NCBI RefSeq assembly: GCF_002367995.1
Contig: NZ_AP018207.1
Coordinates: 5,259,963-5,323,962 of the forward strand
Direction of reading: 5' to 3'
DNA: 64,000 nt
From: Calothrix brevissima NIES-22
GTDB taxonomy: Bacteria > Cyanobacteriota > Cyanobacteriia > Cyanobacteriales > Nostocaceae
Shown: piece by piece, positions 1 to 64,000 of the stretch
Position numbering within the stretch: the stretch's first letter is position 1
How the letters are laid out: each line of letters starts with the position of its first letter
Position numbers and translations under genes: made by a program
Notes under the pieces: generated by a model
The model's input: the letters and a program-made list of their open reading frames with translations, nothing else
What the model was told of the DNA's origin: nothing
Databases searched by the model: none

Positions 1-106
1 ACACAAAACAAGTCGTTTATCTAAATGAGCTATCAATCTCTATTGAATTACGAATTACGAATGAGTAATTACGAATTAATATGAAACTTTACTGAAATTT
101 TCGCTT

Positions 107-1729
107 ATGAATCAGCCCAATTGCGGGAGAGCAATTTTCAATTTTTCCCAAAGATTATCCGTGATGCTTTACCGGATGTTTGTGACTTTGCTAACTCTGG
201 TATTTTTGTGGAGTAGTTTACTTCCAGAGGTGGCGCTAGCCCAAACTACAGCACCTCCAGCGCCAAAAGTCCAGCCAAGTAGCAAAACTCCGACTTCGAT
301 TCAACCGTATCTAGATCGCGTCATCAAGCAGTTGACGGAGTTTCGCCTAGATAATGGTCTGAAGTTCATTGTTTTGGAACGCCATCAAGCCCCAGTAGTA
401 TCTTTTTTAACTTATGCTGATGTTGGCGGTGTGGATGAGCCAGATGGAAAAACTGGTGTAGCCCACTTTCTAGAACATTTGGCATTTAAGGGTACAAAGC
501 GTATTGGTACAAAAGACTACAATACAGAAAAACCACTATTAGACCAACTGCAACAGTTAGACACCAAAATTAGAGCTGCAAAAGCCGCAGGTAAAACAGA
601 GGAACTGGCGAAGCTACAAGCTGAGTTTGATCGGGTGGAATTGCAAGCAACCAAACTCAGCAAGCAAAATGAAATGGGACAAATTGTCGAACAAGCTGGA
701 GGTGTAGGCTTAAATGCCAATACTTCTACGGAGGCGACTCGTTATTTTTATAGCTTCCCCGCCAATAAGGTGGAATTGTGGATGTCTTTAGAATCGGAAC
801 GTTTTCTCGAACCTGTACTCAGCCGCGATTTTTATAAAGAGAAAGAGGTAATTCTAGAAGAACGGCGTTTGCGGGTAGAAAATTCCCCCATTGGCTTAAT
901 GATCGAAAAATTTATCGATGCAGCCTATAAAGTTCATCCCTACAGACGACCGGTGATTGGTTATGACCAGGATATCCGCAATTTGACACCGGATGATGTG
1001 CAAAAGTTTTTTAACAATTATTATGTACCGAGTAATTTAGCGATCGCAATTGTGGGTGATGTGAACCCCAATGAAGTCAAAAGGCTAGCGCAAATCTACT
1101 TCGGACGCTTCCCCGCAAAAACAAAAACTGTTCAGCCAATTCCTACAGAACCACCACAGGCGCAAACCAGAGAGGTAACTGTAGAATTACCTTCCCAACC
1201 TTGGTATTTAGAAGGTTATCATCGTCCAGCAATTACCCATCCCGATAATGCTGTGTATGAAATTATTGCTGGTTTATTAAGCAATGGACGCACATCGCGG
1301 TTGTATAAATCTTTAGTGGAACAGAAAAGATTGGCTTTAGCTGCTCAAGGTTATAGTGGTTTTCCTGGCGATAAATACCCAAACCTGATGTTATTTTATG
1401 CGCTGACAGCACCAGGACATACAGTTGATGAATTAGCCGCAGGTTTAGGCACAGAAATTGAAAAATTGAAAACTGAACCTGTCACCGATGCGGAATTGCA
1501 GCGTGTGAAAACCCAAGCTAGAGCAGATTTGTTACGCACCCTCGATTCTAATATGGGCATGGCGCAGCAGTTGTTGGAATATGAGGTAAAAACTGGCTCT
1601 TGGCGGAATTTGTTTAAGCAATTGGATGAAATTGCCGCAGTTACGGCTGCTGATGTGCAACGAGTAGCAAAAGCATCGTTTACCGCCGAAAATCGCACAA
1701 TTGGCAAGTTGTTGTCAAAACAGGGATGA
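107..1729 (+). CDS. Exported M16 zinc peptidase (active-type subunit)
   Basis: Secreted or periplasmic metallopeptidase of the M16 (pitrilysin/processing peptidase) family. An N-terminal hydrophobic segment ending in ALAQ (about residues 20-46) looks like a signal peptide; the start at residue 20 (164) is an alternative that gives a tidier signal. The inverted zinc motif HFLEH is at residues 120-124, and a further glutamate ligand lies near residue 229 in LESERF. Between them, residues 140-195 form an extra charged, coiled-coil-like insert that is absent in short M16 proteins. The C-terminal M16 domain follows from about residue 290. The stop overlaps the start of the next M16 gene (ATGA), so the two are almost certainly co-translated and probably form a heterodimer, as is usual for bacterial M16 pairs. 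Family call firm; substrate unknown. Confidence 0.93.
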   Translation: MNQPNCGRAIFNFSQRLSVMLYRMFVTLLTLVFLWSSLLPEVALAQTTAPPAPKVQPSSKTPTSIQPYLDRVIKQLTEFRLDNGLKFIVLERHQAPVVSFLTYADVGGVDEPDGKTGVAHFLEHLAFKGTKRIGTKDYNTEKPLLDQLQQLDTKIRAAKAAGKTEELAKLQAEFDRVELQATKLSKQNEMGQIVEQAGGVGLNANTSTEATRYFYSFPANKVELWMSLESERFLEPVLSRDFYKEKEVILEERRLRVENSPIGLMIEKFIDAAYKVHPYRRPVIGYDQDIRNLTPDDVQKFFNNYYVPSNLAIAIVGDVNPNEVKRLAQIYFGRFPAKTKTVQPIPTEPPQAQTREVTVELPSQPWYLEGYHRPAITHPDNAVYEIIAGLLSNGRTSRLYKSLVEQKRLALAAQGYSGFPGDKYPNLMLFYALTAPGHTVDELAAGLGTEIEKLKTEPVTDAELQRVKTQARADLLRTLDSNMGMAQQLLEYEVKTGSWRNLFKQLDEIAAVTAADVQRVAKASFTAENRTIGKLLSKQG

Positions 1730-3270
1730 GGAACCGCAAAGAACCGATGAAAAGAAATATCCACAGGTACCACAGTAAAAGGCAGATGTTATTCGGAATC
1801 CAAAATGGCAAGAAGTTGATTTACGCTTTAGTGATTGCTTTTGCCTTTGTACTTTTGACTTTTAACTTTTCTTTAGCGGCGACAGCAGCAGCCAAGCATT
1901 ACACGGAGTTGCAGTTACCACCGTTACCTCAGATTAAGTTACCTAAATACGAGCGCTTTGTCTTGGGCAATGGTTTGGTAGTTTATTTAATGGAGGATCG
2001 CGAGTTACCATTGATAGGCGGTACGGCGTTGGTGCGCACAGGAAGTCGCCTAGAACCCGCAGATAAAGTTGGCTTGGCTGACTTTACAGGTGAGGTAATG
2101 CGAACTGGGGGAACGAAGAAGCATTCCCCCGACGAACTCAATCAAATATTGGAACAACGCGCCGCTTCGGTAGAAGCAGGAATTGGTGAAGCTTCTGGTA
2201 GTGTGAGTTTTGAAGCACTAACAGAAGATTTAGAGACAGTGTTTGGCTTATTTACTGAAGTGCTGAGGGAGCCAGTATTTGCGCCAGAAAAGTTAGATTT
2301 GGCGAAAAATCAGGAAAAGGGCAATATTTCCCGCCGCAATGATAATCCTAATTCCATAGCGACTCGGGAATTTCGGAAATTAATCTATGGTAAAGATAGT
2401 CCCTATGCACGGACTACAGAGTATGCTTCCATAGAAAAGATTTCCCGTGAGGATTTGCTGAAGTTTTATCAGCAATATTTTTACCCGAATAATATAATTT
2501 TAGGGATTGTGGGCGATTTTGACTCGAAGAAAATGCGATCGCTCATTCAAGCCAAGTTAGGCGATTGGAAACCTAACCCCAAACTGGCTAAACCCCAGTT
2601 ACCACAAGTAACTCAAGCTAACACTGGCGGCGTGTTTTTTGTGAATCAGCCGCAGTTAACCCAAAGTAATATTTTCATTGGGCATTTAGGCGGAAGGTTA
2701 GACAATCCTGATTATGCAGCCTTAGATGTAGTTAATGGCGTATTGAATGGATTTGGCGGACGATTATTTAATGAAGTGCGATCGCGTCAAGGTCTAGCTT
2801 ATTCAGTATACGGTCAATGGAGTCCCCGTTACGATTATCCCGGACTTTTCATTGCTGGAGGACAAACGCGATCGCAAACTACAGTCCAATTCGTCAAAGC
2901 CTTACAAACAGAAATTAAGCGTCTACAAACTCAAAGAGTCACGCCACAAGAACTAGCTTACGCCAAAGAATCTACCCTCAATTCCTTTGTTTTCAACTTT
3001 GAAAACCCTAACCAAACCATCTCACGCTTAATGCGATACGAATATTATGGCTATCCATCTGATTTTATCTTTCGCTATCAAAAAGCCGTAGCCGCCACCA
3101 CAGCCGCCGATGTGCAACGGGTAGCCAAGGAATATCTTAAACCAGACAATTTGGTAACTTTGGTAGTCGGAAATCAAAAAGAAATTCAACCACCTTTAAC
3201 TCAGTTATCCGCACAAGTTACACCCATAGATGTAACTATTCCCCCTGCACAACCACAAGCCAAAAATTAA
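1726..3270 (+). CDS. Exported M16 peptidase-like protein, zinc motif lost
   Basis: Partner of the preceding M16 peptidase, overlapping it by four bases (ATGA). A hydrophobic segment around residues 30-52 ending in SLAA is a likely signal peptide. Starts at residues 8 (MKRN) or 21 are also possible. The M16 fold is recognisable throughout, but where the HxxEH motif should be (residues 119-123) the sequence reads DFTGE, so both zinc histidines are missing. The C-terminal domain keeps the GGRLFNEVRSRQGLAYS signature, which in M16 heterodimers shapes the substrate cavity. Inference: this is the non-catalytic substrate-binding subunit of a two-subunit protease. Confidence 0.92.
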   Translation: MRNRKEPMKRNIHRYHSKRQMLFGIQNGKKLIYALVIAFAFVLLTFNFSLAATAAAKHYTELQLPPLPQIKLPKYERFVLGNGLVVYLMEDRELPLIGGTALVRTGSRLEPADKVGLADFTGEVMRTGGTKKHSPDELNQILEQRAASVEAGIGEASGSVSFEALTEDLETVFGLFTEVLREPVFAPEKLDLAKNQEKGNISRRNDNPNSIATREFRKLIYGKDSPYARTTEYASIEKISREDLLKFYQQYFYPNNIILGIVGDFDSKKMRSLIQAKLGDWKPNPKLAKPQLPQVTQANTGGVFFVNQPQLTQSNIFIGHLGGRLDNPDYAALDVVNGVLNGFGGRLFNEVRSRQGLAYSVYGQWSPRYDYPGLFIAGGQTRSQTTVQFVKALQTEIKRLQTQRVTPQELAYAKESTLNSFVFNFENPNQTISRLMRYEYYGYPSDFIFRYQKAVAATTAADVQRVAKEYLKPDNLVTLVVGNQKEIQPPLTQLSAQVTPIDVTIPPAQPQAKN

Positions 3271-3676
3271 GCTTTTAATAGCAATTGCCAATTCGTAATC
3301 TCAGCAAATATATCCTGTAGGGGTTTAGCAATGCTCATAGGTGTCAACTTAAGCTAAAAGCTATATAGGGTACAAAAACCCTCGCCCTCATCCCCTAACC
3401 CCTTCTCCCAAGGGAGAAGGGGAATTTAATGAATAAAAGGCTCCCCTCTCCCAGAGGGAGAGGGGCTGGGGGTGAGGGCAAAACCTTGCCACCAAGCGGG
3501 TTTCACGTTAAGTTGACACCAATGAGCAATGCTAAACCCTTTCTTATATAAAATATAAATATAGCCGTAGCATATAAATTATGACATCAAGCTAAGATAA
3601 AATCATACCAATAAAAGCCTTTCAAGTCTGTCAACAGTCAACAGTCAACAGTCAACAGTCAACAGCTATATCTTTC
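3271..3676. repeat. Intergenic palindromic repeats and heptamer tract
   Basis: No gene seen. Around 3372-3483 there are two nested inverted repeats. One arm pair is built on CCCCTTCTCCC/GGGAGAAGGGG and the other on CCCCTCTCCC/GGGAGAGGGG, and the outer flanks GCCCTCATCCCC and GGGGGTGAGGGC also pair, so a large cruciform or paired hairpins can form. The same style of repeat is scattered through many cyanobacterial genomes. From about 3629 to 3665 there are five copies of the heptamer GTCAACA. Confidence 0.7.
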
Positions 3677-4408
3677 TCAAGAATTAAGCATATATTCTAG
3701 CTCTTGATGTAACCAATTATTAAACATATCATTGAGAATTTCTTGATAACGTTCTGGGGTTAATGTAGCCGGAATAAACTCATCAACCCAAAAAAGATGA
3801 TAACCTTGCTCGCTTTTTAAAGGGCCAATCAATTCTTCAGTCGAAGCACTAAATAAAGCCGCCGCAATATCTGGTTCCAGTGCAAACCGATAAATATTAC
3901 CTTCATAACCACAATGCTTGCGGCGTTGTATATCTATATCATAAATATGCGCCGCATCATAAAAAGTAATTTCCGCTTCCGCAATTTGATAGTAAATTTC
4001 TTGAGCGAGTTTTTCTGATTCTACAATGATTTGGTAGAGACTAACTTGCTCAAATTCAAGCTGATTTTCAATAAAATATAACTCTACATCTTGGGAAAAT
4101 AATGCTTCGGCTAACTTCTTTGATAATAAGCGATCGCGAATTCCTATTTCCCAATCATCAGCAGAAACTAACTGATCTGCTAACCATGCTAAAGTATCTG
4201 AAGCTTTTTCTAAATGCTGCTCCCGGCGCTGGCGATTGGCTTCCGCTTCAATCTCTGCTGGTGTAACATTTATAGCCCTTTCTTGGGCTGTATGATTTAT
4301 TAATCTTTGAAACAAAACTTTTTGACAAACATCTTTAAAATTCATTTCGCTTTTGAGGAGGTTAACGATTTCATCAGGTTCCACAATTGATTTAGAGAGG
4401 TTTATCAT
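3677..4408 (-). CDS. Parvulin-like peptidylprolyl isomerase
   Basis: A 243-residue protein with a SurA/PpiC-like layout: a helical N-terminal half (about 1-110, with charged helices such as PAEIEAEANRQRR) and a C-terminal parvulin-like domain (about 115-225) with features such as GPLKSEQGYHLFWVDE. No signal peptide is visible, so it should be cytosolic unless exported by another route. In cyanobacteria related proteins sit near peptide-export ABC transporters, but no such neighbour is present here. The gene stands alone, convergent with the M16 pair. Functional role inferred; whether the isomerase activity is retained cannot be judged. Confidence 0.7.
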   Translation of the reverse strand: MINLSKSIVEPDEIVNLLKSEMNFKDVCQKVLFQRLINHTAQERAINVTPAEIEAEANRQRREQHLEKASDTLAWLADQLVSADDWEIGIRDRLLSKKLAEALFSQDVELYFIENQLEFEQVSLYQIIVESEKLAQEIYYQIAEAEITFYDAAHIYDIDIQRRKHCGYEGNIYRFALEPDIAAALFSASTEELIGPLKSEQGYHLFWVDEFIPATLTPERYQEILNDMFNNWLHQELEYMLNS

Positions 4409-4852
4409 AATACTTGATAATTACTAACAACTAAGAAAATTTTCTAAAATTATTTATGTATATGAATTAATAAATTTGACCTTACACTTTATATAAAACA
4501 TTTCTGAATCATACTTAATCTATAATAAGCAGTAATTTTCATATACTTTTTACTTTTGTTTTATGCTAACTATTGGGAAATCACAGTTACTATTTCTATT
4601 CACAAGCAATCCACTGATAATTTTTATGCTCTAGACGCACCCTTTTGTTATAAAAGTTGGCAAAAAATTATCTATACATCTATCTTTAGTAGTAAAAAAC
4701 ATATATTTAACTTTTTGTTAAACAATCGTTAATAATATATTAACTAAGTTGGTGGTTGCTCCAAACTTTTTTACAAAAAGTAAATCTCCTAAAATCCTGA
4801 CAAATGACTATTGTATAGACAAGGGTTATCGCGTCTCTAACAAATGACAAAT

Positions 4853-4888
4853 AAAAAACTGGAAGCCATACAAATTATGAGCTTCCAG
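4853..4888 (-). terminator. Rho-independent terminator, minus strand
   Basis: CTGGAAGC (4859-4866) pairs perfectly with GCTTCCAG (4881-4888). Read on the minus strand, the hairpin is followed by six T residues (4858-4853). It would end a transcript arriving from higher coordinates, where only the putative decayed frame at 4915-5245 is found. Confidence 0.6.
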
Positions 4889-4914
4889 TATTGATAATAT
4901 AAATTGCTAATTTC

Positions 4915-5245
4915 TTAAACAGCTGTAATCCTGTTTGGGAGAACGAGGATTATGTAACTTTCTTGATAGTAGTCTCAGAGCTATAAGTTTCACCAATATT
5001 GACGAGAATTTAACTGTCACTGTTTCAAATTTCCACTCCTGCTAAAAGTGCTAAATATGATTTGTTGAAATCAAACCATACTAACCACAGTCAAGGAAGT
5101 TTTATCAGCATCGCTCCCACCATCTGTAAACTAGGTGAGAGCAATTCAAAGTTGAGAATGGGAGAATTCGCAACTTTTACTGTTTATAGCTCAAGCTTCC
5201 TGGGAAAAAGAACCACCATCAGCAACAGTCAAAGTTTTAGTCTTG
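4915..5245 (-). pseudogene. Possible decayed gene before a terminator
   Basis: In one minus-strand frame the translation keeps gene-like stretches such as LTVADGGSFSQEA, then AINSKSCEFSHSQL, then FTDGGSDADKTSLTVVSMV, and finally SYIILVLPNRITAV ending in TAA at 4915. They are broken by many in-frame stops, mostly TGA. The stop lies about 27 bases before a good minus-strand terminator. The two DGGS-type segments suggest an internally repetitive protein. I do not recognise a family, and this may be chance. Confidence 0.25.
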
Positions 5246-5990
5246 ATGTTGGAGTTATTTACTCTCTAAGACTTTGAATATATTTCACGAGCAGAACTAA
5301 TCATTGATTTTGTTCCCATGCATGAAATTAGCTGGTTAATTAGCTATGTTTCAGTTGGCATTTATAAATTTATAAAATTTTCTCGCCTAATTAGTGCCAA
5401 CTTGGCAGAATTCATTATAAAAAATGGTCTTTTTTTAAGAAACTTTACCTATATACAACTTTGAGTAATATTTGCTTACTATTTTTTTAATTTCTGTTGA
5501 GTTTCCTCTGATTAAAATAATATATACGGTTTAATTATTAGGCTAAATACGCTATAATCAAGAGCACAATATCACCTCAATTCCATATCAATATTTCTAG
5601 AGAGCAAAAAGCAGTCCCCCTACTTTAGGGGGAAGCTAAAGTTCAATATTTTAAATTTCAGTATCACAAAGCAAATCTGTCCGCTAGCTTTCTACAAGCC
5701 TTAAATTTAAGGCTAAACATAATTATAAACCTGCCGTGCTTAAATTCTCAATCTGCATGGCAAATAGGCAGCTATTTAATTAACTGCAAATCTCCAGATA
5801 TTGAATTCAGAAATGGGTAAATAAAACTTGCAGAGATTAAAAGCAGAATCTATGACAGCACGGCGTCAATAAACTATCCATTGTCAATATTCTCACCCCC
5901 AGCGAAAAGGTAATTAAGAATTACGCATTTCGCAAAGCGCTAGTAGAGAAATTTCTCGCTGGAATTTTGATTTGATTGCTGTTATTGAAT

Positions 5991-6416
5991 CTACTTTGCT
6001 AACCACTTTTCTTGGGGACTACGCATTTCTGTTTTTTGTTTGCTCACAACTTCTAGATAAGCTAAGTCCTTAATTTTGGCTAAACAGCCAGGAGAAACGT
6101 TCTTCTCAGAGCGTTTCTCTGGAGATTGTTGATTTAAGTTTATGTTGGGGTTTTGCTGCTGCTTTGAGCGATTCAGCAGCGAGTTTTCTTTAAGTAACCG
6201 ATTGTAGGTACGGTAAGGAATGTAATGTAAAGGATTGTAGCCCGCAAACCGTAGCATTAAAACACAAGCCCAGGAATACTTTCCAGCTAAAATTGCTTCT
6301 ACTACTTGGTCAAATTGTTCGGGAGGAATCGAGTCTTTTAATTTGCTAATGCTAGGAATATCTTGGTTCATAGTGTTATTTGTCGGGGATAAATTTATCC
6401 GATTAATGTTCTGCAA
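5991..6416 (-). CDS. HetP-family protein
   Basis: A 141-residue protein whose core (about residues 28-80) carries the signature of the HetP family of heterocyst commitment regulators: [19 protein letters not shown], then [20 protein letters not shown]. HetP and its paralogues in Anabaena PCC 7120 control the timing of commitment to heterocyst differentiation. The C-terminal half is divergent, polar and Gln/Asn/Ser-rich, which is typical of the family. It is not next to a hetC-type exporter, so it is more likely one of the HetP-like paralogues than HetP itself. Start codon uncertain: M1 or M16 (6371), neither with a strong ribosome-binding site. Its presence points to a heterocyst-forming host. 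Confidence 0.85.
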
Positions 6417-6553
6417 TTGGGGTAATTTAAATTGAAATTAGCAAACAGCTTGACACTGCTTGCATTTGCTGAATTATTTGCAGCAATATTTTGGTAATGC
6501 ACTATGAGTAAATCTTGACTGGTGCAAACAAAAACAAAAGTTTTGCGCAACTT

Positions 6554-6772
6554 TTAAAATTTATCTTCAATAAAGTTGCTTGCTTGATACCAGTATTTTT
6601 CTAATACAGTTACAGTTGGTGTTGCTATAGCAACAGCACTGCAATCAATTGATAATGTAGATACTTTCTGCGGAGTAAGATATTTCTGCGGATGGAAATC
6701 ATAACGCTTCATCCCCAAATTTTCTCCTTGGTTGGAGGTTTCGACTGCATTTAACCTGATGATTCTTTCCAT
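6554..6772 (-). CDS. Small protein of unknown function
   Basis: A 72-residue frame upstream of the HetP-family gene and on the same strand, with an AAAGG-like ribosome-binding site about 8 bases before the ATG. Codon use looks normal. The protein has no signal peptide or membrane helix; residues 20-35 are rich in Lys, His and Tyr, and the end is acidic. I do not recognise a family. The shared strand and 137-base gap leave co-transcription with the HetP-family gene possible. Confidence 0.45.
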   Translation of the reverse strand: MERIIRLNAVETSNQGENLGMKRYDFHPQKYLTPQKVSTLSIDCSAVAIATPTVTVLEKYWYQASNFIEDKF

Positions 6773-9096
6773 GAGCTGACCTTTTCAAAAACTTGAAGAT
6801 TGTGAATCAAGCTGAATGTGATGCTTTAGCGTAACTCTTCAGATAGTCTCCCAAGTTCCACAGTTCTGACTAAGTGGTACTAGCACTGATAGAACAAGCT
6901 GCTTTTGCTTTGCAGTTAATCTTAGGTAAAAATTTACCAATGACGATTTTAGATGACTGGTAGAAAAAAGTGTCCTGATAGCTCTTGGTAGATGCAGTTT
7001 CGTCCTCTAGAAATTTTCTTACTCCTAATCTAATTACTGTTCCCTGATAAAAAGATTGTATATTTAGTGACTATGAAATTAGGAGATAATTAGTAAAACT
7101 CCTGAAGGATTAGGTTAGTCAAGAAAAATTCTGTATCCTTGACGTTTAAGAACAACATTTTTATTTATACTACATTTTTGCCGTTAATGTCATCTACCAA
7201 AATAGTACATTTATCAGTTAAATTTAGTGATTCCATAGTGATTTCTACTTGTGTATTGTGCAACCAGACATTTTGTTACTTATTTTCTAGAGAGTGATGG
7301 GTGTTACCCCTCATTTGCTCTGCATGAAAACGTTTATTTACCTCATACTACTGAAAGATTTTACCATCGACTTTGTTGTTTAACAGCAGAGAAAATCAGC
7401 AGTATAGATATTATTGAAAAAATCTTAAGCATCTCAAGCTTATTAAAAATAATTCTTAAGAAATCTGGATAATATCTACAAATACTATTACTGTAAACTC
7501 TTTGATAGCAAGACTTAGAGCTTGTAAATGCTAAGGCTATACGATCCAGCGATCGCTAACATGATGCGATTAGCATTATTAAATTAAAGATAGAAAATTT
7601 CTCAAAATCTTGAGTTTATGATATGATAGATAAACCATCATCACCGGAGCCAAAAATGCTCTGGCAAATCAGCCACCTCCACAATAGTTGTAAATAGGAA
7701 AAGTAGCTGATTTAGCATCAAGATTAAATTCTTCATCGACAAAAATTCCCGATTTAATCTCCAGCTTTATCAACTTAATTGCAAAAAACTTACTTACTGT
7801 TATTTTGATGACAAACTTTTTTTGTTAATTGAGATACATGGCAAATTTGAGGTTGTAAAAATTTTAATTCAGTGCTGATGTTGCTATCAGCTTTAACAAT
7901 AGAAGCTTTTTCCACAATGACACATCGGGAGAAAGCAGCAAAAATCCTGGAAGTCAGAAATTTAGCTGGATGTAATACCATTTTGGATTTTAGATTTTAG
8001 ATTTTGGATTGTGAAACATCTATTGGATAAGTGTTTCAGATTTCCATCTGTCGCAATCATTTTTCAAATTGGTATAAGGTGAATCAATCAGCTAGAGCGA
8101 TCGCATCTGCTAACCTGATAACAGCACCCATAGCTGAGATATTCTCCATTCCCCTGAATTTTGAATAATGCAGAACAGTGCATACCTAAAGGTTAGGGTT
8201 ATGGGTAAGCATTGTATGTTTAATACAGCAACTAATATCAGTACGAAAAATCGCCCATTCTTTCACTGTTGATTGTTGTTCATTCCAACAGCCTCAGCAA
8301 AACGCAATTATTTGTGTCTTTTATCGCCAATTGCTTAGTTATCATTTTCCAGTGGCTGTTTGTATGTGAAAGTTTAGAAAAAAAATTACTAGTAGGTACC
8401 ATGTATCTTTTTTGTAAGTTCTTCATAAATTACTGATACATTCTCTTTCAAAGTTAATTAAATTCATCAGTAGAGATTTTTAACTTCACCAAAATTTTAC
8501 TGACTCTTTAACAATTGGATATTGATTTTATGACGTTTTCCTGCATTTAAAGCTGTTCAGCATAAATTGTTAAAAATTTATCTTATGTCATAACTAGAAA
8601 TTTTTTATGCCAATATTTTGCGGTTATAGTATTGATTTTGACACATGACCACTCAAGCTATTTTCTTTATCCAAGTAAAAAATGTTAGTAGTGAACATAA
8701 AATTTGTGCAGTTTACTAAACTGAATGATTAAAGGTAGCGATACCGGAAGATTATGACAACAGAGCTTTTCCAGCTTTAATAGTTGACATCTTGCCTGGT
8801 ATTACTTATATTTTCTGTTGAATTTTGAAACACCCGGAAAATCACATTACAGATATAAATACACAGTGATTCAGCTACAAGTAAAGTAGGCTGCAAAACG
8901 CAAATCATAAAACTTATATCTTTTTTTTTATGTATCTTTAGTTGCAAATTTCAAAATACTTAAGTAGATAGGTAGAGGGGCTAGGGGCTAGGGGCTAGGG
9001 GAGCAAAAATTAATTTTCAATGCCCAATGCCCACTAGCCTTGAGCGAAGTCGAAAGGATGCCCAATGACAACTGACAACTGACAACTGACAACTAA
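6773..9096. other. Long AT-rich gene-free stretch
   Basis: About 2.3 kb. Two small frames (7251-7472 plus; 7790-7981 minus, 63 residues beginning MVLHPAKFL) lack clear ribosome-binding sites or recognisable families and are not called. There are ATTTTAGATTTTGG repeats at 7981-8011, a G-rich GGGGCTA tract at 8975-9002 and TGACAAC heptamers at 9066-9095. No RNA gene was recognised. Confidence 0.5.
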
Positions 9097-11511
9097 CTAA
9101 TAAACTAAATAAATTGCCCAAATCGCCATTGCTCTAAGATAAGTGCTGGCGCGGAAGGTACCGGATGCGGTGATGGCTTCGGGTGTGCGGAACTGTAAAC
9201 CGTTGTCGTAAATTTGCTTGACTACGGCTTGTGTTAAGCGCAATGCTTCATCCTTCATCCCCATTTGGATGAGAAAAGCTGCTATTCCAAAGTTAATACC
9301 TGTCCAAACTTCTAAGGGGTGTGTGGCTTTGGGGTTTTCTGGCGAACCGTCGGGAAGAACGCCGTTTGCTGCACCGAATTGACCATTTTGGAATTTAAGG
9401 AAACAAGCATCATATACTGTTTGCAGGGCAGATAAAGCGCGATCGCTTGCTACAATATCTGGTAATCCTAGTAACCTGGCGTAAAATTGTCCGCATAGTT
9501 GATCCGCCATGACGACATCAGAACCACTCTCGCTATCTAGGCGGTAATATTTACCATTCCAGAGTTTGGCTTCGTAGATGGGGCGAGATTGTTGTAGCCA
9601 AGTTTGATAGGTGGATTTTTGCACCGCCAAGACGCCAAGGTCGCCAAGGTTTTTGTGGAGTAAGATATTGCTAATAGCGATCGCAGCTTCTAAGGCTGCT
9701 ATCCACAAACCGCCGCAATATGCGCTGACACCTTGTAACCGCCAATCATCAAAGGTTTGATCCGGCGCACCAGAATTTTCGGGAATCCCATCGCCATCCT
9801 TATCAAAAGTCTTGAGGTAGTCGAGAGTTTGCACAATTGCATCCCAACAATCAGCAAGGAACTGTATATCATCAGCGCCGGTGAGCAGAAAATCTCGGTA
9901 TACTTGCAAAACAAAATCGCTGCCTAAATCTTTCCATAAATTGCAGTCTTGGTAGCAGGTGTAGTTGGTTTGCTCCCAGACATGCTCATTCGGTGCGCCT
10001 AAATCGTGGGGTGTTGCACCTGCAATTTTCCGGGGTGCGGTTGTGGTATCTGCGCCAATTGTATAGTAATAACCAATGATGCGTTGATTGTCGTCGCTTT
10101 GGGGAATGGCTCTTGCAAAAGCGCGGATAACTGACTTTTCCAGTTCTGGGAATAACATCAGCAAAGCGAAAGAACCATACAACCGCACATCTAAACTTTC
10201 ATACCAGCGATAATCCAAGCATTCTAGTACAGCAAATTGACCGATGGGATCGAGTTCTGAGGCTGCACTCCAGAGTGTACCACCACTGGTAAGGTCATAT
10301 AGCTCGTTAAATAAAGCCATTTTCAACCAAGCTGGTAAATCTTCCCGTTCGAGGATGGGTTGCTGCCAAGTTTGAATCTGCGATCGCCAATTTTGGTATT
10401 CTGTTAAGGCAGTAGATGCGATCGCCCAAGCATTTTTACCACTACGATTAAAGAAATCTGTATATCTGCGGTAATAGTTAATTCCGGCTGCAAATTCTGT
10501 TACCGGGAAATCCCAAGCTAAGACAAAGGGAATTTCTAAAGATTCCCCTGGTTGCAGAGTAAAACGAATTGCGATCGCTGCTCCTACCTGTGTATTATCT
10601 GTTGCAGGGGTTTCATCAACATAATTGGACAAAGAACCATCACCAGCAAAGCTTTGCCACAACTCCTCACCCCTACCCGCCGGATTCCAGCGCGTATGAT
10701 AAAACACTTCCACTTGGGGATGCTTCAAGGTAGCGATACACCAGCTACCATCACCCTCTTGCACAGGTTGATTCTCCGTAACCTGGGATAAAAAACAACC
10801 AATGTATTCCTGATTTTCGACTAATTGGTTGTAATTACCTTGACTCTCCCCCAAACGCGGCTGATATTCATATACTGGACTTCCATCATCGCGAATTTTC
10901 ACCTTGGGCGACTTCAACGCATTAGTAAACCAGCCCACCATATTTTGCCAGGTGAGCATAATACTCAAAGTAATCGGTGCATTTGTGGGATTATGGGCGT
11001 TCCAGAGAAATATTGCCACCGGATAACTAGTTTCTTTATAGTTATTTGCCCAAATCGGCGAAAACTGCTCGCAAGTTAACTGTGCTTGTAAGACATTTTC
11101 GTAGACAAACCAACTGCGGGGATACAGCGCGTGATAATTACCCGTGTGGGAAGTGTCGCCTGTTTCTTGGCTAGCTGGATACCATCGCCAAGCACCGAGA
11201 CTACCATCCTCCGGTGCTGCGGTAGATAAAGCGTAAGCTTGGGAAGATGAGCCAGAAGACTCAAACACGCTAAATTGACAGGCGGCGATATTCTTAAAAG
11301 TATGCTCTCCCCCGTCAATATGCCATAAATTAAAGTCTCCGCGAGAAGAACGCCCAATACAACCAGCACCAAAGCCACCTAAAGGCATACCATGCCAAGG
11401 GCCATCATCAATATTGCTAGCATAACGGACAGTGTAGGGTTTGTCCCAACCAAGACCAAGGGGACGATTCCAAGTGTAAGAGGGAATTACGGAAGAGAGC
11501 GGATTTGTCAT
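9097..11511 (-). CDS. GH116 family glycoside hydrolase (beta-glucosidase type)
   Basis: An 804-residue cytosolic enzyme of glycoside hydrolase family 116, the family of human bile-acid glucosylceramidase GBA2 and the Thermoanaerobacterium beta-glucosidase. The N-terminal beta-sandwich domain (about 30-350) begins with the family signature GMPLGGFGAGCIGRSSRGDF. The (alpha/alpha)6 catalytic domain follows. The likely nucleophile is Glu403 in LFNELYDLTSGGTLW; the likely acid/base is one of Asp588/589 in TFDDWRLQGVSAY. Length matches bacterial GH116 enzymes, and no signal peptide is seen. It stands alone. A role in turnover of beta-glucosides or glucosyl sterols/lipids is inference. Confidence 0.92.
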   Translation of the reverse strand: MTNPLSSVIPSYTWNRPLGLGWDKPYTVRYASNIDDGPWHGMPLGGFGAGCIGRSSRGDFNLWHIDGGEHTFKNIAACQFSVFESSGSSSQAYALSTAAPEDGSLGAWRWYPASQETGDTSHTGNYHALYPRSWFVYENVLQAQLTCEQFSPIWANNYKETSYPVAIFLWNAHNPTNAPITLSIMLTWQNMVGWFTNALKSPKVKIRDDGSPVYEYQPRLGESQGNYNQLVENQEYIGCFLSQVTENQPVQEGDGSWCIATLKHPQVEVFYHTRWNPAGRGEELWQSFAGDGSLSNYVDETPATDNTQVGAAIAIRFTLQPGESLEIPFVLAWDFPVTEFAAGINYYRRYTDFFNRSGKNAWAIASTALTEYQNWRSQIQTWQQPILEREDLPAWLKMALFNELYDLTSGGTLWSAASELDPIGQFAVLECLDYRWYESLDVRLYGSFALLMLFPELEKSVIRAFARAIPQSDDNQRIIGYYYTIGADTTTAPRKIAGATPHDLGAPNEHVWEQTNYTCYQDCNLWKDLGSDFVLQVYRDFLLTGADDIQFLADCWDAIVQTLDYLKTFDKDGDGIPENSGAPDQTFDDWRLQGVSAYCGGLWIAALEAAIAISNILLHKNLGDLGVLAVQKSTYQTWLQQSRPIYEAKLWNGKYYRLDSESGSDVVMADQLCGQFYARLLGLPDIVASDRALSALQTVYDACFLKFQNGQFGAANGVLPDGSPENPKATHPLEVWTGINFGIAAFLIQMGMKDEALRLTQAVVKQIYDNGLQFRTPEAITASGTFRASTYLRAMAIWAIYLVY

Positions 11512-11848
11512 CGCCTGATTATACAGCGTGCGGTTACGCTAATGAAGCCTAGCGCGATGTGTGATTTTTCTCAAGTGATTGAGGAAGGCAGAAGGCAGAA
11601 GGCAGCACTTCGACAGGCTCAGTGACCGGGCAGAAGGGATGTATTTTTTGGATGATTGGTTAAAATATTAATGCGATTGCCGACAGTTAAAGGTTTTATT
11701 AGGTTTAATCGTCTTTGGTTTTAAACTATTATCTCTAGCTTGCTGAAAAAAGCTACAAAATATTCTGCCTTTTTCCATCATCTCATTGTAATTTAAGTTG
11801 TATATGTGGGCACTCTAAATTTAAGTAAAATTTAGGAGGATAATTTTC
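11512..11848. other. Intergenic region
   Basis: No gene seen. It contains a short GGCAGAA tandem near 11586-11604 and the leader of the following gene, with a clear AGGAGG ribosome-binding site. Confidence 0.5.
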
Positions 11849-12322
11849 ATGCCCACAGCCCCAATTAGTGCAACACTGGCGCAAAAACAGAGAGATGAAG
11901 TGTTGCAAGCCATCGCCACTATTAAAGAAAAGCTACCATTTTTAATTGATTTAACAAACGAAGAGCGCAAAGCATTACCGAAGATGGGAGATAAAAGCCG
12001 CGCCTTTGTTAGTAAAGCATTAGAGATAGCTACACAGAATCCGGAGTTCTTACCGCGCTCGTTTGACATGGAAGAAATGCGCAAAGACATACAATTATTT
12101 GAGGCGTTATATCCTGTATTGCTGTCACTATCCCAATTACATGAATTAGTCGATGATACATCTCTAGCAGTGGGTAGCGAAGCCTATGCAGCCGCCTTAC
12201 AAGTGTACAACTACGCCAAAGCTAGCGGACAAGGTGGTGGTTTAGAGACAGTAGTTGAGGAAATGGGGCAAAGATTCGCCCGCAAATCTCGCAAAGCCAA
12301 GCCAGAAACAGCAACCGCCTAG
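11849..12322 (+). CDS. Conserved protein of unknown function
   Basis: A 157-residue soluble, mostly helical protein preceded by a strong AGGAGG site ten bases before the ATG. The middle (about 60-110) reads PEFLPRSFDMEEMRKDIQLFEALYPVL, and the C-terminus is basic (FARKSRKAKP). It resembles a family of short helical proteins found in cyanobacteria and Bacteroidetes whose function I do not know. Isolated gene; no membrane segment, no cysteine. Confidence 0.75.
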   Translation: MPTAPISATLAQKQRDEVLQAIATIKEKLPFLIDLTNEERKALPKMGDKSRAFVSKALEIATQNPEFLPRSFDMEEMRKDIQLFEALYPVLLSLSQLHELVDDTSLAVGSEAYAAALQVYNYAKASGQGGGLETVVEEMGQRFARKSRKAKPETATA

Positions 12323-12370
12323 AAAATCACTCGGCGATCGCACTTATTTACTGCAACCTTGAAGAAAATA

Positions 12371-12520
12371 ACTCGGAACTTCGAGTAAATTACTCGGCGT
12401 TTCGAGTTCCGATGACAAATGATGGTGCAAAAAGAGCGATCGCTGAGGCTTTTTACTCGGAACTTCGTGCTTTGAAGTGCAACAGCCGAGTTCTGATGGC
12501 GAATGATGGTGTAAAAAAGG
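12371..12520. repeat. 84-bp imperfect direct repeat (ACTCGGAACTTCG units)
   Basis: Two copies with period 84, starting at 12371 and 12455. Each begins ACTCGGAACTTCG and ends near AATGATGGTG. On the minus strand the copies would encode FLHHH...EVPS repeats, but no proper start or ribosome-binding site supports a gene. Confidence 0.6.
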
Positions 12521-12583
12521 TGAATATTGCCCTTCCAATCATCTCGCGATCAACACAAAACATCAAACCCCCACAAATATATT

Positions 12584-12616
12584 ACGTAGGGGCTAGGCAA
12601 TGCCTCGCCCCCCAAT
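12584..12616. repeat. REP-like palindrome upstream of RAYT
   Basis: GTAGGGGCTAGGCAATGCC, followed by TCGCCCCCC, forms an imperfect inverted repeat of the same GGGGCA/TGCCCC type as the two REPs that flank the transposase. Confidence 0.5.
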
Positions 12617-12710
12617 AGATATGCATCACCGCCAACAATTTACATATAATCATCCCGATATAAATCAGCATATTTGATATATAAAATATCCGGTGACCAA
12701 TAATATTGTG

Positions 12711-12762
12711 ATTCGTTGAGTTGCCAAATTGGTTGGGGGGCATGGCATTGCCATGCCCCTAC
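12711..12762. repeat. REP palindrome, left flank of RAYT
   Basis: The head ATTCGTTGAGTTG is followed by the palindrome GGGGCATGGCA-T-TGCCATGCCCC (12737-12759). The same head and a related palindrome occur on the right side of the transposase at 13515-13571, as expected of a REP pair bounding a RAYT. Confidence 0.8.
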
Positions 12763-12837
12763 AGTGTATATCTTGATGAATGGCAAAAATGTCGATTAAA
12801 ATGGGCAACAATGGCAAATATTTAAATTCAAAAATTA

Positions 12838-13434
12838 ATGCCCTACGATCCGCAAAAACACCATCGCCGTTCTATTCGGTTGAAAGGGTACAATTACACT
12901 CAACCTGGTGCATATTTCATCACTATTTGCACTAAAGGACGGCAATGTTTATTTGGTAATGTGGTTCAGGGTGAAATGCAATTAAATACTTTAGGATATA
13001 TTGCCTTTCACTGTTGGCAAACAATACCCGATCATTTTCCTCACATTGCATTAGATACATTTATAATCATGCCTAATCATATACATGGCATCTTAATTAT
13101 TATCGATAACTCTGTTGGTGGTTTGCATTGCTATCCCTTCAATCAAAACATCGAATACAATATAGGAAAATTCGGTAAACCTTTACGTGGTTCTATTTCT
13201 ACGGTTATTGGTAGCTATAAAAGTGTTGTTAGCAAACGTATTAATATAATTTGGCAGACTCACAGCCAATCAATCTGGCAACGCAATTTTTACGAACTCA
13301 TTGGTAGAGAAGAAAAATCTATAAATAACATTCGAGAATATATTGTCAGTAATCCCCGGCGTTGGGCAGACGATCCAGAAAACCCGCGACATAATTCTGA
13401 TATTCAAGATTACCTTTTTAATATCCCTTTTTAA
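12838..13434 (+). CDS. REP-associated tyrosine transposase (RAYT, Y1 HUH family)
   Basis: A 198-residue single-domain Y1 nuclease related to the IS200/IS605 TnpA. Visible hallmarks: the N-terminal GAYFITICTKGRQCLFG, the HUH motif in MPNHIHGIL, and near the C-terminus the helix with the likely catalytic tyrosine, NIREYIVSNPRRWADD. RAYTs are domesticated single-copy transposases that nick and disperse REP hairpins. Here the gene lies between two matching REP palindromes (12711-12762 and 13515-13571), which supports this class over an ordinary IS200. It appears intact. The start at 12838 (MPYDPQKH) matches the family. Confidence 0.92.
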   Translation: MPYDPQKHHRRSIRLKGYNYTQPGAYFITICTKGRQCLFGNVVQGEMQLNTLGYIAFHCWQTIPDHFPHIALDTFIIMPNHIHGILIIIDNSVGGLHCYPFNQNIEYNIGKFGKPLRGSISTVIGSYKSVVSKRINIIWQTHSQSIWQRNFYELIGREEKSINNIREYIVSNPRRWADDPENPRHNSDIQDYLFNIPF

Positions 13435-13514
13435 TTAAAAATCCTGCGCTATCCCATAAATATCAATTCCCATGATGATGCAAATTTAATCTGCACCTGG
13501 AAAAATCATATTGT

Positions 13515-13571
13515 TATTCGTTGAGTTGTTAAATGGGTTGCAGGAGGGCACGGCAATGCCGATGCCCCTAC
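13515..13571. repeat. REP palindrome, right flank of RAYT
   Basis: ATTCGTTGAGTTG then GGGCACGGCA-ATGCCGATGCCCC: the same head and palindrome type as the left copy. Left and right copies are in the same orientation, about 800 bases apart. Confidence 0.8.
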
Positions 13572-13611
13572 GGTATGATTTTACGAATGACCAATGACAA
13601 ATGACCAATGA

Positions 13612-14829
13612 TCACGCGCTTCTTAAGGCGACAATTGGGTCAAGTTTGGCGGCGCGTCTTGCAGGTACGACGCCAAAGAATAAACCAATTCCCCCAGAAA
13701 TACCCACAGCCATTGTAATTGCTACAAAAGAAATGCCAGCTTCTAAGGGTGTTAAGGCGGCGACTAAGAAAATACCACCAACACCAACCGCAGTTCCGAC
13801 AAAACCACCAATGGCGGAAACAATTACGGCTTCAATGATGAACTGTAACAAAATATCTTGCTCCGTTGCACCGATCGCTTTGCGCAATCCGATTTCCTGG
13901 GTGCGTTCGGTGACGGATACTAGCATAATATTCATAATGCCAATACCGCCCACAAATAAGGAGATACCCGCGATCGCAGCTAGCATGATTGTTAATGCAC
14001 CTGTAATCTGCCCCACTGTTTGCAAAGCATCTTTTTGGGAACGAATTGTAAAATCATCTTCGCCGTTAATTTTGTGTCGTTGGCGGAGTAAATTTGTAAT
14101 CTGAAATTCTGCTGCATCAACACTATCAGCGTTTTTAGCAGAAGCAACAATATAGCTTAACTCTAAACCATAGGGAGAAGTCCGCCCAATTAGGCGATTA
14201 GCTGTAGTAATAATTGGTACTAATACTGCGTCGTCGTAATTCACGCCTAAGTTAGAACCTTTAGCTGTGAGGACGCCAATCACTTGAAAGCTAGTATTTT
14301 TAATTCTTAACTGCTGTCCGACAGGATTACTACTACCAAATAATCGTTCCGCTAAATCTGCACCTAATACAGCAACTTGGTTGCTGCGTTTCATATCAAT
14401 ATCGGTGAAAAATCGTCCTTTGGCGGGTTCAAAATCCCTAACTACCAAAAAGCTGGGAGTTGTGCCAATGATATTTACATCGGTATTGCGATTGCGGTAA
14501 GTCACAACTTGACGGCTATTTAATTCTGCCGTCACATTGGCTACAGTGGGTACTTGAGACGCGATCGCTTCTGCATCTTCCAAAACCAGAGTTTTTGGTA
14601 AATCTCTGGTGATGCGTTCGGTTTCTTGGTTACCGGGAATCACAAATAAAATATTTGGCCCTAAAGACTCAAGCTGCTGGGAAACATACCTTTGTCCGCC
14701 TTCGCCAATCCCAATCATCGCAATCACCGAAGCGTTACCAATGACAATTCCCAGCATGGTAAGCGCACTGCGTAACTTATTCGACAGCAGGGTTTTCCCC
14801 GCCATTTGGATGCTTTCTAAGAAGTTCAT
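13612..14829 (-). CDS. MacB-type ABC transporter permease (module 2)
   Basis: A 405-residue inner-membrane permease with the MacB/FtsX layout: one N-terminal helix (about 20-42, TMLGIVIGNASVIAMI), a periplasmic MacB_PCD domain (about 45-260), then three helices (about 275-395) containing the signature SVTERTQEIGLRKAIGA. It lacks an ATPase domain, so the nucleotide-binding subunit is separate, probably the one at 19362-20033. It lies 59 bases downstream of a MacA-like adaptor (14889-16340) on the same strand. Only TGTCATT/GTCAACA heptamers separate them. Role: tripartite export of a peptide, lipid or toxin; substrate unknown. Confidence 0.9.
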   Translation of the reverse strand: MNFLESIQMAGKTLLSNKLRSALTMLGIVIGNASVIAMIGIGEGGQRYVSQQLESLGPNILFVIPGNQETERITRDLPKTLVLEDAEAIASQVPTVANVTAELNSRQVVTYRNRNTDVNIIGTTPSFLVVRDFEPAKGRFFTDIDMKRSNQVAVLGADLAERLFGSSNPVGQQLRIKNTSFQVIGVLTAKGSNLGVNYDDAVLVPIITTANRLIGRTSPYGLELSYIVASAKNADSVDAAEFQITNLLRQRHKINGEDDFTIRSQKDALQTVGQITGALTIMLAAIAGISLFVGGIGIMNIMLVSVTERTQEIGLRKAIGATEQDILLQFIIEAVIVSAIGGFVGTAVGVGGIFLVAALTPLEAGISFVAITMAVGISGGIGLFFGVVPARRAAKLDPIVALRSA

Positions 14830-14888
14830 TTGTCATTTGTCATTTGTCATTTGTCAATCGTCAACAGTCAACAGTCAACAGTCAACCG
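14830..14888. repeat. Heptamer tandem repeats between adaptor and permease genes
   Basis: Four TTTGTCA units followed by CGTCAACA/GTCAACA units. Short tandemly repeated repetitive sequence of the Nostocales type, sitting inside a probable operon. Confidence 0.7.
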
Positions 14889-16340
14889 TCACTTTTCTAT
14901 CTTGTAATCCTTTGGTGGGTTGACGAAAATGCGATCGCCATTTTTAACGCCTTCTAAAACCTGAATTTGGTCTTTGATTTGAGCGCCGACGGTGACTTGG
15001 CGAAATTGAGGTTTATTGTTTTCGTCGGGGACGAGTACGCCTGTTTGACCTTTTTCGGTGACGATGGCGACGGTAGGTAATACTAAGGCATTGTTGACGC
15101 GATCGCCAATAAAAGTTAAATCTACATTCAAGCCGGAACGCAGTTTATCTAAACCTGTATCTAATGCCACCCGCACTTGGAAGGATGTCACGCCCTGTTC
15201 TACTACTGCTTCTGGTGCAATTAGGCGCACGTTACCTTTAAATATTTGGTCGGGGTAAGCATCAGCAACGATTTCTACCTGTTGTCCTGGTTTAATTCTG
15301 CCAATGTCTGCTTCGGGAACTTGGGCTAAGACTTCTAAACCCCGCGCTACGGCGACGATGGAACTAGATGTAGCTGAGGCGCTACTGGATGCGGAAGTGG
15401 TGGGTGTAACAAATGAACCAACGTTGGCGTACTTCTGGGTAACAATTCCATCAAAAGGTGCGCGAATTACTGTGTCTGCAAGCCTTACCTGGGCTGCTTT
15501 TAACTGGGCTTGGGCTGCTTTGACGGCTGCTTGACGTTGGGCAATTTCCTCAGGACGGCTACCATTTTGTAACAGTACTAAAGCGGCGCGGGCTTCAGTA
15601 ACGGCGGCTTCTTTGGCGTCGATTTCTTCGCTGCGAGTTCCACTTTGTAACAGAGAGAGACGTTTTTGTGCTTCTTGTAAACTAGCTTTGGCGCGGCTAT
15701 TTTCACTGATATATTGATCGAGCTGATCTTGAGAAGTTGCGCCTTGTCTGGTTAATTCCCGATATCTCTCGACTCTGGCTTGGGTTAAGTTAACTTGGGC
15801 TTGGGCTGATTCTACTTGCGCTTGCGCCTGGCCGATTTCTTGGGCGCGATTACCTGCAAGGGCTGAGGCTAACTGCGCCTCTACTTGGGCTAAACGTGCT
15901 TTGGCTTGGGCGATTTCTTGGGGACGACTCCCAGCGCGGGCTTCATCGAGTTGGGCTTGGGCTTGGGCGATATTGGCTTGATATTGGAGAATTTGCGCTT
16001 GAATTTCCCCCACATCCATCCGTGCAATTACTTGTCCTTGTTTAACGCGATCGCCTTGTTCAACATATAATTCACCCAATACCCCCGGATTTTTGGGACT
16101 GATATTGACACTCTGAACTGGTACTACCTTCCCACTAGCAGCAATCCGCAAGGTAACGCTTTGGGTTTCTACGGGAACTGTTAATTCCGAAATATCTTGT
16201 TTGTTATTTCCCTGATTCACTAAATTATAGGTAGTAGTACTACCTACAACCAATGCACCTGCTGTTACTAGTCCTATCAGCCAGCGCATCGGATACTTAA
16301 TTTTTTTGCCAATCACGGGGATTTCTACATACGTATTCAT
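14889..16340 (-). CDS. MacA/HlyD-type membrane fusion protein (module 2)
   Basis: A 483-residue periplasmic adaptor of the RND/MacA class. One N-terminal membrane anchor (about 17-40), a lipoyl half near residue 85, a long Ala/Gln-rich coiled-coil hairpin (about 105-275), the second lipoyl half (VIRAPFDGIVTQKYANVGS, about 283-303) and a beta-barrel/MP domain to the end. The hairpin holds four copies of a G(S/N/T)R-x-EI motif spaced along the heptads. It should bridge the permease at 13612-14829 to a TolC-like channel, probably the one at 17845-19266. Upstream, the divergent small secreted protein (17155) separates it from module 1. Confidence 0.9.
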   Translation of the reverse strand: MNTYVEIPVIGKKIKYPMRWLIGLVTAGALVVGSTTTYNLVNQGNNKQDISELTVPVETQSVTLRIAASGKVVPVQSVNISPKNPGVLGELYVEQGDRVKQGQVIARMDVGEIQAQILQYQANIAQAQAQLDEARAGSRPQEIAQAKARLAQVEAQLASALAGNRAQEIGQAQAQVESAQAQVNLTQARVERYRELTRQGATSQDQLDQYISENSRAKASLQEAQKRLSLLQSGTRSEEIDAKEAAVTEARAALVLLQNGSRPEEIAQRQAAVKAAQAQLKAAQVRLADTVIRAPFDGIVTQKYANVGSFVTPTTSASSSASATSSSIVAVARGLEVLAQVPEADIGRIKPGQQVEIVADAYPDQIFKGNVRLIAPEAVVEQGVTSFQVRVALDTGLDKLRSGLNVDLTFIGDRVNNALVLPTVAIVTEKGQTGVLVPDENNKPQFRQVTVGAQIKDQIQVLEGVKNGDRIFVNPPKDYKIEK

Positions 16341-17154
16341 GATACCAGCCGATAAGGATTGTTTTGCGGAAATAGCTGTTAGTTAATGGGCTATGACGGC
16401 AGTTTTTCAGAGAATCAAGTTTAGAATAAAGGTGATATATGTTATCAACAGACTCAAGATTAATTTGCTCACTTATTGTTTAGCTTGCCTTTATTTTAGC
16501 TGTTAGCTTCTCTGTGTGACTTCACCTGAATGGGTGACTTTTCAGTATAAGAATTAAGGCTCATAACCTTATCCTGGAGATAATCTAATCATCACTCATG
16601 CCAATTCAAAAAAGCAGGCTACAAATACACAAGCTCAAATCCTTGCGATCATTACCTCTCTTAATTTTGAATTTTGAATTGATATTGCGTCACCGTACAA
16701 ATACGGATTAATCAAGATTCAGCTATTACAATTTACTCAATAAATTTCGGCAGATCAAAATAATTATACTTTGTACCTTGTATCTACTTTGGTAACCCTA
16801 ATTATTTCTATGTTATCCATAAATAAATTCACAGGCTTATATCGTTTTTAGAATTAGTGCTATTCAGATGTAAAACTAAGTGGTTATGTAATCAGAGTAG
16901 ATTAAGCATATTTGATTTTTGCCAAAAATCAGTAAAATTATCTTTCCGATTCCCTATCTATACAAATAATTTTGTCACATCAAATCAGATTGTGATAGTT
17001 GCACTAGTTGCATTGCACAGTGGGGTAAATCGCAATCATCACTGCTTGGTCAAAATTGCTGCTGCATAAAAACTTGCAACCGGATCTATTAAGTAAATGA
17101 AGCGGTACTTTTGCGTTCTTTAAGCTGAAATACTTACTAATGGAGTCCACCAAG
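16341..17154. other. Divergent intergenic region
   Basis: About 800 bases between the minus-strand adaptor gene and the plus-strand secreted protein. No gene or RNA recognised. It must hold both promoters. A small minus frame at 17004-17240 overlaps the next gene and is not supported. Confidence 0.5.
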
Positions 17155-17634
17155 ATGAAATTCTCTGCTAAATCTATTACTTTAAGCACTTTGATTACGA
17201 CATCTGTTATTAGCAGCATGACATTTTTGCTGAATACCAATCAAGCCTCAGCAAGACCTCAAGTTTATCTAGGAACACAAATTCATAGCAATACCATGAC
17301 TTTAGTCAATGGAAATATAACTCTTGTGGGTAATTTATCACATCCTATTTTGCAAACTCCTTGTAGTAGCATCAAGGTTGTTTTAAGAGGTACTACCAAT
17401 AATCAAAACTATAATTTGGCCTCTACTCAAGCCAGTGGTAGCACAATCGTCAATGGCTGTACTTATAGTTTGCAAGTTGCGAACTATCAAGTTGGTGTGG
17501 ACAGCCCAAATTTCAGTATTGAAGCTGTTACTAGTGTTTCTTCCGGTGAATATGTATATGGTACAGAGACATTTCTTCAACCACTTAAAAACCAAATTAA
17601 TATTCAAGTGGGAGTTCAATCAATTTTAAAGTAA
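17155..17634 (+). CDS. Small secreted protein of unknown function
   Basis: The ATG at 17155 (MKFSAKSITL) is preferred over the one at 17140, because the 17140 ATG lies in the ribosome-binding site (GGAG, nine bases upstream). A clear signal peptide covers about residues 1-33 and ends near QASA. The mature domain of about 125 residues is Ser/Thr/Asn-rich and beta-like, with two cysteines (in TPCSSI and NGCTYS) that could form a disulphide. I recognise no family. It is divergent from one efflux module and convergent with the TolC-like gene of the other, which makes it a candidate cargo or accessory, but that is only inferred from position. Confidence 0.75.
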   Translation: MKFSAKSITLSTLITTSVISSMTFLLNTNQASARPQVYLGTQIHSNTMTLVNGNITLVGNLSHPILQTPCSSIKVVLRGTTNNQNYNLASTQASGSTIVNGCTYSLQVANYQVGVDSPNFSIEAVTSVSSGEYVYGTETFLQPLKNQINIQVGVQSILK

Positions 17635-17844
17635 AAACGGCTTAGTTAAAATTAAGGTTAAAGGAAGATAATTTTCTGACTGAAACATCACCTTACCTCG
17701 ATTTTCTGAGCGGATATGAATTTATATCTCACATAAATCCCCAACTTTCAATTTTTGTAGGGGTGGGTTTTGTAAAATATCTAGGTAATAAAATATTTTG
17801 GTTCAACCCGCCCCCTAAAGAGTTTGAACTTGTGTATAGCGGCG
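17635..17844. repeat. Interspersed palindrome between convergent genes
   Basis: GTAGGGGTGGGTTT (17757-17770) pairs with AACCCGCCCCCT about 40 bases on. It lies between the ends of two convergent genes and could act as a bidirectional terminator or be a dispersed repeat. Confidence 0.45.
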
Positions 17845-19266
17845 CTAACGTGCAGCTCTCGAAGTGACGGAACGCTGTAAATTAGCCAAAGCGCGATTGT
17901 AATCTAAAATCGCTGTCACTCGATTACCTTCAGCCCTAGTTAAATCGTTTTCTGCAGAAATCACCTCAGTTTGCGTACCCACACCAGCTTGTAAACGCAA
18001 TCTAGCTATTTGCAAAGCTTCTCTAGCTTGGGTTAAAGCCAAAGTTGAAGTTTGCACGTTATCTAAATTAGACTGCAACTGAAAATAATATTGTTCCACA
18101 TCAAAGCGAATTAGGTCGCGTTGGTTAGCAAATTGAGTTTCTGCGATCGCAATATTAGCACGTGATTGAGCTGCTCTGGCTCTAGCTGCACCACCATCAA
18201 ATAAAGTTAAATTAGCTTGTAATCCTACAGAATAGCCATCAGCAACGCTAATTGAATCGTTATACCTATCCTGCAAACTGTAACTTCCATTTAAACCCAG
18301 TTGCGGCCCTAATTGCGACAGTGCTTGTCTGCGCTGTTGTTCGGCTTGATTGCGTTGTGCTAAAAATTGCGGTAATTCTGGGCGATTTTGATAAGCTTGG
18401 ATGATGGTTTGTTCGAGTGTTAACTGCCATAAACCTGCTAATCTGACAGGATCGGCAGCACTAATATCTACCGATTGTGGCAAACTTAAAAGAGTAGCAA
18501 ATTGACGCCGCGCTATTCTTTGTTGTGATATTGCATTAGTCAGTTGTTGTTGAGCATCAGCTAAATTAACCTGCGCTTGCAATACATCAAATTGCGTACC
18601 TACTCCCGCTTGTAATCGAGCTTGAGTATCGCGTAAACTCGCCTGAGCATTCTCTACCGCAGAGCGATTAATTCTCACTTGTTGATCTGCTTGTTGTAAA
18701 TTGTAATATTGAGTAGCAACATTTAAACCAACTACCGCAGATTGATTTTCAAAATTTAATTCATCAATTCTTACCTGTTCCTCAGCAAATCGAATACTAG
18801 CTTGGCGATTTCCAGATGTATATAGATCATAATTGATTTGTGCTTGACCGCTAAAAGATGTCGTTGATGGCGATGAACCACCAAAAAAACCATCACCACT
18901 ATTAGTTAAATTCCCATTAATACTAGCATTAGGCAGTAAAGCCGCTTGAGCTTCCCTGAGCGCACTTTGACTGCGTTCTAATTGAAATTGTGCTGCTTGT
19001 AAATCTCGATTATTGCGTTTTGCTAATTCTAAAGCTTGATTTAAAGTAATAGGTACAGTTCCCTGAATTCTGACTTCTTCCGGTTTAGTAGGAAATTGTA
19101 AAGGATTAGGATTTGGTGTGAGATTATCGAGAACTGATGCAGAATTATTCGTCTGATTTGGAGATTGCAGCGTTTGTGCATTTGCATTTTTAGCAAATGT
19201 TGGGATTAAAAGAGAAACTAAAACAGCAATCCAGGTAAAATGCACGCGGAATAATATCGAGTTCAT
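17845..19266 (-). CDS. TolC-like outer-membrane efflux protein
   Basis: A 473-residue outer-membrane factor with two OEP repeats: helical segments about 85-250 and 290-460, each with the Ala/Gln/Arg-rich heptad pattern (for example NLQAAQFQLERSQSALREAQAALLPNASINGNL). An N-terminal signal peptide (about 1-31, ending NANA) leads into a short low-complexity Asn/Pro linker. It is the third gene of the minus-strand cluster adaptor, permease, ATPase, TolC, which makes a complete tripartite exporter. In Nostocales a TolC-type protein (HgdD) also serves the DevBCA exporter; these permeases are MacB-like rather than DevC-like. Confidence 0.92.
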   Translation of the reverse strand: MNSILFRVHFTWIAVLVSLLIPTFAKNANAQTLQSPNQTNNSASVLDNLTPNPNPLQFPTKPEEVRIQGTVPITLNQALELAKRNNRDLQAAQFQLERSQSALREAQAALLPNASINGNLTNSGDGFFGGSSPSTTSFSGQAQINYDLYTSGNRQASIRFAEEQVRIDELNFENQSAVVGLNVATQYYNLQQADQQVRINRSAVENAQASLRDTQARLQAGVGTQFDVLQAQVNLADAQQQLTNAISQQRIARRQFATLLSLPQSVDISAADPVRLAGLWQLTLEQTIIQAYQNRPELPQFLAQRNQAEQQRRQALSQLGPQLGLNGSYSLQDRYNDSISVADGYSVGLQANLTLFDGGAARARAAQSRANIAIAETQFANQRDLIRFDVEQYYFQLQSNLDNVQTSTLALTQAREALQIARLRLQAGVGTQTEVISAENDLTRAEGNRVTAILDYNRALANLQRSVTSRAAR

Positions 19267-19361
19267 TGTTAATACAAAAATAATTCGTAATTCTTAATTA
19301 AAACTTACGCACAGTCTATGAATTCTTGTCATTTTGACGGTTAAATAAATTAAATTTACAA

Positions 19362-20033
19362 TCAACCAACAATTAACCCATCTTGTACGCGGATAATTCT
19401 GTGAGTTTGCGCAGCAATATCTGGTTCGTGGGTAACGATAACAATCGTAATTCCTTGCTCATTTAATTCTGTTAATAAATTCATGACTTCGTAAGAAGTT
19501 TCTGTATCTAATGCACCTGTCGGTTCATCAGCTAAAACTAATGCAGGACGATTGACTAAAGCACGCGCGATCGCAACTCGTTGCTGTTGTCCCCCAGAAA
19601 GTTGACTAGGACGGTTAGCTACACGTTCTTTGAGTCCCACTCTCTCTAAAGCTTCTAACGCTCTTTGCTGGCGTTTAGCTTTGGGGATATTGGCATAAAC
19701 CATCGGTAGCATGACATTATCTAACGCCGTAGCTCTTGCCAAAAGATTAAATTGTTGAAACACAAACCCAATTCTTTGATTGCGAATATAGGCTAATTCA
19801 TCATCATTAAAAGTAGTTAAATTTCTCCCTTCAAAAATATAATGTCCTGCCGTTGGACGATCCAAACAGCCTAGAATATTCATCAGGGTAGATTTACCCG
19901 AACCTGATGCACCCATAATTGCCACATATTCACCTTCTTCTATTGAAAGTTGAATTCCCTTAAGTATGGGAACATCAATTTCCCCTAAATGGTAGGTTTT
20001 AGTAATAGATTCCATCCAAATCATTGTGGGCAT
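19362..20033 (-). CDS. MacB/LolD-type ABC transporter ATPase
   Basis: A 223-residue nucleotide-binding subunit. Walker [10 protein letters not shown] near residues 41-49, Q-loop in [10 protein letters not shown], signature [15 protein letters not shown], Walker [13 protein letters not shown] and the switch histidine in VTHEPD. Sequence class is that of MacB and LolD. It follows the permease at 20078-21355 after 44 bases and precedes the TolC-like gene. It is the only ATPase in the region, so it may energise both MacB-type permeases. Confidence 0.93.
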
Positions 20034-20077
20034 ATCAATTTTAGATTTTAGATTTTGAATTTTGAATTTTGAATTTA

Positions 20078-21355
20078 TCAGTCGCTCCTTAAGGCGGTAA
20101 TCGGATCTAATTTGGCGGCATTTCTTGCGGGAATAACGCCAGCTATTAAGCCAACGGTTAACGAAAGTCCAAAACCAACAATTACTGAGATTAAAGAAAT
20201 TACAAAAGGAAATTTAAAAATACTGGCTGCACCAAATGCGATCGCAATACCACTCACCATGCCAATGATTCCCCCGACAATGGAAATCACGATCGCTTCG
20301 GCTAAAAATTGATTTAATATGGCTGAATTCGTCGCGCCTACGGCTTTGCGGATACCAATTTCTCTGGTACGCTCGACTACAGAAACTAGCATAATATTGG
20401 CAATGCCAATACCACCAACTACTAGAGAAATTCCCGCGATCGCTACTACCATGATTGTAAATAAACCCACTACATTGGTTAAAGTACTCACGATATCAGC
20501 TTGATTGGTAACGCGAAAATCATCTACTTGCGGTGGATAGATATTGTGCCGCAGGCGTAAAAGATTAGTCACCTGAAACTGTGCTGCTTCTAATTGTTCT
20601 TGATTAGCAGCTTTGACTAAAATTCCATTCACGGAAATACCTGTTAGGGCATTATTACCAACTAATCTCGCTGACATACTCGTTAGGGGAATGAAAATTT
20701 GGTCATCGCGATCGAAAGGCCCCTGAGAACCTTTAGGTTCCATCACGCCAATGACTTTATAAGCTTCTCCCCGAATGCGGATAGTTTCATCTAAAGGGTT
20801 AGCACCTTGTCCAAACAGAGTCCGCAGCACTGTCGGCCCCAATATAGCCACCTGTGCAGAGGTATCTAGTTCATCTTGAGTAAAATATCTCCCTTGTTGC
20901 GGGTAAGTATTTCTCGCTTCTGGGTAGTTTAAATCTGTACCGTAAATTGTGGTTGATGTGTTTTGTCCTTCATAAACAACCTGGGCGTTTCGCTGCAAAT
21001 AGGCAGAAACAATTTGCGCTGATGGTGCTTGAGTAGCGATCGCTTTTGCATCTTCCCAGGTTAAAGTGCTACTTGAACCCAACCCTTGACTAACATTTCC
21101 ACTTCTCGCCGCACCTGCTAAAATTTGCAGCACATTCGTACCCAATCCTTGTATCTGCTGCTCAACTCCCTTTTGTACCCCTTGACCTACAGAAGTAATC
21201 GCAATCACCGAAGAAATACCAATAATTACGCCCAGCATCGTCAATCCTGTGCGTAATTTATTACTCCATAACGTCTCTGCTGCCATTGATAAAATTTCCC
21301 ACAACGGCACAGTACGGGTATTTTTTCTTTTGTAAAAACCCAGGAATTTGAACAT
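20078..21355 (-). CDS. MacB-type ABC transporter permease (module 1)
   Basis: A 425-residue permease with an N-terminal helix (about 37-60, GLTMLGVIIGISSVIAI), a periplasmic MacB_PCD domain (about 65-280) and three C-terminal helices with the signature SVVERTREIGIRKAVGATN. It is clearly paralogous to the permease at 13612-14829; both end in ALRS(D/A). No fused ATPase. The gene lies between an adaptor (21458) and its ATPase (19362), all on the minus strand with gaps of about 45-100 bases, so an operon is likely. Confidence 0.92.
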   Translation of the reverse strand: MFKFLGFYKRKNTRTVPLWEILSMAAETLWSNKLRTGLTMLGVIIGISSVIAITSVGQGVQKGVEQQIQGLGTNVLQILAGAARSGNVSQGLGSSSTLTWEDAKAIATQAPSAQIVSAYLQRNAQVVYEGQNTSTTIYGTDLNYPEARNTYPQQGRYFTQDELDTSAQVAILGPTVLRTLFGQGANPLDETIRIRGEAYKVIGVMEPKGSQGPFDRDDQIFIPLTSMSARLVGNNALTGISVNGILVKAANQEQLEAAQFQVTNLLRLRHNIYPPQVDDFRVTNQADIVSTLTNVVGLFTIMVVAIAGISLVVGGIGIANIMLVSVVERTREIGIRKAVGATNSAILNQFLAEAIVISIVGGIIGMVSGIAIAFGAASIFKFPFVISLISVIVGFGLSLTVGLIAGVIPARNAAKLDPITALRSD

Positions 21356-21457
21356 AGGGGCTAGAGGCTAGGGGGCAGGGAGCAGGGGGCAGGGGGAAAA
21401 ATGACAATTTTGTACAGACGCGATTCATCGCGTCTATGAGTCTCTGAGCAATGACAA

Positions 21458-23014
21458 TTAAAGCGAACCACCACCTTGAGAACGACGACCGCCGCCACCA
21501 CCGCCACCACTGACGCCGGGGAGGACTCCGCCTCGCGGTGTTGATTGGGGTCTGGAACCTGGGGGGAAACTCAGCAATACTTTTTCTGTTCCTGTCAATC
21601 CCGATTTAACTTCTGTAAATTTGTTGACGGTGACGCCAGTTTCAATCGGAGTAAATACAGGTTGGTTATCTTTCCCGGCTACATATACACCTGTGGCATT
21701 TTCACGACGAACTACGGCAGCTGTGGGGACTACAAGTGCATTTTCTAATTGACCGACTTGGAAATCTGTAGTTACGTTCATCCCCGAACGGAGTAATCTT
21801 TGCGGATCTGTCAGGGTAACTCTGACTTCAAAACTAGTTACGTTTTGTGAGACGACAGATTGAGCCGCAATTTGTCTGACTCTACCTTCAAAGATTTTCC
21901 CAGGATAAGCATCTGCCCTAACTGTCACTTTTTGACCAATGCGGATTTTGGAAATATTGGTTTCCGCTAAATTGGCGACTACTTCATTGGTAGAAGCGAG
22001 CGCCAAAATTGAGGAAGATGTCGCGGAAGATACGTCACTACTTGCCGTTGTCGGCGTTACAAAAGCTCCCGGATCAGCGTATTTCTTGGTGACTACACCA
22101 TCAAAAGGGGCGCGAATAATTGTGTCGTTAATTTGAGCTTGGATATTTTGCAAAGAACCTCGCGCAGATGTTACCTGGGCGCGGGCGACGCTGATATCTT
22201 CTTGGCGCGTTCCGGCTTGGAGGAGTGCTAAAGCTTGTTTTCTTTGGTTAACTGTGGCTCTGGCTTGCTCAATATCTTCTGGACGGGAACCGGATTTTTG
22301 TAAATTTACTGCTTGCTGGGCTTCATTTACCGCCGCTTGGGCGCTATCCCGGTCTGCACGTTTTTGATTAACTGTCTGTAGAGAAATACCACCGGAATTG
22401 TAAAGCTGCAAATTCCGCCGATAATCGTCGTCTGCTTTCGCAAGAGTGGCTTGGGCACTTTGTAAGCGTGCTTGTGCTTGGGCAATCTCTTGCGGACGAT
22501 TACCTGCTTGTACTTTTTGCAGATTCGCTTCGGCTTCGTCTAGTTGCGCCTGTGCTTGAGCAATATCTTGCGGGCGATTACCAGCTTGGGCTTTTTGCAG
22601 ATTTGCCTCAGCTTGTGCTAATTGTCCTTGGGCTGAGGTAAGTTGTCCCCGCAGGTTGGAATCATCCATATAAGCGACAATTTGCCCTTGTTTGACGATA
22701 TCGCCTTCTTTAGCTAAGAGTCGTTTGAGAATCCCGGAATTTTTGGGACTGAGGTTAATTGACCGCTCAGGTTTTACCGTACCATTGGCAGAAACTGCGA
22801 TCGCTAAAGTTTGTCTTTCCACAGGCTGGGTCAAAACTCGCCGTCTCGCTTGCTGCGCTGGAGCCACAGCTACTTGGTAATAAATTACATAGCCAATTCC
22901 CCCCAACAACATCAGAGTAACTAGCCAAGGTAGCCATTTAATCTTGCCTTTGCTTTTTTTGACATCAGTAACCAAAGGTGGTGAATTTACAGGGTTTGAG
23001 GCATCAATTGTCAT
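21458..23014 (-). CDS. MacA/HlyD-type membrane fusion protein (module 1)
   Basis: A 518-residue adaptor. N-terminal anchor (about 28-48), lipoyl halves around residues 90-115 and 300-320 (IIRAPFDGVVTKKYADPGA), and between them a long coiled-coil hairpin with four G(N/S/T)R-x-(E/D)I repeats. A Gly-rich tail ends the protein (about 490-518). First gene of the four-gene exporter operon with the permease, ATPase and TolC-like genes. Paralogue of the 14889-16340 adaptor but longer at both ends. Confidence 0.92.
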   Translation of the reverse strand: MTIDASNPVNSPPLVTDVKKSKGKIKWLPWLVTLMLLGGIGYVIYYQVAVAPAQQARRRVLTQPVERQTLAIAVSANGTVKPERSINLSPKNSGILKRLLAKEGDIVKQGQIVAYMDDSNLRGQLTSAQGQLAQAEANLQKAQAGNRPQDIAQAQAQLDEAEANLQKVQAGNRPQEIAQAQARLQSAQATLAKADDDYRRNLQLYNSGGISLQTVNQKRADRDSAQAAVNEAQQAVNLQKSGSRPEDIEQARATVNQRKQALALLQAGTRQEDISVARAQVTSARGSLQNIQAQINDTIIRAPFDGVVTKKYADPGAFVTPTTASSDVSSATSSSILALASTNEVVANLAETNISKIRIGQKVTVRADAYPGKIFEGRVRQIAAQSVVSQNVTSFEVRVTLTDPQRLLRSGMNVTTDFQVGQLENALVVPTAAVVRRENATGVYVAGKDNQPVFTPIETGVTVNKFTEVKSGLTGTEKVLLSFPPGSRPQSTPRGGVLPGVSGGGGGGGRRSQGGGSL

Positions 23015-23929
23015 AGCTACTCTTTTTTATTATTGGTAAACATGACTTAACCACAATTTTATTGTATAAATTCATGCTAGTAATTATCTTACAAAATCTG
23101 CAAAATTGGTGCATGACTAAAGTAACTAGTAATGCCCCACTGATATATGACCAAAGTCATCAGTTATGCAGAAATAAAGTGCATGTAATTTATCTAACTT
23201 AAATCGCAATTCAGCCAGCAAAAAATTATTCTGGCTGTGGCTAGTAAGTATTTCATACATCAATAATTTTTATACTTTGCGCCCAATAATTGCAACTATC
23301 TTGGGCATGGGGCATTGGGCATGGGGCATTGGGCATTGGGCATTGATAAATGGTTTAAGCCTCTTGTATGTTGCGTCAAATAATTGGGTTTATTTACATC
23401 CATTTAATTACACTGATAGATGATGTTATTTATCAGCTACCTATATTTATTTATAACTTGATGGAATTATGTAACTTTAGCAGTGAATTTTATTAGTTAT
23501 AATTATTCATCAAGTCGAATTTTAACTCAGCGCAATTACTGACTTTATTTTATTATAAATTACTTAACGTTTTCTGCGATCGCTATTAATTTAATCTGGT
23601 GTCTAAATTAACTTAAACTACTTGCAAATAGGGACTAGGAGCTAGGGGCTAGGGGCTAGAAATTAGAGGTCAGGAACAGGGGAGAAGGAAATACTTAGGG
23701 AACTTCAAAAAATAAATCATGACAACAATTTCTCTCCCCTGCTCCCTGCTCCCTGCCCCCTGCCCCCTGCCCAATGCCCAATGCCCCATGCCCCATTACT
23801 ATGCCCAATCTTTTTAAAATCATCTAAGATTGACTCTTGACTCTTAACGAAAAGTTTGCTTTTCGTCTAGAGTGGAGATCGTTTAAGCTAGCTGAAAGAT
23901 TGTTTGATTCGTGGGTAAGAGGAGGTAGC
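23015..23929. other. Intergenic region with G/C-skewed tandem tracts
   Basis: No gene supported. It contains GGGCATT/GGGGCAT repeats (about 23305-23345), GGGGCTA repeats (about 23636-23660) and the complementary GCTCCCT/GCCCCCT/GCCCAAT tract (about 23740-23797). The last two are inverted relative to each other and could pair. Confidence 0.5.
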
Positions 23930-24814
23930 GTGCCTAAAAAAATAGGATTGATTTCTTTTCTCGTTGTCTGTAGTTTGTGGAGTATGCCAAAAGCAGCACA
24001 AGCACAGGCTCTAATACCTCATACACTGCAACTTGATGCAGAAAAGTTGGAAAAACAAGGGTTGAGCTTGGCACAAGAGGCGGCGCAACTAGGACAGTTT
24101 CAACAGTTTGAGTTAGCATTGCCAAGAGCTAGGCTAGCTAGTCAACTGGCTCCAAAAAATGATAAAGTTTGGTTTCTATTGGGTGGATTGCATCTCCAAA
24201 GCAAAAAGTTTGATGAGGCGATCGCGGCTCTGAAAAAAGCCCAATCTCTCAATCCCAAAAATGCTGATGCTTTGTTTGCGATCGGTTCGGCTAACTTTCA
24301 GCAGCAGAAATATCCAGCAGCTATTGCTAGTTACCAAGCTGGCTTGAAGATAAAGCCCAACGATCCAGAAGGTTTATTTGATTTGGGGAATGCTTATTAT
24401 ATGACTGGTCGCTTACCAGATGCGATCGCGCAATATAACAAAGCTGTCTCCAACGATCCGAAATTTTGGCCAGCCATTAATAACACTGGCTTAATTCAAT
24501 ACGAACAGGGTGATGTCCAAAGCGCAATCAAGCAATGGCAAACTGCTGTATCTTTGGACAAACAAGCAGCCGAACCTTTATTAGCCTTAGCAGTGGCTTT
24601 ATACACTAAAGGCGATCGCCAACAGGGTTTAGCAATGGGCGAACAAGCTTTGCGCATCGATCAGCGCTATGGCGATTTGGATTTCCTCAAGCAAAATCTT
24701 TGGGGCGATCGGCTACTATCAGATACCAAAAAATTCCTGGAGTTACCCAGGATTCAAGCGGCTTTACAGCAAGGGGGAAGCCCCTTAAATTCCAACCAAC
24801 CACCTGCGCAATAG
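23930..24814 (+). CDS. Exported TPR-repeat protein
   Basis: Tetratricopeptide protein. The GTG at 23930 is preferred: it sits just behind AGAGGAGG (23919-23926) and begins a clean signal peptide (VPKKIGLISFLVVCSLW...AQAQA). The upstream ATG at 23837 would bury that signal behind 31 polar residues. Five or more TPR units run from about residue 30 to 235, with typical repeats such as AIAALKKAQSLNPKNADALF. Probable periplasmic or thylakoid-lumen scaffold. It lies upstream of the topoisomerase A gene but is separated from it by a convergent response regulator. Confidence 0.85.
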   Translation: MPKKIGLISFLVVCSLWSMPKAAQAQALIPHTLQLDAEKLEKQGLSLAQEAAQLGQFQQFELALPRARLASQLAPKNDKVWFLLGGLHLQSKKFDEAIAALKKAQSLNPKNADALFAIGSANFQQQKYPAAIASYQAGLKIKPNDPEGLFDLGNAYYMTGRLPDAIAQYNKAVSNDPKFWPAINNTGLIQYEQGDVQSAIKQWQTAVSLDKQAAEPLLALAVALYTKGDRQQGLAMGEQALRIDQRYGDLDFLKQNLWGDRLLSDTKKFLELPRIQAALQQGGSPLNSNQPPAQ

Positions 24815-24961
24815 TTAAACAGTAATTTGGCAATTGGTAATTGGAACCGCTTTTACCCACCACTCATTACCACTTGCCGAACTAGCCCTGTTTATAGTAC
24901 ATATATACTGAAGTAATCGCAAGTCAGGTATTGCTGACTGTTAGCCAGCAGTTCTTTGCTT

Positions 24962-25360
24962 TTATTCTTTGGGTAGAAGTGCCAGAATTTGGTCAACAAA
25001 AAGTTGATGGTCAACAACAGGCTTAGAGATGTAGCCATCAGCACCGCTTTGTTTCAAGAAGTTTTCGCGATCGCCTTCCATAGCGTGAGCGGTAACCAAA
25101 ATCACAGGTAAATGTGCTGTTTGCGGGTCAGCTTTTAACATTTGTGTAATTTTGATACCATCAACAGACTTACCTTGGTAGACACTTCGAGACAAAGAAA
25201 CATCCATCAAAATCAGGTCTGCATCACCAGCTTGAGCAATTGTGATGACTTCGTCCACATTTTCTGTATGCTTAACATCTAAGCCCCCGCGCTTGGTTAA
25301 AATCTTGGAAAAAACGCGAGCATTGATTAAATCGTCTTCTACAATCAGAACAGTTTTCAT
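24962..25360 (-). CDS. Single-domain response regulator (CheY-like)
   Basis: A 132-residue receiver domain with no output domain. Acidic pocket E8-D9-D10, phospho-acceptor Asp53 in LILMDVSLSR, Thr at VTAHAMEG and Lys at YISKPV. The beta3-alpha3 loop is long (SRSVYQGKSVDG), as in cyanobacterial DivK/Rcp-like receivers. It is encoded alone, divergent from the topoisomerase A gene; a partner kinase cannot be named. Confidence 0.92.
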   Translation of the reverse strand: MKTVLIVEDDLINARVFSKILTKRGGLDVKHTENVDEVITIAQAGDADLILMDVSLSRSVYQGKSVDGIKITQMLKADPQTAHLPVILVTAHAMEGDRENFLKQSGADGYISKPVVDHQLFVDQILALLPKE

Positions 25361-25587
25361 GAGAATTTAACTTATGAGAATGGGGGGGATTAACATCTGA
25401 ACAAAACAGTTGTCTGCCTCCTTTTTAGTCTTCAATGTGTCTCCCCGTCATCAAGGATAATACTACTGCTTTTTATCCTCTGACTAACAAGATTTGGTGA
25501 GAAATAGCCTTTCATCCGTTATGCTGTGGTTGTTGCAGCGTTTATTTAAAACGACTTTTGTGTAGTTAAATTTCAGGGAACAAGCTC

Positions 25588-28089
25588 ATGGCAAAACAGT
25601 TAAACCTTCTCTCAACGGGACAGGTAATCACCACAGCCCTGCACACTGAGATGCAACGGTCTTACCTAGAATATGCCATGAGCGTAATTGTAGGGCGAGC
25701 GTTGCCAGATGTGCGCGATGGCTTAAAACCAGTGCATCGGCGGATTTTATATGCAATGCACGAACTGGGTTTGACACCAGATAGACCCTATCGTAAATGC
25801 GCCCGTGTGGTGGGGGATGTGCTGGGTAAATACCATCCCCACGGCGATCAAGCGGTTTATGACGCCTTAGTTAGGCTGGTACAGGAATTTTCTAGCCGCT
25901 ACCCCTTACTAGCAGGACATGGTAACTTCGGGAGCGTGGACAACGATCCACCCGCAGCGATGCGTTATACAGAAACTCGCCTCGCTGCCATTGGTCATGA
26001 GGGAATGCTGACAGAAATAGGCGAAGAAACTGTAGAATTTATCGGTAACTTCGATAATTCCCAACAAGAACCAACAGTCTTACCAGCACAGTTACCATTT
26101 TTATTACTTAATGGCTGTGCTGGTATTGCTGTAGGTATGGCGACAAATATTCCTCCCCATAATTTAGGGGAAGTTGTTGATGGTTTAATCGCCTTAATCG
26201 ATCAACCAGATTTATCTGATGAAAAATTATTTGAATTAATTCCCGGCCCGGATTTTCCCACAGGCGGAGAAATAATTGGTGATGCAGGAATTAAGGAAGC
26301 ATACACCACAGGAAAAGGTGGGATTGTGTTACGTGGAGTTGCAACTTTAGAAGAGATAGCACCTACTCGTGGTAGCAAACGCCGCACAGCAATCATTATT
26401 ACAGAATTACCTTATCAAGTAAATAAAGCAGGCTGGATTGAGAAGGTTGCAGAATTAGTTAATCAAGGTCGTTTGTTAGGAATTTCTGATATTCGCGACG
26501 AAAGCGATCGCGAAGGAATGCGTGTAGTTATTGAACTCAAGCGCGATACCAACCCCCAAGAAATTCTTCAGCATTTATATCATCAAACCGCTTTACAAAC
26601 TAACTTTGGGGCGATTCTCTTAGCTTTAGTAGATGGACAACCCCGTCAGTTAAGCTTGCGCCAACTGTTGCAGGAGTTTTTAAGTTTCCGCGAGCAAACC
26701 CTATCCCGCCGCTACAGTTACGAGTTAGGTAAAGCCGAAAGTCGTCTGCATTTAGTAGAAGGTTTACTATCAGCCTTAGCTCACGTTGATACCGTCATTG
26801 AAATTTTGCGCCAAGCTGCTGATGGTAGCACGGCGAAAATTAGCCTTTGTAGTCGGTTAAATTTAACCCAAGTGCAAGCAGATGCGATATTAGCTATGCC
26901 CTTGCGCCGTTTAACCAGCTTAGAACAGCAGAATTTACAGCAGGAGTTTGCGCAACTTACAGAGCAAATTGATTTATTACGGCGATTACTGAGCGATCGC
27001 AAAGAATTACTCAAAGCACTGAAAAAAGACTTGCGATCGCTCAAGCGCAAATACAGCGATCCGCGTCGTACCAAACTCGTACCTTTTACGGCGGAAATTA
27101 AGAAGCCAGAAGAGAAAGGAAAAACTCGCCAATCAGCCGCAGAAGATGAAGACAGTCCTCAATCTTCCCAACCAGCCGAACCAGCAATTTTAGAATTTAC
27201 CCAACGGGGATATGTGCGCCGAATTCAGCCCAACGGGAAAAAACCCAAAGCTGATAACGGTTTAGCCGATCATGATTTTATTATTCAAACTCAGTCAACC
27301 GACACCAACCAAGATTTATTAGTCCTTACCAGTGGCGGTAAAGTTTACCCTGTCAGAGTAGGAGATATCCCCGTCATTACCGGACGTTCGCCCAAGGGAA
27401 CACCCCTAATTACCTTGTTGAGTAGTACAGCCCAAGGTACTCAAGAAGCAGTGATTAATCGCTTTGTGCTACCAGAAAATGCTGATACTACGCAAATTAT
27501 TCTGTTAACAAAACAAGGAAGAATTAAACGTCTAGCCTTAGAAGAATTGGCTAACCTCACCCGACGCGGTGTAACGATAGTCAAACTCAAAGACGATGAT
27601 GAATTATTATTAAGCCAATTCACCACCACAGGCAAACATCTAATTGTCGCCAGTTCCAACGGACGTTTATTAAAATTCCCCGTAAATGACGAACAACTAC
27701 CCATCATGGGACGCACGGCGATGGGATTACAAGCCCTACGAATGCTGAAACATCAGCAAATGGTAGGCTGTGTCACGGTAAACGAACAAGAAGACTTACT
27801 GCTAATTACCGAAGAAGGATATGCAAAGCGTTTTCCTGTCAGTCAGCTAAGATCTGCCAATCGCGGTGATTTAGGGACTCAATACCTCAAATTCGCCAGC
27901 AAAACCGACAACTTAGCCGGAATGGTAGGAGCGATCGCTTCTGGAGAAATCGCCTTAGTCACAAATAAAGAACGAGTATTGCGCATACCAGTAGAAACTG
28001 TACCCCTATTGAATAGAGACGCCAAGGGAGAAAGCATTCTCCAACTCAACCGCGATGAAAAAATCATCACCGTCGTTGAAGTGCGTTAA
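25588..28089 (+). CDS. Type IIA topoisomerase subunit A (GyrA/ParC-like)
   Basis: An 833-residue DNA-cleaving subunit. Winged-helix/tower core to about residue 490, with catalytic Tyr127 in [10 protein letters not shown], the quinolone-region helix [15 protein letters not shown] and the GNFGSVDND motif. Residues 495-535 are a charged linker, and the rest is a six-bladed beta-pinwheel. The canonical GyrA box (QRRGGKG) is not present: blade 1 reads [22 protein letters not shown] where the box would fall. That fits a ParC-like or divergent second GyrA as found in cyanobacteria. The partner ATPase subunit gene is nearby at 32012-33955. Weak ribosome-binding site (CAGGGAA). Confidence 0.93.
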
Positions 28090-28640
28090 TCAATGAAATT
28101 ATCCACTGTAGGGTTGGGGTTTCCCCGCCCTTGATTTAGCGATCGCTGTGGCAATATTCCGTAATCAAATTTGTAAATAAATATTGATATTCCTGAGAAT
28201 AAAAGCCAGATTTTTTTGCAAAAAAAATGGCTCAAATGCTGTGTAAAGACTTGATATTTCATGTCTCTACAACAGAGCTTTGTGTCGTTACGATTGTTAG
28301 CAATTGAGCAAATCTTCCCAAATTAGGTAAAATAGTTGCAAAAGAATTTCAATAAAAATTGCATTGTTCCATATCAAGCAATGTCAATTCAGCCCCCTGC
28401 TTGAATTTGGGCAAAATTTATTGATTTTTTTGAGTATAATTACGCAATATTTTCTCTCACAGATCAACCCCCTTCCTACATCTAGAGATAGATATTGAGG
28501 CTTCCAAATATCAGTTACTGTTGCTTGAGTCAAGTTTCAGTAACAAAACTACAAATATATCCTTGCAATTATGAGGATAGTTGTTATATTAGTTTACATA
28601 AGCCAATAAATCTTATTACATACCCTTTGGAGTATCCACC
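28090..28640. other. Intergenic region upstream of Hlip
   Basis: No gene seen in about 550 bases. AT-rich with one HIP1 site. It should carry the stress-responsive promoter of the Hlip gene; I could not assign its elements with confidence. Confidence 0.45.
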
Positions 28641-28823
28641 ATGACTAATGCCACCAAAACAATTACCGCTCCTGTAGTTGAAGATCGTAATGCTTGGCGT
28701 TGGGGTTTTACTCCCCAAGCAGAAATTTGGAACGGTCGTTTAGCCATGATCGGCTTTTTAGCTGCAGCTTTAATTGAAATACTTTCTGGTAAAGGCTTCC
28801 TACATTTCTGGGGTATTCTCTAA
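28641..28823 (+). CDS. High-light-inducible protein (one-helix CAB-like)
   Basis: A 60-residue Hlip/SCP. The single transmembrane helix carries the chlorophyll-binding motif [15 protein letters not shown] of the LHC superfamily, followed by a short lumenal tail (GFLHFWGIL). Such proteins bind chlorophyll and carotenoid and protect photosystem assembly intermediates under light stress. A GGAG ribosome-binding site lies ten bases before the ATG. Monocistronic, with a possible terminator at 28972-28999. Confidence 0.95.
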
Positions 28824-28971
28824 TCCCAATTTTTTTGGATTTGAGATTCTCAAATTACTTTTAGGACAAGTCAATAGCTAACAGTTGTCAAGCTAAATAG
28901 TTTTGGATTCAAAACTTTTGCCGTCAGACTGTTGTTCAAGGATTAAAATACAAAATTAACTACAAATGAGA

Positions 28972-28999
28972 AACCTGGGGATGTTTTTATACCCAGGTT
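28972..28999 (+). terminator. Rho-independent terminator after Hlip
   Basis: AACCTGGG (28972-28979) pairs with CCCAGGTT (28992-28999), followed by CTTTATT. It lies about 150 bases past the Hlip stop. Confidence 0.6.
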
Positions 29000-29204
29000 C
29001 TTTATTGCAGGTTTGTCAATTGTTAGTGGTCAGTAGTCAGTAGTCAGTAGTCAGTAGTCAGTAGTCATACCAACTCACACAAATATGATACGAATGTAGG
29101 TTGGATTGAGGGACGGAACCCAAAACATCAAAGTTTTATAATTGTTGGGTTGACACAACGTAAGCCCAATGATGACTGACAACTGACAAATAACCAAATA
29201 AAAA

Positions 29205-29230
29205 AACTTCACCCCCAAGTGGATGAAGTT
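29205..29230 (-). terminator. Terminator of sigA
   Basis: On the minus strand, AACTTCA and TGAAGTT enclose a loop and are followed by a run of T. It sits about 75 bases past the sigA stop codon. Confidence 0.75.
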
Positions 29231-29303
29231 CTTTATGGTTGCTAATTTGTGTTTGGTTATAGTCATTAGCCAAGATAAATGACTAATAACCAGCGACTAA
29301 TAA

Positions 29304-30482
29304 TTAGCGAATATATTCCTTGAGAACGCTATTGCGATTTGGGTGACGTAACTTGCGGAGTGCTTTCGCTTCAATTTGACGAATGCGTTCGCGAGTAACG
29401 TTAAAAATCTGACCAATTTCTTCTAAAGTCTTCATCCGACCATCATCTAAACCGTAGCGCAATCTCAATACATCTCTTTCACGAGGGCTAAGACTGTCGA
29501 GGACTTTTTCTAAATCTTCGCGCAATAGGTTTTTAGAAACTTGGTCTTCTGGTGTCTCGCCATCAGATTCAATAAAATCACCTAAGCGAGAATCTTCTTC
29601 TTTACCAATTGGTGTTTCTAAAGAAATTGGCAATTGAGCCGATTTAGCTATAAAGCGTAACTTCTCAATTGTCATTTCCATGCGGGTAGCAATTTCCTCT
29701 TCAGTGGGTTTACGTCCCATTTCTTGAGAAAGCAACTTGGTAGTTTTCTTAATCCGAGAAATGGTTTCGTAAAGGTGAACAGGAAGACGAATTGTCCGCG
29801 ATTGATCGGCGATCGCTCTGGTTATTGCTTGGCGAATCCACCATGTAGCGTAGGTAGAAAACTTATAACCTTTCTCATGGTCAAACTTTTCAGCAGCGCG
29901 AATCAAACCAAGACTTCCTTCTTGAATTAAATCTTGGAAGGATAAGCCCCGATTCATATATTTCTTGGCAATTGAAACTACAAGGCGCAGGTTGGATTGC
30001 ACCATTTTATCTTTTGCCCGGCGACCAATATGCAGTTTGTAGCGAAACGCTGACAATGGCAATTGCACAGCTTCTGCCCATTCGCTATCCTTAGGATCGC
30101 GATCCAACTGTTCGGAAAGCCTTTCTCTAATCCGCTCTAATTCCAATAATTCGGCGATTTTACGCGCCAATTCGATTTCTTCGTCTGCCCGCAACAAACG
30201 AATTCGACCAATTTCTTGCAAGTAAAGCCGAATCGAATCTTCTGTGTAGTGCTTTTTCTTGCTTTGTGCTCGACGACGCGACTTAGCGGCTTTTCCAGAC
30301 TTTGCGTCGTCCTCATCAGACTGAGGCTCTAAAAACTCATCAATTTCGCCTTCATCGCTGAGTAATAAGTCCTCATCGACTTCGTCGTCGATTAACAATG
30401 GATCTAACTCGAGATCGGGCTGATTTATCATTTCTAGGTCAGGCTGATAAATGCTTTCGAGTACGTTGTTAGCCTGGTTCAT
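29304..30482 (-). CDS. sigA: Principal RNA polymerase sigma factor SigA/RpoD
   Basis: A 392-residue group 1 sigma-70 factor. An acidic N-terminal stretch (about 20-60) is followed by region 1.2 ([16 protein letters not shown]), region 2 with the -10 recognition helices ([20 protein letters not shown]), region 3 and region 4 ([20 protein letters not shown]). It recruits core RNA polymerase to housekeeping promoters. Length and the absence of region 1.1 match cyanobacterial SigA. It has a long leader with no gene in the 1.5 kb upstream and a clear terminator. An RpoD paralogue of group 2 is less likely given the exact region 2.4/4.2 sequences. Confidence 0.95.
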
Positions 30483-31938
30483 GCCGCGTTCCTCATGCTC
30501 CTTGCAGAATCAATTACTCAAGATGTTGTGTTTACTGCTCTTATTAATTGAGCAAATTTATTACCGAAAATCTTTTTTTGGCTGTGTTGCCAGATATATT
30601 TTCGGGAATTTTCTCTCTCTTTGGGAAGAGTTTTTACTAAGTATGGAAATCGCTTGTAGCTGACTTACTCATCTTAGTAAAGGTTATGCGTATTTTTACC
30701 GCATACTACCTTTAACTGACTTGTCTCGAAAAAGACATGTCTTGATAAAAAAATTTACCACTGCAGTTAAATAAACATAACTGTGGGCAGATTTTTTCCG
30801 TAAAGACTGTTCCGATTGTAGCCTGTTTCACAGAAATTGCACTCTTTTTGTGTATTAATCTTTTAGCCACTAACAGAGGTAAAGCCACTATTATCAAAAA
30901 GAACTTCAAAATGGTAGTCATACCTTTCAATCTTTTCCGAAACTTTTTGGAATTGCAGTGGCATTGTCATTACTTTAAAAGGTAAGTAAACCTGTTGATG
31001 CTAGTTTCTAAGTAGAATGCACAACATGAATTACTGAGAAACAGCGCATTTTATATTAACTCAAGTGAGAAGCAATAGCGCAGGTATTTTTACATTTCCT
31101 TCATAAAGTACTCAGTTCGTGAAGCTAAAGTGAAATATCCCGCTAGGTAGATACAGCAACTATGATAATGTTTGCCTTGGACTGGAGTAGATTATGTGTA
31201 CTAGTTACCGCAACTAAGGAGTTTAGGTAACGGTGGAATCAGCCTGATAGCAGATCGATGAAGATGCAACTAATTTGGTCTTATTCACACGTTAGCGCAC
31301 TAATGTGATTTCAGCCCTATGAAACTTGACAAACTTTTCCTATTGTATCCAACGATATTTTAATCAATTCATTAAAGATTTGACATCGTAGACGAGCGAT
31401 TATTTGTTCTTTAAATAATTGAAAATCGAGATTGTGGGTTGGATACTTAGTTGAGAATCTCTCATTAGTAAAATACTTGTAAAGTTTAATACTTTTTTTT
31501 CATTATTCCATCGGACTGAGTTTGATTGATTAATCTTAAAGCTACATAGCAAATGCTTTTGAATTATATGAATTTAAGCTTTGCTCTTTCAGGATAACAA
31601 ATACTTTTCTTGTTTATGGGAAAAATATACGTATATCCATGAAGTGTTTGTTATTTCTCATCAAATAGAGATGAGTCAGGAAACTTGCCTATGCTAGATC
31701 GCTGCACGTGAAAACCATAGGTTGACAAAAAATAATTTATATGTATTCAGGAATTGCAATGAATTTTACAAGCTTTGTAATTTATGTTTATCTATTGTAT
31801 CAATCAAGTATCATTGTTGGGCATTGGGCATTGGGCATGGGAAAGAGAGATTTTTATGTTTTCTGGTGTATGTGGTTTATAAGGGCTACTGAAAGTCTGG
31901 AGACAGCAACTCATGGTGAAAGGTTGCAAATTACTAAA
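30483..31938. other. Long intergenic region upstream of sigA
   Basis: About 1.5 kb with no convincing gene. Two small frames (30712-30921 minus, with a hydrophobic N-terminus; 31741-31941 plus) lack good ribosome-binding sites. A short GGGCATT tract lies at about 31817-31841. It should contain the sigA promoter(s) and a long leader. No known RNA was recognised, though the block at about 31160-31300 is less AT-rich than its surroundings. Confidence 0.45.
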
Positions 31939-31963
31939 TAAAAAGGGCGCGATCGCCGCGCCC
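31939..31963 (-). terminator. Terminator of gyrB
   Basis: GGGCGC (31945-31950) pairs with GCGCCC (31958-31963); on the minus strand the hairpin is followed by TTTTT. The loop includes a HIP1-like GCGATCGC. It lies about 50 bases past the gyrB stop. Confidence 0.85.
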
Positions 31964-32011
31964 TGTAATGTAGTTTAATAAACCTACAAGAAAGTTAACT
32001 ATTAGCAGAAT

Positions 32012-34009
<1,998 letters not shown>

Positions 34010-34120
34010 TCACTCCAAAATTTTAACACAAAAGCCTTGCTGGCGTCTGTAGGGCATTTTTGTGGGAGGTTTATACAGGGATTGCATCCCTGGTAGGGGA
34101 TAGGGGCTAGGGAAGGGAGA

Positions 34121-34186
34121 CAAATGACTGTTGACTGTTGACTGTTGACTGTTGACAAATGACTATTGACTATTGACTATTGACAA
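34121..34186. repeat. TGACTGT / TGACTAT heptamer tract
   Basis: About five TTGACTG units followed by TTGACTA units directly upstream of the miaA start. This is the same heptamer family seen at several intergenic sites in the window. Confidence 0.75.
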
Positions 34187-35083
34187 ATGACTAAATTAGT
34201 TGTGATTTGTGGTGCAACGGCTACGGGTAAATCGGGTTTGGCTTTGGCTTTGGGGAGGGAGTTGGGTACTGCGATCCTCAGTGCGGATTCTCGCCAAGTT
34301 TATTGCGAGTTTAATATTGGCACAGCCAAGCCGACTTTGGCAGAACAAAAATTAGTGCCACACTATTTAATAGATATCTGCGCGCCAACAGACACGATGA
34401 CGGTAGCAGATTATCAAGAAAAAGCGCAAGATTTAATAGCTTCTATTTCTAGTTCTCCTTTATTGCTGGTTGGGGGTACAGGGTTATACATACGTTCTAT
34501 TGTTCAAGGAATGAAAATTCCCAGGGTAGCACCGCAATTAGAATTGCGATCGCAACTTTCACAAATCGATCAAAATCAACTTTACGCTATGTTGCAGCAA
34601 GTTGATCCTATTGCTACACAAAAAATTCATTCTCGCGATACAGTCAGGACTTTAAGAGCTTTGGAAGTGTATTATGTTACGGGAATACCTATTTCCGCCC
34701 AACAAGGTGAGAACCCGCCAAATTACCCGATTTTGCAAATTGGTTTAGATTGCGATCCGGAAGCCATACAGCTACGCATTCACCAACGTACTGCACAAAT
34801 GATCGCTGATGGATTAGTGGCTGAAGTTGATGGACTTTGTGAGAAATATGGTTTTGATTTACCGTTATTAAATACTTTAGGATATCAAGAAATTAAACAG
34901 TATTTGACTGGGGAAATTTCTTTAGCAACAGCGCAAGAATTAATAGTTTTACATACGCGACAATTTGCCAAGCGACAACGCACTTGGTTTAAAGCATATC
35001 CGCAAATTGAGTGGTTTAATGCCAACGATCCCGATTTATTGATAAAAGTTTTGCAGCGCGTCAAGCAGTTTATGGACAAATGA
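34187..35083 (+). CDS. miaA: tRNA dimethylallyltransferase
   Basis: A 298-residue enzyme that adds an isopentenyl group to A37 of tRNAs reading UNN codons. P-loop GATATGKS at residues 9-16, the family motif LSADSRQVY, GGTGLYIRSIVQG and the RQFAKRQRTWF tRNA-contact motif near the C-terminus. Full length. Divergent from gyrB, with heptamer repeats abutting the start, so its ribosome-binding site is poor. Confidence 0.95.
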   Translation: MTKLVVICGATATGKSGLALALGRELGTAILSADSRQVYCEFNIGTAKPTLAEQKLVPHYLIDICAPTDTMTVADYQEKAQDLIASISSSPLLLVGGTGLYIRSIVQGMKIPRVAPQLELRSQLSQIDQNQLYAMLQQVDPIATQKIHSRDTVRTLRALEVYYVTGIPISAQQGENPPNYPILQIGLDCDPEAIQLRIHQRTAQMIADGLVAEVDGLCEKYGFDLPLLNTLGYQEIKQYLTGEISLATAQELIVLHTRQFAKRQRTWFKAYPQIEWFNANDPDLLIKVLQRVKQFMDK

Positions 35084-35390
35084 AATCGGGAGCATCCCAA
35101 TTTTGACGCAATACCCTAGAAGAGTATTGCTATACCAACAAAGCCTGCCTTCTTTTGCTAAAAGTTTGATAGCCTGCGTTCGTCGAAGACGTTCCCGAAG
35201 GGTAGGCAGGCTTCGTATTTCTAGCCCCACCCTTATAGGGTGAGGGCATTATTTATAGTTTAGTTGATGAAATAGATGGGAAGAAGGCGATCGCACTCAG
35301 GAAAACAATGCTAAAAATGCGATCGCTCTCCTGTAACTCCTGTCACAATATTATTTAGCATTACCAGTGCATCCCCATTACACAACACTT
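35084..35390. other. Intergenic region miaA to glcD
   Basis: No gene. AT-rich with two HIP1 sites and a GCCTGC...GCAGGC inverted repeat near 35143-35212 that could end the miaA transcript. Confidence 0.45.
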
Positions 35391-36854
35391 ATGCTTACCC
35401 AACAACGTAACTGGAAACCAATCGTTAACGCTTTTGAGGCTGTTCTTGGTAAAAATGGCGTGGTACAACGGCGCGAAGAACTCATCACTTATGAGTGTGA
35501 TGGTTTAACCGGCTATCGTCAACGTCCAGCTATTGTTGTACTACCCAGAACTACAGAACAAGTTGCAGCTGCTGTAAAGATATGTAACCAATATTCCCTT
35601 CCCTTTATTGCGCGGGGTTCGGGAACTGGTTTGTCTGGTGGTGCGTTACCGCTAGAAGATTCAGTTTTAATTGTCACTTCTTTAATGCGGCAAATACTCA
35701 GCATTGATTTAGATAATCAACGGGCTGTAGTGCAACCAGGCGTAATTAATAGTTGGGTAACGCAAGCTGTTAGTGGTGCTGGTTTTTACTATGCACCAGA
35801 TCCTTCCAGCCAAATTATCTGCTCAATTGGCGGTAACATTGCCGAAAATTCCGGTGGAGTACATTGTCTCAAATATGGTGTGACTACTAACCATGTTTTA
35901 GGTTTAAAACTCGTGCTTCCCGATGGGGAAATTGTCGATGTTGGTGGACAAATTCCGGAAATGCCTGGTTATGATTTAACAGGTATATTTGTTGGTTCCG
36001 AGGGTACTTTGGGAATTGCTACAGAAATTACCTTAAAAATTCTCAAAAGTGCTGAATCAATTTGTGTATTGTTAGCAGATTTCACAAGTGTAGAAGCTGC
36101 TGGGGCTACGGTTTCCGATATCATCAGTGCGGGGATTATTCCTGGTGGTATGGAAATGATGGATAACTTTAGTATTAATGCTGTGGAAGATGTTGTAGCT
36201 ACAAATTGTTATCCCCGTGATGCAACAGCAATTTTACTTATAGAAATTGACGGTTTGGAAGTAGAAGTTGCTGGAAATAAACAGCGAGTCATTGATATTT
36301 GTAAACAAAATGGCGCTAGAAATGTGACTTCTGCTAGCGATCCAGAAACACGCTTAAAACTTTGGAAAGGACGCAAAGCTGCGTTTGCGGCTGCCGGACA
36401 TTTAAGTCCTGATTATTATGTGCAAGATGGGGTAATTCCTCGGACACAATTACCTTATGTGTTACAAGAAATTGAGGCATTAAGTCAGAAATTTGGTTAC
36501 CGTGTCGCCAATGTTTTTCATGCAGGTGATGGTAACTTACATCCACTAATTCTTTATGATAATGCTATTTCTGGAGCTTTAGAAAAAGTTGAAGAATTAG
36601 GTGGAGAAATTCTTAAACTTTGCGTGAGAGTTGGCGGTAGCATTTCTGGCGAACATGGTATTGGTGCAGATAAAAAATGTTATATGCCTGATATGTTTAG
36701 TCAAGCTGATTTAGAAACTATGCAATGGGTGAGACAAGTATTTAATCCCAGAGGTTTAGCTAATCCAGAAAAGATATTTCCGACTCCTCGCACTTGCGGT
36801 GAAGCGGCAAATATAGCAAATATCAAGCAATTTGATGGTGTAGAAAGGTTTTAA
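35391..36854 (+). CDS. glcD: Glycolate dehydrogenase, FAD-binding subunit GlcD
   Basis: FAD-dependent oxidase of the GlcD family that converts glycolate to glyoxylate in cyanobacterial photorespiration. PCMH-type FAD domain with RGSGTGLSGGALP (about residues 75-90 from this start), PDPSSQIICSIGGNIAENSGG and GSEGTLGIATEITL. The C-terminal FAD-oxidase domain has VFHAGDGNLHPLILYD and GGSISGEHGIGADKK. I prefer the ATG at 35391; a GTG at 35367 would add eight residues (VHPHYTTL). No glcE/glcF follow, as usual in cyanobacteria, where they are encoded elsewhere. Confidence 0.93.
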   Translation: MLTQQRNWKPIVNAFEAVLGKNGVVQRREELITYECDGLTGYRQRPAIVVLPRTTEQVAAAVKICNQYSLPFIARGSGTGLSGGALPLEDSVLIVTSLMRQILSIDLDNQRAVVQPGVINSWVTQAVSGAGFYYAPDPSSQIICSIGGNIAENSGGVHCLKYGVTTNHVLGLKLVLPDGEIVDVGGQIPEMPGYDLTGIFVGSEGTLGIATEITLKILKSAESICVLLADFTSVEAAGATVSDIISAGIIPGGMEMMDNFSINAVEDVVATNCYPRDATAILLIEIDGLEVEVAGNKQRVIDICKQNGARNVTSASDPETRLKLWKGRKAAFAAAGHLSPDYYVQDGVIPRTQLPYVLQEIEALSQKFGYRVANVFHAGDGNLHPLILYDNAISGALEKVEELGGEILKLCVRVGGSISGEHGIGADKKCYMPDMFSQADLETMQWVRQVFNPRGLANPEKIFPTPRTCGEAANIANIKQFDGVERF

Positions 36855-37192
36855 GAAATCATTTGGCACTTGTCATTTGTCATTTGTCATTTGTCATTTG
36901 TGGTTACTCATAGCCATAACTGTATGGTGGGTAATTCTCACCATATTTAAATTTGGTAATTTCTCATTCAATACGGTTCAGTTAAGGATAATTGTAGGTT
37001 GGGTTTCGCTTACGCTCTACCCAACCTACCCCTGGAAATGTTGGGTTTCGTTCCTCAACCCAACCTACGCAGCTATTGACTTTATGTAATTACAAATTAT
37101 TTTGGATATAAATAAATAATCCGGATTATTTCATTTTATTTAGTAAATATATATATTCCTGATATCTTTTGAAAAGTAAGTCAAGCCTACAG
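36855..37192. repeat. Dispersed palindrome and heptamers after glcD
   Basis: TTTGTCA heptamers (about 36869-36902). Two back-to-back copies of the dispersed palindrome GTAGGTTGGGTTTCG...CCAACCTAC follow at about 36990-37074. No gene. Confidence 0.65.
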
Positions 37193-38437
37193 ATGAATCG
37201 GTTTGCCCGCCGTTATCTTTGTTACTGGCTGTGTTTGGGATTACTATTATTTATAGTGACATTTTCGCTTCCTTCCCAATCACTTAATGAACCAAAAACC
37301 AGTCGTCCAACTACAACAGAAATTCGTGGGGTTTGGCTAACTAATGTTGCTAGTGGGGTGTTATTTATACCTTGGGGGATTAATCGTGCTATTAATCAAC
37401 TTACAGCACTTAACTTTAATACGATTTATCCTGTAGTCTGGAATCGCGGACATACTTTTTATGATAGTGCAGTAGCTCAGAAATTTATAGGGGTAAATAC
37501 TCAACCTTTTCTGAAATTTATGCATGGGGGAGATGATGTTTTAGCTAAGTTTATTAAACTGGCTAAACCTAAAGGATTAAGTATTATTCCTTGGTTTGAA
37601 TATGGGTTGATGACGCCATCTAATTCGGAATTAGCAAGAAGATATACAGATTGGCTAACAATTGGACAAGCAGGAATAAAATCGATTAACGAAGTTACTC
37701 TAGAGGAAATCGAAAATAATCATACTAGTAAGCAAGCTTGGCTAAATCCTCTACATCCGCAAGTACAAGAGTTTATTCAAGAGTTAATTGTGGAGGTTGT
37801 GAGCAATTATGATGTAGATGGAATTCAGCTTGACGATCATTTTGGGATGCCTGTACAGTTTGGTTACGATGCTTTTACTGTTGAGCTTTATCAACAAGAA
37901 CATGAAGGTAAAAGTCCGCCAAGTAATCCTTTTAACCCAGAATGGATGCGTTGGCGAGCCGATAAAATTACTGATTTTATGGCAGCAATTTATCAAGCTG
38001 TGAAGGCGATTAAACCATACGCTAAAATTTCTTTATCTCCTAATTCACAAGCTTTTGCTTACAAATATTATTTACAAAATTGGGAAGATTGGATCAAAAA
38101 GGGTTTGGTTGATGAGTTGATTTTGCAGGTTTATCGCAATGATAAAAATAGTTTTATTCGAGAATTAGAACAGCCGGCGCTGGAATTTGCGCGGAGTCAA
38201 ATTCCGGTAGCAATTGGAATTACGACGGGAACTTTACGAAATTCTGTAGATATCGCGCAAATTAAAGAACAGGTACAAGTAGTACGCGATCGCAAATTTT
38301 CTGGTATTTCATTTTTCTACTGGGAAAGTTTATGGGGTTATATCTCCCCGGAAGCGCCACAACATAGGCGTAGAGCCTTTCAAGAAATATTTACAGCCAA
38401 AGCAACAAGACCAATCCTACTACCAAAGAGAATTTGA
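37193..38437 (+). CDS. GHL10 (DUF187) family putative glycoside hydrolase, exported
   Basis: The ATG at 37193 (MNRFARRYL) begins a signal peptide or anchor (about 1-28); the TTG upstream is unlikely. The rest is a TIM-barrel of the glycosyl-hydrolase-like 10 group: TEIRGVWLTNVASG opens the barrel, IIPWFEYGLM and the acidic DGIQLDDHFG match the expected active-site strands, and SLSPNSQAFAYK and FFYWESLWG lie later. In E. coli the relative DigH trims denuded peptidoglycan; a similar cell-wall role is inferred. The stop overlaps the next gene's start by one base (TGATG). Confidence 0.85.
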   Translation: MNRFARRYLCYWLCLGLLLFIVTFSLPSQSLNEPKTSRPTTTEIRGVWLTNVASGVLFIPWGINRAINQLTALNFNTIYPVVWNRGHTFYDSAVAQKFIGVNTQPFLKFMHGGDDVLAKFIKLAKPKGLSIIPWFEYGLMTPSNSELARRYTDWLTIGQAGIKSINEVTLEEIENNHTSKQAWLNPLHPQVQEFIQELIVEVVSNYDVDGIQLDDHFGMPVQFGYDAFTVELYQQEHEGKSPPSNPFNPEWMRWRADKITDFMAAIYQAVKAIKPYAKISLSPNSQAFAYKYYLQNWEDWIKKGLVDELILQVYRNDKNSFIRELEQPALEFARSQIPVAIGITTGTLRNSVDIAQIKEQVQVVRDRKFSGISFFYWESLWGYISPEAPQHRRRAFQEIFTAKATRPILLPKRI

Positions 38438-39012
38438 TGCTATTTGCACCTGCAAAAACTCAATTTAGCTTTACATTACAATGGGCGATCGCTACTTTTA
38501 GCGGTTTTGTGCTGAGTTTACTATTTATTGAAATTGGCGAAAAGCCAGATGTAGGGATTTTACAAGCTTTTATTGGTTCTTTAGCGATCGCCTCAGCGCA
38601 AATGTTCATCCTCAAACACACCGGCTTTGCTCTGCGCTGGTTCTTTTTCACCGTCAGCGCTTGGATTGCGATTCCTTTTATGGGTGTGGGTGTATTAGGT
38701 TGGTATGTCCCCACTATAGAATTTTTCCCCTTAAGAATCCTTGATAGTGCATTTTCCGGCACATTAGGCGGTTTAGTTCTAGGTATCGCCCAATGGTTAG
38801 CTATTTATCAATATATCCCTCTCGCTTGGCGCTGGATATTCATGAGTGGGGTAAGTTGGGCGATCGCTTTAGCTATAGGCTCGGCTATCGGCATGATTTT
38901 ACACCAAATCAGCGAAATATTTTTAGGCGAAGTCATCGGTTTAGCGATCGCTTGGTTAGCAGTTGCTATCCTCACCGGAATGAATATGTATATATTGGTC
39001 AATAGTCAATAG
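38437..39012 (+). CDS. Membrane protein of unknown function
   Basis: About 191 residues with five or six hydrophobic segments (about 10-30, 40-58, 65-88, 105-125, 135-155, 165-190) and few charged residues. The ATG at 38437 overlaps the stop of the GHL10 gene, so the two are translationally coupled. Aromatic pairs such as ALRWFFFTVSAW and LAWRWIFMSGVSW repeat, which suggests an internal duplication. Family not recognised beyond being common in filamentous cyanobacteria. Confidence 0.8.
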   Translation: MLFAPAKTQFSFTLQWAIATFSGFVLSLLFIEIGEKPDVGILQAFIGSLAIASAQMFILKHTGFALRWFFFTVSAWIAIPFMGVGVLGWYVPTIEFFPLRILDSAFSGTLGGLVLGIAQWLAIYQYIPLAWRWIFMSGVSWAIALAIGSAIGMILHQISEIFLGEVIGLAIAWLAVAILTGMNMYILVNSQ

Positions 39013-39082
39013 TCAATAGTCAGTTGTCAGTTGTCAGTTGTCACAACAGTCAACAGTCAACAGTCAACAGTCAACAGTCAAC
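39000..39082. repeat. Mixed heptamer tract
   Basis: AGTCAAT units, then AGTTGTC units, then five CAGTCAA units, running from the stop of the membrane-protein gene. Of the roughly 390 bases to the next gene, the remainder is AT-rich with nothing recognised. Confidence 0.75.
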
Positions 39083-39404
39083 CATAAAGAATTATTGCAA
39101 ATATTGACGATCGGGCTTGATTGTACATAAAATGTGTGCAAAAATCTTAAGGAATTGTTAACAATCAAAACTCGATTCTCTTTGCACTAACCTGTTCATG
39201 CATTTCAGTTTTTCATGAAGAGGAAAAATTTAAGCTTACTTTTATAGGCTTTTCGAGATTTTTGATTGTCAATAGAAAAAGAAACAAAATACCCACAAAT
39301 AAAGGCTGACAATCCTTTGCTGTAGGCGCTAAGGGGGATTTTTACTATAAGAAAAATTACGAGAGCGCCTAGATGAGTCAGTAACACCATACAGGGACTC
39401 TCCG

Positions 39405-41678
39405 ATGAATATTAATCCATCTGAATCTATTGTAGAGATGAAACCACTATCACCGCCTTACTTTCTGTTCGGAACAAATGTGGATCGAAGTAGTAGCGAG
39501 CAATTTCTACTGAGCATATATGATTCTGGGCAAGCATCGATTTTTGTGGTGGATGTTCTCGAAGATGGGGATTTTCGCTATGTGGCGCTAAACCCGACTC
39601 ACGAACGCTGGATTGGAATTCGCTCGGATGAACTCAAAGGAAAAAAACCAGAGGATATTCTCTCACCAGCAGATGCGGTTAAGGTACGTCAGCATTATAG
39701 CGATTGCGTGCGGTTTGGTAAAACTATTTCCTACGAGCAATGCTTGCAATTTCAAGGAGTGAAAACTTGGTGGAGTACGACTTTAACGCCTTTGCGAGAT
39801 GCTAACTCAAGGATTTATCGCTTAATTGGCACTAGCAGTAATATTACACCAAGCAAACCAGTAGAACGCAGCGATCGCCTGCAACAGCAAAGAGCAAAAT
39901 TAGTAGAAGCGATCGCGCAAAGAATAGGTCAAGCTGAAGATTTAGAGACAATTCTCTCACAAATAGTTAAAGAGGCGCGGAATTTATTAGATAGCGATCG
40001 CGTTTTGATTTACCGCTTCGGAGCTAATGGCAATGATGCACTGATTGCTGAAGCTACTATAGCTGCTAGCGGGCCCTTATTGAATCAAAATATCACCGAT
40101 CCTTGCTTCAGTAGCAAAAATCGCGATCGCTATCAACGAGGAGGAATTCAAGTAATTGAAGATATCTACGCAGCTGGGTTGCATCCTTGTCAAATCGACT
40201 TTCTCGCCTCGTTACAAGTCAGAGCGAATTTAGTTGTCCCCATTCTCTCCCAGCAGCAATTATGGGGATTGTTAATTGCTCAACATTGCCATCAACCCCA
40301 TCAATGGCAAGATTCAGAAATAGACTTACTTAAGCATCTCGCAAATCAAATCGGGATTGCCACCCAGCAAATAGAACTTCAGCAGCAAGTACAGCAACTC
40401 AAAGCTGAAATCGAGTTACAAAGGCATAACTATACAGCCAAATTGCAGAAAATCCAAGCATTTCAAGCACTGACGCGCCGGATGACAGCACAACTTTGCG
40501 ACAATGTAGATATTAACCAGATACTAGAAACAGTAGTTGGGGAATTAGCTCAATTATTACAAAGCGATCGCTGTCATCTGGAACTTTACGATAGTAACAG
40601 CACCACAGCAACCATCGCCTATGAGTACAGCAATAGCCCACCCTTCTGCGCGGGATTAACAAAATCAGTTGCAGACTTCCCCGAAATTTATCAAAAATTA
40701 TTGCAAAAACAACCTCTGCATTCTGTAGAAATTTTACCTGGATGGCAACCTCAAATCCGGTTAATTACGCAGATAGCTTACCCGATATTTGATGCTCAAG
40801 GAACGATTGGTAATCTTTGGGTGATTCGCGCCACACAACAACCATTTGATGAATGGGAACAGGAAATAGTGGCGCAAATCGCCAATGAATGCGCGATCGC
40901 TATACGTCAATCGCGGTTGAATGAAACTATCCAAACCCAGGCGCAAGAATTAAATAAAAGCGATCGCCTCAAAAGCGAATTTCTCCGCACCCTCGCCCAA
41001 GAATTGCGTACACCCATCACCAGCATCAGCCTTGCAGCCCAAACCCTAGAAAGCGTCCTCACAACCGAGAAATTAGCCGATAAAGATATAGTTTCCCAAC
41101 TATTGCAGATTCTCCATAGCGAATGTGGCAGAAGTAGCAAATTAATCAAAGACTTACTGACACTCACCCAAACCCAAACCCCACTCGATCACCATACCCT
41201 CATCCCCATCGATTTACAAACCTGGCTACATCCAATTATCGAATCCTTTCGCGAAGTTACAGCCTGTCAGCGTCAGCATCTCAAACTAGATGTACAAACA
41301 GCCCTCCCACCTTTAGAAACAGACATCACCGAATTAGAGCGCATCGTCACCGAACTTTTGAGCCATGTCTGCAAATACACACCAGCAGGCGAGACAATTA
41401 CCGTATCTGCATACTTGATAGCAGATATGATGCAGATTAGCTTCCACAATTCCGGGTTAGAAATATCTGCCAAACAACAAGCAAAAATTTTTCAGCCGTT
41501 TTATTACCTGAGCAAAAACGATTCTTGGAAACATAGCGGAACTGGGCTAGAACTAGCATTAGTCGAGAAAATGGTGAAACATTTAGGCGGTGCAATTCAA
41601 GTAGAAACTGTAGCTGGAGGAACTAGCTTTATCGTGAAATTCCCGACAGCCGAAAAATTGCTTCGATTTGAGGACTAG
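39405..41678 (+). CDS. PAS-GAF-GAF sensor protein with degenerate histidine kinase core
   Basis: A 757-residue soluble sensor. PAS domain (about 35-145), GAF1 of the phytochrome-like group but without a bilin cysteine (about 165-325), coiled coil, GAF2 (about 355-505), then a HisKA/HATPase-shaped C-terminus. Key catalytic residues are missing. The H-box reads LAQELRTPITS with Gln532 (CAA) where the phospho-accepting His should be. The N-box has His654 (LLSHVCKYTP), the G1 box has Asn682 (FHNSGLEIS) and the G2 box reads GTGLELA. It therefore looks like a pseudokinase, possibly an allosteric partner. The reading frame is intact, so it is maintained as protein. Confidence 0.9.
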   Translation: MNINPSESIVEMKPLSPPYFLFGTNVDRSSSEQFLLSIYDSGQASIFVVDVLEDGDFRYVALNPTHERWIGIRSDELKGKKPEDILSPADAVKVRQHYSDCVRFGKTISYEQCLQFQGVKTWWSTTLTPLRDANSRIYRLIGTSSNITPSKPVERSDRLQQQRAKLVEAIAQRIGQAEDLETILSQIVKEARNLLDSDRVLIYRFGANGNDALIAEATIAASGPLLNQNITDPCFSSKNRDRYQRGGIQVIEDIYAAGLHPCQIDFLASLQVRANLVVPILSQQQLWGLLIAQHCHQPHQWQDSEIDLLKHLANQIGIATQQIELQQQVQQLKAEIELQRHNYTAKLQKIQAFQALTRRMTAQLCDNVDINQILETVVGELAQLLQSDRCHLELYDSNSTTATIAYEYSNSPPFCAGLTKSVADFPEIYQKLLQKQPLHSVEILPGWQPQIRLITQIAYPIFDAQGTIGNLWVIRATQQPFDEWEQEIVAQIANECAIAIRQSRLNETIQTQAQELNKSDRLKSEFLRTLAQELRTPITSISLAAQTLESVLTTEKLADKDIVSQLLQILHSECGRSSKLIKDLLTLTQTQTPLDHHTLIPIDLQTWLHPIIESFREVTACQRQHLKLDVQTALPPLETDITELERIVTELLSHVCKYTPAGETITVSAYLIADMMQISFHNSGLEISAKQQAKIFQPFYYLSKNDSWKHSGTGLELALVEKMVKHLGGAIQVETVAGGTSFIVKFPTAEKLLRFED

Positions 41679-41698
41679 CAAAGCCGCCAGCCATTTGC

Positions 41699-41704
41699 TA
41701 TAAT
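41699..41704 (+). promoter_or_regulatory. -10 box of tRNA-Lys
   Basis: A perfect TATAAT twelve bases before the tRNA. No good -35 element is seen at 17 bases. Confidence 0.5.
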
Positions 41705-41716
41705 CACTTTTTGTAT

Positions 41717-41788
41717 GGGTGACTAGCTCAACGGTAGAGCATCGGACTCTTAATCCGCTGGTTCTGAGTTCGAATCTCAGGTCACCCA
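41717..41788 (+). tRNA. tRNA-Lys(CTT)
   Basis: Acceptor GGGTGAC/GTCACCC, D arm GCTC...GAGC with AACGGTA loop, anticodon loop CTCTTAA giving anticodon CUU (reads AAG), T arm CTGAG-TTCGAAT-CTCAG. No CCA is encoded. It follows the sensor gene by about 40 bases on the same strand. Confidence 0.93.
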
Positions 41789-41894
41789 TCTCCTGTAAGT
41801 TTTTTCACGAGTTAAATAGCGATCGCACTTTCTCCTATAGCTATTCTCATTTCCAGCAATACAGCAGATTGCTAGTTGGTGAAGTACAGATTAT

Positions 41895-41935
41895 ATCGTT
41901 GATTGTAGGGGCACTGGCACTGCCATGCCCTGAAA
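41895..41935. repeat. REP-like palindrome
   Basis: GTAGGGGCACTGGCACTGCC then ATGCCC: the same GGGGCA...TGCC family as the REPs beside the RAYT at 12838. Confidence 0.5.
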
Positions 41936-42045
41936 TCTGCTGTATCTGTAGGGACAAGTTATTCAAGATATATCTATTTCAAAGCCAGACGTTTGGTACT
42001 GTGCCCTGACTGCGTCGATAATCTAATTGGTGCTATTTTTTGTAA

Positions 42046-42305
42046 TTAACCAGCCTCAAAGACTCGTTAACCAGTATCAAAGACTCGTTAACCAGTATCA
42101 AAGACTCGTTAACCAGTATCAAAGACTCGTTAACCAGCCTCAAAGACTCGTTAACCAGTATCAAAGACTGGTTAACCAGCCTCAAAGACTCATTAACCAG
42201 TATCAAAGACTCATTAACCAGTATCAAAGACTGATTAACCAGCCTCAAAGACTCATTAACCAGTATCAAAGACTGATTAATCAGCCTCAAAGACTCATTA
42301 ACCAG
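42046..42305. repeat. 21-bp minisatellite, 12 copies
   Basis: Twelve exact-length 21-bp units plus a partial one. Consensus TTAACCAG-(TAT or CCT)-CAAAGACTCG. Two unit types alternate in the order C T T T C T C T T C T C, and the last base pair of the unit drifts from CG through GG to CA and GA along the array. Both strands are open across it, because 21 is a multiple of three (NQYQRLV on plus, LVNESLI on minus). There is no ribosome-binding site and the repeat ends in another dispersed repeat, so coding is doubtful. Confidence 0.9.
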
Positions 42306-42390
42306 GGGTAGGTTGGGTTGAGGAACGAAACCCAACACCCGAAAACTGTGGTATTGTTGGGTTTCACGACCTTTAACCCAACCTACATTT
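42306..42390. repeat. Dispersed GTAGGTTGGGTT palindrome
   Basis: GGTAGGTTGGGTTGAGGAACG...GTTGGGTTTC...AACCCAACCTAC. The same element occurs near 29095 and twice near 36990-37074. It can fold as a long imperfect hairpin. Confidence 0.7.
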
Positions 42391-42547
42391 ATTATTCTCT
42401 TCCCAAAGTGATAGAAGAGGTTAATCAGCCTTATCCTCAAAGTTTTGATTAGATGGGTAGGGGCACGGCACCAGTAAGATAATTTGATATACCGAAAGAT
42501 TGTGGATGTTCCCTACAAAGAATTTATTTGTCGCAAACATTATGTAA

Positions 42548-42577
42548 AGAGCCAAGATATTCAGGAATCTTGGCTCT
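42548..42577 (-). terminator. Terminator of the isoaspartyl peptidase gene
   Basis: AGAGCCAAGAT (42548-42558) pairs perfectly with ATCTTGGCTCT (42567-42577), 37 bases past the stop. The following T run on the minus strand is short (TTTACATA). Confidence 0.7.
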
Positions 42578-42613
42578 TGTATGCTGAATGATAATTACTG
42601 AATTTTAAATAAT

Positions 42614-43579
42614 TCAATCAGGATCAACGATAGAACCGACATTTGTTGCTACTGGTAGTTCTAAGGTATCGCCCAGCTTGTAACCATCATGGTAGGCGGC
42701 GAGTAAGACTTGACTGGTTTTACCCCAAGCGATCGCGCCAGTTGCATCCAGTGCGATCGCGCCAAAATCCCGTTGATTGTCATCGGCTTCCGCAAATGAG
42801 CGTTGCATTGCCTCTTGCAAAGACATTCCATCAGTTACGCGCACAACTATTTTGGCGGCTAGACATTCATCAATAATATCTTCCCCAATTCCCGTACAGC
42901 TTACCGCAGCTTTAGTTGTGGCATAATTACCCGCAGGCATAGCCGAATCACTCACTCTGCCAATCCGCTCAAAGCCTTTACCACCAGTAGAAGTACCAGC
43001 AGCTAATCTACCATAAGTATCTAAAGCTACTACCCCAATAGTGCCGCGTCCTGCATTACTGCTTTCCACAAGTTCCGGCTCGGCAACAACTCCAGCCATT
43101 GTACTTTTAAAATTATCCTGCCGTTCCTGTATCCATTCTTGCAACCGCAAATCAGTCAAAGCATTATAGCTAGGAATTTGTAACTCCCGCGCCAATTCTG
43201 CTGAACCGTAATCTGACAGTACCCTGTCTGGAGATGTTTGTAAAAATTGTGCCAACTGGATGGGATTTTTTACCCGCGAGACATTAATGACACCACTGAA
43301 GCGTCGTAATGTTCCATCCATCAGGGAAGCACTCATGCGGATTTGCCCATCAGATTGCAGTACCGAACCAGTACCAGCATTAAAGCGGGGGTTATCTTCT
43401 AATAATTGGCAGCCTAGCACCACAGCTTCAGAAGCATTTGCTCCCGAAGCTAGCAGAGAATACACTTCCTCTACCACTTGATAAAGCGCTTGGCGCACCG
43501 CCTCCACTCCACCTTTTCCGTGTAGTGAACTCCCAGCCCCTCCATGAATAATTAATTTTGGCTGCACCTGTAACTTCAT
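42614..43579 (-). CDS. iaaA: Isoaspartyl peptidase / plant-type L-asparaginase
   Basis: A 321-residue Ntn-hydrolase precursor that self-cleaves into two subunits. The nucleophile is the Thr in NAGRGTIGVVALD (about residue 180), preceded by a variable linker. IIHGGAGS at the N-terminus, FNAGTGSVLQSDGQIRMSA and STGGKGFERIGRVSDS are family signatures for substrate and sodium binding. It hydrolyses isoaspartyl dipeptides and asparagine; in cyanobacteria related enzymes also finish cyanophycin breakdown by cleaving beta-Asp-Arg. Followed by a clean terminator. Confidence 0.93.
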   Translation of the reverse strand: MKLQVQPKLIIHGGAGSSLHGKGGVEAVRQALYQVVEEVYSLLASGANASEAVVLGCQLLEDNPRFNAGTGSVLQSDGQIRMSASLMDGTLRRFSGVINVSRVKNPIQLAQFLQTSPDRVLSDYGSAELARELQIPSYNALTDLRLQEWIQERQDNFKSTMAGVVAEPELVESSNAGRGTIGVVALDTYGRLAAGTSTGGKGFERIGRVSDSAMPAGNYATTKAAVSCTGIGEDIIDECLAAKIVVRVTDGMSLQEAMQRSFAEADDNQRDFGAIALDATGAIAWGKTSQVLLAAYHDGYKLGDTLELPVATNVGSIVDPD

Positions 43580-43611
43580 ATATTGTTTGCGCTATTTGCG
43601 TCTCGGTGGTG

Positions 43612-43782
43612 TTAGTTTGAGTTGGTTTTATTTTTAACTTCAGAACGCCGACGGCGGCAACGTTCTGAGCAGTATTTAACTTCGTCCCAGCAATCTTGCC
43701 ATTTCTTGCGCCAAGTAAAGGGACGTTCGCATACCGGACAAATTTTGCTAGGCAAGTCAGATTTAGAACTTGTACGCCCCAT
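43612..43782 (-). CDS. DUF2256 family small zinc-binding protein
   Basis: About 56 residues from the ATG at 43782 ([13 protein letters not shown]). Two Cys pairs, CPVC and [10 protein letters not shown], form a likely zinc ribbon around [15 protein letters not shown], the DUF2256 signature. Basic C-terminus. Function unknown; in many bacteria it neighbours photolyase or cryptochrome genes, but not here. It lies 32 bases upstream of the isoaspartyl peptidase gene, so the two are probably co-transcribed. Confidence 0.88.
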
Positions 43783-44150
43783 GTGAATACTGTGCAAATA
43801 AGAGAAAAAATGCGAGAGCGATGGAAAAACATTATAACTAAATTGTTACAACCGGAGGATACTTTTACCAAATAAATGTGGGGTGACTCCCCCTAGAGGG
43901 TGATTTCCCCTCATTCTGCCGAAAGATTGCGGCAGATTTGGGGTATCTGAGACTCTACATCAATTGTCAAAGCCCTGATTTAGAGAGATTTTAGTGGTAT
44001 TCCCGCGATTTACATCGAGAAAAATCGCAGTCAATGTCAGGATTTGCTAGTAGTAAAAAGTCTGCAAATTTGTGGGTTATACCCCTCACAAATCAAGTTA
44101 AAATATAATGTTGTTTTAATGACTTAATAATAAAGTGTATCTACTTAAAT

Positions 44151-44183
44151 AGATCCCCGACTTCTTGAAGAAGTCGGGGATCT
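44151..44183. terminator. Perfect 16-bp palindrome after the GAF sensor gene
   Basis: AGATCCCCGACTTCTT, one G, and the exact reverse complement: a 33-base hairpin 12 bases beyond the stop of the minus-strand sensor gene. The same AGTCGGGGATCT element is a common dispersed repeat in cyanobacteria. It probably doubles as terminator, though no long T run follows. The rest of 43783-44194 holds no gene. Confidence 0.7.
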
Positions 44184-44194
44184 AGGTTTTGAGT

Positions 44195-47083
44195 TCAAGA
44201 ATTTGCTAAAGGCAACAATAAACGGCTGACTATGCGACCATCTTCTAATTGATAGAAATTTAATTCGCCTTTCATTTGGCGGCTAAAATTTTTGCAGATG
44301 AGTAAGTGCAAACCCGGAGGTTTATCGAGGCTAGATACAGCTAAGACATCTTGAGGTTGAGTTTGATTGAGTTCTGCTAGAATCTGTGGTGCGATTTCGC
44401 CGTTGTCGGTAATCGAAATATCTACCATACCTTCTTGTAAGCGGCGACACCAAATATCAACTCTACCGCCAGATGGAGAACGGTGACAGGCTGTCAGCAA
44501 TAATTCATGCAACAGTAGTTCGACTTTTACCATGTCGCCAGCGATCGCCATTGCGGATCGATCGGCTAAGGTTTGAGTATTATGCAAATCTGTAGCAGTT
44601 TTGTTCGCGTCTTGATTGGCGTCTGACGATCCTAAACCATGTACACCAATCCACAGCTTATTTTGTTTGAGTAAATTATCTAATCTAGCGATCGCTCTTT
44701 TCAATAAACTGGCTAGGGGTACAGTTTCCCATTTTACTTGTAATTCCCATTGCTCATTTTGAAGCAGGTGAGCGATCGCAGCTGTTGTCTGCTCTAATTG
44801 TCGCAGGATTGGCTGGGTGCGTTTATCTTTATTTTCTGGCGCATTCATCCCCAAATCGTTGAATTGGGCGATTAATGGTGTTGTTGCTTTGTAAATTTCT
44901 TCCAGACTGCGGTGCTTATACCAATTGAGTTGTCGTAAATCCTTGGTTGTCGCCGCTAGAAGTTGAGTAATGTCCTGTTGACGCTGTAACCAAGCCAGTT
45001 GAAAAACCAGAGTTTCCGCCGCACTCAGGCTTTGTTCTGACCAATAACGTTGTCGATGATCGGCTAAAATAACTACGCTGGTAGGTTGACTATATGTGTA
45101 AGTACGTAAAGCCATTACTAAAATTTGACCGATATCATAACCAGACAACCAATTTCTCGTTGGTGGCGGTAAATCATCTATAGTTAGGCTTAAGTAACTT
45201 TCTTGGCTGATTGTCCACTGAATTAGTGCTTCAGTGTGGAGAGGAATTGATGTATTGACAACTACCTCAAATCCCTCATTGGAGATTAGTCCAGGAATGA
45301 TTGTGGCGCGATCGTCACCAGGCGACCAAGATAGCATAATTGCCAAGGGACAATTGACAACAGCTGCAATTTGTTGCAGTGCAGTGCGTTCTAAATGATA
45401 TTCTCCTGTCTGCGTTGTTTGGTTCTGATTTTGTCCCAAAATATGTAAGCATTGTTGAAAGCTTTGCAAAATAGTTTTTTGCTGCTCGTTACTGCCTTGT
45501 AACTGCCATTGACGAACAATGACACCAACTTGTTGACTGACAATCCACAGCAGTTCCTTTTCTAAATTCGTCCAAGAACGATATCTTTCATGAGCAACGA
45601 CAACAAGGGCTGTAGGCGAACTACCTTGAGCGCAGTTGCAAATTAACAAGGAATGGATGCCATTGTCGCTGAAAAAGGGACGCCAGTTAAAAAATCGTAA
45701 ATCGTCGTCTAAATTCTCAATTTCGACGGCTTCTGTAGCCCGTTGTAGTAGCTGTCTATCTAAGTCTTTGAGTGCATTGAGATTATATGCCAAAGGTCGG
45801 CGATTTGAAAGTTGACTTTGGTGAAGAATTTGATAGTGATTTTGATCGGGATCGTAGCGCAACAATAAAAAGCGGGTACTAGCTAATCGCTCTAAAACTC
45901 GCTGGGCGCAGATGTGTAGTACTTGTTGTAAGTCATGCTCGCCATAAATAGCTTGAGCTACTTGACTGGTTAACTGAGCATCGGCGCGAATTTGGCTGAT
46001 GGTAGCTTCCATGTTTTCCGTGGGAGCCGTTAAAGAGATGAATCCCGCAGCGCTTTGAATAAAATTCTTGTCTGCATCAGTCCAGATACGCGGTTGATGA
46101 CCTTCCACTGCTAAAAAACCCAGCAAGTCTTTTTGACAGATAATGGGAGCTGCTAAAAGCGATCGCACTCGCAGGCGTTGTAGTAGTTTACCGGTAACAT
46201 GAGTGTTGAGAGAACTACGCGATTCACCAATCCAGACAATTTGATTGACCGCTAAAGCATAATAAAATTCTGTCAAATCTTGGGCAGAAATTCCTAGTGG
46301 TGGTTGACCTGGCGCAGCAGCATTGCGGCTAGGATTAACCAGCTGATTGCTCGTCCGACACCAAAAGGAGCGTCCTTCGCGTTGAAACCAGTAAATATTT
46401 GTCCTTGAGGGCGCAACAAATTGATGGGTAGCTTCCACAACTGTTTCTAGTTTTTCCTCAAAGTTAGTTAAAGAGCGTAAACTATCTAGCAATCGCAACA
46501 AAGGCTCATCAATACGCTTGGCTTGCTTTTGTTGTAAATCTATCTCGTATTGATAAAGTACCGCCCCCAATTCAGCTAATACTATCGATAATCTGGCTTT
46601 AGCATCTCCACCCAGTAAAAAGCCCCAATTTTGGGAACCGAGTAATACTAAACCCAAACATCGGTCTCGATAGCGAATGGGTAAAATTACCGTACCTTGA
46701 ATTTTAAATCTTTTTGCGACTTCCTTTAATGTTTCTGCCCGATGTTCAACTCTTAAATCTGCTAATCCCAACGGGCGTTGTTCAATTACGACTTGTTCTA
46801 ATAAATCGCCAGGACTAAGCACTAGGCGCTGATATAAAAAATTACTTTCTTTTGTCGGCGTAATTCCGCCTTTACCGAATAATGTATGATTCAGGCGATC
46901 GTAAAGAGCAATCCAAATTAGCTGGTAATCGAAGTGCTCTCTAATATAAGCAATAGTGGTTTCGATTAAAACTTCAACATTATCTTCTTCCCTGAGTTGT
47001 TGAAGGACACGCCCCAAGGAATGTATCTGTTTTTCAGCAGCTATCGATTTTTCTGGCGGCCCCATCTGTTTATTATGCAACAT
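44195..47083 (-). CDS. Multi-GAF sensor with atypical kinase-like C-terminus
   Basis: A 962-residue soluble protein with about four GAF or GAF-like domains (about 35-185, 210-350, 375-530, 560-710), then a helical segment (LRQLNWYKHRSLEEIYKAT, about 725) and a HATPase-like end (about 790-955). The kinase motifs are altered. No HE(L/I)RTP H-box is found; the only His in the dimerisation-like helix is in WYKHRSLEE. The N-box lacks Asn (ELLLTACHRSP). G1 keeps TDNG but continues EIAP, and G2 reads PPGLHLLICKNF. It may be a divergent kinase or a pseudokinase. Divergent from pyrD. Confidence 0.85.
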   Translation of the reverse strand: MLHNKQMGPPEKSIAAEKQIHSLGRVLQQLREEDNVEVLIETTIAYIREHFDYQLIWIALYDRLNHTLFGKGGITPTKESNFLYQRLVLSPGDLLEQVVIEQRPLGLADLRVEHRAETLKEVAKRFKIQGTVILPIRYRDRCLGLVLLGSQNWGFLLGGDAKARLSIVLAELGAVLYQYEIDLQQKQAKRIDEPLLRLLDSLRSLTNFEEKLETVVEATHQFVAPSRTNIYWFQREGRSFWCRTSNQLVNPSRNAAAPGQPPLGISAQDLTEFYYALAVNQIVWIGESRSSLNTHVTGKLLQRLRVRSLLAAPIICQKDLLGFLAVEGHQPRIWTDADKNFIQSAAGFISLTAPTENMEATISQIRADAQLTSQVAQAIYGEHDLQQVLHICAQRVLERLASTRFLLLRYDPDQNHYQILHQSQLSNRRPLAYNLNALKDLDRQLLQRATEAVEIENLDDDLRFFNWRPFFSDNGIHSLLICNCAQGSSPTALVVVAHERYRSWTNLEKELLWIVSQQVGVIVRQWQLQGSNEQQKTILQSFQQCLHILGQNQNQTTQTGEYHLERTALQQIAAVVNCPLAIMLSWSPGDDRATIIPGLISNEGFEVVVNTSIPLHTEALIQWTISQESYLSLTIDDLPPPTRNWLSGYDIGQILVMALRTYTYSQPTSVVILADHRQRYWSEQSLSAAETLVFQLAWLQRQQDITQLLAATTKDLRQLNWYKHRSLEEIYKATTPLIAQFNDLGMNAPENKDKRTQPILRQLEQTTAAIAHLLQNEQWELQVKWETVPLASLLKRAIARLDNLLKQNKLWIGVHGLGSSDANQDANKTATDLHNTQTLADRSAMAIAGDMVKVELLLHELLLTACHRSPSGGRVDIWCRRLQEGMVDISITDNGEIAPQILAELNQTQPQDVLAVSSLDKPPGLHLLICKNFSRQMKGELNFYQLEDGRIVSRLLLPLANS

Positions 47084-47184
47084 ACTTGTAATATATAAGA
47101 TGCCCAGAAACGCATCATGATACTAACTGGCGTTTAAAAATAGCATTGAAAAATTAGGGGAGATAAAGAATTTTTTTGGAAAAT

Positions 47185-47221
47185 AATGTTAACTGTTGAC
47201 TGTTGACCGTTGACTGTTGAC
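47185..47221. repeat. TTGACTG heptamer tract
   Basis: About five units of the TGACTGT family between the sensor gene and pyrD, ending 37 bases before the pyrD ATG. Confidence 0.7.
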
Positions 47222-47257
47222 AAGCAACCAACGCCCCATCCCCCAACCCCAATAGAA

Positions 47258-48400
47258 ATGGATATTTATCAATTAGCAATTAGACCTGTTTTGTTTAATC
47301 TGCTCAAAACAGATCCAGAGTGGTTACACCACAAAACAATTAATACTCTTAGCTGGCTTTCCCAAACAAGCGATCGCCCCCCTGCTAGCTGGGTGAAACA
47401 CTTCCTTGAGCAGTCATTATGTTTATATGACCCCCGTTTAGAACAAAATCTCTTTGGGTTAAACTTTCCCAACCCCTTAGGTTTAGCAGCTGGGTTTGAC
47501 AAGGATGGTCTTGCTACCCAGCTTTGGTCAAGCTTTGGTTTTGGTTTTACTGAATTGGGAACGGTAACATTTGTTCCCCAACCAGGCAATCCTCGTCCAC
47601 GGTTGTTTCGCTTGCCTTTAGACCAAGCTGTCCTCAACCGCATGGGCTTTAATAATAGCGGTGCGGCAGCAATGGCGGCAAGATTGGCATCTGGGAAACA
47701 AGAATTAAACCAGCGCATACCTCTAGGTATAAATTTAGGTAAATCTAAGGTCACACCCCTTGAAGATGCTGCAAATGATTACCTGAATAGTTTTCGTTTA
47801 CTGCAAAATTTGGGAGACTATTTTGTTGTTAATGTTTCTTCTCCGAATACGCCAGGGTTGCGATCGCTCCAAGATGCAGCCATGCTCGGCTCTATCTTGG
47901 ATTTATTGCAACAAGACAATAAAACACAAAAGCCGATTTTTGTCAAGATAGCACCTGATTTAGAATGGGAAGCGATCGCGGATATTATTACTTTGGCTCA
48001 TACATATCAAATTGCGGGTTTAATTGCCACTAACACCACTATTCGCCGAGATTTGCTGAAAACCCAAGTCATTGCCAAGACTGGTAACCCTGTACAAGCA
48101 GAAGCTGGTGGAATTAGCGGCGCACCATTACGCGATCGCTCAACCGAAGTAATTCGTTTTATTTGGCAGCAAACCCAAGGGCAATTGCCCATTATTGGCG
48201 TTGGTGGTATCTTTTCCGCAGCCGATGCTTGGGAAAAAATTACTGCTGGTGCAAGCCTAATTCAAGTTTACACAGGCTGGATTTACGAAGGCCCGATGAT
48301 GGTACGCCGCATTCTCACAGGTTTACTTTCTAAGTTAGAAGAAAGCGGATTAACTTCTATTAATGCTGCTGTAGGTATAGCAGCAAAAGCTAAAAATTGA
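47258..48400 (+). CDS. pyrD: Dihydroorotate dehydrogenase (quinone), class 2
   Basis: About 380 residues from the ATG at 47258 ([13 protein letters not shown]); an upstream TTG frame runs through heptamer repeats and is unlikely. The N-terminal helices (about 1-45) form the membrane and quinone-entry domain of class 2 enzymes. The FMN barrel has [35 protein letters not shown] and [14 protein letters not shown] with the catalytic Ser, then [12 protein letters not shown] and the phosphate motif GVGGIFS. Fourth step of pyrimidine synthesis, feeding electrons to plastoquinone. Confidence 0.95.
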
Positions 48401-48730
48401 AAAAATTTAGCAGTGATGATTGTTGTAAGTTTGAGTTGTGACTATATTCCAACTCAAACTTACTCATTCCAGAAATGGGCTAATATATCCCATCTGAAAA
48501 TTTCCTCACTGTTAACTGTTGACTGATTGTTGACTGGTTGTTGACTGATGAATGATATTTTTCCCTTGGCAAAAGCAAGACAAAATTAAGTAGCTAAATA
48601 AGTGGGCGAGGAAAATGAACCAAACTATGTACTTTACGTAAACATATTTGAAACCCTGACCAATGAATAATGACTAATGACTAATGACAGTCCTAGCCAT
48701 TGTTCTTCAATTACGCCAACTTACTTAAGT
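48401..48730. other. Intergenic region
   Basis: No gene in 330 bases between convergent genes. TGTTGACTG-type units near 48510-48550. Nothing else recognised. Confidence 0.45.
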
Positions 48731-49504
48731 TTAACTTTTATCTTCTTCGTCCAAAGGGAAAAACTCTTTATTTCTCCGGGAAAATGACCAAGCAATACCA
48801 TCAGGATCGCGGCTGCGACTCCATTCAGGAAAATCAGGATCGTTGCGCCGTTTATATACTGTACTGGAATAAACATTTAATCTCTTAGCCAGTTCTGATT
48901 GAATCAGAGAGCCAAAAACTAACTGTTTTTCCAAAGGAACTGTAACAGCTTCATGAGTTACCGGGGGTAACAATTCAGCTTCAGTTTCTACTGCTTCTTC
49001 TTCTACTTCTACTTCCGCTGCTTCGGCTTCAGGCTGCGTCTGTGGTAGCGTGGGTGCTAATAATACAGGCGCAGTCGGGACAAAAGATTTAGCCGGAAGT
49101 TCTTTAACTGGCTCACTACTTTCGAGTATGCTTCCCAAAATGGTGGCATTGATAAAGTAATAAACCAGATTGCCATCTTCCAAATTCTGAATACTCGCAC
49201 CAAATTCGCTGGCTTTCGTATCTAGGTAACGTTTGGCGACTGTTCCCGAAAAATTACCCTTAATTGCCAAGTCCATTGGCGTGACTTTACCTTGATTGTC
49301 CAGAACTAGACGATTGAAAATTGGATTAACTTGCCCACACCAGTTTTGCCATTGACGCCATTGCCAAAGATTAAAGCCGGTTAGCAAGAAAATCAAAGCT
49401 AGCAGAAATTTCCAAGTAGTTACCAGGAAAATAATCAAAAACGAGATGGGCAAAAGCAGAACGAGAAAAGCCTTCCCGCCGCCTTCTAATGTCTTTTCAC
49501 TCAT
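48731..49504 (-). CDS. Membrane protein with C-terminal putative HTH
   Basis: About 257 residues from the second Met (MSEKTLEGG). Two hydrophobic helices (about 12-48) anchor it. A conserved middle domain (about 60-125, including TPMDLAIKGNFSGTVAKRYLDTKASEFG) follows, then a long Glu/Ala/Val-rich acidic linker (about 150-185). The C-terminal 65 residues look like a helix-turn-helix (SELAKRLNVYSSTVYKRRNDPDFPEWS). A membrane-tethered DNA-binding regulator is conceivable. Family not recognised. Confidence 0.75.
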   Translation of the reverse strand: MSEKTLEGGGKAFLVLLLPISFLIIFLVTTWKFLLALIFLLTGFNLWQWRQWQNWCGQVNPIFNRLVLDNQGKVTPMDLAIKGNFSGTVAKRYLDTKASEFGASIQNLEDGNLVYYFINATILGSILESSEPVKELPAKSFVPTAPVLLAPTLPQTQPEAEAAEVEVEEEAVETEAELLPPVTHEAVTVPLEKQLVFGSLIQSELAKRLNVYSSTVYKRRNDPDFPEWSRSRDPDGIAWSFSRRNKEFFPLDEEDKS

Positions 49505-49519
49505 GCTCATTGCTGCCAA

Positions 49520-50083
49520 GTGAATTGTAAAAAAAGAAATAACTATTATCTTGGCAAAAATTGTGACATTTTTTTGTATATTTTGGCAAAGTCACGGCAA
49601 ATTTGTTGGAAAAATATAACATCAAGAATTTTTATACACTGTAACCAGACTGAATAATTGACAAAATATCTAGTCTATAGTGACGTTAAATCATGCTTTT
49701 TGCCAAAGAAAGCAGCTTTTGCCGTTAGCAATTCTTGGCAAAAATAGATACTACAGTGTTTATGTATACTTCGTCTAGGAAAAGCGATCGTAGAGACAGC
49801 AGAAAATTATCTTAGGCCTTACGGACACTCTACGAATTCTTGGCGTTCTTGGCGTCTTGGCGGTTCCATAAATTAAGGATTTGCGAAATTTTTGCGTAAG
49901 TCCTGTATCTTTAGCTGTCATTTCAAGAAATTGGATGAAACCAGCTGTAGTTGTAACTTGCTTATTTGTGTAGGCAATCAATTACAAAATTAGCGTCGGA
50001 GATACTTGACAACCTGTAATATAAATACTACATTAATAATACAAGGCGACATTCCCAAAGGAGTAAGCTTTTAACTGTCAACC
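49520..50083. other. Leader region of the Ro/Y RNA island
   Basis: AT-rich, with several TTGGCAAA/TTTGCCAA motifs near 49550-49600 and 49700-49745. The only strong element is the promoter at 50006-50034. The small minus-strand frame at 49775-49981 is not supported. Confidence 0.5.
50006..50034 (+). promoter_or_regulatory. Sigma70-type promoter of the Y RNA / rsr cluster
   Basis: TTGACA (50006-50011), a 17-base spacer and TACATT (50029-50034). Transcription would start near 50041, about 43 bases before the first tRNA-like Y RNA. No other promoter of this quality is seen before rsr, so the five RNAs and rsr may share one transcript. Confidence 0.7.
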
Positions 50084-50220
50084 GTAGCGGATAGCTCAAA
50101 TACCAGAGCGCCCACCTTGCCCGTCAGGGCCGAAATATCGAGGGTTATCGCAAATTACTTAACAACAAAAATCCTTGATTATAAGTTCTGGAGGTGTAGG
50201 TGAAAATCCTGCTCCGCTAC
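50084..50220 (+). ncRNA. tRNA-like Y RNA 1
   Basis: Outer stem GTAGCGGA/TCCGCTAC (50084-50091 with 50213-50220), D-arm stem GCTC/GAGC (50094-50097, 50106-50109) and T-arm stem GTAGG/CCTGC with a 7-base loop TGAAAAT that departs from TTCRANY. The D loop lacks the GG pair. The insert carries the hairpin GCCC-GTCA-GGGC (50119-50130) and the invariant GAGGGTTATCG (50140-50150). It is the most divergent of the five: the TTCAC box is absent. The GCCC/GGGC stem is a compensatory change from GCCT/AGGC in the others. Confidence 0.8.
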
Positions 50221-50253
50221 AATCAAACCTAATTTTTAATTTTGAATTTTTAT

Positions 50254-50376
50254 GTGGTGGGTAGCCAAGTGGTAAGGCGCTTATCCTTATTCACCTTTTG
50301 CCTGCAAAGGCCGACGAATTGAGGGTTATCGATTTAGGTTCGAGCGATCGCGGGTTCAAATCCCGCTCCACCACCA
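50254..50376 (+). ncRNA. tRNA-like Y RNA 2 (tRNA-Gln-like arms)
   Basis: Acceptor TGGTGGG/TCCACCA (50255-50261, 50367-50373) with an additional G-C pair at the end. The D region TAGCCAAGTGGTAAGGC is that of a bacterial tRNA-Gln, with G18-G19 kept. T arm GCGGG-TTCAAAT-CCCGC. The insert reads TCCTTATTCACC, hairpin GCCT-GCAA-AGGC (50300-50311), CCGACGA, GAGGGTTATCG (50321-50331). No anticodon loop can be found. Confidence 0.85.
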
Positions 50377-50400
50377 ACAATCTAATTTTGAATTCTTACT

Positions 50401-50541
50401 GGATGGGTAGCTCAATTTGGTAGAGCGTTGGATGGGTTAACACCCATAGTCCTTGGTTCACAACCTTGCCTGAAAAGGCCGACGATTCGAGGGTTATCGT
50501 CAATTCAAAAGTTGCAGGTTCAATTCCTGCCCCATCCGCCA
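50401..50541 (+). ncRNA. tRNA-like Y RNA 3, CCA encoded
   Basis: Acceptor GGATGGG/CCCATCC (50401-50407, 50531-50537), discriminator G, encoded CCA (50539-50541). D arm GCTC/GAGC with G-G, anticodon stem TTGGA/TTCAA (50428-50432, 50504-50508), 5-base variable loop AAGTT, T arm GCAGG-TTCAATT-CCTGC. The insert occupies the anticodon loop: hairpin TGGGT-TAAC-ACCCA, then GGTTCACAACC, hairpin GCCT-GAAA-AGGC (50468-50479), CCGACGA and GAGGGTTATCG (50489-50499). Confidence 0.88.
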
Positions 50542-50595
50542 AAATTTAATTTTCAATCATCCGAAAAACCTAGTACAAGCTCTGAATTTTTATAT

Positions 50596-50737
50596 GGATG
50601 GGTAGCTCAATTGGGTAGAGCATTGAACGGGTTAATTACCCGTAGTCCTTGGTTCACAACCTTGCCTGAAAAGGCCGACGAGTTGAGGGTTATCGCAACT
50701 TCAAAGGTTGTAGGTTCAAATCCTACCTCATCCACCA
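50596..50737 (+). ncRNA. tRNA-like Y RNA 4, CCA encoded
   Basis: Acceptor GGATGGG/CTCATCC (50596-50602, 50727-50733), discriminator A, encoded CCA (50735-50737). D arm GCTC/GAGC, anticodon stem TTGAA/TTCAA (50623-50627, 50700-50704), variable loop AGGTT, T arm GTAGG-TTCAAAT-CCTAC. In the anticodon loop: hairpin CGGGT-TAATT-ACCCG (50628-50642), GGTTCACAACC, GCCT-GAAA-AGGC (50664-50675), GAGGGTTATCG (50685-50695). Compared with RNA 3 the first hairpin and the T stem both differ by compensating base pairs. Confidence 0.88.
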
Positions 50738-50766
50738 AAATCTAATTTTGAATTTTGAATTGTTAT

Positions 50767-50891
50767 GTGGCAGGTAGCTCAGTGGTAGAGCGCCTAAAAC
50801 ATCCTTGTTCACCCCTTGCCTGCAAAGGCCGAAGAATGAGGGTTATCGCCTTCCAAGCGGGATGTCGCAGGTTCGAGTCCTGCCCTGCCAC
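50767..50891 (+). ncRNA. tRNA-like Y RNA 5
   Basis: Acceptor TGGCAGG/CCTGCCA (50768-50774, 50884-50890) with an extra G-C pair, D arm GCTC-AGTGGTA-GAGC, T arm GCAGG-TTCGAGT-CCTGC. ACATCC-TTG (50799-50807) pairs with CAA-GCG-GGATGT (50854-50865), replacing the anticodon stem. The insert has TTCACC, GCCT-GCAA-AGGC (50818-50829) and GAGGGTTATCG (50838-50848). It ends only 37 bases before the rsr start codon. Confidence 0.86.
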
Positions 50892-50896
50892 CTTTC

Positions 50897-50919
50897 ATTT
50901 TGCCCGCAAGGGCCGGGAG
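50897..50919 (+). promoter_or_regulatory. Y-RNA-like hairpin in the rsr leader
   Basis: TTTTGCCC-GCAA-GGGCCGGGAG: the same GCCC-GNNA-GGGC hairpin plus CCG as in the Y modules (50902-50913), lying directly against the GGGAG ribosome-binding site (50915-50919) of rsr. Candidate operator by which Ro could sense its own level. Confidence 0.55.
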
Positions 50920-50927
50920 ATGAAGTT

Positions 50928-51728
50928 ATGAATTATAATTTTTTTACTAAAAAGAAAACTAATACACCGCAAACTCAGCCTATCCCCGGACGGGAAGCAG
51001 AGATGATTCAAGGACGTTCCGGCGGCTATATGTTTGATGCGGGTATTTGGAAAATGCTGCGCCGTTGTCTGTTGATTGGTACAGCTAAAAGCACTTACTA
51101 CGCCGGAAAGCAGGAATTAACAGAAGATTTTGTTACCGTTATCACACAAGCTGTGGCGGAAAATCCAGGGCGAGTAGCAGAGGAAATTCTCTATGCTAGC
51201 GATGGCCGCGCCATCAACAACAGTGCGCCGATATTGGCATTAGTGTTGCTATCGATGGGTGAAACACCAGAAGCTAAAAAGGCGTTTGGTGAGATATTTG
51301 GGCAAGTTGTACGTACAGGTAGCCACTTCTACGAATGGCTGAACTACACTAAATCTCTGCGCGGATTTGGTAAGGTGGTGCGCGAAGCTGGGAAAACTTG
51401 GCTATCTCGTGAAGATGTTAAAGGTTTGGCTTATCAACTGTTGAAATATCAACAGCGTCAAGGCTTTTCTCACCGAGATGCATTGCGATTATTCCATGTC
51501 AAACCACCTACAGAAAATCACCGCCAATTATATGAGTGGGTTGTCAAAGGTTGGGAAGATTTACCCGCCGATATTCCTTCGGAAGCCTTGGCGCAGATTT
51601 GGTGGTATGAATGGCTCAAGCGCAATCCTAGCGAAACTCATACAGCGATCGCACAAGGACGGCTAACTCACGAAATGGTTAAGAGTGCTTTAGATGTAGC
51701 AGTTGCAAAATTAAATAGTGAAAACTAA
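50928..51728 (+). CDS. rsr: Ro60 orthologue Rsr, N-terminal TROVE piece
   Basis: About 266 residues from the ATG at 50928 (MNYNFFTKK), eight bases after GGGAG. An open frame extends upstream but runs through Y RNA 5, so it is not coding. This is the first part of the TROVE HEAT-repeat ring: FDAGIWKMLRRCLLIGTAKSTYY, GRAINNSAPILALVLLS and YEWLNYTKSLRGFGKVV match bacterial Ro proteins, which bind Y RNAs and misfolded RNA ends and work with exonucleases. The frame stops after GRLTHEMV plus 15 further residues (KSALDVAVAKLNSEN), short of the end of the TROVE domain. The remainder is encoded at 52499-53380, beyond an opposing HNH gene. Confidence 0.9.
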   Translation: MNYNFFTKKKTNTPQTQPIPGREAEMIQGRSGGYMFDAGIWKMLRRCLLIGTAKSTYYAGKQELTEDFVTVITQAVAENPGRVAEEILYASDGRAINNSAPILALVLLSMGETPEAKKAFGEIFGQVVRTGSHFYEWLNYTKSLRGFGKVVREAGKTWLSREDVKGLAYQLLKYQQRQGFSHRDALRLFHVKPPTENHRQLYEWVVKGWEDLPADIPSEALAQIWWYEWLKRNPSETHTAIAQGRLTHEMVKSALDVAVAKLNSEN

Positions 51729-51736
51729 AAAGATTC

Positions 51737-52333
51737 TTATATCCATTCATTTTTAGGAGGAATTAAACCTAATTTTTGATTTGTTATCGCATTTTCTCCA
51801 TATAATTCAGTCATGATTTTATCAGCATCATAGGCTGCATCATGAGGATTTTCTCTAGCTTTTCCAAAGTAGTCCTTGATTCTTCTCCCATTTTGCCAAT
51901 GTGGAACACGAGCCATATATTTTACAATGCCTTTGTGCTGATAAAGTCTTACATAACGAAATCCAGTTGGATTTCTGACTAGACGATCCTTTGCAATATC
52001 CATGTCAAATGCTGTTGCTTTTCTTTTATGAGGACTGTTTCTAATCTTCTGGACATTACAAGCTATATGACTGAAGGTCACATTATCTAAGTTAAAATAT
52101 GCTTCTTTTGGGTCTTCAGCACAAGACCAAGGTTTTTTATGCTCAATACTGAATTCATCATATTTAGTAATTTCTTCTCCACATTGCCAGCAAATGTTTT
52201 CACCTGCATTGTTGACATATTGAAACAAGAGCAGTTTAACTAATTTTCTTTGTGCAGAAGAATTATGTGTTCCCAGCTTATCAAAATTTCTGTCAGCTAG
52301 GCGTTTTGCACCTTTTTTAGAGGGAGATTTCAC
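51737..52333 (-). CDS. HNH endonuclease with AP2-like C-terminal domain
   Basis: A 198-residue protein on the strand opposite to rsr, between its two pieces. It has a basic N-terminus, an HNH core with CWQCG (about 48), FSIEHKKPW (about 65) and SHIACNVQKIRN (about 88), then a C-terminal part (about 120-180, FRYVRLYQHKGIVKYMARV...DAAYDADKIM) resembling the AP2 DNA-binding fold often joined to HNH homing nucleases. It ends 8 bases from the stop of the N-terminal piece. Lower GC content than the neighbours suggests recent arrival. Probably the mobile agent that split rsr. Confidence 0.85.
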   Translation of the reverse strand: MKSPSKKGAKRLADRNFDKLGTHNSSAQRKLVKLLLFQYVNNAGENICWQCGEEITKYDEFSIEHKKPWSCAEDPKEAYFNLDNVTFSHIACNVQKIRNSPHKRKATAFDMDIAKDRLVRNPTGFRYVRLYQHKGIVKYMARVPHWQNGRRIKDYFGKARENPHDAAYDADKIMTELYGENAITNQKLGLIPPKNEWI

Positions 52334-52498
52334 TTCTTATTAAAAAATAAATACTGAGGGTTTATGGAATTACATTGTCTCATAAAAATAAAATTCTAAC
52401 AAGCAAACAAAGACATGTTAATACAATAATATCAATAATAGAAAATTAGCATTATTGTATGGATTAAAATCACAGATAGCAAAAATTTTTAGAATAAT
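52334..52498. other. AT-rich gap upstream of rsr C-terminal piece
   Basis: Very AT-rich. It contains the HNH promoter on the minus strand and the leader of the C-terminal rsr piece on the plus strand. I see no group I or group II intron core and no good ribosome-binding site before 52499. Confidence 0.45.
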
Positions 52499-53380
52499 AT
52501 GTTAGTAAATTTCGATCGCAAAAAATACACGATAAATGATTTTTTAGACAAATCTGCTTGGCAATTACTATTTCAAGAAATGCCAATAGGCGCAATGCTG
52601 CGTAACCTTGGTTCCTTGACAGAATTGGGTGTATTACGCGCTGATGAAAGTGCTAATATTTTGCGTGTAGAAAGTGTTCTCAACAAGCAAGAACATCTGC
52701 GTAAAGGTCGTATCCATCCGATTGATGTTTTAAAAGCTTTGAAAACTTATCAATCTGGTGGGAAATTAGGACGCAGCCTGAAAACATGGGAACCAGTCCC
52801 TCGGATTGTAGACATTTTAGAGAAGGCGCTAGAACTATCTTTTGATGTTGTACAACCCACAGGTAAAGTTTTTATGCACGCTGTGGATGTATCTGGCTCT
52901 ATGTCTTGGGGTGTGGTTGATTCAGTTGGCTTAAGCTGCTGTGAAATTGCGACTACAATGGCGCTAGTCACAGCCAAAGCTGAGAAAAACTACATGATTC
53001 GCGGCTTTGCAACGGAATTTAGAGAATTAGGTATCACAGCCAAAGATACTTTTAGTTCTGCACTTAGCAAAGCTAGCAATCAAAACTTTGGCGGTACAGA
53101 TGCTTCTGTGGCTTACGACTGGATGATTCAAAATAAGTTCAAAGCTGATGTCATTTGCTTTTGGACAGATAACGAGTCATGGGCTGGTTATAAGCATCCT
53201 AGTCAAGCCTTGGCGCAGTATCGCGAGAAAGTAAATCCCAATGCTAAGGCAGTGTATGTCACTCTGACACCTTACAACATTACCTTAGTAGATCCAAAAG
53301 ATCCCCTATCTTGGGATTTAGCAGGGTTCGATCCAGGAACGCCTCGCATCATCCAGATGCTAGCTACTGGTGAAGTTTAA
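52499..53380 (+). CDS. rsr: Ro60 orthologue Rsr, C-terminal TROVE/vWA piece
   Basis: 293 residues. After about 14 extra N-terminal residues (MLVNFDRKKYTIND), the end of the TROVE domain continues (SAWQLLFQEMPIGAMLRNLGSLTELGVL), followed by the von Willebrand A domain. The metal site is complete: DVSGSMS, GGTDASVAYDW and FWTDNESW. Together with the first piece the length (about 560) is slightly above a one-piece bacterial Ro protein (about 530-540), so little is missing. No stops or frameshifts occur inside, which argues that it is still expressed, either as a separate chain or after removal of the insert. Confidence 0.9.
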   Translation: MLVNFDRKKYTINDFLDKSAWQLLFQEMPIGAMLRNLGSLTELGVLRADESANILRVESVLNKQEHLRKGRIHPIDVLKALKTYQSGGKLGRSLKTWEPVPRIVDILEKALELSFDVVQPTGKVFMHAVDVSGSMSWGVVDSVGLSCCEIATTMALVTAKAEKNYMIRGFATEFRELGITAKDTFSSALSKASNQNFGGTDASVAYDWMIQNKFKADVICFWTDNESWAGYKHPSQALAQYREKVNPNAKAVYVTLTPYNITLVDPKDPLSWDLAGFDPGTPRIIQMLATGEV

Positions 53381-53383
53381 AAT

Positions 53384-53420
53384 GGGGCATGGGGCATGGG
53401 GCATTGGGCATGGGGCATTG
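53384..53420. repeat. GGGGCAT/GGGCATT tract
   Basis: About five units of the dispersed GGGCATN7-type tract just after the rsr stop. Confidence 0.6.
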
Positions 53421-53496
53421 ATTAACTCTTCTGCTACCTCTGCTACCTCTGCTCCTATGTCCCCCTGAATATTTGAGAATTTATACTACATGGCGG

Positions 53497-53575
53497 GTTA
53501 TCCTGGTTCGCAACTTGCCTTTGAGGACGAAGAACATAGGATTATCGGTTGTATCTCCACCATTGTGGGGATAGC
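53497..53575 (+). ncRNA. Candidate divergent Y-like RNA 6
   Basis: The ends pair as GTTATCC (53497-53503) with GGATAGC (53569-53575). Inside are CCTGGTTCGCAAC, CTTGCCT, then GGACGAAGA and TAGGATTATCG (53537-53547), in the same order and nearly the same spacing as GGTTCACAAC, CTTGCCT, GGCCGACGA and GAGGGTTATCG of RNAs 1-5. CTCCAC-CATT-GTGGGG adds a 3' hairpin. No D or T arm is visible. A 66-residue frame crosses it, but a structured RNA explains the sequence better. Confidence 0.5.
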
Positions 53576-53746
53576 GGGTACCCTACGGGAAGCCGCTACT
53601 CTTCGAGAACGCTTCGCGAACGCGTCTACAATTCCCGCACCCGCCTTTAAACATTTAGACAATACAAAACAGATCTACATGTTGCCTTGAGCAAAAAAAT
53701 ATTTCACCGGATAGATGTCTAATGTTGTGGTAGCTTGTTGTTAGAT

Positions 53747-53783
53747 TCCCAAGAGGCAGTTAGATGATAGCTGTCTCTTGGGA
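53747..53783. other. Inverted repeat upstream of a response regulator
   Basis: TCCCAAGAGGCAG and CTGTCTCTTGGGA enclose a 12-base loop about 47 bases before the response regulator gene. No T run follows, so it may be a leader structure rather than a terminator. Confidence 0.45.
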
Positions 53784-53829
53784 GTTCCTCCGTAATTGAT
53801 GCAGGCAACTAAGGAGGCGCATTTTCAAA

Positions 53830-54291
53830 ATGACAAGTAACGCTGACGATTCGCATCTCCAAGAAGATATAACAGACTTTAAATCTTTAGATGGCTTGCG
53901 AGTTTTATTAGTAGATGATAATGAAGATAGTTTGATTTTAACTACGTTTATCTTAGAAAACGCTGGTTTGGAAGTACAAACAGCAATGTCTGTATCTCAA
54001 GCTTTGGAAACAATTAAACAATCAAAATTTGATATTTTAATTTCTGATATTGCCATGCCAGAAATGGATGGTTATTCTTTAATTCGCCAAATTAGAGAAG
54101 GCAGCATTTCTGAACAAAAAGATATACTAGCTATTGCTTTAACTGCTCTTAGCTCTGATGAAAGCCGCACTATAGCTTTAGATGCTGGTTTTCAAAGTTA
54201 TGTGAATAAGCCTGTAGAACCGACAGTTTTATTAGTAGAAATTAAACGATTAATTAGTAAAAATCAAATTATCCATCAATCACATCAATAA
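53830..54291 (+). CDS. Response regulator receiver protein
   Basis: 153 residues: a short acidic N-terminal extension, then one receiver domain. Acidic pair D29-D30, phospho-acceptor Asp73 in ILISDIAMPEMDGY, Thr in ALTALSSDES and Lys in YVNKPVEP. Strong AAGGAGG site. It is convergent with the hybrid kinase at 54464-56587, whose own receiver is similar, so the pair probably belongs to one phosphorelay. Confidence 0.9.
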   Translation: MTSNADDSHLQEDITDFKSLDGLRVLLVDDNEDSLILTTFILENAGLEVQTAMSVSQALETIKQSKFDILISDIAMPEMDGYSLIRQIREGSISEQKDILAIALTALSSDESRTIALDAGFQSYVNKPVEPTVLLVEIKRLISKNQIIHQSHQ

Positions 54292-54463
54292 AAAATATTC
54301 AGAGCGATCGCCTACGTTAAACGACTTATACTTAAATCAGTAAAAATTGCAATTTACAAATTAGCCCCGCATAGGAAAAACCCACAACAAAACCTGAAAA
54401 TCTCTCTTCCCTAGCTCCTAGCCCCTAGTCCCTAGCCCCTAGTCTCTATTCTCAAATTAGCAT

Positions 54464-56587
54464 TCATGAGCTAACAAGTTTCACAATAGCTGCAACTAAT
54501 TCTTCAGGGTTAACGGGTTTAGGTAAATGAACCTGGAAGCCAGCTTGCATTGCTTGTTGGCGATCGTATTGTCGCGCAAAAGCAGTCAGTGCGATCGCGG
54601 GAATTTGTCCCCCTTGTTCTTGACTCCAAGTTCTTAGTTGACGCAATAAGGCATAGCCATCCATATCAGGCATACTAATATCGGTGACTAACACATCTGG
54701 CTTTTCCTGTTCTATGGCTTGTAATGCTGCTAATGCAGAAGATGCTGTTCTCACTTGTGCGCCATCTTCTTCTAAGACAAAGGCTACAAAATCTAGAGAA
54801 TCTGCGTCATCATCAACAAGTAAAATTTGCACCCCAGCTAGGGACAAAAACTTAGATTTTAAGTCTGAGGAAGAATCTTGTGCTGCGATTAAATCTGGAT
54901 TTTCAGTTTTCGCTAGCGGTAAATTTACAGTAAAAGTTGCACCTTGATTTTCGCCTTGACTCAGTGCTGTCACTGTACCGCCATGCATGTCTACTATATT
55001 CCTAACAATTGCTAAACCTAAACCTAAGCCGCCAAATCTTCTTGTAGAACTGCTATCTGCTTGACGGAAGTAATCGAATGCATAAGGTAAAAAATCAGGG
55101 CTAATTCCTTTACCTGTATCGCTGACGATAATTTGAGCATAGTCATCAGCCTTGCTCAAGCGTACTTCTATCCTACCGCCGTTGGGAGTAAACTTAACAG
55201 CGTTAGAAAGTAAATTCCAAACTACTTGTTGCAAGCGAGTTGCATCACCTAATACTGGCCCCACATCGGCAGAAAATACTGTACTCACCTGAATTGACTT
55301 GGTTTGTGCAGCTACAGACATTGTTTCTAGTGCAGCCCAAACGATAGATTCTAAGTAAATATTGGTGACATTTAGTGTTAATTTACCTTGTAATATTCTG
55401 GAGATATCCAGCAAGTCCTCAATAAGTTGCAGCTGTAATTTCGCATTACGTTCTATTGTTGCTAGAGCTTGCAATTTTTTTTCTGGTTCTAAGTTGCTAG
55501 TTTGTAACAACTTTGACCAGCCCAAAATTGCATTCATTGGTGTGCGTAGTTCGTGAGAAAGTACTGCAAGAAATTCATCTTTAATTCGATTAGCTGTTTC
55601 TGCTTTAGCTCTGGCTGCTTGTTCTAATTCTAGTAATTCAGCGCGTTCTTGTTGGATCTCTTTTTGTTCATGAATATCTGTAGAAGTGCCAAACCACTTA
55701 ACTACATAACCTTGGTGATCTTTTAGAGGTAAACCTCGTGCTAATTGCCAGCGATAGGAATTATCAAATGCCCGTTTAAAGCGGTATTCTGTTTCATATA
55801 AACTGCTATTGCTAACAGCATTTAACCAAGTTTCATAAGTAATTTGTACGTCATCGGGATGTAATGCAGCTACCCAACCAGAACCTAAAGATTGTTCTAT
55901 TGTTAACCCAGTATAATTACACCAATTTTGATTAAAATAATCACATTCACCCTTAGCATCAGCTGTCCATACAAGTTGAGGAATAGCCTCAGCTAAATAA
56001 CGATAGCGTTCTTCACTTTGACGCAAAGCTTCTAAAATGCGTTGACGTTCTGTGACTTCTTGCTGAAGTTTTTGGTTAGTTTGAACAATTTCATTAGTAC
56101 GAATATTGACTAATTCTTCTAAATGATTTTGGTATTTTCTCAATTCTGCTTCGATTTTTAAGCGCTCATTTATTTGTGTTTGCAATTGTTGATTTGCTTG
56201 TTCTAATTGAGCAGGGCTAGGAAGTGCTAAAGCTTGGGGAACTAAAGGAACAAGTTGTAAGGCTGTAAATAAAGATATAGTTGCAGTTAAGGCTTTAATT
56301 AATCCTGATAACCAATAAGTTGGATGCCAAAGCGTCCAAATTTCCATGAGGTGAGTAGTGCCACAAGCTACAATAAATCCGCTAAAAAGTAGAAATACCC
56401 AATGGAAGGGAAGATCCTGACGCTTATTAACGAAGTAAAAAAGTGTTGCGGGAATTGAATAATATGCGATCGCAATCACTGCATCAGATAGGATGTGTAG
56501 CCAAACTAAATCCGTTTTCCACAGATAGCAGTGCCCATGCGGGATAAAAGTTTCGGAACTAAACAAGATATTCCATAATTCTGACAT
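54464..56587 (-). CDS. Ethylene-receptor-like hybrid histidine kinase
   Basis: 707 residues. The first 110 form three membrane helices with the plant ethylene-receptor signature: Asp35 in helix 1 and the copper ligands Cys75 and His79 in VACGTTHLMEIW. Then come a coiled coil, a PAS domain (about 190-310), HisKA with FLAVLSHELRTPMNAILGWSK (phospho-His intact), HATPase with N, G1 and G2 boxes complete (NLLSNAVKFTPNGG, VSDTGKGISPDF, GLGLGLAI) and a C-terminal receiver (about 585-705, VTDISMPDMDGYAL). Cyanobacterial relatives bind ethylene and affect phototaxis and pili. Ligand inferred from the conserved metal site. Confidence 0.93.
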   Translation of the reverse strand: MSELWNILFSSETFIPHGHCYLWKTDLVWLHILSDAVIAIAYYSIPATLFYFVNKRQDLPFHWVFLLFSGFIVACGTTHLMEIWTLWHPTYWLSGLIKALTATISLFTALQLVPLVPQALALPSPAQLEQANQQLQTQINERLKIEAELRKYQNHLEELVNIRTNEIVQTNQKLQQEVTERQRILEALRQSEERYRYLAEAIPQLVWTADAKGECDYFNQNWCNYTGLTIEQSLGSGWVAALHPDDVQITYETWLNAVSNSSLYETEYRFKRAFDNSYRWQLARGLPLKDHQGYVVKWFGTSTDIHEQKEIQQERAELLELEQAARAKAETANRIKDEFLAVLSHELRTPMNAILGWSKLLQTSNLEPEKKLQALATIERNAKLQLQLIEDLLDISRILQGKLTLNVTNIYLESIVWAALETMSVAAQTKSIQVSTVFSADVGPVLGDATRLQQVVWNLLSNAVKFTPNGGRIEVRLSKADDYAQIIVSDTGKGISPDFLPYAFDYFRQADSSSTRRFGGLGLGLAIVRNIVDMHGGTVTALSQGENQGATFTVNLPLAKTENPDLIAAQDSSSDLKSKFLSLAGVQILLVDDDADSLDFVAFVLEEDGAQVRTASSALAALQAIEQEKPDVLVTDISMPDMDGYALLRQLRTWSQEQGGQIPAIALTAFARQYDRQQAMQAGFQVHLPKPVNPEELVAAIVKLVSS

Positions 56588-56867
56588 ACAAGCTTGGACT
56601 CCCTTACCCTTGAAAGCTCTGTCATCGCTGAATTCTCACAGCTAGCACTGATATTATTGTCATCTATTCCCGTAAGAACTATCAAAAATATCTTAGGGTT
56701 TAAATGCACAACAGCTTATGGAGAAAGCAGTTAACTGCTACATCATATCTAGATAACATTTCAATGAAGCCGGAAAGCGCATACACACTATCTGCCAAGA
56801 AACGTTGTGGTGATTATTGCATATAGCTTGAGATTGAGTATAAAGAATTTATTTTCATTTACAAGAA

Positions 56868-56905
56868 AGGCAGAGGGCAGAGGGCAGAGGGCAGAGGGCA
56901 GAAGG
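56868..56905. repeat. GGCAGAG tandem tract
   Basis: About five units of GGCAGAG/GGGCAGA upstream of the hybrid kinase. Confidence 0.6.
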
Positions 56906-57015
56906 AAAAAAGTATTAATAAAAACTTTAGTTATGGATTTAGAGCAACAGTCAAAAAAAAGATGTTTTTCGAGACGCAAAGCGCGATAAAAACTTAGCCA
57001 TAAAAATTAACAAAT

Positions 57016-57062
57016 AACCCTCTGAAAATTACCTAGTATATCAGGCAAAAATTCAGAGGGTT
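57016..57062 (-). terminator. Possible terminator of amt (first copy)
   Basis: AACCCTCTGAA (57016-57026) pairs with TTCAGAGGGTT (57052-57062). On the minus strand it is followed by ATTTGTTAATTTTT. It is about 80 bases past the stop. Confidence 0.6.
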
Positions 57063-57143
57063 GAGAATTACTGAGATCAAGTTTCTCACGCTTTATAGTC
57101 CATCGGACTTGCAGAGAAGATTAATGGTAAAGTTACCTGTTGG

Positions 57144-58562
57144 CTATGAAACATTAATGCGATCGCTAAACTCGGAGTTGTAACCTTCTTCTCCATGTTC
57201 GTTAATATCCAAACCTTGGTATTCGGCTTCTTCTTTGACGCGCAAACCAACTGTGGCTTCAATAATCTTGAGAATAATCCAAGTACCTACCGCCGCAATT
57301 ACATAGGCAATAACAATGGCTGCTAGTTCAACTCCTAATTCGCTGAAATTACCTTTGAGTACACCATTTTTACCTGCTGAGTTAACTTCTAGGGTGGCAA
57401 AGATGGCGGTTAAAATTGCACCGACTGTACCACCAACGCCATGCACGGGGTAAGTATCTAAAGCATCGTCAACTTTTAATTTGTGTTTGAAGCTGACAGC
57501 ATAGAAGCAAACAAAAGAGGTAATGAAGCCAATTAAAATCGCTGATAAAGGTGTGACAAATCCTGCTGCTGGGGTAATACCAACTAACCCAGCGACGGCT
57601 CCGGTAGCTGCACCCACGGCGGTAGGTTTACCGCGTAAAGCTGCTTCCAAAATCAACCACATTAAAGCTGCTGCGGCTGCGGCTGTATTTGTAGCTACAA
57701 AAGCTGTGGTGGCGACGTTTGTTGCTAAGTTTCCGGAAGTTCCGCTAGCAACAGACAAGGCACTACCAGCATTAAAGCCAAACCAACCAAACCAGAGCAA
57801 GCCTGCACCCAACAAGATAAAAGGAACGTTGTGCGGTGGACTGAGGCGATCGGGATGGCTTTTGCGCGGGCCAAGAACGATCGCGGCGACGAGAGCAGAA
57901 ACGCCCGAACTAATGTGAACTACTGTTCCACCAGCAAAGTCAAGCGCACCCAAACCACCATACAAGCCTAAAAATCCACCTTTAGCCCAAACCATGTGCG
58001 CTAAGGGAGTATAAACAAAGGTTGACCATAGCAGCACAAACAAAGCATAAGCTTTAAAGCTCATCCGTTCGGCGATCGCCCCAGAAATTAAGGCTGGGGT
58101 GATAATGGCAAACATGGCTTGATAAATCATGAATGCTTGATGAGGTATTGTCCCTGCATAGGAAACAACCTCAGGCGGGTTGGAACCTTGGAGATAACCA
58201 GTCACATCCAAGCCAACGCCATTCAAACCGAGCCACTGCAATCCACCGATAAATGGCGTTCCTGGTGCAAATGATAAGCTATAGCCCCAAAGAATCCAGG
58301 TGACTCCAACAATCGCCATCAACACAAAGCTCATCATCAATGTGTTTAGGACGTTGCGCGATCGCACAAATCCACCATAGAAAAATGCTAATCCTGGTGT
58401 CATCAACAGCACTAGTGCTGCTGAAATCAGCATAAATGCCGTATCTCCAGTATCAGCTGTTGGTGGAGGAGTAGCCGCAGCTTGGGCTAAAGCATCGCCC
58501 ATTAGCGGGCCTCCTAGTAGTAATAGGGTTATCACCCCAATCATGACAACTTTCTTCAACAC
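57144..58562 (-). CDS. amt: Ammonium transporter Amt
   Basis: A 472-residue Amt channel. A cleavable signal peptide (about 1-26) is followed by eleven helices. Signatures: FFYGGFVRSRNVLN, QAMFAIITPALISGAIAERM (Phe gate region), the first pore histidine in DFAGGTVVHISSGV and the second in YPVHGVGGTVGAI. The cytosolic tail ends in GLDINEHGEEGYNSEF, the PII (GlnK)-responsive tail. It imports ammonium under nitrogen limitation. A GTA-N8-TAC site lies 240 bases upstream. A second amt (59513-61222) follows the same orientation, separated by a ynfA-type gene. Confidence 0.95.
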   Translation of the reverse strand: MLKKVVMIGVITLLLLGGPLMGDALAQAAATPPPTADTGDTAFMLISAALVLLMTPGLAFFYGGFVRSRNVLNTLMMSFVLMAIVGVTWILWGYSLSFAPGTPFIGGLQWLGLNGVGLDVTGYLQGSNPPEVVSYAGTIPHQAFMIYQAMFAIITPALISGAIAERMSFKAYALFVLLWSTFVYTPLAHMVWAKGGFLGLYGGLGALDFAGGTVVHISSGVSALVAAIVLGPRKSHPDRLSPPHNVPFILLGAGLLWFGWFGFNAGSALSVASGTSGNLATNVATTAFVATNTAAAAAALMWLILEAALRGKPTAVGAATGAVAGLVGITPAAGFVTPLSAILIGFITSFVCFYAVSFKHKLKVDDALDTYPVHGVGGTVGAILTAIFATLEVNSAGKNGVLKGNFSELGVELAAIVIAYVIAAVGTWIILKIIEATVGLRVKEEAEYQGLDINEHGEEGYNSEFSDRINVS

Positions 58563-59034
58563 TTTTTTGTCCCCGATCGCCTAGATAGTTGATTTCATTC
58601 TCCGAATCAGAGTATTTCTTTATACTCTATATTTCTCCAGTTGCTCAACTTTAGTTATTTAGAAAGGTTAATAAAAATATAATACTAATTGCCTATGACA
58701 AATATTGAATAATCGTATAAAGATACAATAATTACATTTTTAGATTTGATAAATGTAATGTAACGTAATTTATTTTCTCAAAAATTTTTAGCTTTTCATG
58801 GTATGTTACATTACCTATTCACAGAGCGGTTACTACTAATCACTAAATAAATCAGAAATATTCTCATTAGTCTTAGCAACTAAATCAATTATTTGGGTGG
58901 TAATTTTTATTTCTCTCACCCATAAAGACTGTTGTAGCCATTCTCAATAATTCCTCAAAAAAGTAAAATCATCAATTGTTGATATCTCAATACCAGTCTC
59001 TGCAATAATTTCCCAATCAATCAGCATCGGATTT
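58563..59034. other. Upstream region of amt
   Basis: 470 AT-rich bases without a gene. Holds one consensus NtcA site (58801-58814) and a near-match GTA-N8-TAA at about 58755-58768. Confidence 0.5.
58801..58814 (-). promoter_or_regulatory. Candidate NtcA binding site upstream of amt
   Basis: GTA-TGTTACAT-TAC matches the NtcA consensus GTA-N8-TAC. It lies 239 bases before the amt start; read on the minus strand a weak -10 (TAAAAAT) is at about the right distance. NtcA control of amt genes is well known in cyanobacteria, but the site here is only sequence-based. Confidence 0.45.
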
Positions 59035-59358
59035 CTATATGCTGCGTCCATACATAATTACAAAGACACTAATCAAGCTGAGACATGCGCCAATTAAATC
59101 ATATATATCTGGAGCTACACCACCTACTTTCCATCCCCAAAGCATTGCCATAACTATAAATACACCACCATAAGCAGCATAAACTCTGCCAAAGTTTGCA
59201 GGCTGAAGGGTGGCTATAATTCCATAAATAGCTAAAGCAATTCCCCCACATATTCCCCACCAAATAGGTTTACCTTCCCGCAACCATAACCAAATTAAGT
59301 AACCACCTGCTATTTCAAATAAACCAGCCCAGAAAAAATAAACTAGAGACTTAATCAT
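59035..59358 (-). CDS. YnfA family (UPF0060) membrane protein
   Basis: 107 residues, four predicted helices, related to small-multidrug-resistance proteins. Signatures: AGLFEIAGGYLIWLWLREGK and FGRVYAAYGGVFIVMAMLWGW. Lies on the same strand between two amt genes. Transport substrate unknown. Confidence 0.93.
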   Translation of the reverse strand: MIKSLVYFFWAGLFEIAGGYLIWLWLREGKPIWWGICGGIALAIYGIIATLQPANFGRVYAAYGGVFIVMAMLWGWKVGGVAPDIYDLIGACLSLISVFVIMYGRSI

Positions 59359-59512
59359 GTGCGCTATTTTTGAGCAATAAAATTGCCAAGAAAAATCCTA
59401 CCACCTTGATGAGGATAAAACTCATAGGGGTAGGTTTTGAACGAGACAATTAACAGATTTGAAATTTACACCAGGTGAGAGAAAATATATTTCTGCACAA
59501 GCTTAAATCAGC

Positions 59513-61222
59513 TTAAAGAGTATTTGGTAAATCGCTACCTTGGGGAATTTCTCCAGAACTATAACCTCGAGAAAATCCATCTGTATTTGGTTCAGTGATA
59601 AATCCGCTATAGGCTTCCATACCATGTTCGCCAATATCTAAGCCTTCCAATTCTTCTTGGCGAGATACACGTATACCCAAGGTAGCTTTTAATGCTAGCC
59701 AAAAGATACTGCTGAGAAGTACAGTCATACCACCTACAGCTAGAATGCCGACGATTTGGGGAATAAGCGTACCTAAGCCGCCACCCATGAATAATCCATG
59801 CGGCCCTACTGGTTTACCTGCTAAGTCAACCAACCAAGGATAACCACCAGGCCCAACAGCAAATAAACCAACGGCTAGAGTTCCCCAAATACCGCAAACT
59901 AGGTGAACCGAAGTTGCGCCTACTGGGTCGTCAATGCCAAGTTTGTCAAAGAAGGGGACAGAGAAAACGACGATGATTCCCGCAATTAAGCCAATAACTA
60001 CAGAACTGCCAATACTGACGTAAGCACAAGAGGCTGTAATCCCAACTAAGCCTGCCAATATACCGTTGATAATCATTGATAAGTCTGGCTTACCTAAGTA
60101 CAGCCAAGCTGTAATTGTCGCGGCAATCCCGCCAACTGCTCCTGCCATGTTGGTTGTTAAAGCAATGTGAGTAATTGCACTGGGGTCAGCAGCCATAACT
60201 GAACCGGGGTTAAAACCAAACCAACCCAGCCAGAGAATTAAACAGCCCAAAGTAGCAATACTCATGTTGTGGCCGGGTAGGGCGACAACTTGCTTATCTT
60301 GATATTTACCAATGCGGGGGCCGAGGAATGCTGCACCCATTAAAGCCGCCCAGCCACCGACTGAGTGGACTACTGTAGAACCAGCAAAATCCCAAAAACC
60401 CATATCAGCCAACCAACCAGCACCCCAAATCCAATGTCCAGTAATGGGATAGGCAATACCTACAAGTAAGAGGCTGAAAATTAAGAAGTCAACAAATTTA
60501 ATTCGTTCTGCAACTGCACCAGAAACAATTGTGGCGGCTGTACCAGCAAACACTAACTGAAATAAAAATTTAGCGGCTAAAGGAACGCCTGTCCAACTCA
60601 GCGCGCTAAAAATACCTTTGTAAGCATCACCAGTAGCAGGACTGTTATCTGCACCTGCAAGGAAAAATCCATTCAGCCCGATAAAATCATTACCATCGCC
60701 AAACATCAAGCCAAAACCAATTGCCCAAAACGCTACTGTCGAGAGGGCAAATACAATCAAGTTTTTGGCTAGGACGTTAACAGCATTTTTTTGACGACAG
60801 AAGCCGGTTTCTAACATACAAAAACCAGCGTTCATGAAGAATACCAAAAAAGCGGCGATCGCTACCCATAAAGTGTCAATCGCAATTTTTAGATCTGCTG
60901 TTGTTGGCCCGGCTGGCGCTGTAGCTGGAGCCTGAGCAACGGCGGCATATCCCCATCCCATGACGATGACAGCAGCTAATAATAGACAAGCCTGCCAATT
61001 GGGAGATAGTCGCTTAATTTGTGTGTATAGGGTAGTTTTCGATTTAAATTGTGAAGTTTTAGCAACAGCTTTAATAGACTTACGCCTATTTTGTGTTTTT
61101 AATTTCTGCTTGTGCATTATGTTGAACATCTTACTCCAAACCATTGTTAATGGGATAAATATGTCAGCATGAAAAATGGCGCTTGAATTTACATCAAGAC
61201 CTTTTTGATATTTGCGCTTCAA
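59513..61222 (-). CDS. amt: Ammonium transporter Amt, second copy
   Basis: A 569-residue frame. The first 80 residues are basic and precede a signal-like helix (about 79-98, ending VAQA); more likely starts are Met32 (61129, behind GGAG) or Met36 (61117). The channel shows the second Amt type: [36 protein letters not shown] and [15 protein letters not shown] with both pore histidines, and a C-terminal tail [15 protein letters not shown]. It differs enough from the first Amt to be an old paralogue rather than a recent duplicate. Upstream, only a weak GTA-N8-TTA (61347-61360) resembles an NtcA site. Confidence 0.93.
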
Positions 61223-62012
61223 GCAATGTGTGTGCCAACCAGAAACTCAAAGAACCTAAATAAAAGTTTAAGAAACAATTGCTACTTTTGTAAATAACTT
61301 CGCAAATTTTTTGATGGATTTGAAGAAGTAGTTATTATTTGGCTTATGTAACAATCAGTTAAGTCTTGTTCGCTGAATCTTTATTTTTTCAACTGTCAAG
61401 CTTTTAAACTTGATATTGATAAATATAAATTGCGATAAGTCCATACATATTTGTCATTGGTTAACACTAATAACCAATGATAAAGGAGAAACTTGCATCG
61501 GAAGAAACAAGGTTTAGTTACATTATTGTCCTGTTCTTAAGCTATGGAAACAAGAAAAGATATTCAATGTACACCTGGATTAACCGATAATGGCAACTCC
61601 GCTTTCTACAAAAGGTGGGTTGGGAATTCATAAAATTTTGTACTTAGGAAGTAAATAAATTTCTTCCTCAAGACAAATTTTGATAAACTCACTCATAAAT
61701 TTGATTGATTGTCTATGTTACCAAAAACATAATTCTGTATCGGGATATACGATTTGCTTTTACCAGATCTGACTAGAGTTGCTGAATTTGGGATGACAAC
61801 ACACTGAATCTCTGTATTTCAGCATTTCTTGACATCTCCATGAAAATATCAAAAAAATATTAACTTTTCATACAGAAAATTAAACAAACTTTGTTCTGTA
61901 AAAAGGCTTGCAATCTCTATAGGGAATAAATAATAACAAGATATATATAGTAATTTTACTACCTGGTAAGTAATAAAATTACAGTTTACTCTCAGCTTGG
62001 GTTGTAAAAATC
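61223..62012. other. Intergenic region amt to purE
   Basis: About 790 AT-rich bases, no gene or known RNA recognised. Weak NtcA-like site at 61347-61360. GTAATTTTACTAC and GTAATAAAATTAC near 61950-61982 have a 7-base, not 8-base, spacing. Confidence 0.45.
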
Positions 62013-62531
62013 TTACAGTTCTACTTTTAAATATTCTTCGTAACCAAGTTGTTCGAGTTTGGCTTGCTTTGCTAAAACGGATTCAGCCAATGTTTGACGG
62101 TATTTTTGGACTTTTTCAAGTAATTCTGGTTGCTGAGTAGCAATAATTTGTACTGCTAACAAACCAGCATTTTTCGCATTACCTATAGCTACTGTGGCTA
62201 CAGGTATACCAGCAGGCATTTGTACAATTGAATACAAGGAATCAACACCTTGTAAATTACGAGTAGCTACAGGCACACCAATGACTGGTAGTGGTGTTAA
62301 AGAAGCTACCATTCCCGGCAGATGGGCAGCACCACCAGCACCGGCAATAATTACTTTAATACCCCGTTGATGGGCAAGTTGTGCGTACTGCACCATGCGT
62401 TCTGGGGTACGATGAGCAGAAACGATCGCCACTTCGCGCTCAATGCCAAATTCGTCACAAATTGCGATCGCATCTTTCATAGTGGGCAAGTCAGAATCAC
62501 TGCCCATGATAATACCGATAAGGGGAGCCAT
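62013..62531 (-). CDS. purE: N5-carboxyaminoimidazole ribonucleotide mutase
   Basis: 172 residues, class I Pur[15 protein letters not shown] forms the phosphate-binding N-terminus, [11 protein letters not shown] contains the catalytic His, and [23 protein letters not shown] is the rest of the active site. Converts N5-CAIR to CAIR in purine synthesis; purK is not adjacent. Divergent from nagA. Confidence 0.96.
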
Positions 62532-62646
62532 AGGAATTTTAGATTTTGGATTTTGGATTTTGGATTATTAGCCAATTGACTACTGACTAATGACAATTGA
62601 CTATTGACTATTGACAAATCAGACTTAGCTATTTTCCCGCCAATGT

Positions 62647-63822
62647 ATGACTAAAGCAACACCAACTGCGATCGCGCAAAATTTAGATATCATCAATGCA
62701 AGAATTCCCGGTTATCAAGGCTTGCAAATGCTCTTGATTAATTCTCAGGGGATAATTGAGCAAATATTACCGATGACGACAGTATTTAAACGGGTTTCAT
62801 CTGCGGATTTGCAAGTTTTAGATGTTGCAGGTGATTGGATTTCTTTAGGTGGTGTTGATTTACAAATTAACGGTGCATTGGGGTTAGCATTTCCCGAATT
62901 ACAAGCAGATAATGCTCACTTTTTACCAAAAATTACGCAATTTTTAGGTAATGTGGGGGTAGATGGATTTTTACCAACATTAGTCACAACTTCAATAGAA
63001 AATATCCAGCGATCGCTTTCTATCATTGCTGATTTTATTTCCAGTCAAACAGCAAATGCACAAATTCTCGGTGTACATTTAGAAGGGCCATTTTTAAATG
63101 CGCAAAAACGCGGCGCACATCCCGCAGAATACTTGTTACCTTTAACAATTGACCAAGTTAAAAGATTATTGGGCGATTATAGCCAAATTGTCAAAGTTAT
63201 TACCCTCGCACCAGAATTAGATCCCACTCACCAAGTCATCCCATATTTGCGTTCTTTGGGGATTACAGTCAGTTTAGGGCATTCTCAAGCTACATCTGCC
63301 CAAGCTCAACAAGCTTTTAAATTGGGTGCAACAATGGTTACCCATGCCTTTAATGCTATGCCACCATTACATCATCGCGAACCAGGATTATTAGGCGCAG
63401 CCATTACTCATCCTGGTGTAATGTGTGGTTTTATTGCTGATGGGGAGCATGTGACACCAACTATGCTACAAATTCTCCTGCGTGCAACTCCAGGATTATT
63501 TCTCGTCAGCGATGCTTTAGCGCCTCTGGGGCTACCCGATGGGGTGTATCCTTGGGATAGTCGGCAGATAGAAGTCAAAAATGGCACAGCCAGATTGCCT
63601 GATGGGACTTTATCAGGGACAACTTTACCCTTATTAGTAGGGGTACAGAACTTGGTAAAATGGGGGATATGTGACGTAGAAAGAGCGATCGCATTAGCTA
63701 CCGATGCACCCAGAAAAGCGATAGGTTTACCCGGAATTTCACCGCATCAACCCGCTAATTTATTACGCTGGCATTGGGATGAGAAAACGAAAGAACTAAC
63801 CTGGCAGCGATTGTTAAATTAG
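62647..63822 (+). CDS. nagA: N-acetylglucosamine-6-phosphate deacetylase
   Basis: 391 residues of the amidohydrolase superfamily. VDLQINGALG opens the barrel, LEGPFLNAQKRGAHP carries the metal-binding Glu, SLGHSQATSAQA and THAFNAMPPLHHREPG contribute metal and substrate His residues, and the catalytic Asp is in LVSDALAPLGLPDG. Recycles amino sugars from cell wall or external GlcNAc. No nagB adjacent in the window. The start sits after TTGACTA repeats, with a weak ribosome-binding site. Confidence 0.95.
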   Translation: MTKATPTAIAQNLDIINARIPGYQGLQMLLINSQGIIEQILPMTTVFKRVSSADLQVLDVAGDWISLGGVDLQINGALGLAFPELQADNAHFLPKITQFLGNVGVDGFLPTLVTTSIENIQRSLSIIADFISSQTANAQILGVHLEGPFLNAQKRGAHPAEYLLPLTIDQVKRLLGDYSQIVKVITLAPELDPTHQVIPYLRSLGITVSLGHSQATSAQAQQAFKLGATMVTHAFNAMPPLHHREPGLLGAAITHPGVMCGFIADGEHVTPTMLQILLRATPGLFLVSDALAPLGLPDGVYPWDSRQIEVKNGTARLPDGTLSGTTLPLLVGVQNLVKWGICDVERAIALATDAPRKAIGLPGISPHQPANLLRWHWDEKTKELTWQRLLN

Positions 63823-63930
63823 ATTTTGGGTATAGATGGAAAAATATCTAACTAATTAGAGATTTTGGCAAGCTTGAGCTTCACGTTAATTTAGCAGTAT
63901 TAAACTTATCAATCTCAGGAGGCATCTGTG

Positions 63931-64000
63931 ATGTCTACTCATCAAGATGCAGCAATAGTTACGCAAAATAGACTGCTTGCCCAATTACCTCCTGATGAGT
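63931..64000 (+). CDS. Start of a possible Crp/Fnr-type regulator (cut by window end)
   Basis: The ATG at 63931 follows a good CAGGAGG site. The 23 visible residues (MSTHQDAAIV...NRLLAQLPPDE) resemble the N-terminal lead-in of cyanobacterial Crp-family regulators. Too short for certainty. Confidence 0.5.
   Translation, partial: MSTHQDAAIVTQNRLLAQLPPDE

What the first reader, a model, noticed from the sequence alone, without database searches (positions are those of the whole stretch)
50084..50891. Five tandem RNAs that join a complete tRNA frame to a Ro-binding Y RNA module
Seen directly: five units, each bounded by a 7-8 bp acceptor-like stem, with a tRNA D arm (GCTC/GAGC or GCCA/AGGC) and a tRNA T arm (TTCRANY loop in RNAs 2-5). 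Between D and T arms each has 71-88 bases with the same blocks: (T)TCAC in RNAs 2-5, a GCCY-GNNA-RGGC hairpin, CCGA, and an invariant GAGGGTTATCG. Known: Y RNAs bind Ro60 through a stem with GGNCCGA...GNGNGUUAUC on the 5' strand and CAC...CUUG on the 3' strand, and some bacterial Y RNAs (YrlA) mimic tRNA. The cluster sits directly before the Ro60 gene. As I recall, published YrlA RNAs lack the acceptor stem; here it is present in all five.
Basis: partly seen in the sequence, partly recalled or inferred. Interest (0 to 1): 0.96.

Follow-up and report, generated by a model that had tools for sequence, protein, structure and literature searches.

The report
Complete tRNAs carrying a Ro60-binding arm
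Just in front of the gene for Ro60, an RNA quality-control protein, this cyanobacterium carries five RNAs that look like whole transfer RNAs with the Ro60-binding "Y RNA" grafted into them; known bacterial Y RNAs contain the same parts joined in a rotated order, so these may show how they arose from tRNAs.

Summary
Five tandem units (window 50084-50891), 36 nt before Ro60, each have acceptor stem, D arm and T arm with a Ro-type Y module between. (1) In relatives 200 of 209 units parse as cloverleaves. In 89 of 200 the anticodon stem-loop is kept too: U33 in 87, purine 37 in 88, variable 34-36. There the Y module sits near position 29/30; covariation supports the fold. (2) Units occur in 32 of 386 genomes of the phylum, all 32 with Ro60, also in a Chloroflexi MAG and viral contigs. 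Some loci hold both topologies side by side; 4 of 7 permuted copies read by eye keep "ACCA" at the loop closing that stem. (4) A conserved Y-like hairpin holding the Shine-Dalgarno precedes Ro60: possible feedback. Best reading: tRNA-framed Y RNAs, an unpermuted relative of YrlA. Expression, Ro60 binding and charging are untested; Ro60 itself is split in this genome.

The parts
50006..50034 (+). sigma-70-like promoter candidate TTGACA-17-TACATT upstream of the array
   Evidence: consensus scan only: 4 sites found in 49500-51000 against 3.4 expected in shuffles
50084..50220 (+). unit 1 (type 1): 8-bp acceptor, D arm, T arm without TTC; Y 3' strand CACCTTGCC directly after the D arm, Y helix closes downstream with CCTTGAT
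   Evidence: type 1, when present, is the first parsed unit of its locus, 35 of 35
50254..50374 (+). unit 2 (type A, D arm GCCAAGTGGTAAGGC); anticodon-like hairpin CGA-TTTAGGT-TCG at 50330-50342
   Evidence: model R1 123.6 bits, but u2 is one of the 41 sequences R1 was built from
50400..50541 (+). unit 3 (type B): 5-bp anticodon stem, extra hairpin, Y module, encoded CCA
   Evidence: Rfam tRNA 52.5 bits with insert; R1 65 bits (not in R1)
50595..50737 (+). unit 4 (type B): TTGAA/TTCAA anticodon stem, Y module, encoded CCA
   Evidence: Rfam tRNA 55 bits with insert; R1 57.6 bits (not in R1, and no higher than ordinary tRNAs reach)
50767..50891 (+). unit 5 (type C): 8-bp acceptor GTGGCAGG/CCTGCCAC, anticodon-like hairpin CGC-CTTCCAA-GCG at 50847-50859
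   Evidence: alignment A2 covariation; R1 148.3 bits, but u5 is in R1
50803..50847 (+). Y (Ro-binding-type) module of unit 5: CCTTGTTC helix strand, CTTGCC, GNRA hairpin, CCGA, GAATGAGG, GTTATC
   Evidence: helix kept in 94.5% of cells over 41 units
50892..50930 (+). Y-like leader hairpin of Ro60: TTTGCCC-GCAA-GGGCCGGGAG with Shine-Dalgarno GGGAG (50915-50919), ends at the ATG
   Evidence: 66 distinct upstream sequences compared; in 61 of them hairpin 99.6% paired, C-G/U-A double change in 13 of 56 distinct rows
50928..51728 (+). Ro60 N-terminal part (TROVE), 266 aa
   Evidence: Pfam TROVE E 1.9e-7; matches Xenopus Ro60 1YVP E 3.2e-23
51737..52333 (-). HNH-like ORF between the two Ro60 parts
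   Evidence: Pfam HNH 19.6 bits, under its cut-off of 21.4
52499..53380 (+). Ro60 C-terminal part (TROVE end and vWA_Ro60), 293 aa
   Evidence: vWA_Ro60 E 1.6e-39; continuous ORF in relatives such as L264

Best explanation
The units are tRNA-framed Y RNAs: non-coding partners of Ro60 in which the Ro-binding stem is inserted into the anticodon arm (about position 29/30 in the classes aligned) of an otherwise complete tRNA. The array is probably co-transcribed with Ro60. tRNA enzymes (RNase P at the 5' end, RNase Z or trimming and CCA addition at the 3' end) would cut out each unit and leave the Ro60 mRNA with its own leader. [quoted passage not shown] YrlA is the circularly permuted form of the same design. 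Shown: structure by covariation, conservation, linkage to Ro60. Read by eye: both topologies side by side. Inferred: transcription, processing, Ro60 binding, effector role, direction of the permutation.
For: Cloverleaf in 200 of 209 units. Covariation in 41 units: 17 of 34 pairs with double changes against 8.6 in shuffles; pair 31:39 is CG 18, AU 14, UA 7, GC 2, all 41 paired; RNAalifold predicts the anticodon hairpin and Y helix unaided. The D-loop GG and T-loop TTC are kept together in 154 of 165 other units and lost together in 31 of 35 type-1 units. Y core: CCGA in 199 and a CTTGC-like strand in 200 of 200 (GTTATC, and nearly CCGA, were required by the search pattern). Units (best E below 1e-9) in 32 of 386 genomes, all 32 among the 39 with vWA_Ro60 over its cut-off; none among the other 347 (tables compared by eye). 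11 of 11 loci fetched around unit hits outside the family have Ro60 within about 200 nt downstream on the same strand. No terminator-like site between array and Ro60.
Against: No expression or binding data. Single-sequence MFE folds do not always give the proposed fold (u5: -40.2 against -46.8 kcal/mol; others). Seven of 39 Ro60 genomes lack units, as do 5 of 34 family loci fetched for Ro60 without the strict pattern. One search scored only about 9 candidates a genome with stricter filters, so its negatives are soft. The window's own Ro60 is split. Sub-threshold YrlA hits are not evidence of homology: L065 (45 bits) and L066 (44.4 bits) are plain tandem tRNAs. Canonical Y and permuted elements in viral and MAG loci are below Rfam gathering or not matched.
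Confidence: 0.78

Rival explanations
1. Intron-bearing tRNA genes: the Y module is excised and the halves joined to give decoding tRNAs, with the excised piece perhaps acting as the Y RNA.
For: In-silico removal of the insert gives ARAGORN tRNAs in 131 of 200 units against 0 of 200 unspliced; with introns allowed ARAGORN calls something in 153 of 200, with scattered anticodons and intron places. Anticodon loop features U33 and R37. Two RtcB ligase genes elsewhere in the genome. PMC5733544 reported such a tRNA-Gly(TCC) of Nostoc PCC 7107 as holding a group I intron at nt 39-87 (passages).
Against: The splice test is insensitive to the cut site. No group I match in 49900-52600; the only intron-family match is a 19-nt, E 2 hit to a plastid group II element inside the HNH region, far below gathering. 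An insert of this size is too short for a group I intron (recalled). Loops differ at the last array position. G-1:C73, a tRNA-His mark, in 169 of 200 units whatever the anticodon. Ordinary tRNAs with 45 anticodons are present. Units occur with Ro60.
Confidence: 0.1
2. Ordinary YrlA RNAs read in the other frame: the real transcripts run from one unit's Y 5' strand to the next unit's Y 3' strand.
For: Rfam YrlA hits of 46.9, 37.6 and 23.9 bits span neighbouring units.
Against: All are below gathering (69), and plain tandem tRNAs give 44-45 bits (L065, L066). Acceptors pair within units: 6.91 against 5.81 of 7. The array starts with a D arm and ends with a T arm.
Confidence: 0.05
3. Decoys or sensors for tRNA damage: intact anticodon loops bait anticodon nucleases, and Ro60 with its nuclease partner disposes of cut copies.
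For: Retained U33/R37 loops with varied anticodons. In Salmonella Ro60 and Y RNAs lie in an RNA-repair operon that responds to cut tRNAs, and the authors suggest YrlA may competitively inhibit the nuclease (PMC7790460, passages).
Against: Salmonella YrlA fragments were not detected. I did not look for anticodon nucleases in the neighbourhood.
Confidence: 0.2
4. Degenerate tRNA pseudogenes that happened to take up a Y element.
For: Some units in relatives carry ~30-nt palindromic repeats in the T loop.
Against: Strong compensatory covariation and conservation over several families.
Confidence: 0.02

Closest known systems
YrlA (Rfam RF02553), bacterial Y RNA with tRNA-like domain
   Same: Ro-binding motif, D arm, T arm, acceptor-like stem, gene beside Ro60; some phage permuted elements also show an anticodon-like hairpin
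   Different: YrlA has its ends at the Ro stem and a closed acceptor (circular permutation); the units here have tRNA ends and an internal Y module. 0 of 386 genomes of the phylum reach the YrlA cut-off (stricter filters)
Canonical Y RNA / nematode sbRNA (RF01656), Deinococcus Y RNA (RF01053)
   Same: GGCCGA...GGGTTATC with CTTG opposite
   Different: No tRNA frame; ends at the Ro stem
tRNA (RF00005)
   Same: Whole cloverleaf, elbow GG/TTC in most units, CCA encoded in 101 of 200
   Different: Y insert in the anticodon arm; drifting anticodon; 8-bp His-like acceptor end
tRNA-Gly(TCC) 'group I intron' of Nostoc PCC 7107 (PMC5733544, passages)
   Same: The reported intron motifs TTxxC, CTTGxCT, AAGxC, GAAGAAT match the type-C unit here
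   Different: There read as a group I intron; no link to Ro60 or Y RNA in the passages seen. That it is the same element is my inference; I did not fetch that genome

Membership tests
YrlA | Rfam RF02553 gathering score (69 bits) | tested here: not met
   best 46.9, 37.6, 23.9 bits, each spanning two units
YrlA | 5' and 3' ends pair to form the Ro-binding stem, tRNA-like domain internal | tested here: not met
   acceptor strands pair within the unit; Y module internal. Real transcript ends not mapped
YrlA | D arm and T arm of tRNA type | tested here: met
   (type 1, as u1, lacks the elbow bases)
YrlA | Gene next to Ro60 | tested here: met
   CCGA 199, CTTGC-like 200 of 200 units (GTTATC required by the search); helix kept in 94.5% of cells
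Y RNA (Ro60 partner) | Binds Ro60 | not testable with these tools
   none
tRNA | Cloverleaf with anticodon arm recognised by Rfam or ARAGORN | tested here: inconclusive
   Rfam: 3 of 5 window units over gathering with insert; ARAGORN: 0 of 5, 0 of 200 unspliced and 131 of 200 with insert removed
tRNA | Charged and used in decoding | not testable with these tools
   none
Group I intron-bearing tRNA | Group I intron core | tested here: not met
   no group I match in 49900-52600 at E<=5; one chance-level plastid group II match (E 2) outside the units

The most novel reading that the evidence does not exclude
YrlA descends from tRNA-framed Y RNAs of this kind by a shift of processing frame in tandem arrays (circular permutation by tandem duplication). 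The unpermuted units are still recognised as tRNAs: trimmed by RNase P, CCA-ended, perhaps charged by HisRS through G-1:C73, with a real anticodon loop. Ro60 would then hold a live tRNA on its Y arm as a sensor or bait for tRNA damage, and its own mRNA leader mimics the Y arm for feedback.
Probability: 0.22. Interest if true: 0.92.

Novelty: new variant of a known kind. Interest (0 to 1): 0.82.

Why it matters
Why bacterial Y RNAs imitate tRNA, and why the imitation is circularly permuted, is not explained in what I could read. An unpermuted form with complete tRNA ends, tied to Ro60 and apparently found beside the permuted form, makes the origin testable. It also gives a simple experimental handle (RNase P, CCA enzyme, aminoacyl-tRNA synthetases, anticodon nucleases) on what Ro60 uses the tRNA domain for. 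It probably corrects annotation in print: a tRNA with a supposed group I intron in Nostoc PCC 7107 looks like such a unit.

Tried and rejected
YrlA hits as proof of homology: rejected, because 8 of 14 control genomes ring too and L065 and L066 turned out to be plain tandem tRNAs. Encoded CCA as a sharp contrast with ordinary tRNAs: my first count (1 of 91) was badly anchored. The better count is 21 of 91, against 101 of 200 units, 92 of 131 not-last and 9 of 69 last in their locus. ARAGORN on spliced units as a splice-site test: rejected, since many shifted cuts do as well. Which ordinary tRNAs the unit bodies come from: nearest neighbours are mixed (Val/Ala, Arg, His/Gln/Cys, Leu) with modest scores, so several origins are possible but not shown. 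Blastn of the array against plasmids: nothing; phages: one 42-nt hit that led to phage Big4. Nine further phage Ro60 loci: R1 hits there reach only 43.5 bits, not above tRNA level.

Full report
What is there. Five tandem units lie at 50084-50891 on the plus strand. Each starts and ends with complementary 7-8 nt acceptor strands and has a D arm and a T arm. Between the arms is a Y module: CTTGCC or TTTTGCC, a hairpin with a four-base loop, CCGA, a helix strand, and GAGGGTTATCG. The last unit ends 36 nt before the Ro60 start codon (50928). Rfam's tRNA model takes u2, u3 and u4 above gathering with the middle as insert; ARAGORN takes none.

Is it more than chance? A core pattern occurs in 72 of 192 genomes of the window's family, 1-5 copies each, and the reversed control in none. 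By comparing the tables by eye, 71 of those 72 genomes have a TROVE (Ro60) match; the exception, G106, has its hit at the edge of a contig. 106 of 192 genomes have TROVE. Of the 35 Ro60 genomes without the strict pattern I fetched 34 loci from 33 genomes; 13 loci had relaxed cores, 16 more had model hits, and 5 had none above tRNA level. In the main set 200 of 209 relaxed cores, in 69 of 90 loci, parse as cloverleaves. Acceptors pair 6.91 of 7 within units against 5.81 with the neighbour (131 neighbour pairs). The parser maximises pairing, so the first figure is favoured.

The anticodon arm. In 89 of 200 units GTTATC runs into a 3-bp stem with a 7-nt loop (200 shuffles: mean 3.6, maximum 10). 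Position 33 is U in 87, 37 is a purine in 88, and 34-36 take all four bases; related units are not independent. I aligned 41 units of these classes (A2): 105 passed a length and pairing filter, 47 had distinct loop regions, and I used 41 of the 47. In A2, 97.5% of cells are paired, 17 of 34 pairs change on both sides (8.6 in shuffles), pair 31:39 shows CG, AU, UA and GC, and pair 28:42 shows CG 22 and UA 19, all 41 paired. RNAalifold predicts the anticodon hairpin, Y helix and tRNA arms by itself. So the Y module is inserted at about 29/30 of a complete tRNA. Types B, D and 1 are not in A2. In type B (u3, u4) a 5-bp anticodon stem encloses the insert. In type 1 (u1) the Y helix closes on the downstream side, and the elbow bases GG and TTC are both missing in 31 of 35, whereas 154 of 165 other units keep both.

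Acceptor end. A G before a 7-bp stem faces C73 in 169 of 200 units but in only 2 of 91 ordinary tRNA sequences taken from this genome, both tRNA-His. CCA is encoded in 101 of 200 units, against 21 of 91 ordinary tRNAs; it is rare in the last unit of a locus (9 of 69; others 92 of 131). My first figure for ordinary tRNAs was wrong and is corrected.

Spread. Model R1 was built from A2, which includes u2 and u5 and many family loci. In one search hits of ordinary tRNA length (~76 nt) reach 56.7 bits. Genomes with best E below 1e-9 number 32 of 386 in the phylum (Cyanobacteriota, inferred from named relatives): 21 in the family, 8 elsewhere in the order, 3 elsewhere in the class. All 32 are among the 39 with vWA_Ro60 over its cut-off. 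The 7 Ro60 genomes without units are G126, G512 (a fragment), G209, G211, G219, G228 and G230. The search scored about 9 candidates a genome with stricter filters, so single misses are possible. All 11 loci fetched around unit hits outside the family have Ro60 just downstream on the same strand. A pattern scan of one genome for each of 84,980 species gave 73 stretches: 72 with cyanobacterial titles and one Chloroflexi MAG (L246). A scan of viral contigs gave 3, two of which give identical model scores; R1 scores 72-101 bits for the units in these four, and all four carry Ro60 reading frames.

Relation to YrlA. The Rfam YrlA consensus reads Y 5' strand, T arm, closed acceptor, D arm, Y 3' strand (alignment). 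That is this unit cut open in the Y hairpin and closed at the acceptor. That the bacterial Y RNA of PDB 6CU1 superposes on tRNA by circular permutation is in print (PMC11472068, passages). New here is the unpermuted form and its neighbourhood, which I read by eye. Viral contig L281 has, before Ro60, a canonical Y-like element (Rfam sbRNA RF01656, 29.9 bits), a tRNA-framed unit, a permuted element, and another canonical one (30.4 bits); both sbRNA scores are under gathering (38), and Rfam YrlA does not match the permuted one at E<=1. L246 has two tRNA-framed units and then a permuted element without D arm, matched by RF01656 at 37.4 bits, just under gathering. Microbacterium phage Big4 has two weaker tRNA-framed units (41.5 and 24.5 bits, not above tRNA level) and then a permuted one that shares a 42-nt, 93% identical stretch with u5. 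Of 7 permuted elements inspected (L281, L246, Big4, Myrna, ScoobyDoobyDoo, two in Sixama), 4 keep ACCA at the loop that closes the acceptor (L281, Myrna, ScoobyDoobyDoo, first of Sixama); several show a 7-nt anticodon-like loop. Rfam YrlA supports only Big4 (31.7 bits) and the second of Sixama (46.8 bits) among these at E<=0.01, both below gathering. The ACCA remnants fit descent of the permuted form from a tRNA gene with an encoded CCA end; a tandem array offers both frames.

Mechanism. A promoter-like site lies at 50006-50034 and no terminator-like site between array and Ro60 (the promoter count is no higher than in shuffles). I infer one transcript, cut by tRNA enzymes. Ro60 keeps the KYxQRxGxSHxDxLRLxHxKP stretch aligned with Xenopus Ro60 1YVP; that this stretch touches Y RNA is recalled. 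In Deinococcus a Y RNA tethers the Ro60 relative Rsr to PNPase (PMC7790460 and PMC8394870, passages); I propose the same scaffold role. Whether the units are charged, or bait anticodon nucleases, is open.

Leader. Directly before the Ro60 ATG, most relatives in which the start was found carry TTTCATTTTTGCCCGCAAGGGCCGGGAGATGAAG or a variant (66 distinct upstream sequences from 71 of 102 loci scanned; start not found in 31). For the pair count I used 61 of the 66 and left out five mostly divergent ones (L035, L091, L098, L104, L114). The hairpin is 99.6% paired with C-G to U-A changes; the lower helix is 86.6% paired with few double changes, and the number of pairs with a double change (3) is not above shuffles (2.1). 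It resembles the Y module, and the Shine-Dalgarno lies in the matching internal loop. Feedback by Ro60 is inferred.

Limits. No expression data. In this genome Ro60 is split by an HNH-like ORF on the other strand, while relatives such as L264 (Nostoc carneum) have it whole. PMC5733544 (passages) describes a group I intron at nt 39-87 in tRNA-Gly(TCC) of Nostoc PCC 7107 whose motifs match u5; I take it to be this element, unrecognised, but did not fetch that genome. The main YrlA papers could not be read.

Noticed in passing
window 50892-50930: Y-like hairpin with the Ro60 Shine-Dalgarno, conserved in relatives; possible Ro60 autoregulation.
   Followed up: partly
window 51729-52498: Ro60 reading frame interrupted by an antisense HNH-like ORF; relatives such as L264 have one continuous ORF. 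Only a 19-nt, E 2 match to a plastid group II intron family there.
   Followed up: partly
L038 last unit, L043 second unit, L047 first unit, L048 last unit: Palindromic repeats of about 30 nt inserted in the T loop of units, like small mobile repeats.
   Followed up: no
L297 384-451 (phage Big4 ON637770.1): Annotated tRNA-Ser(cga) looks like part of a permuted Y RNA next to two tRNA-framed units.
   Followed up: partly
G000 C1:8082288-8086800 and C5:170156-172290: Two long arrays of ordinary tRNA genes, one on a smaller contig.
   Followed up: no
L072 (G230), around 1440-1680, minus strand: YrlA-like permuted element close to Ro60 in a genome of another class of the phylum.
   Followed up: partly
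first unit of arrays (window u1): Type 1 unit, when present, is the first parsed unit of its locus (35 of 35); reason unknown.
   Followed up: no
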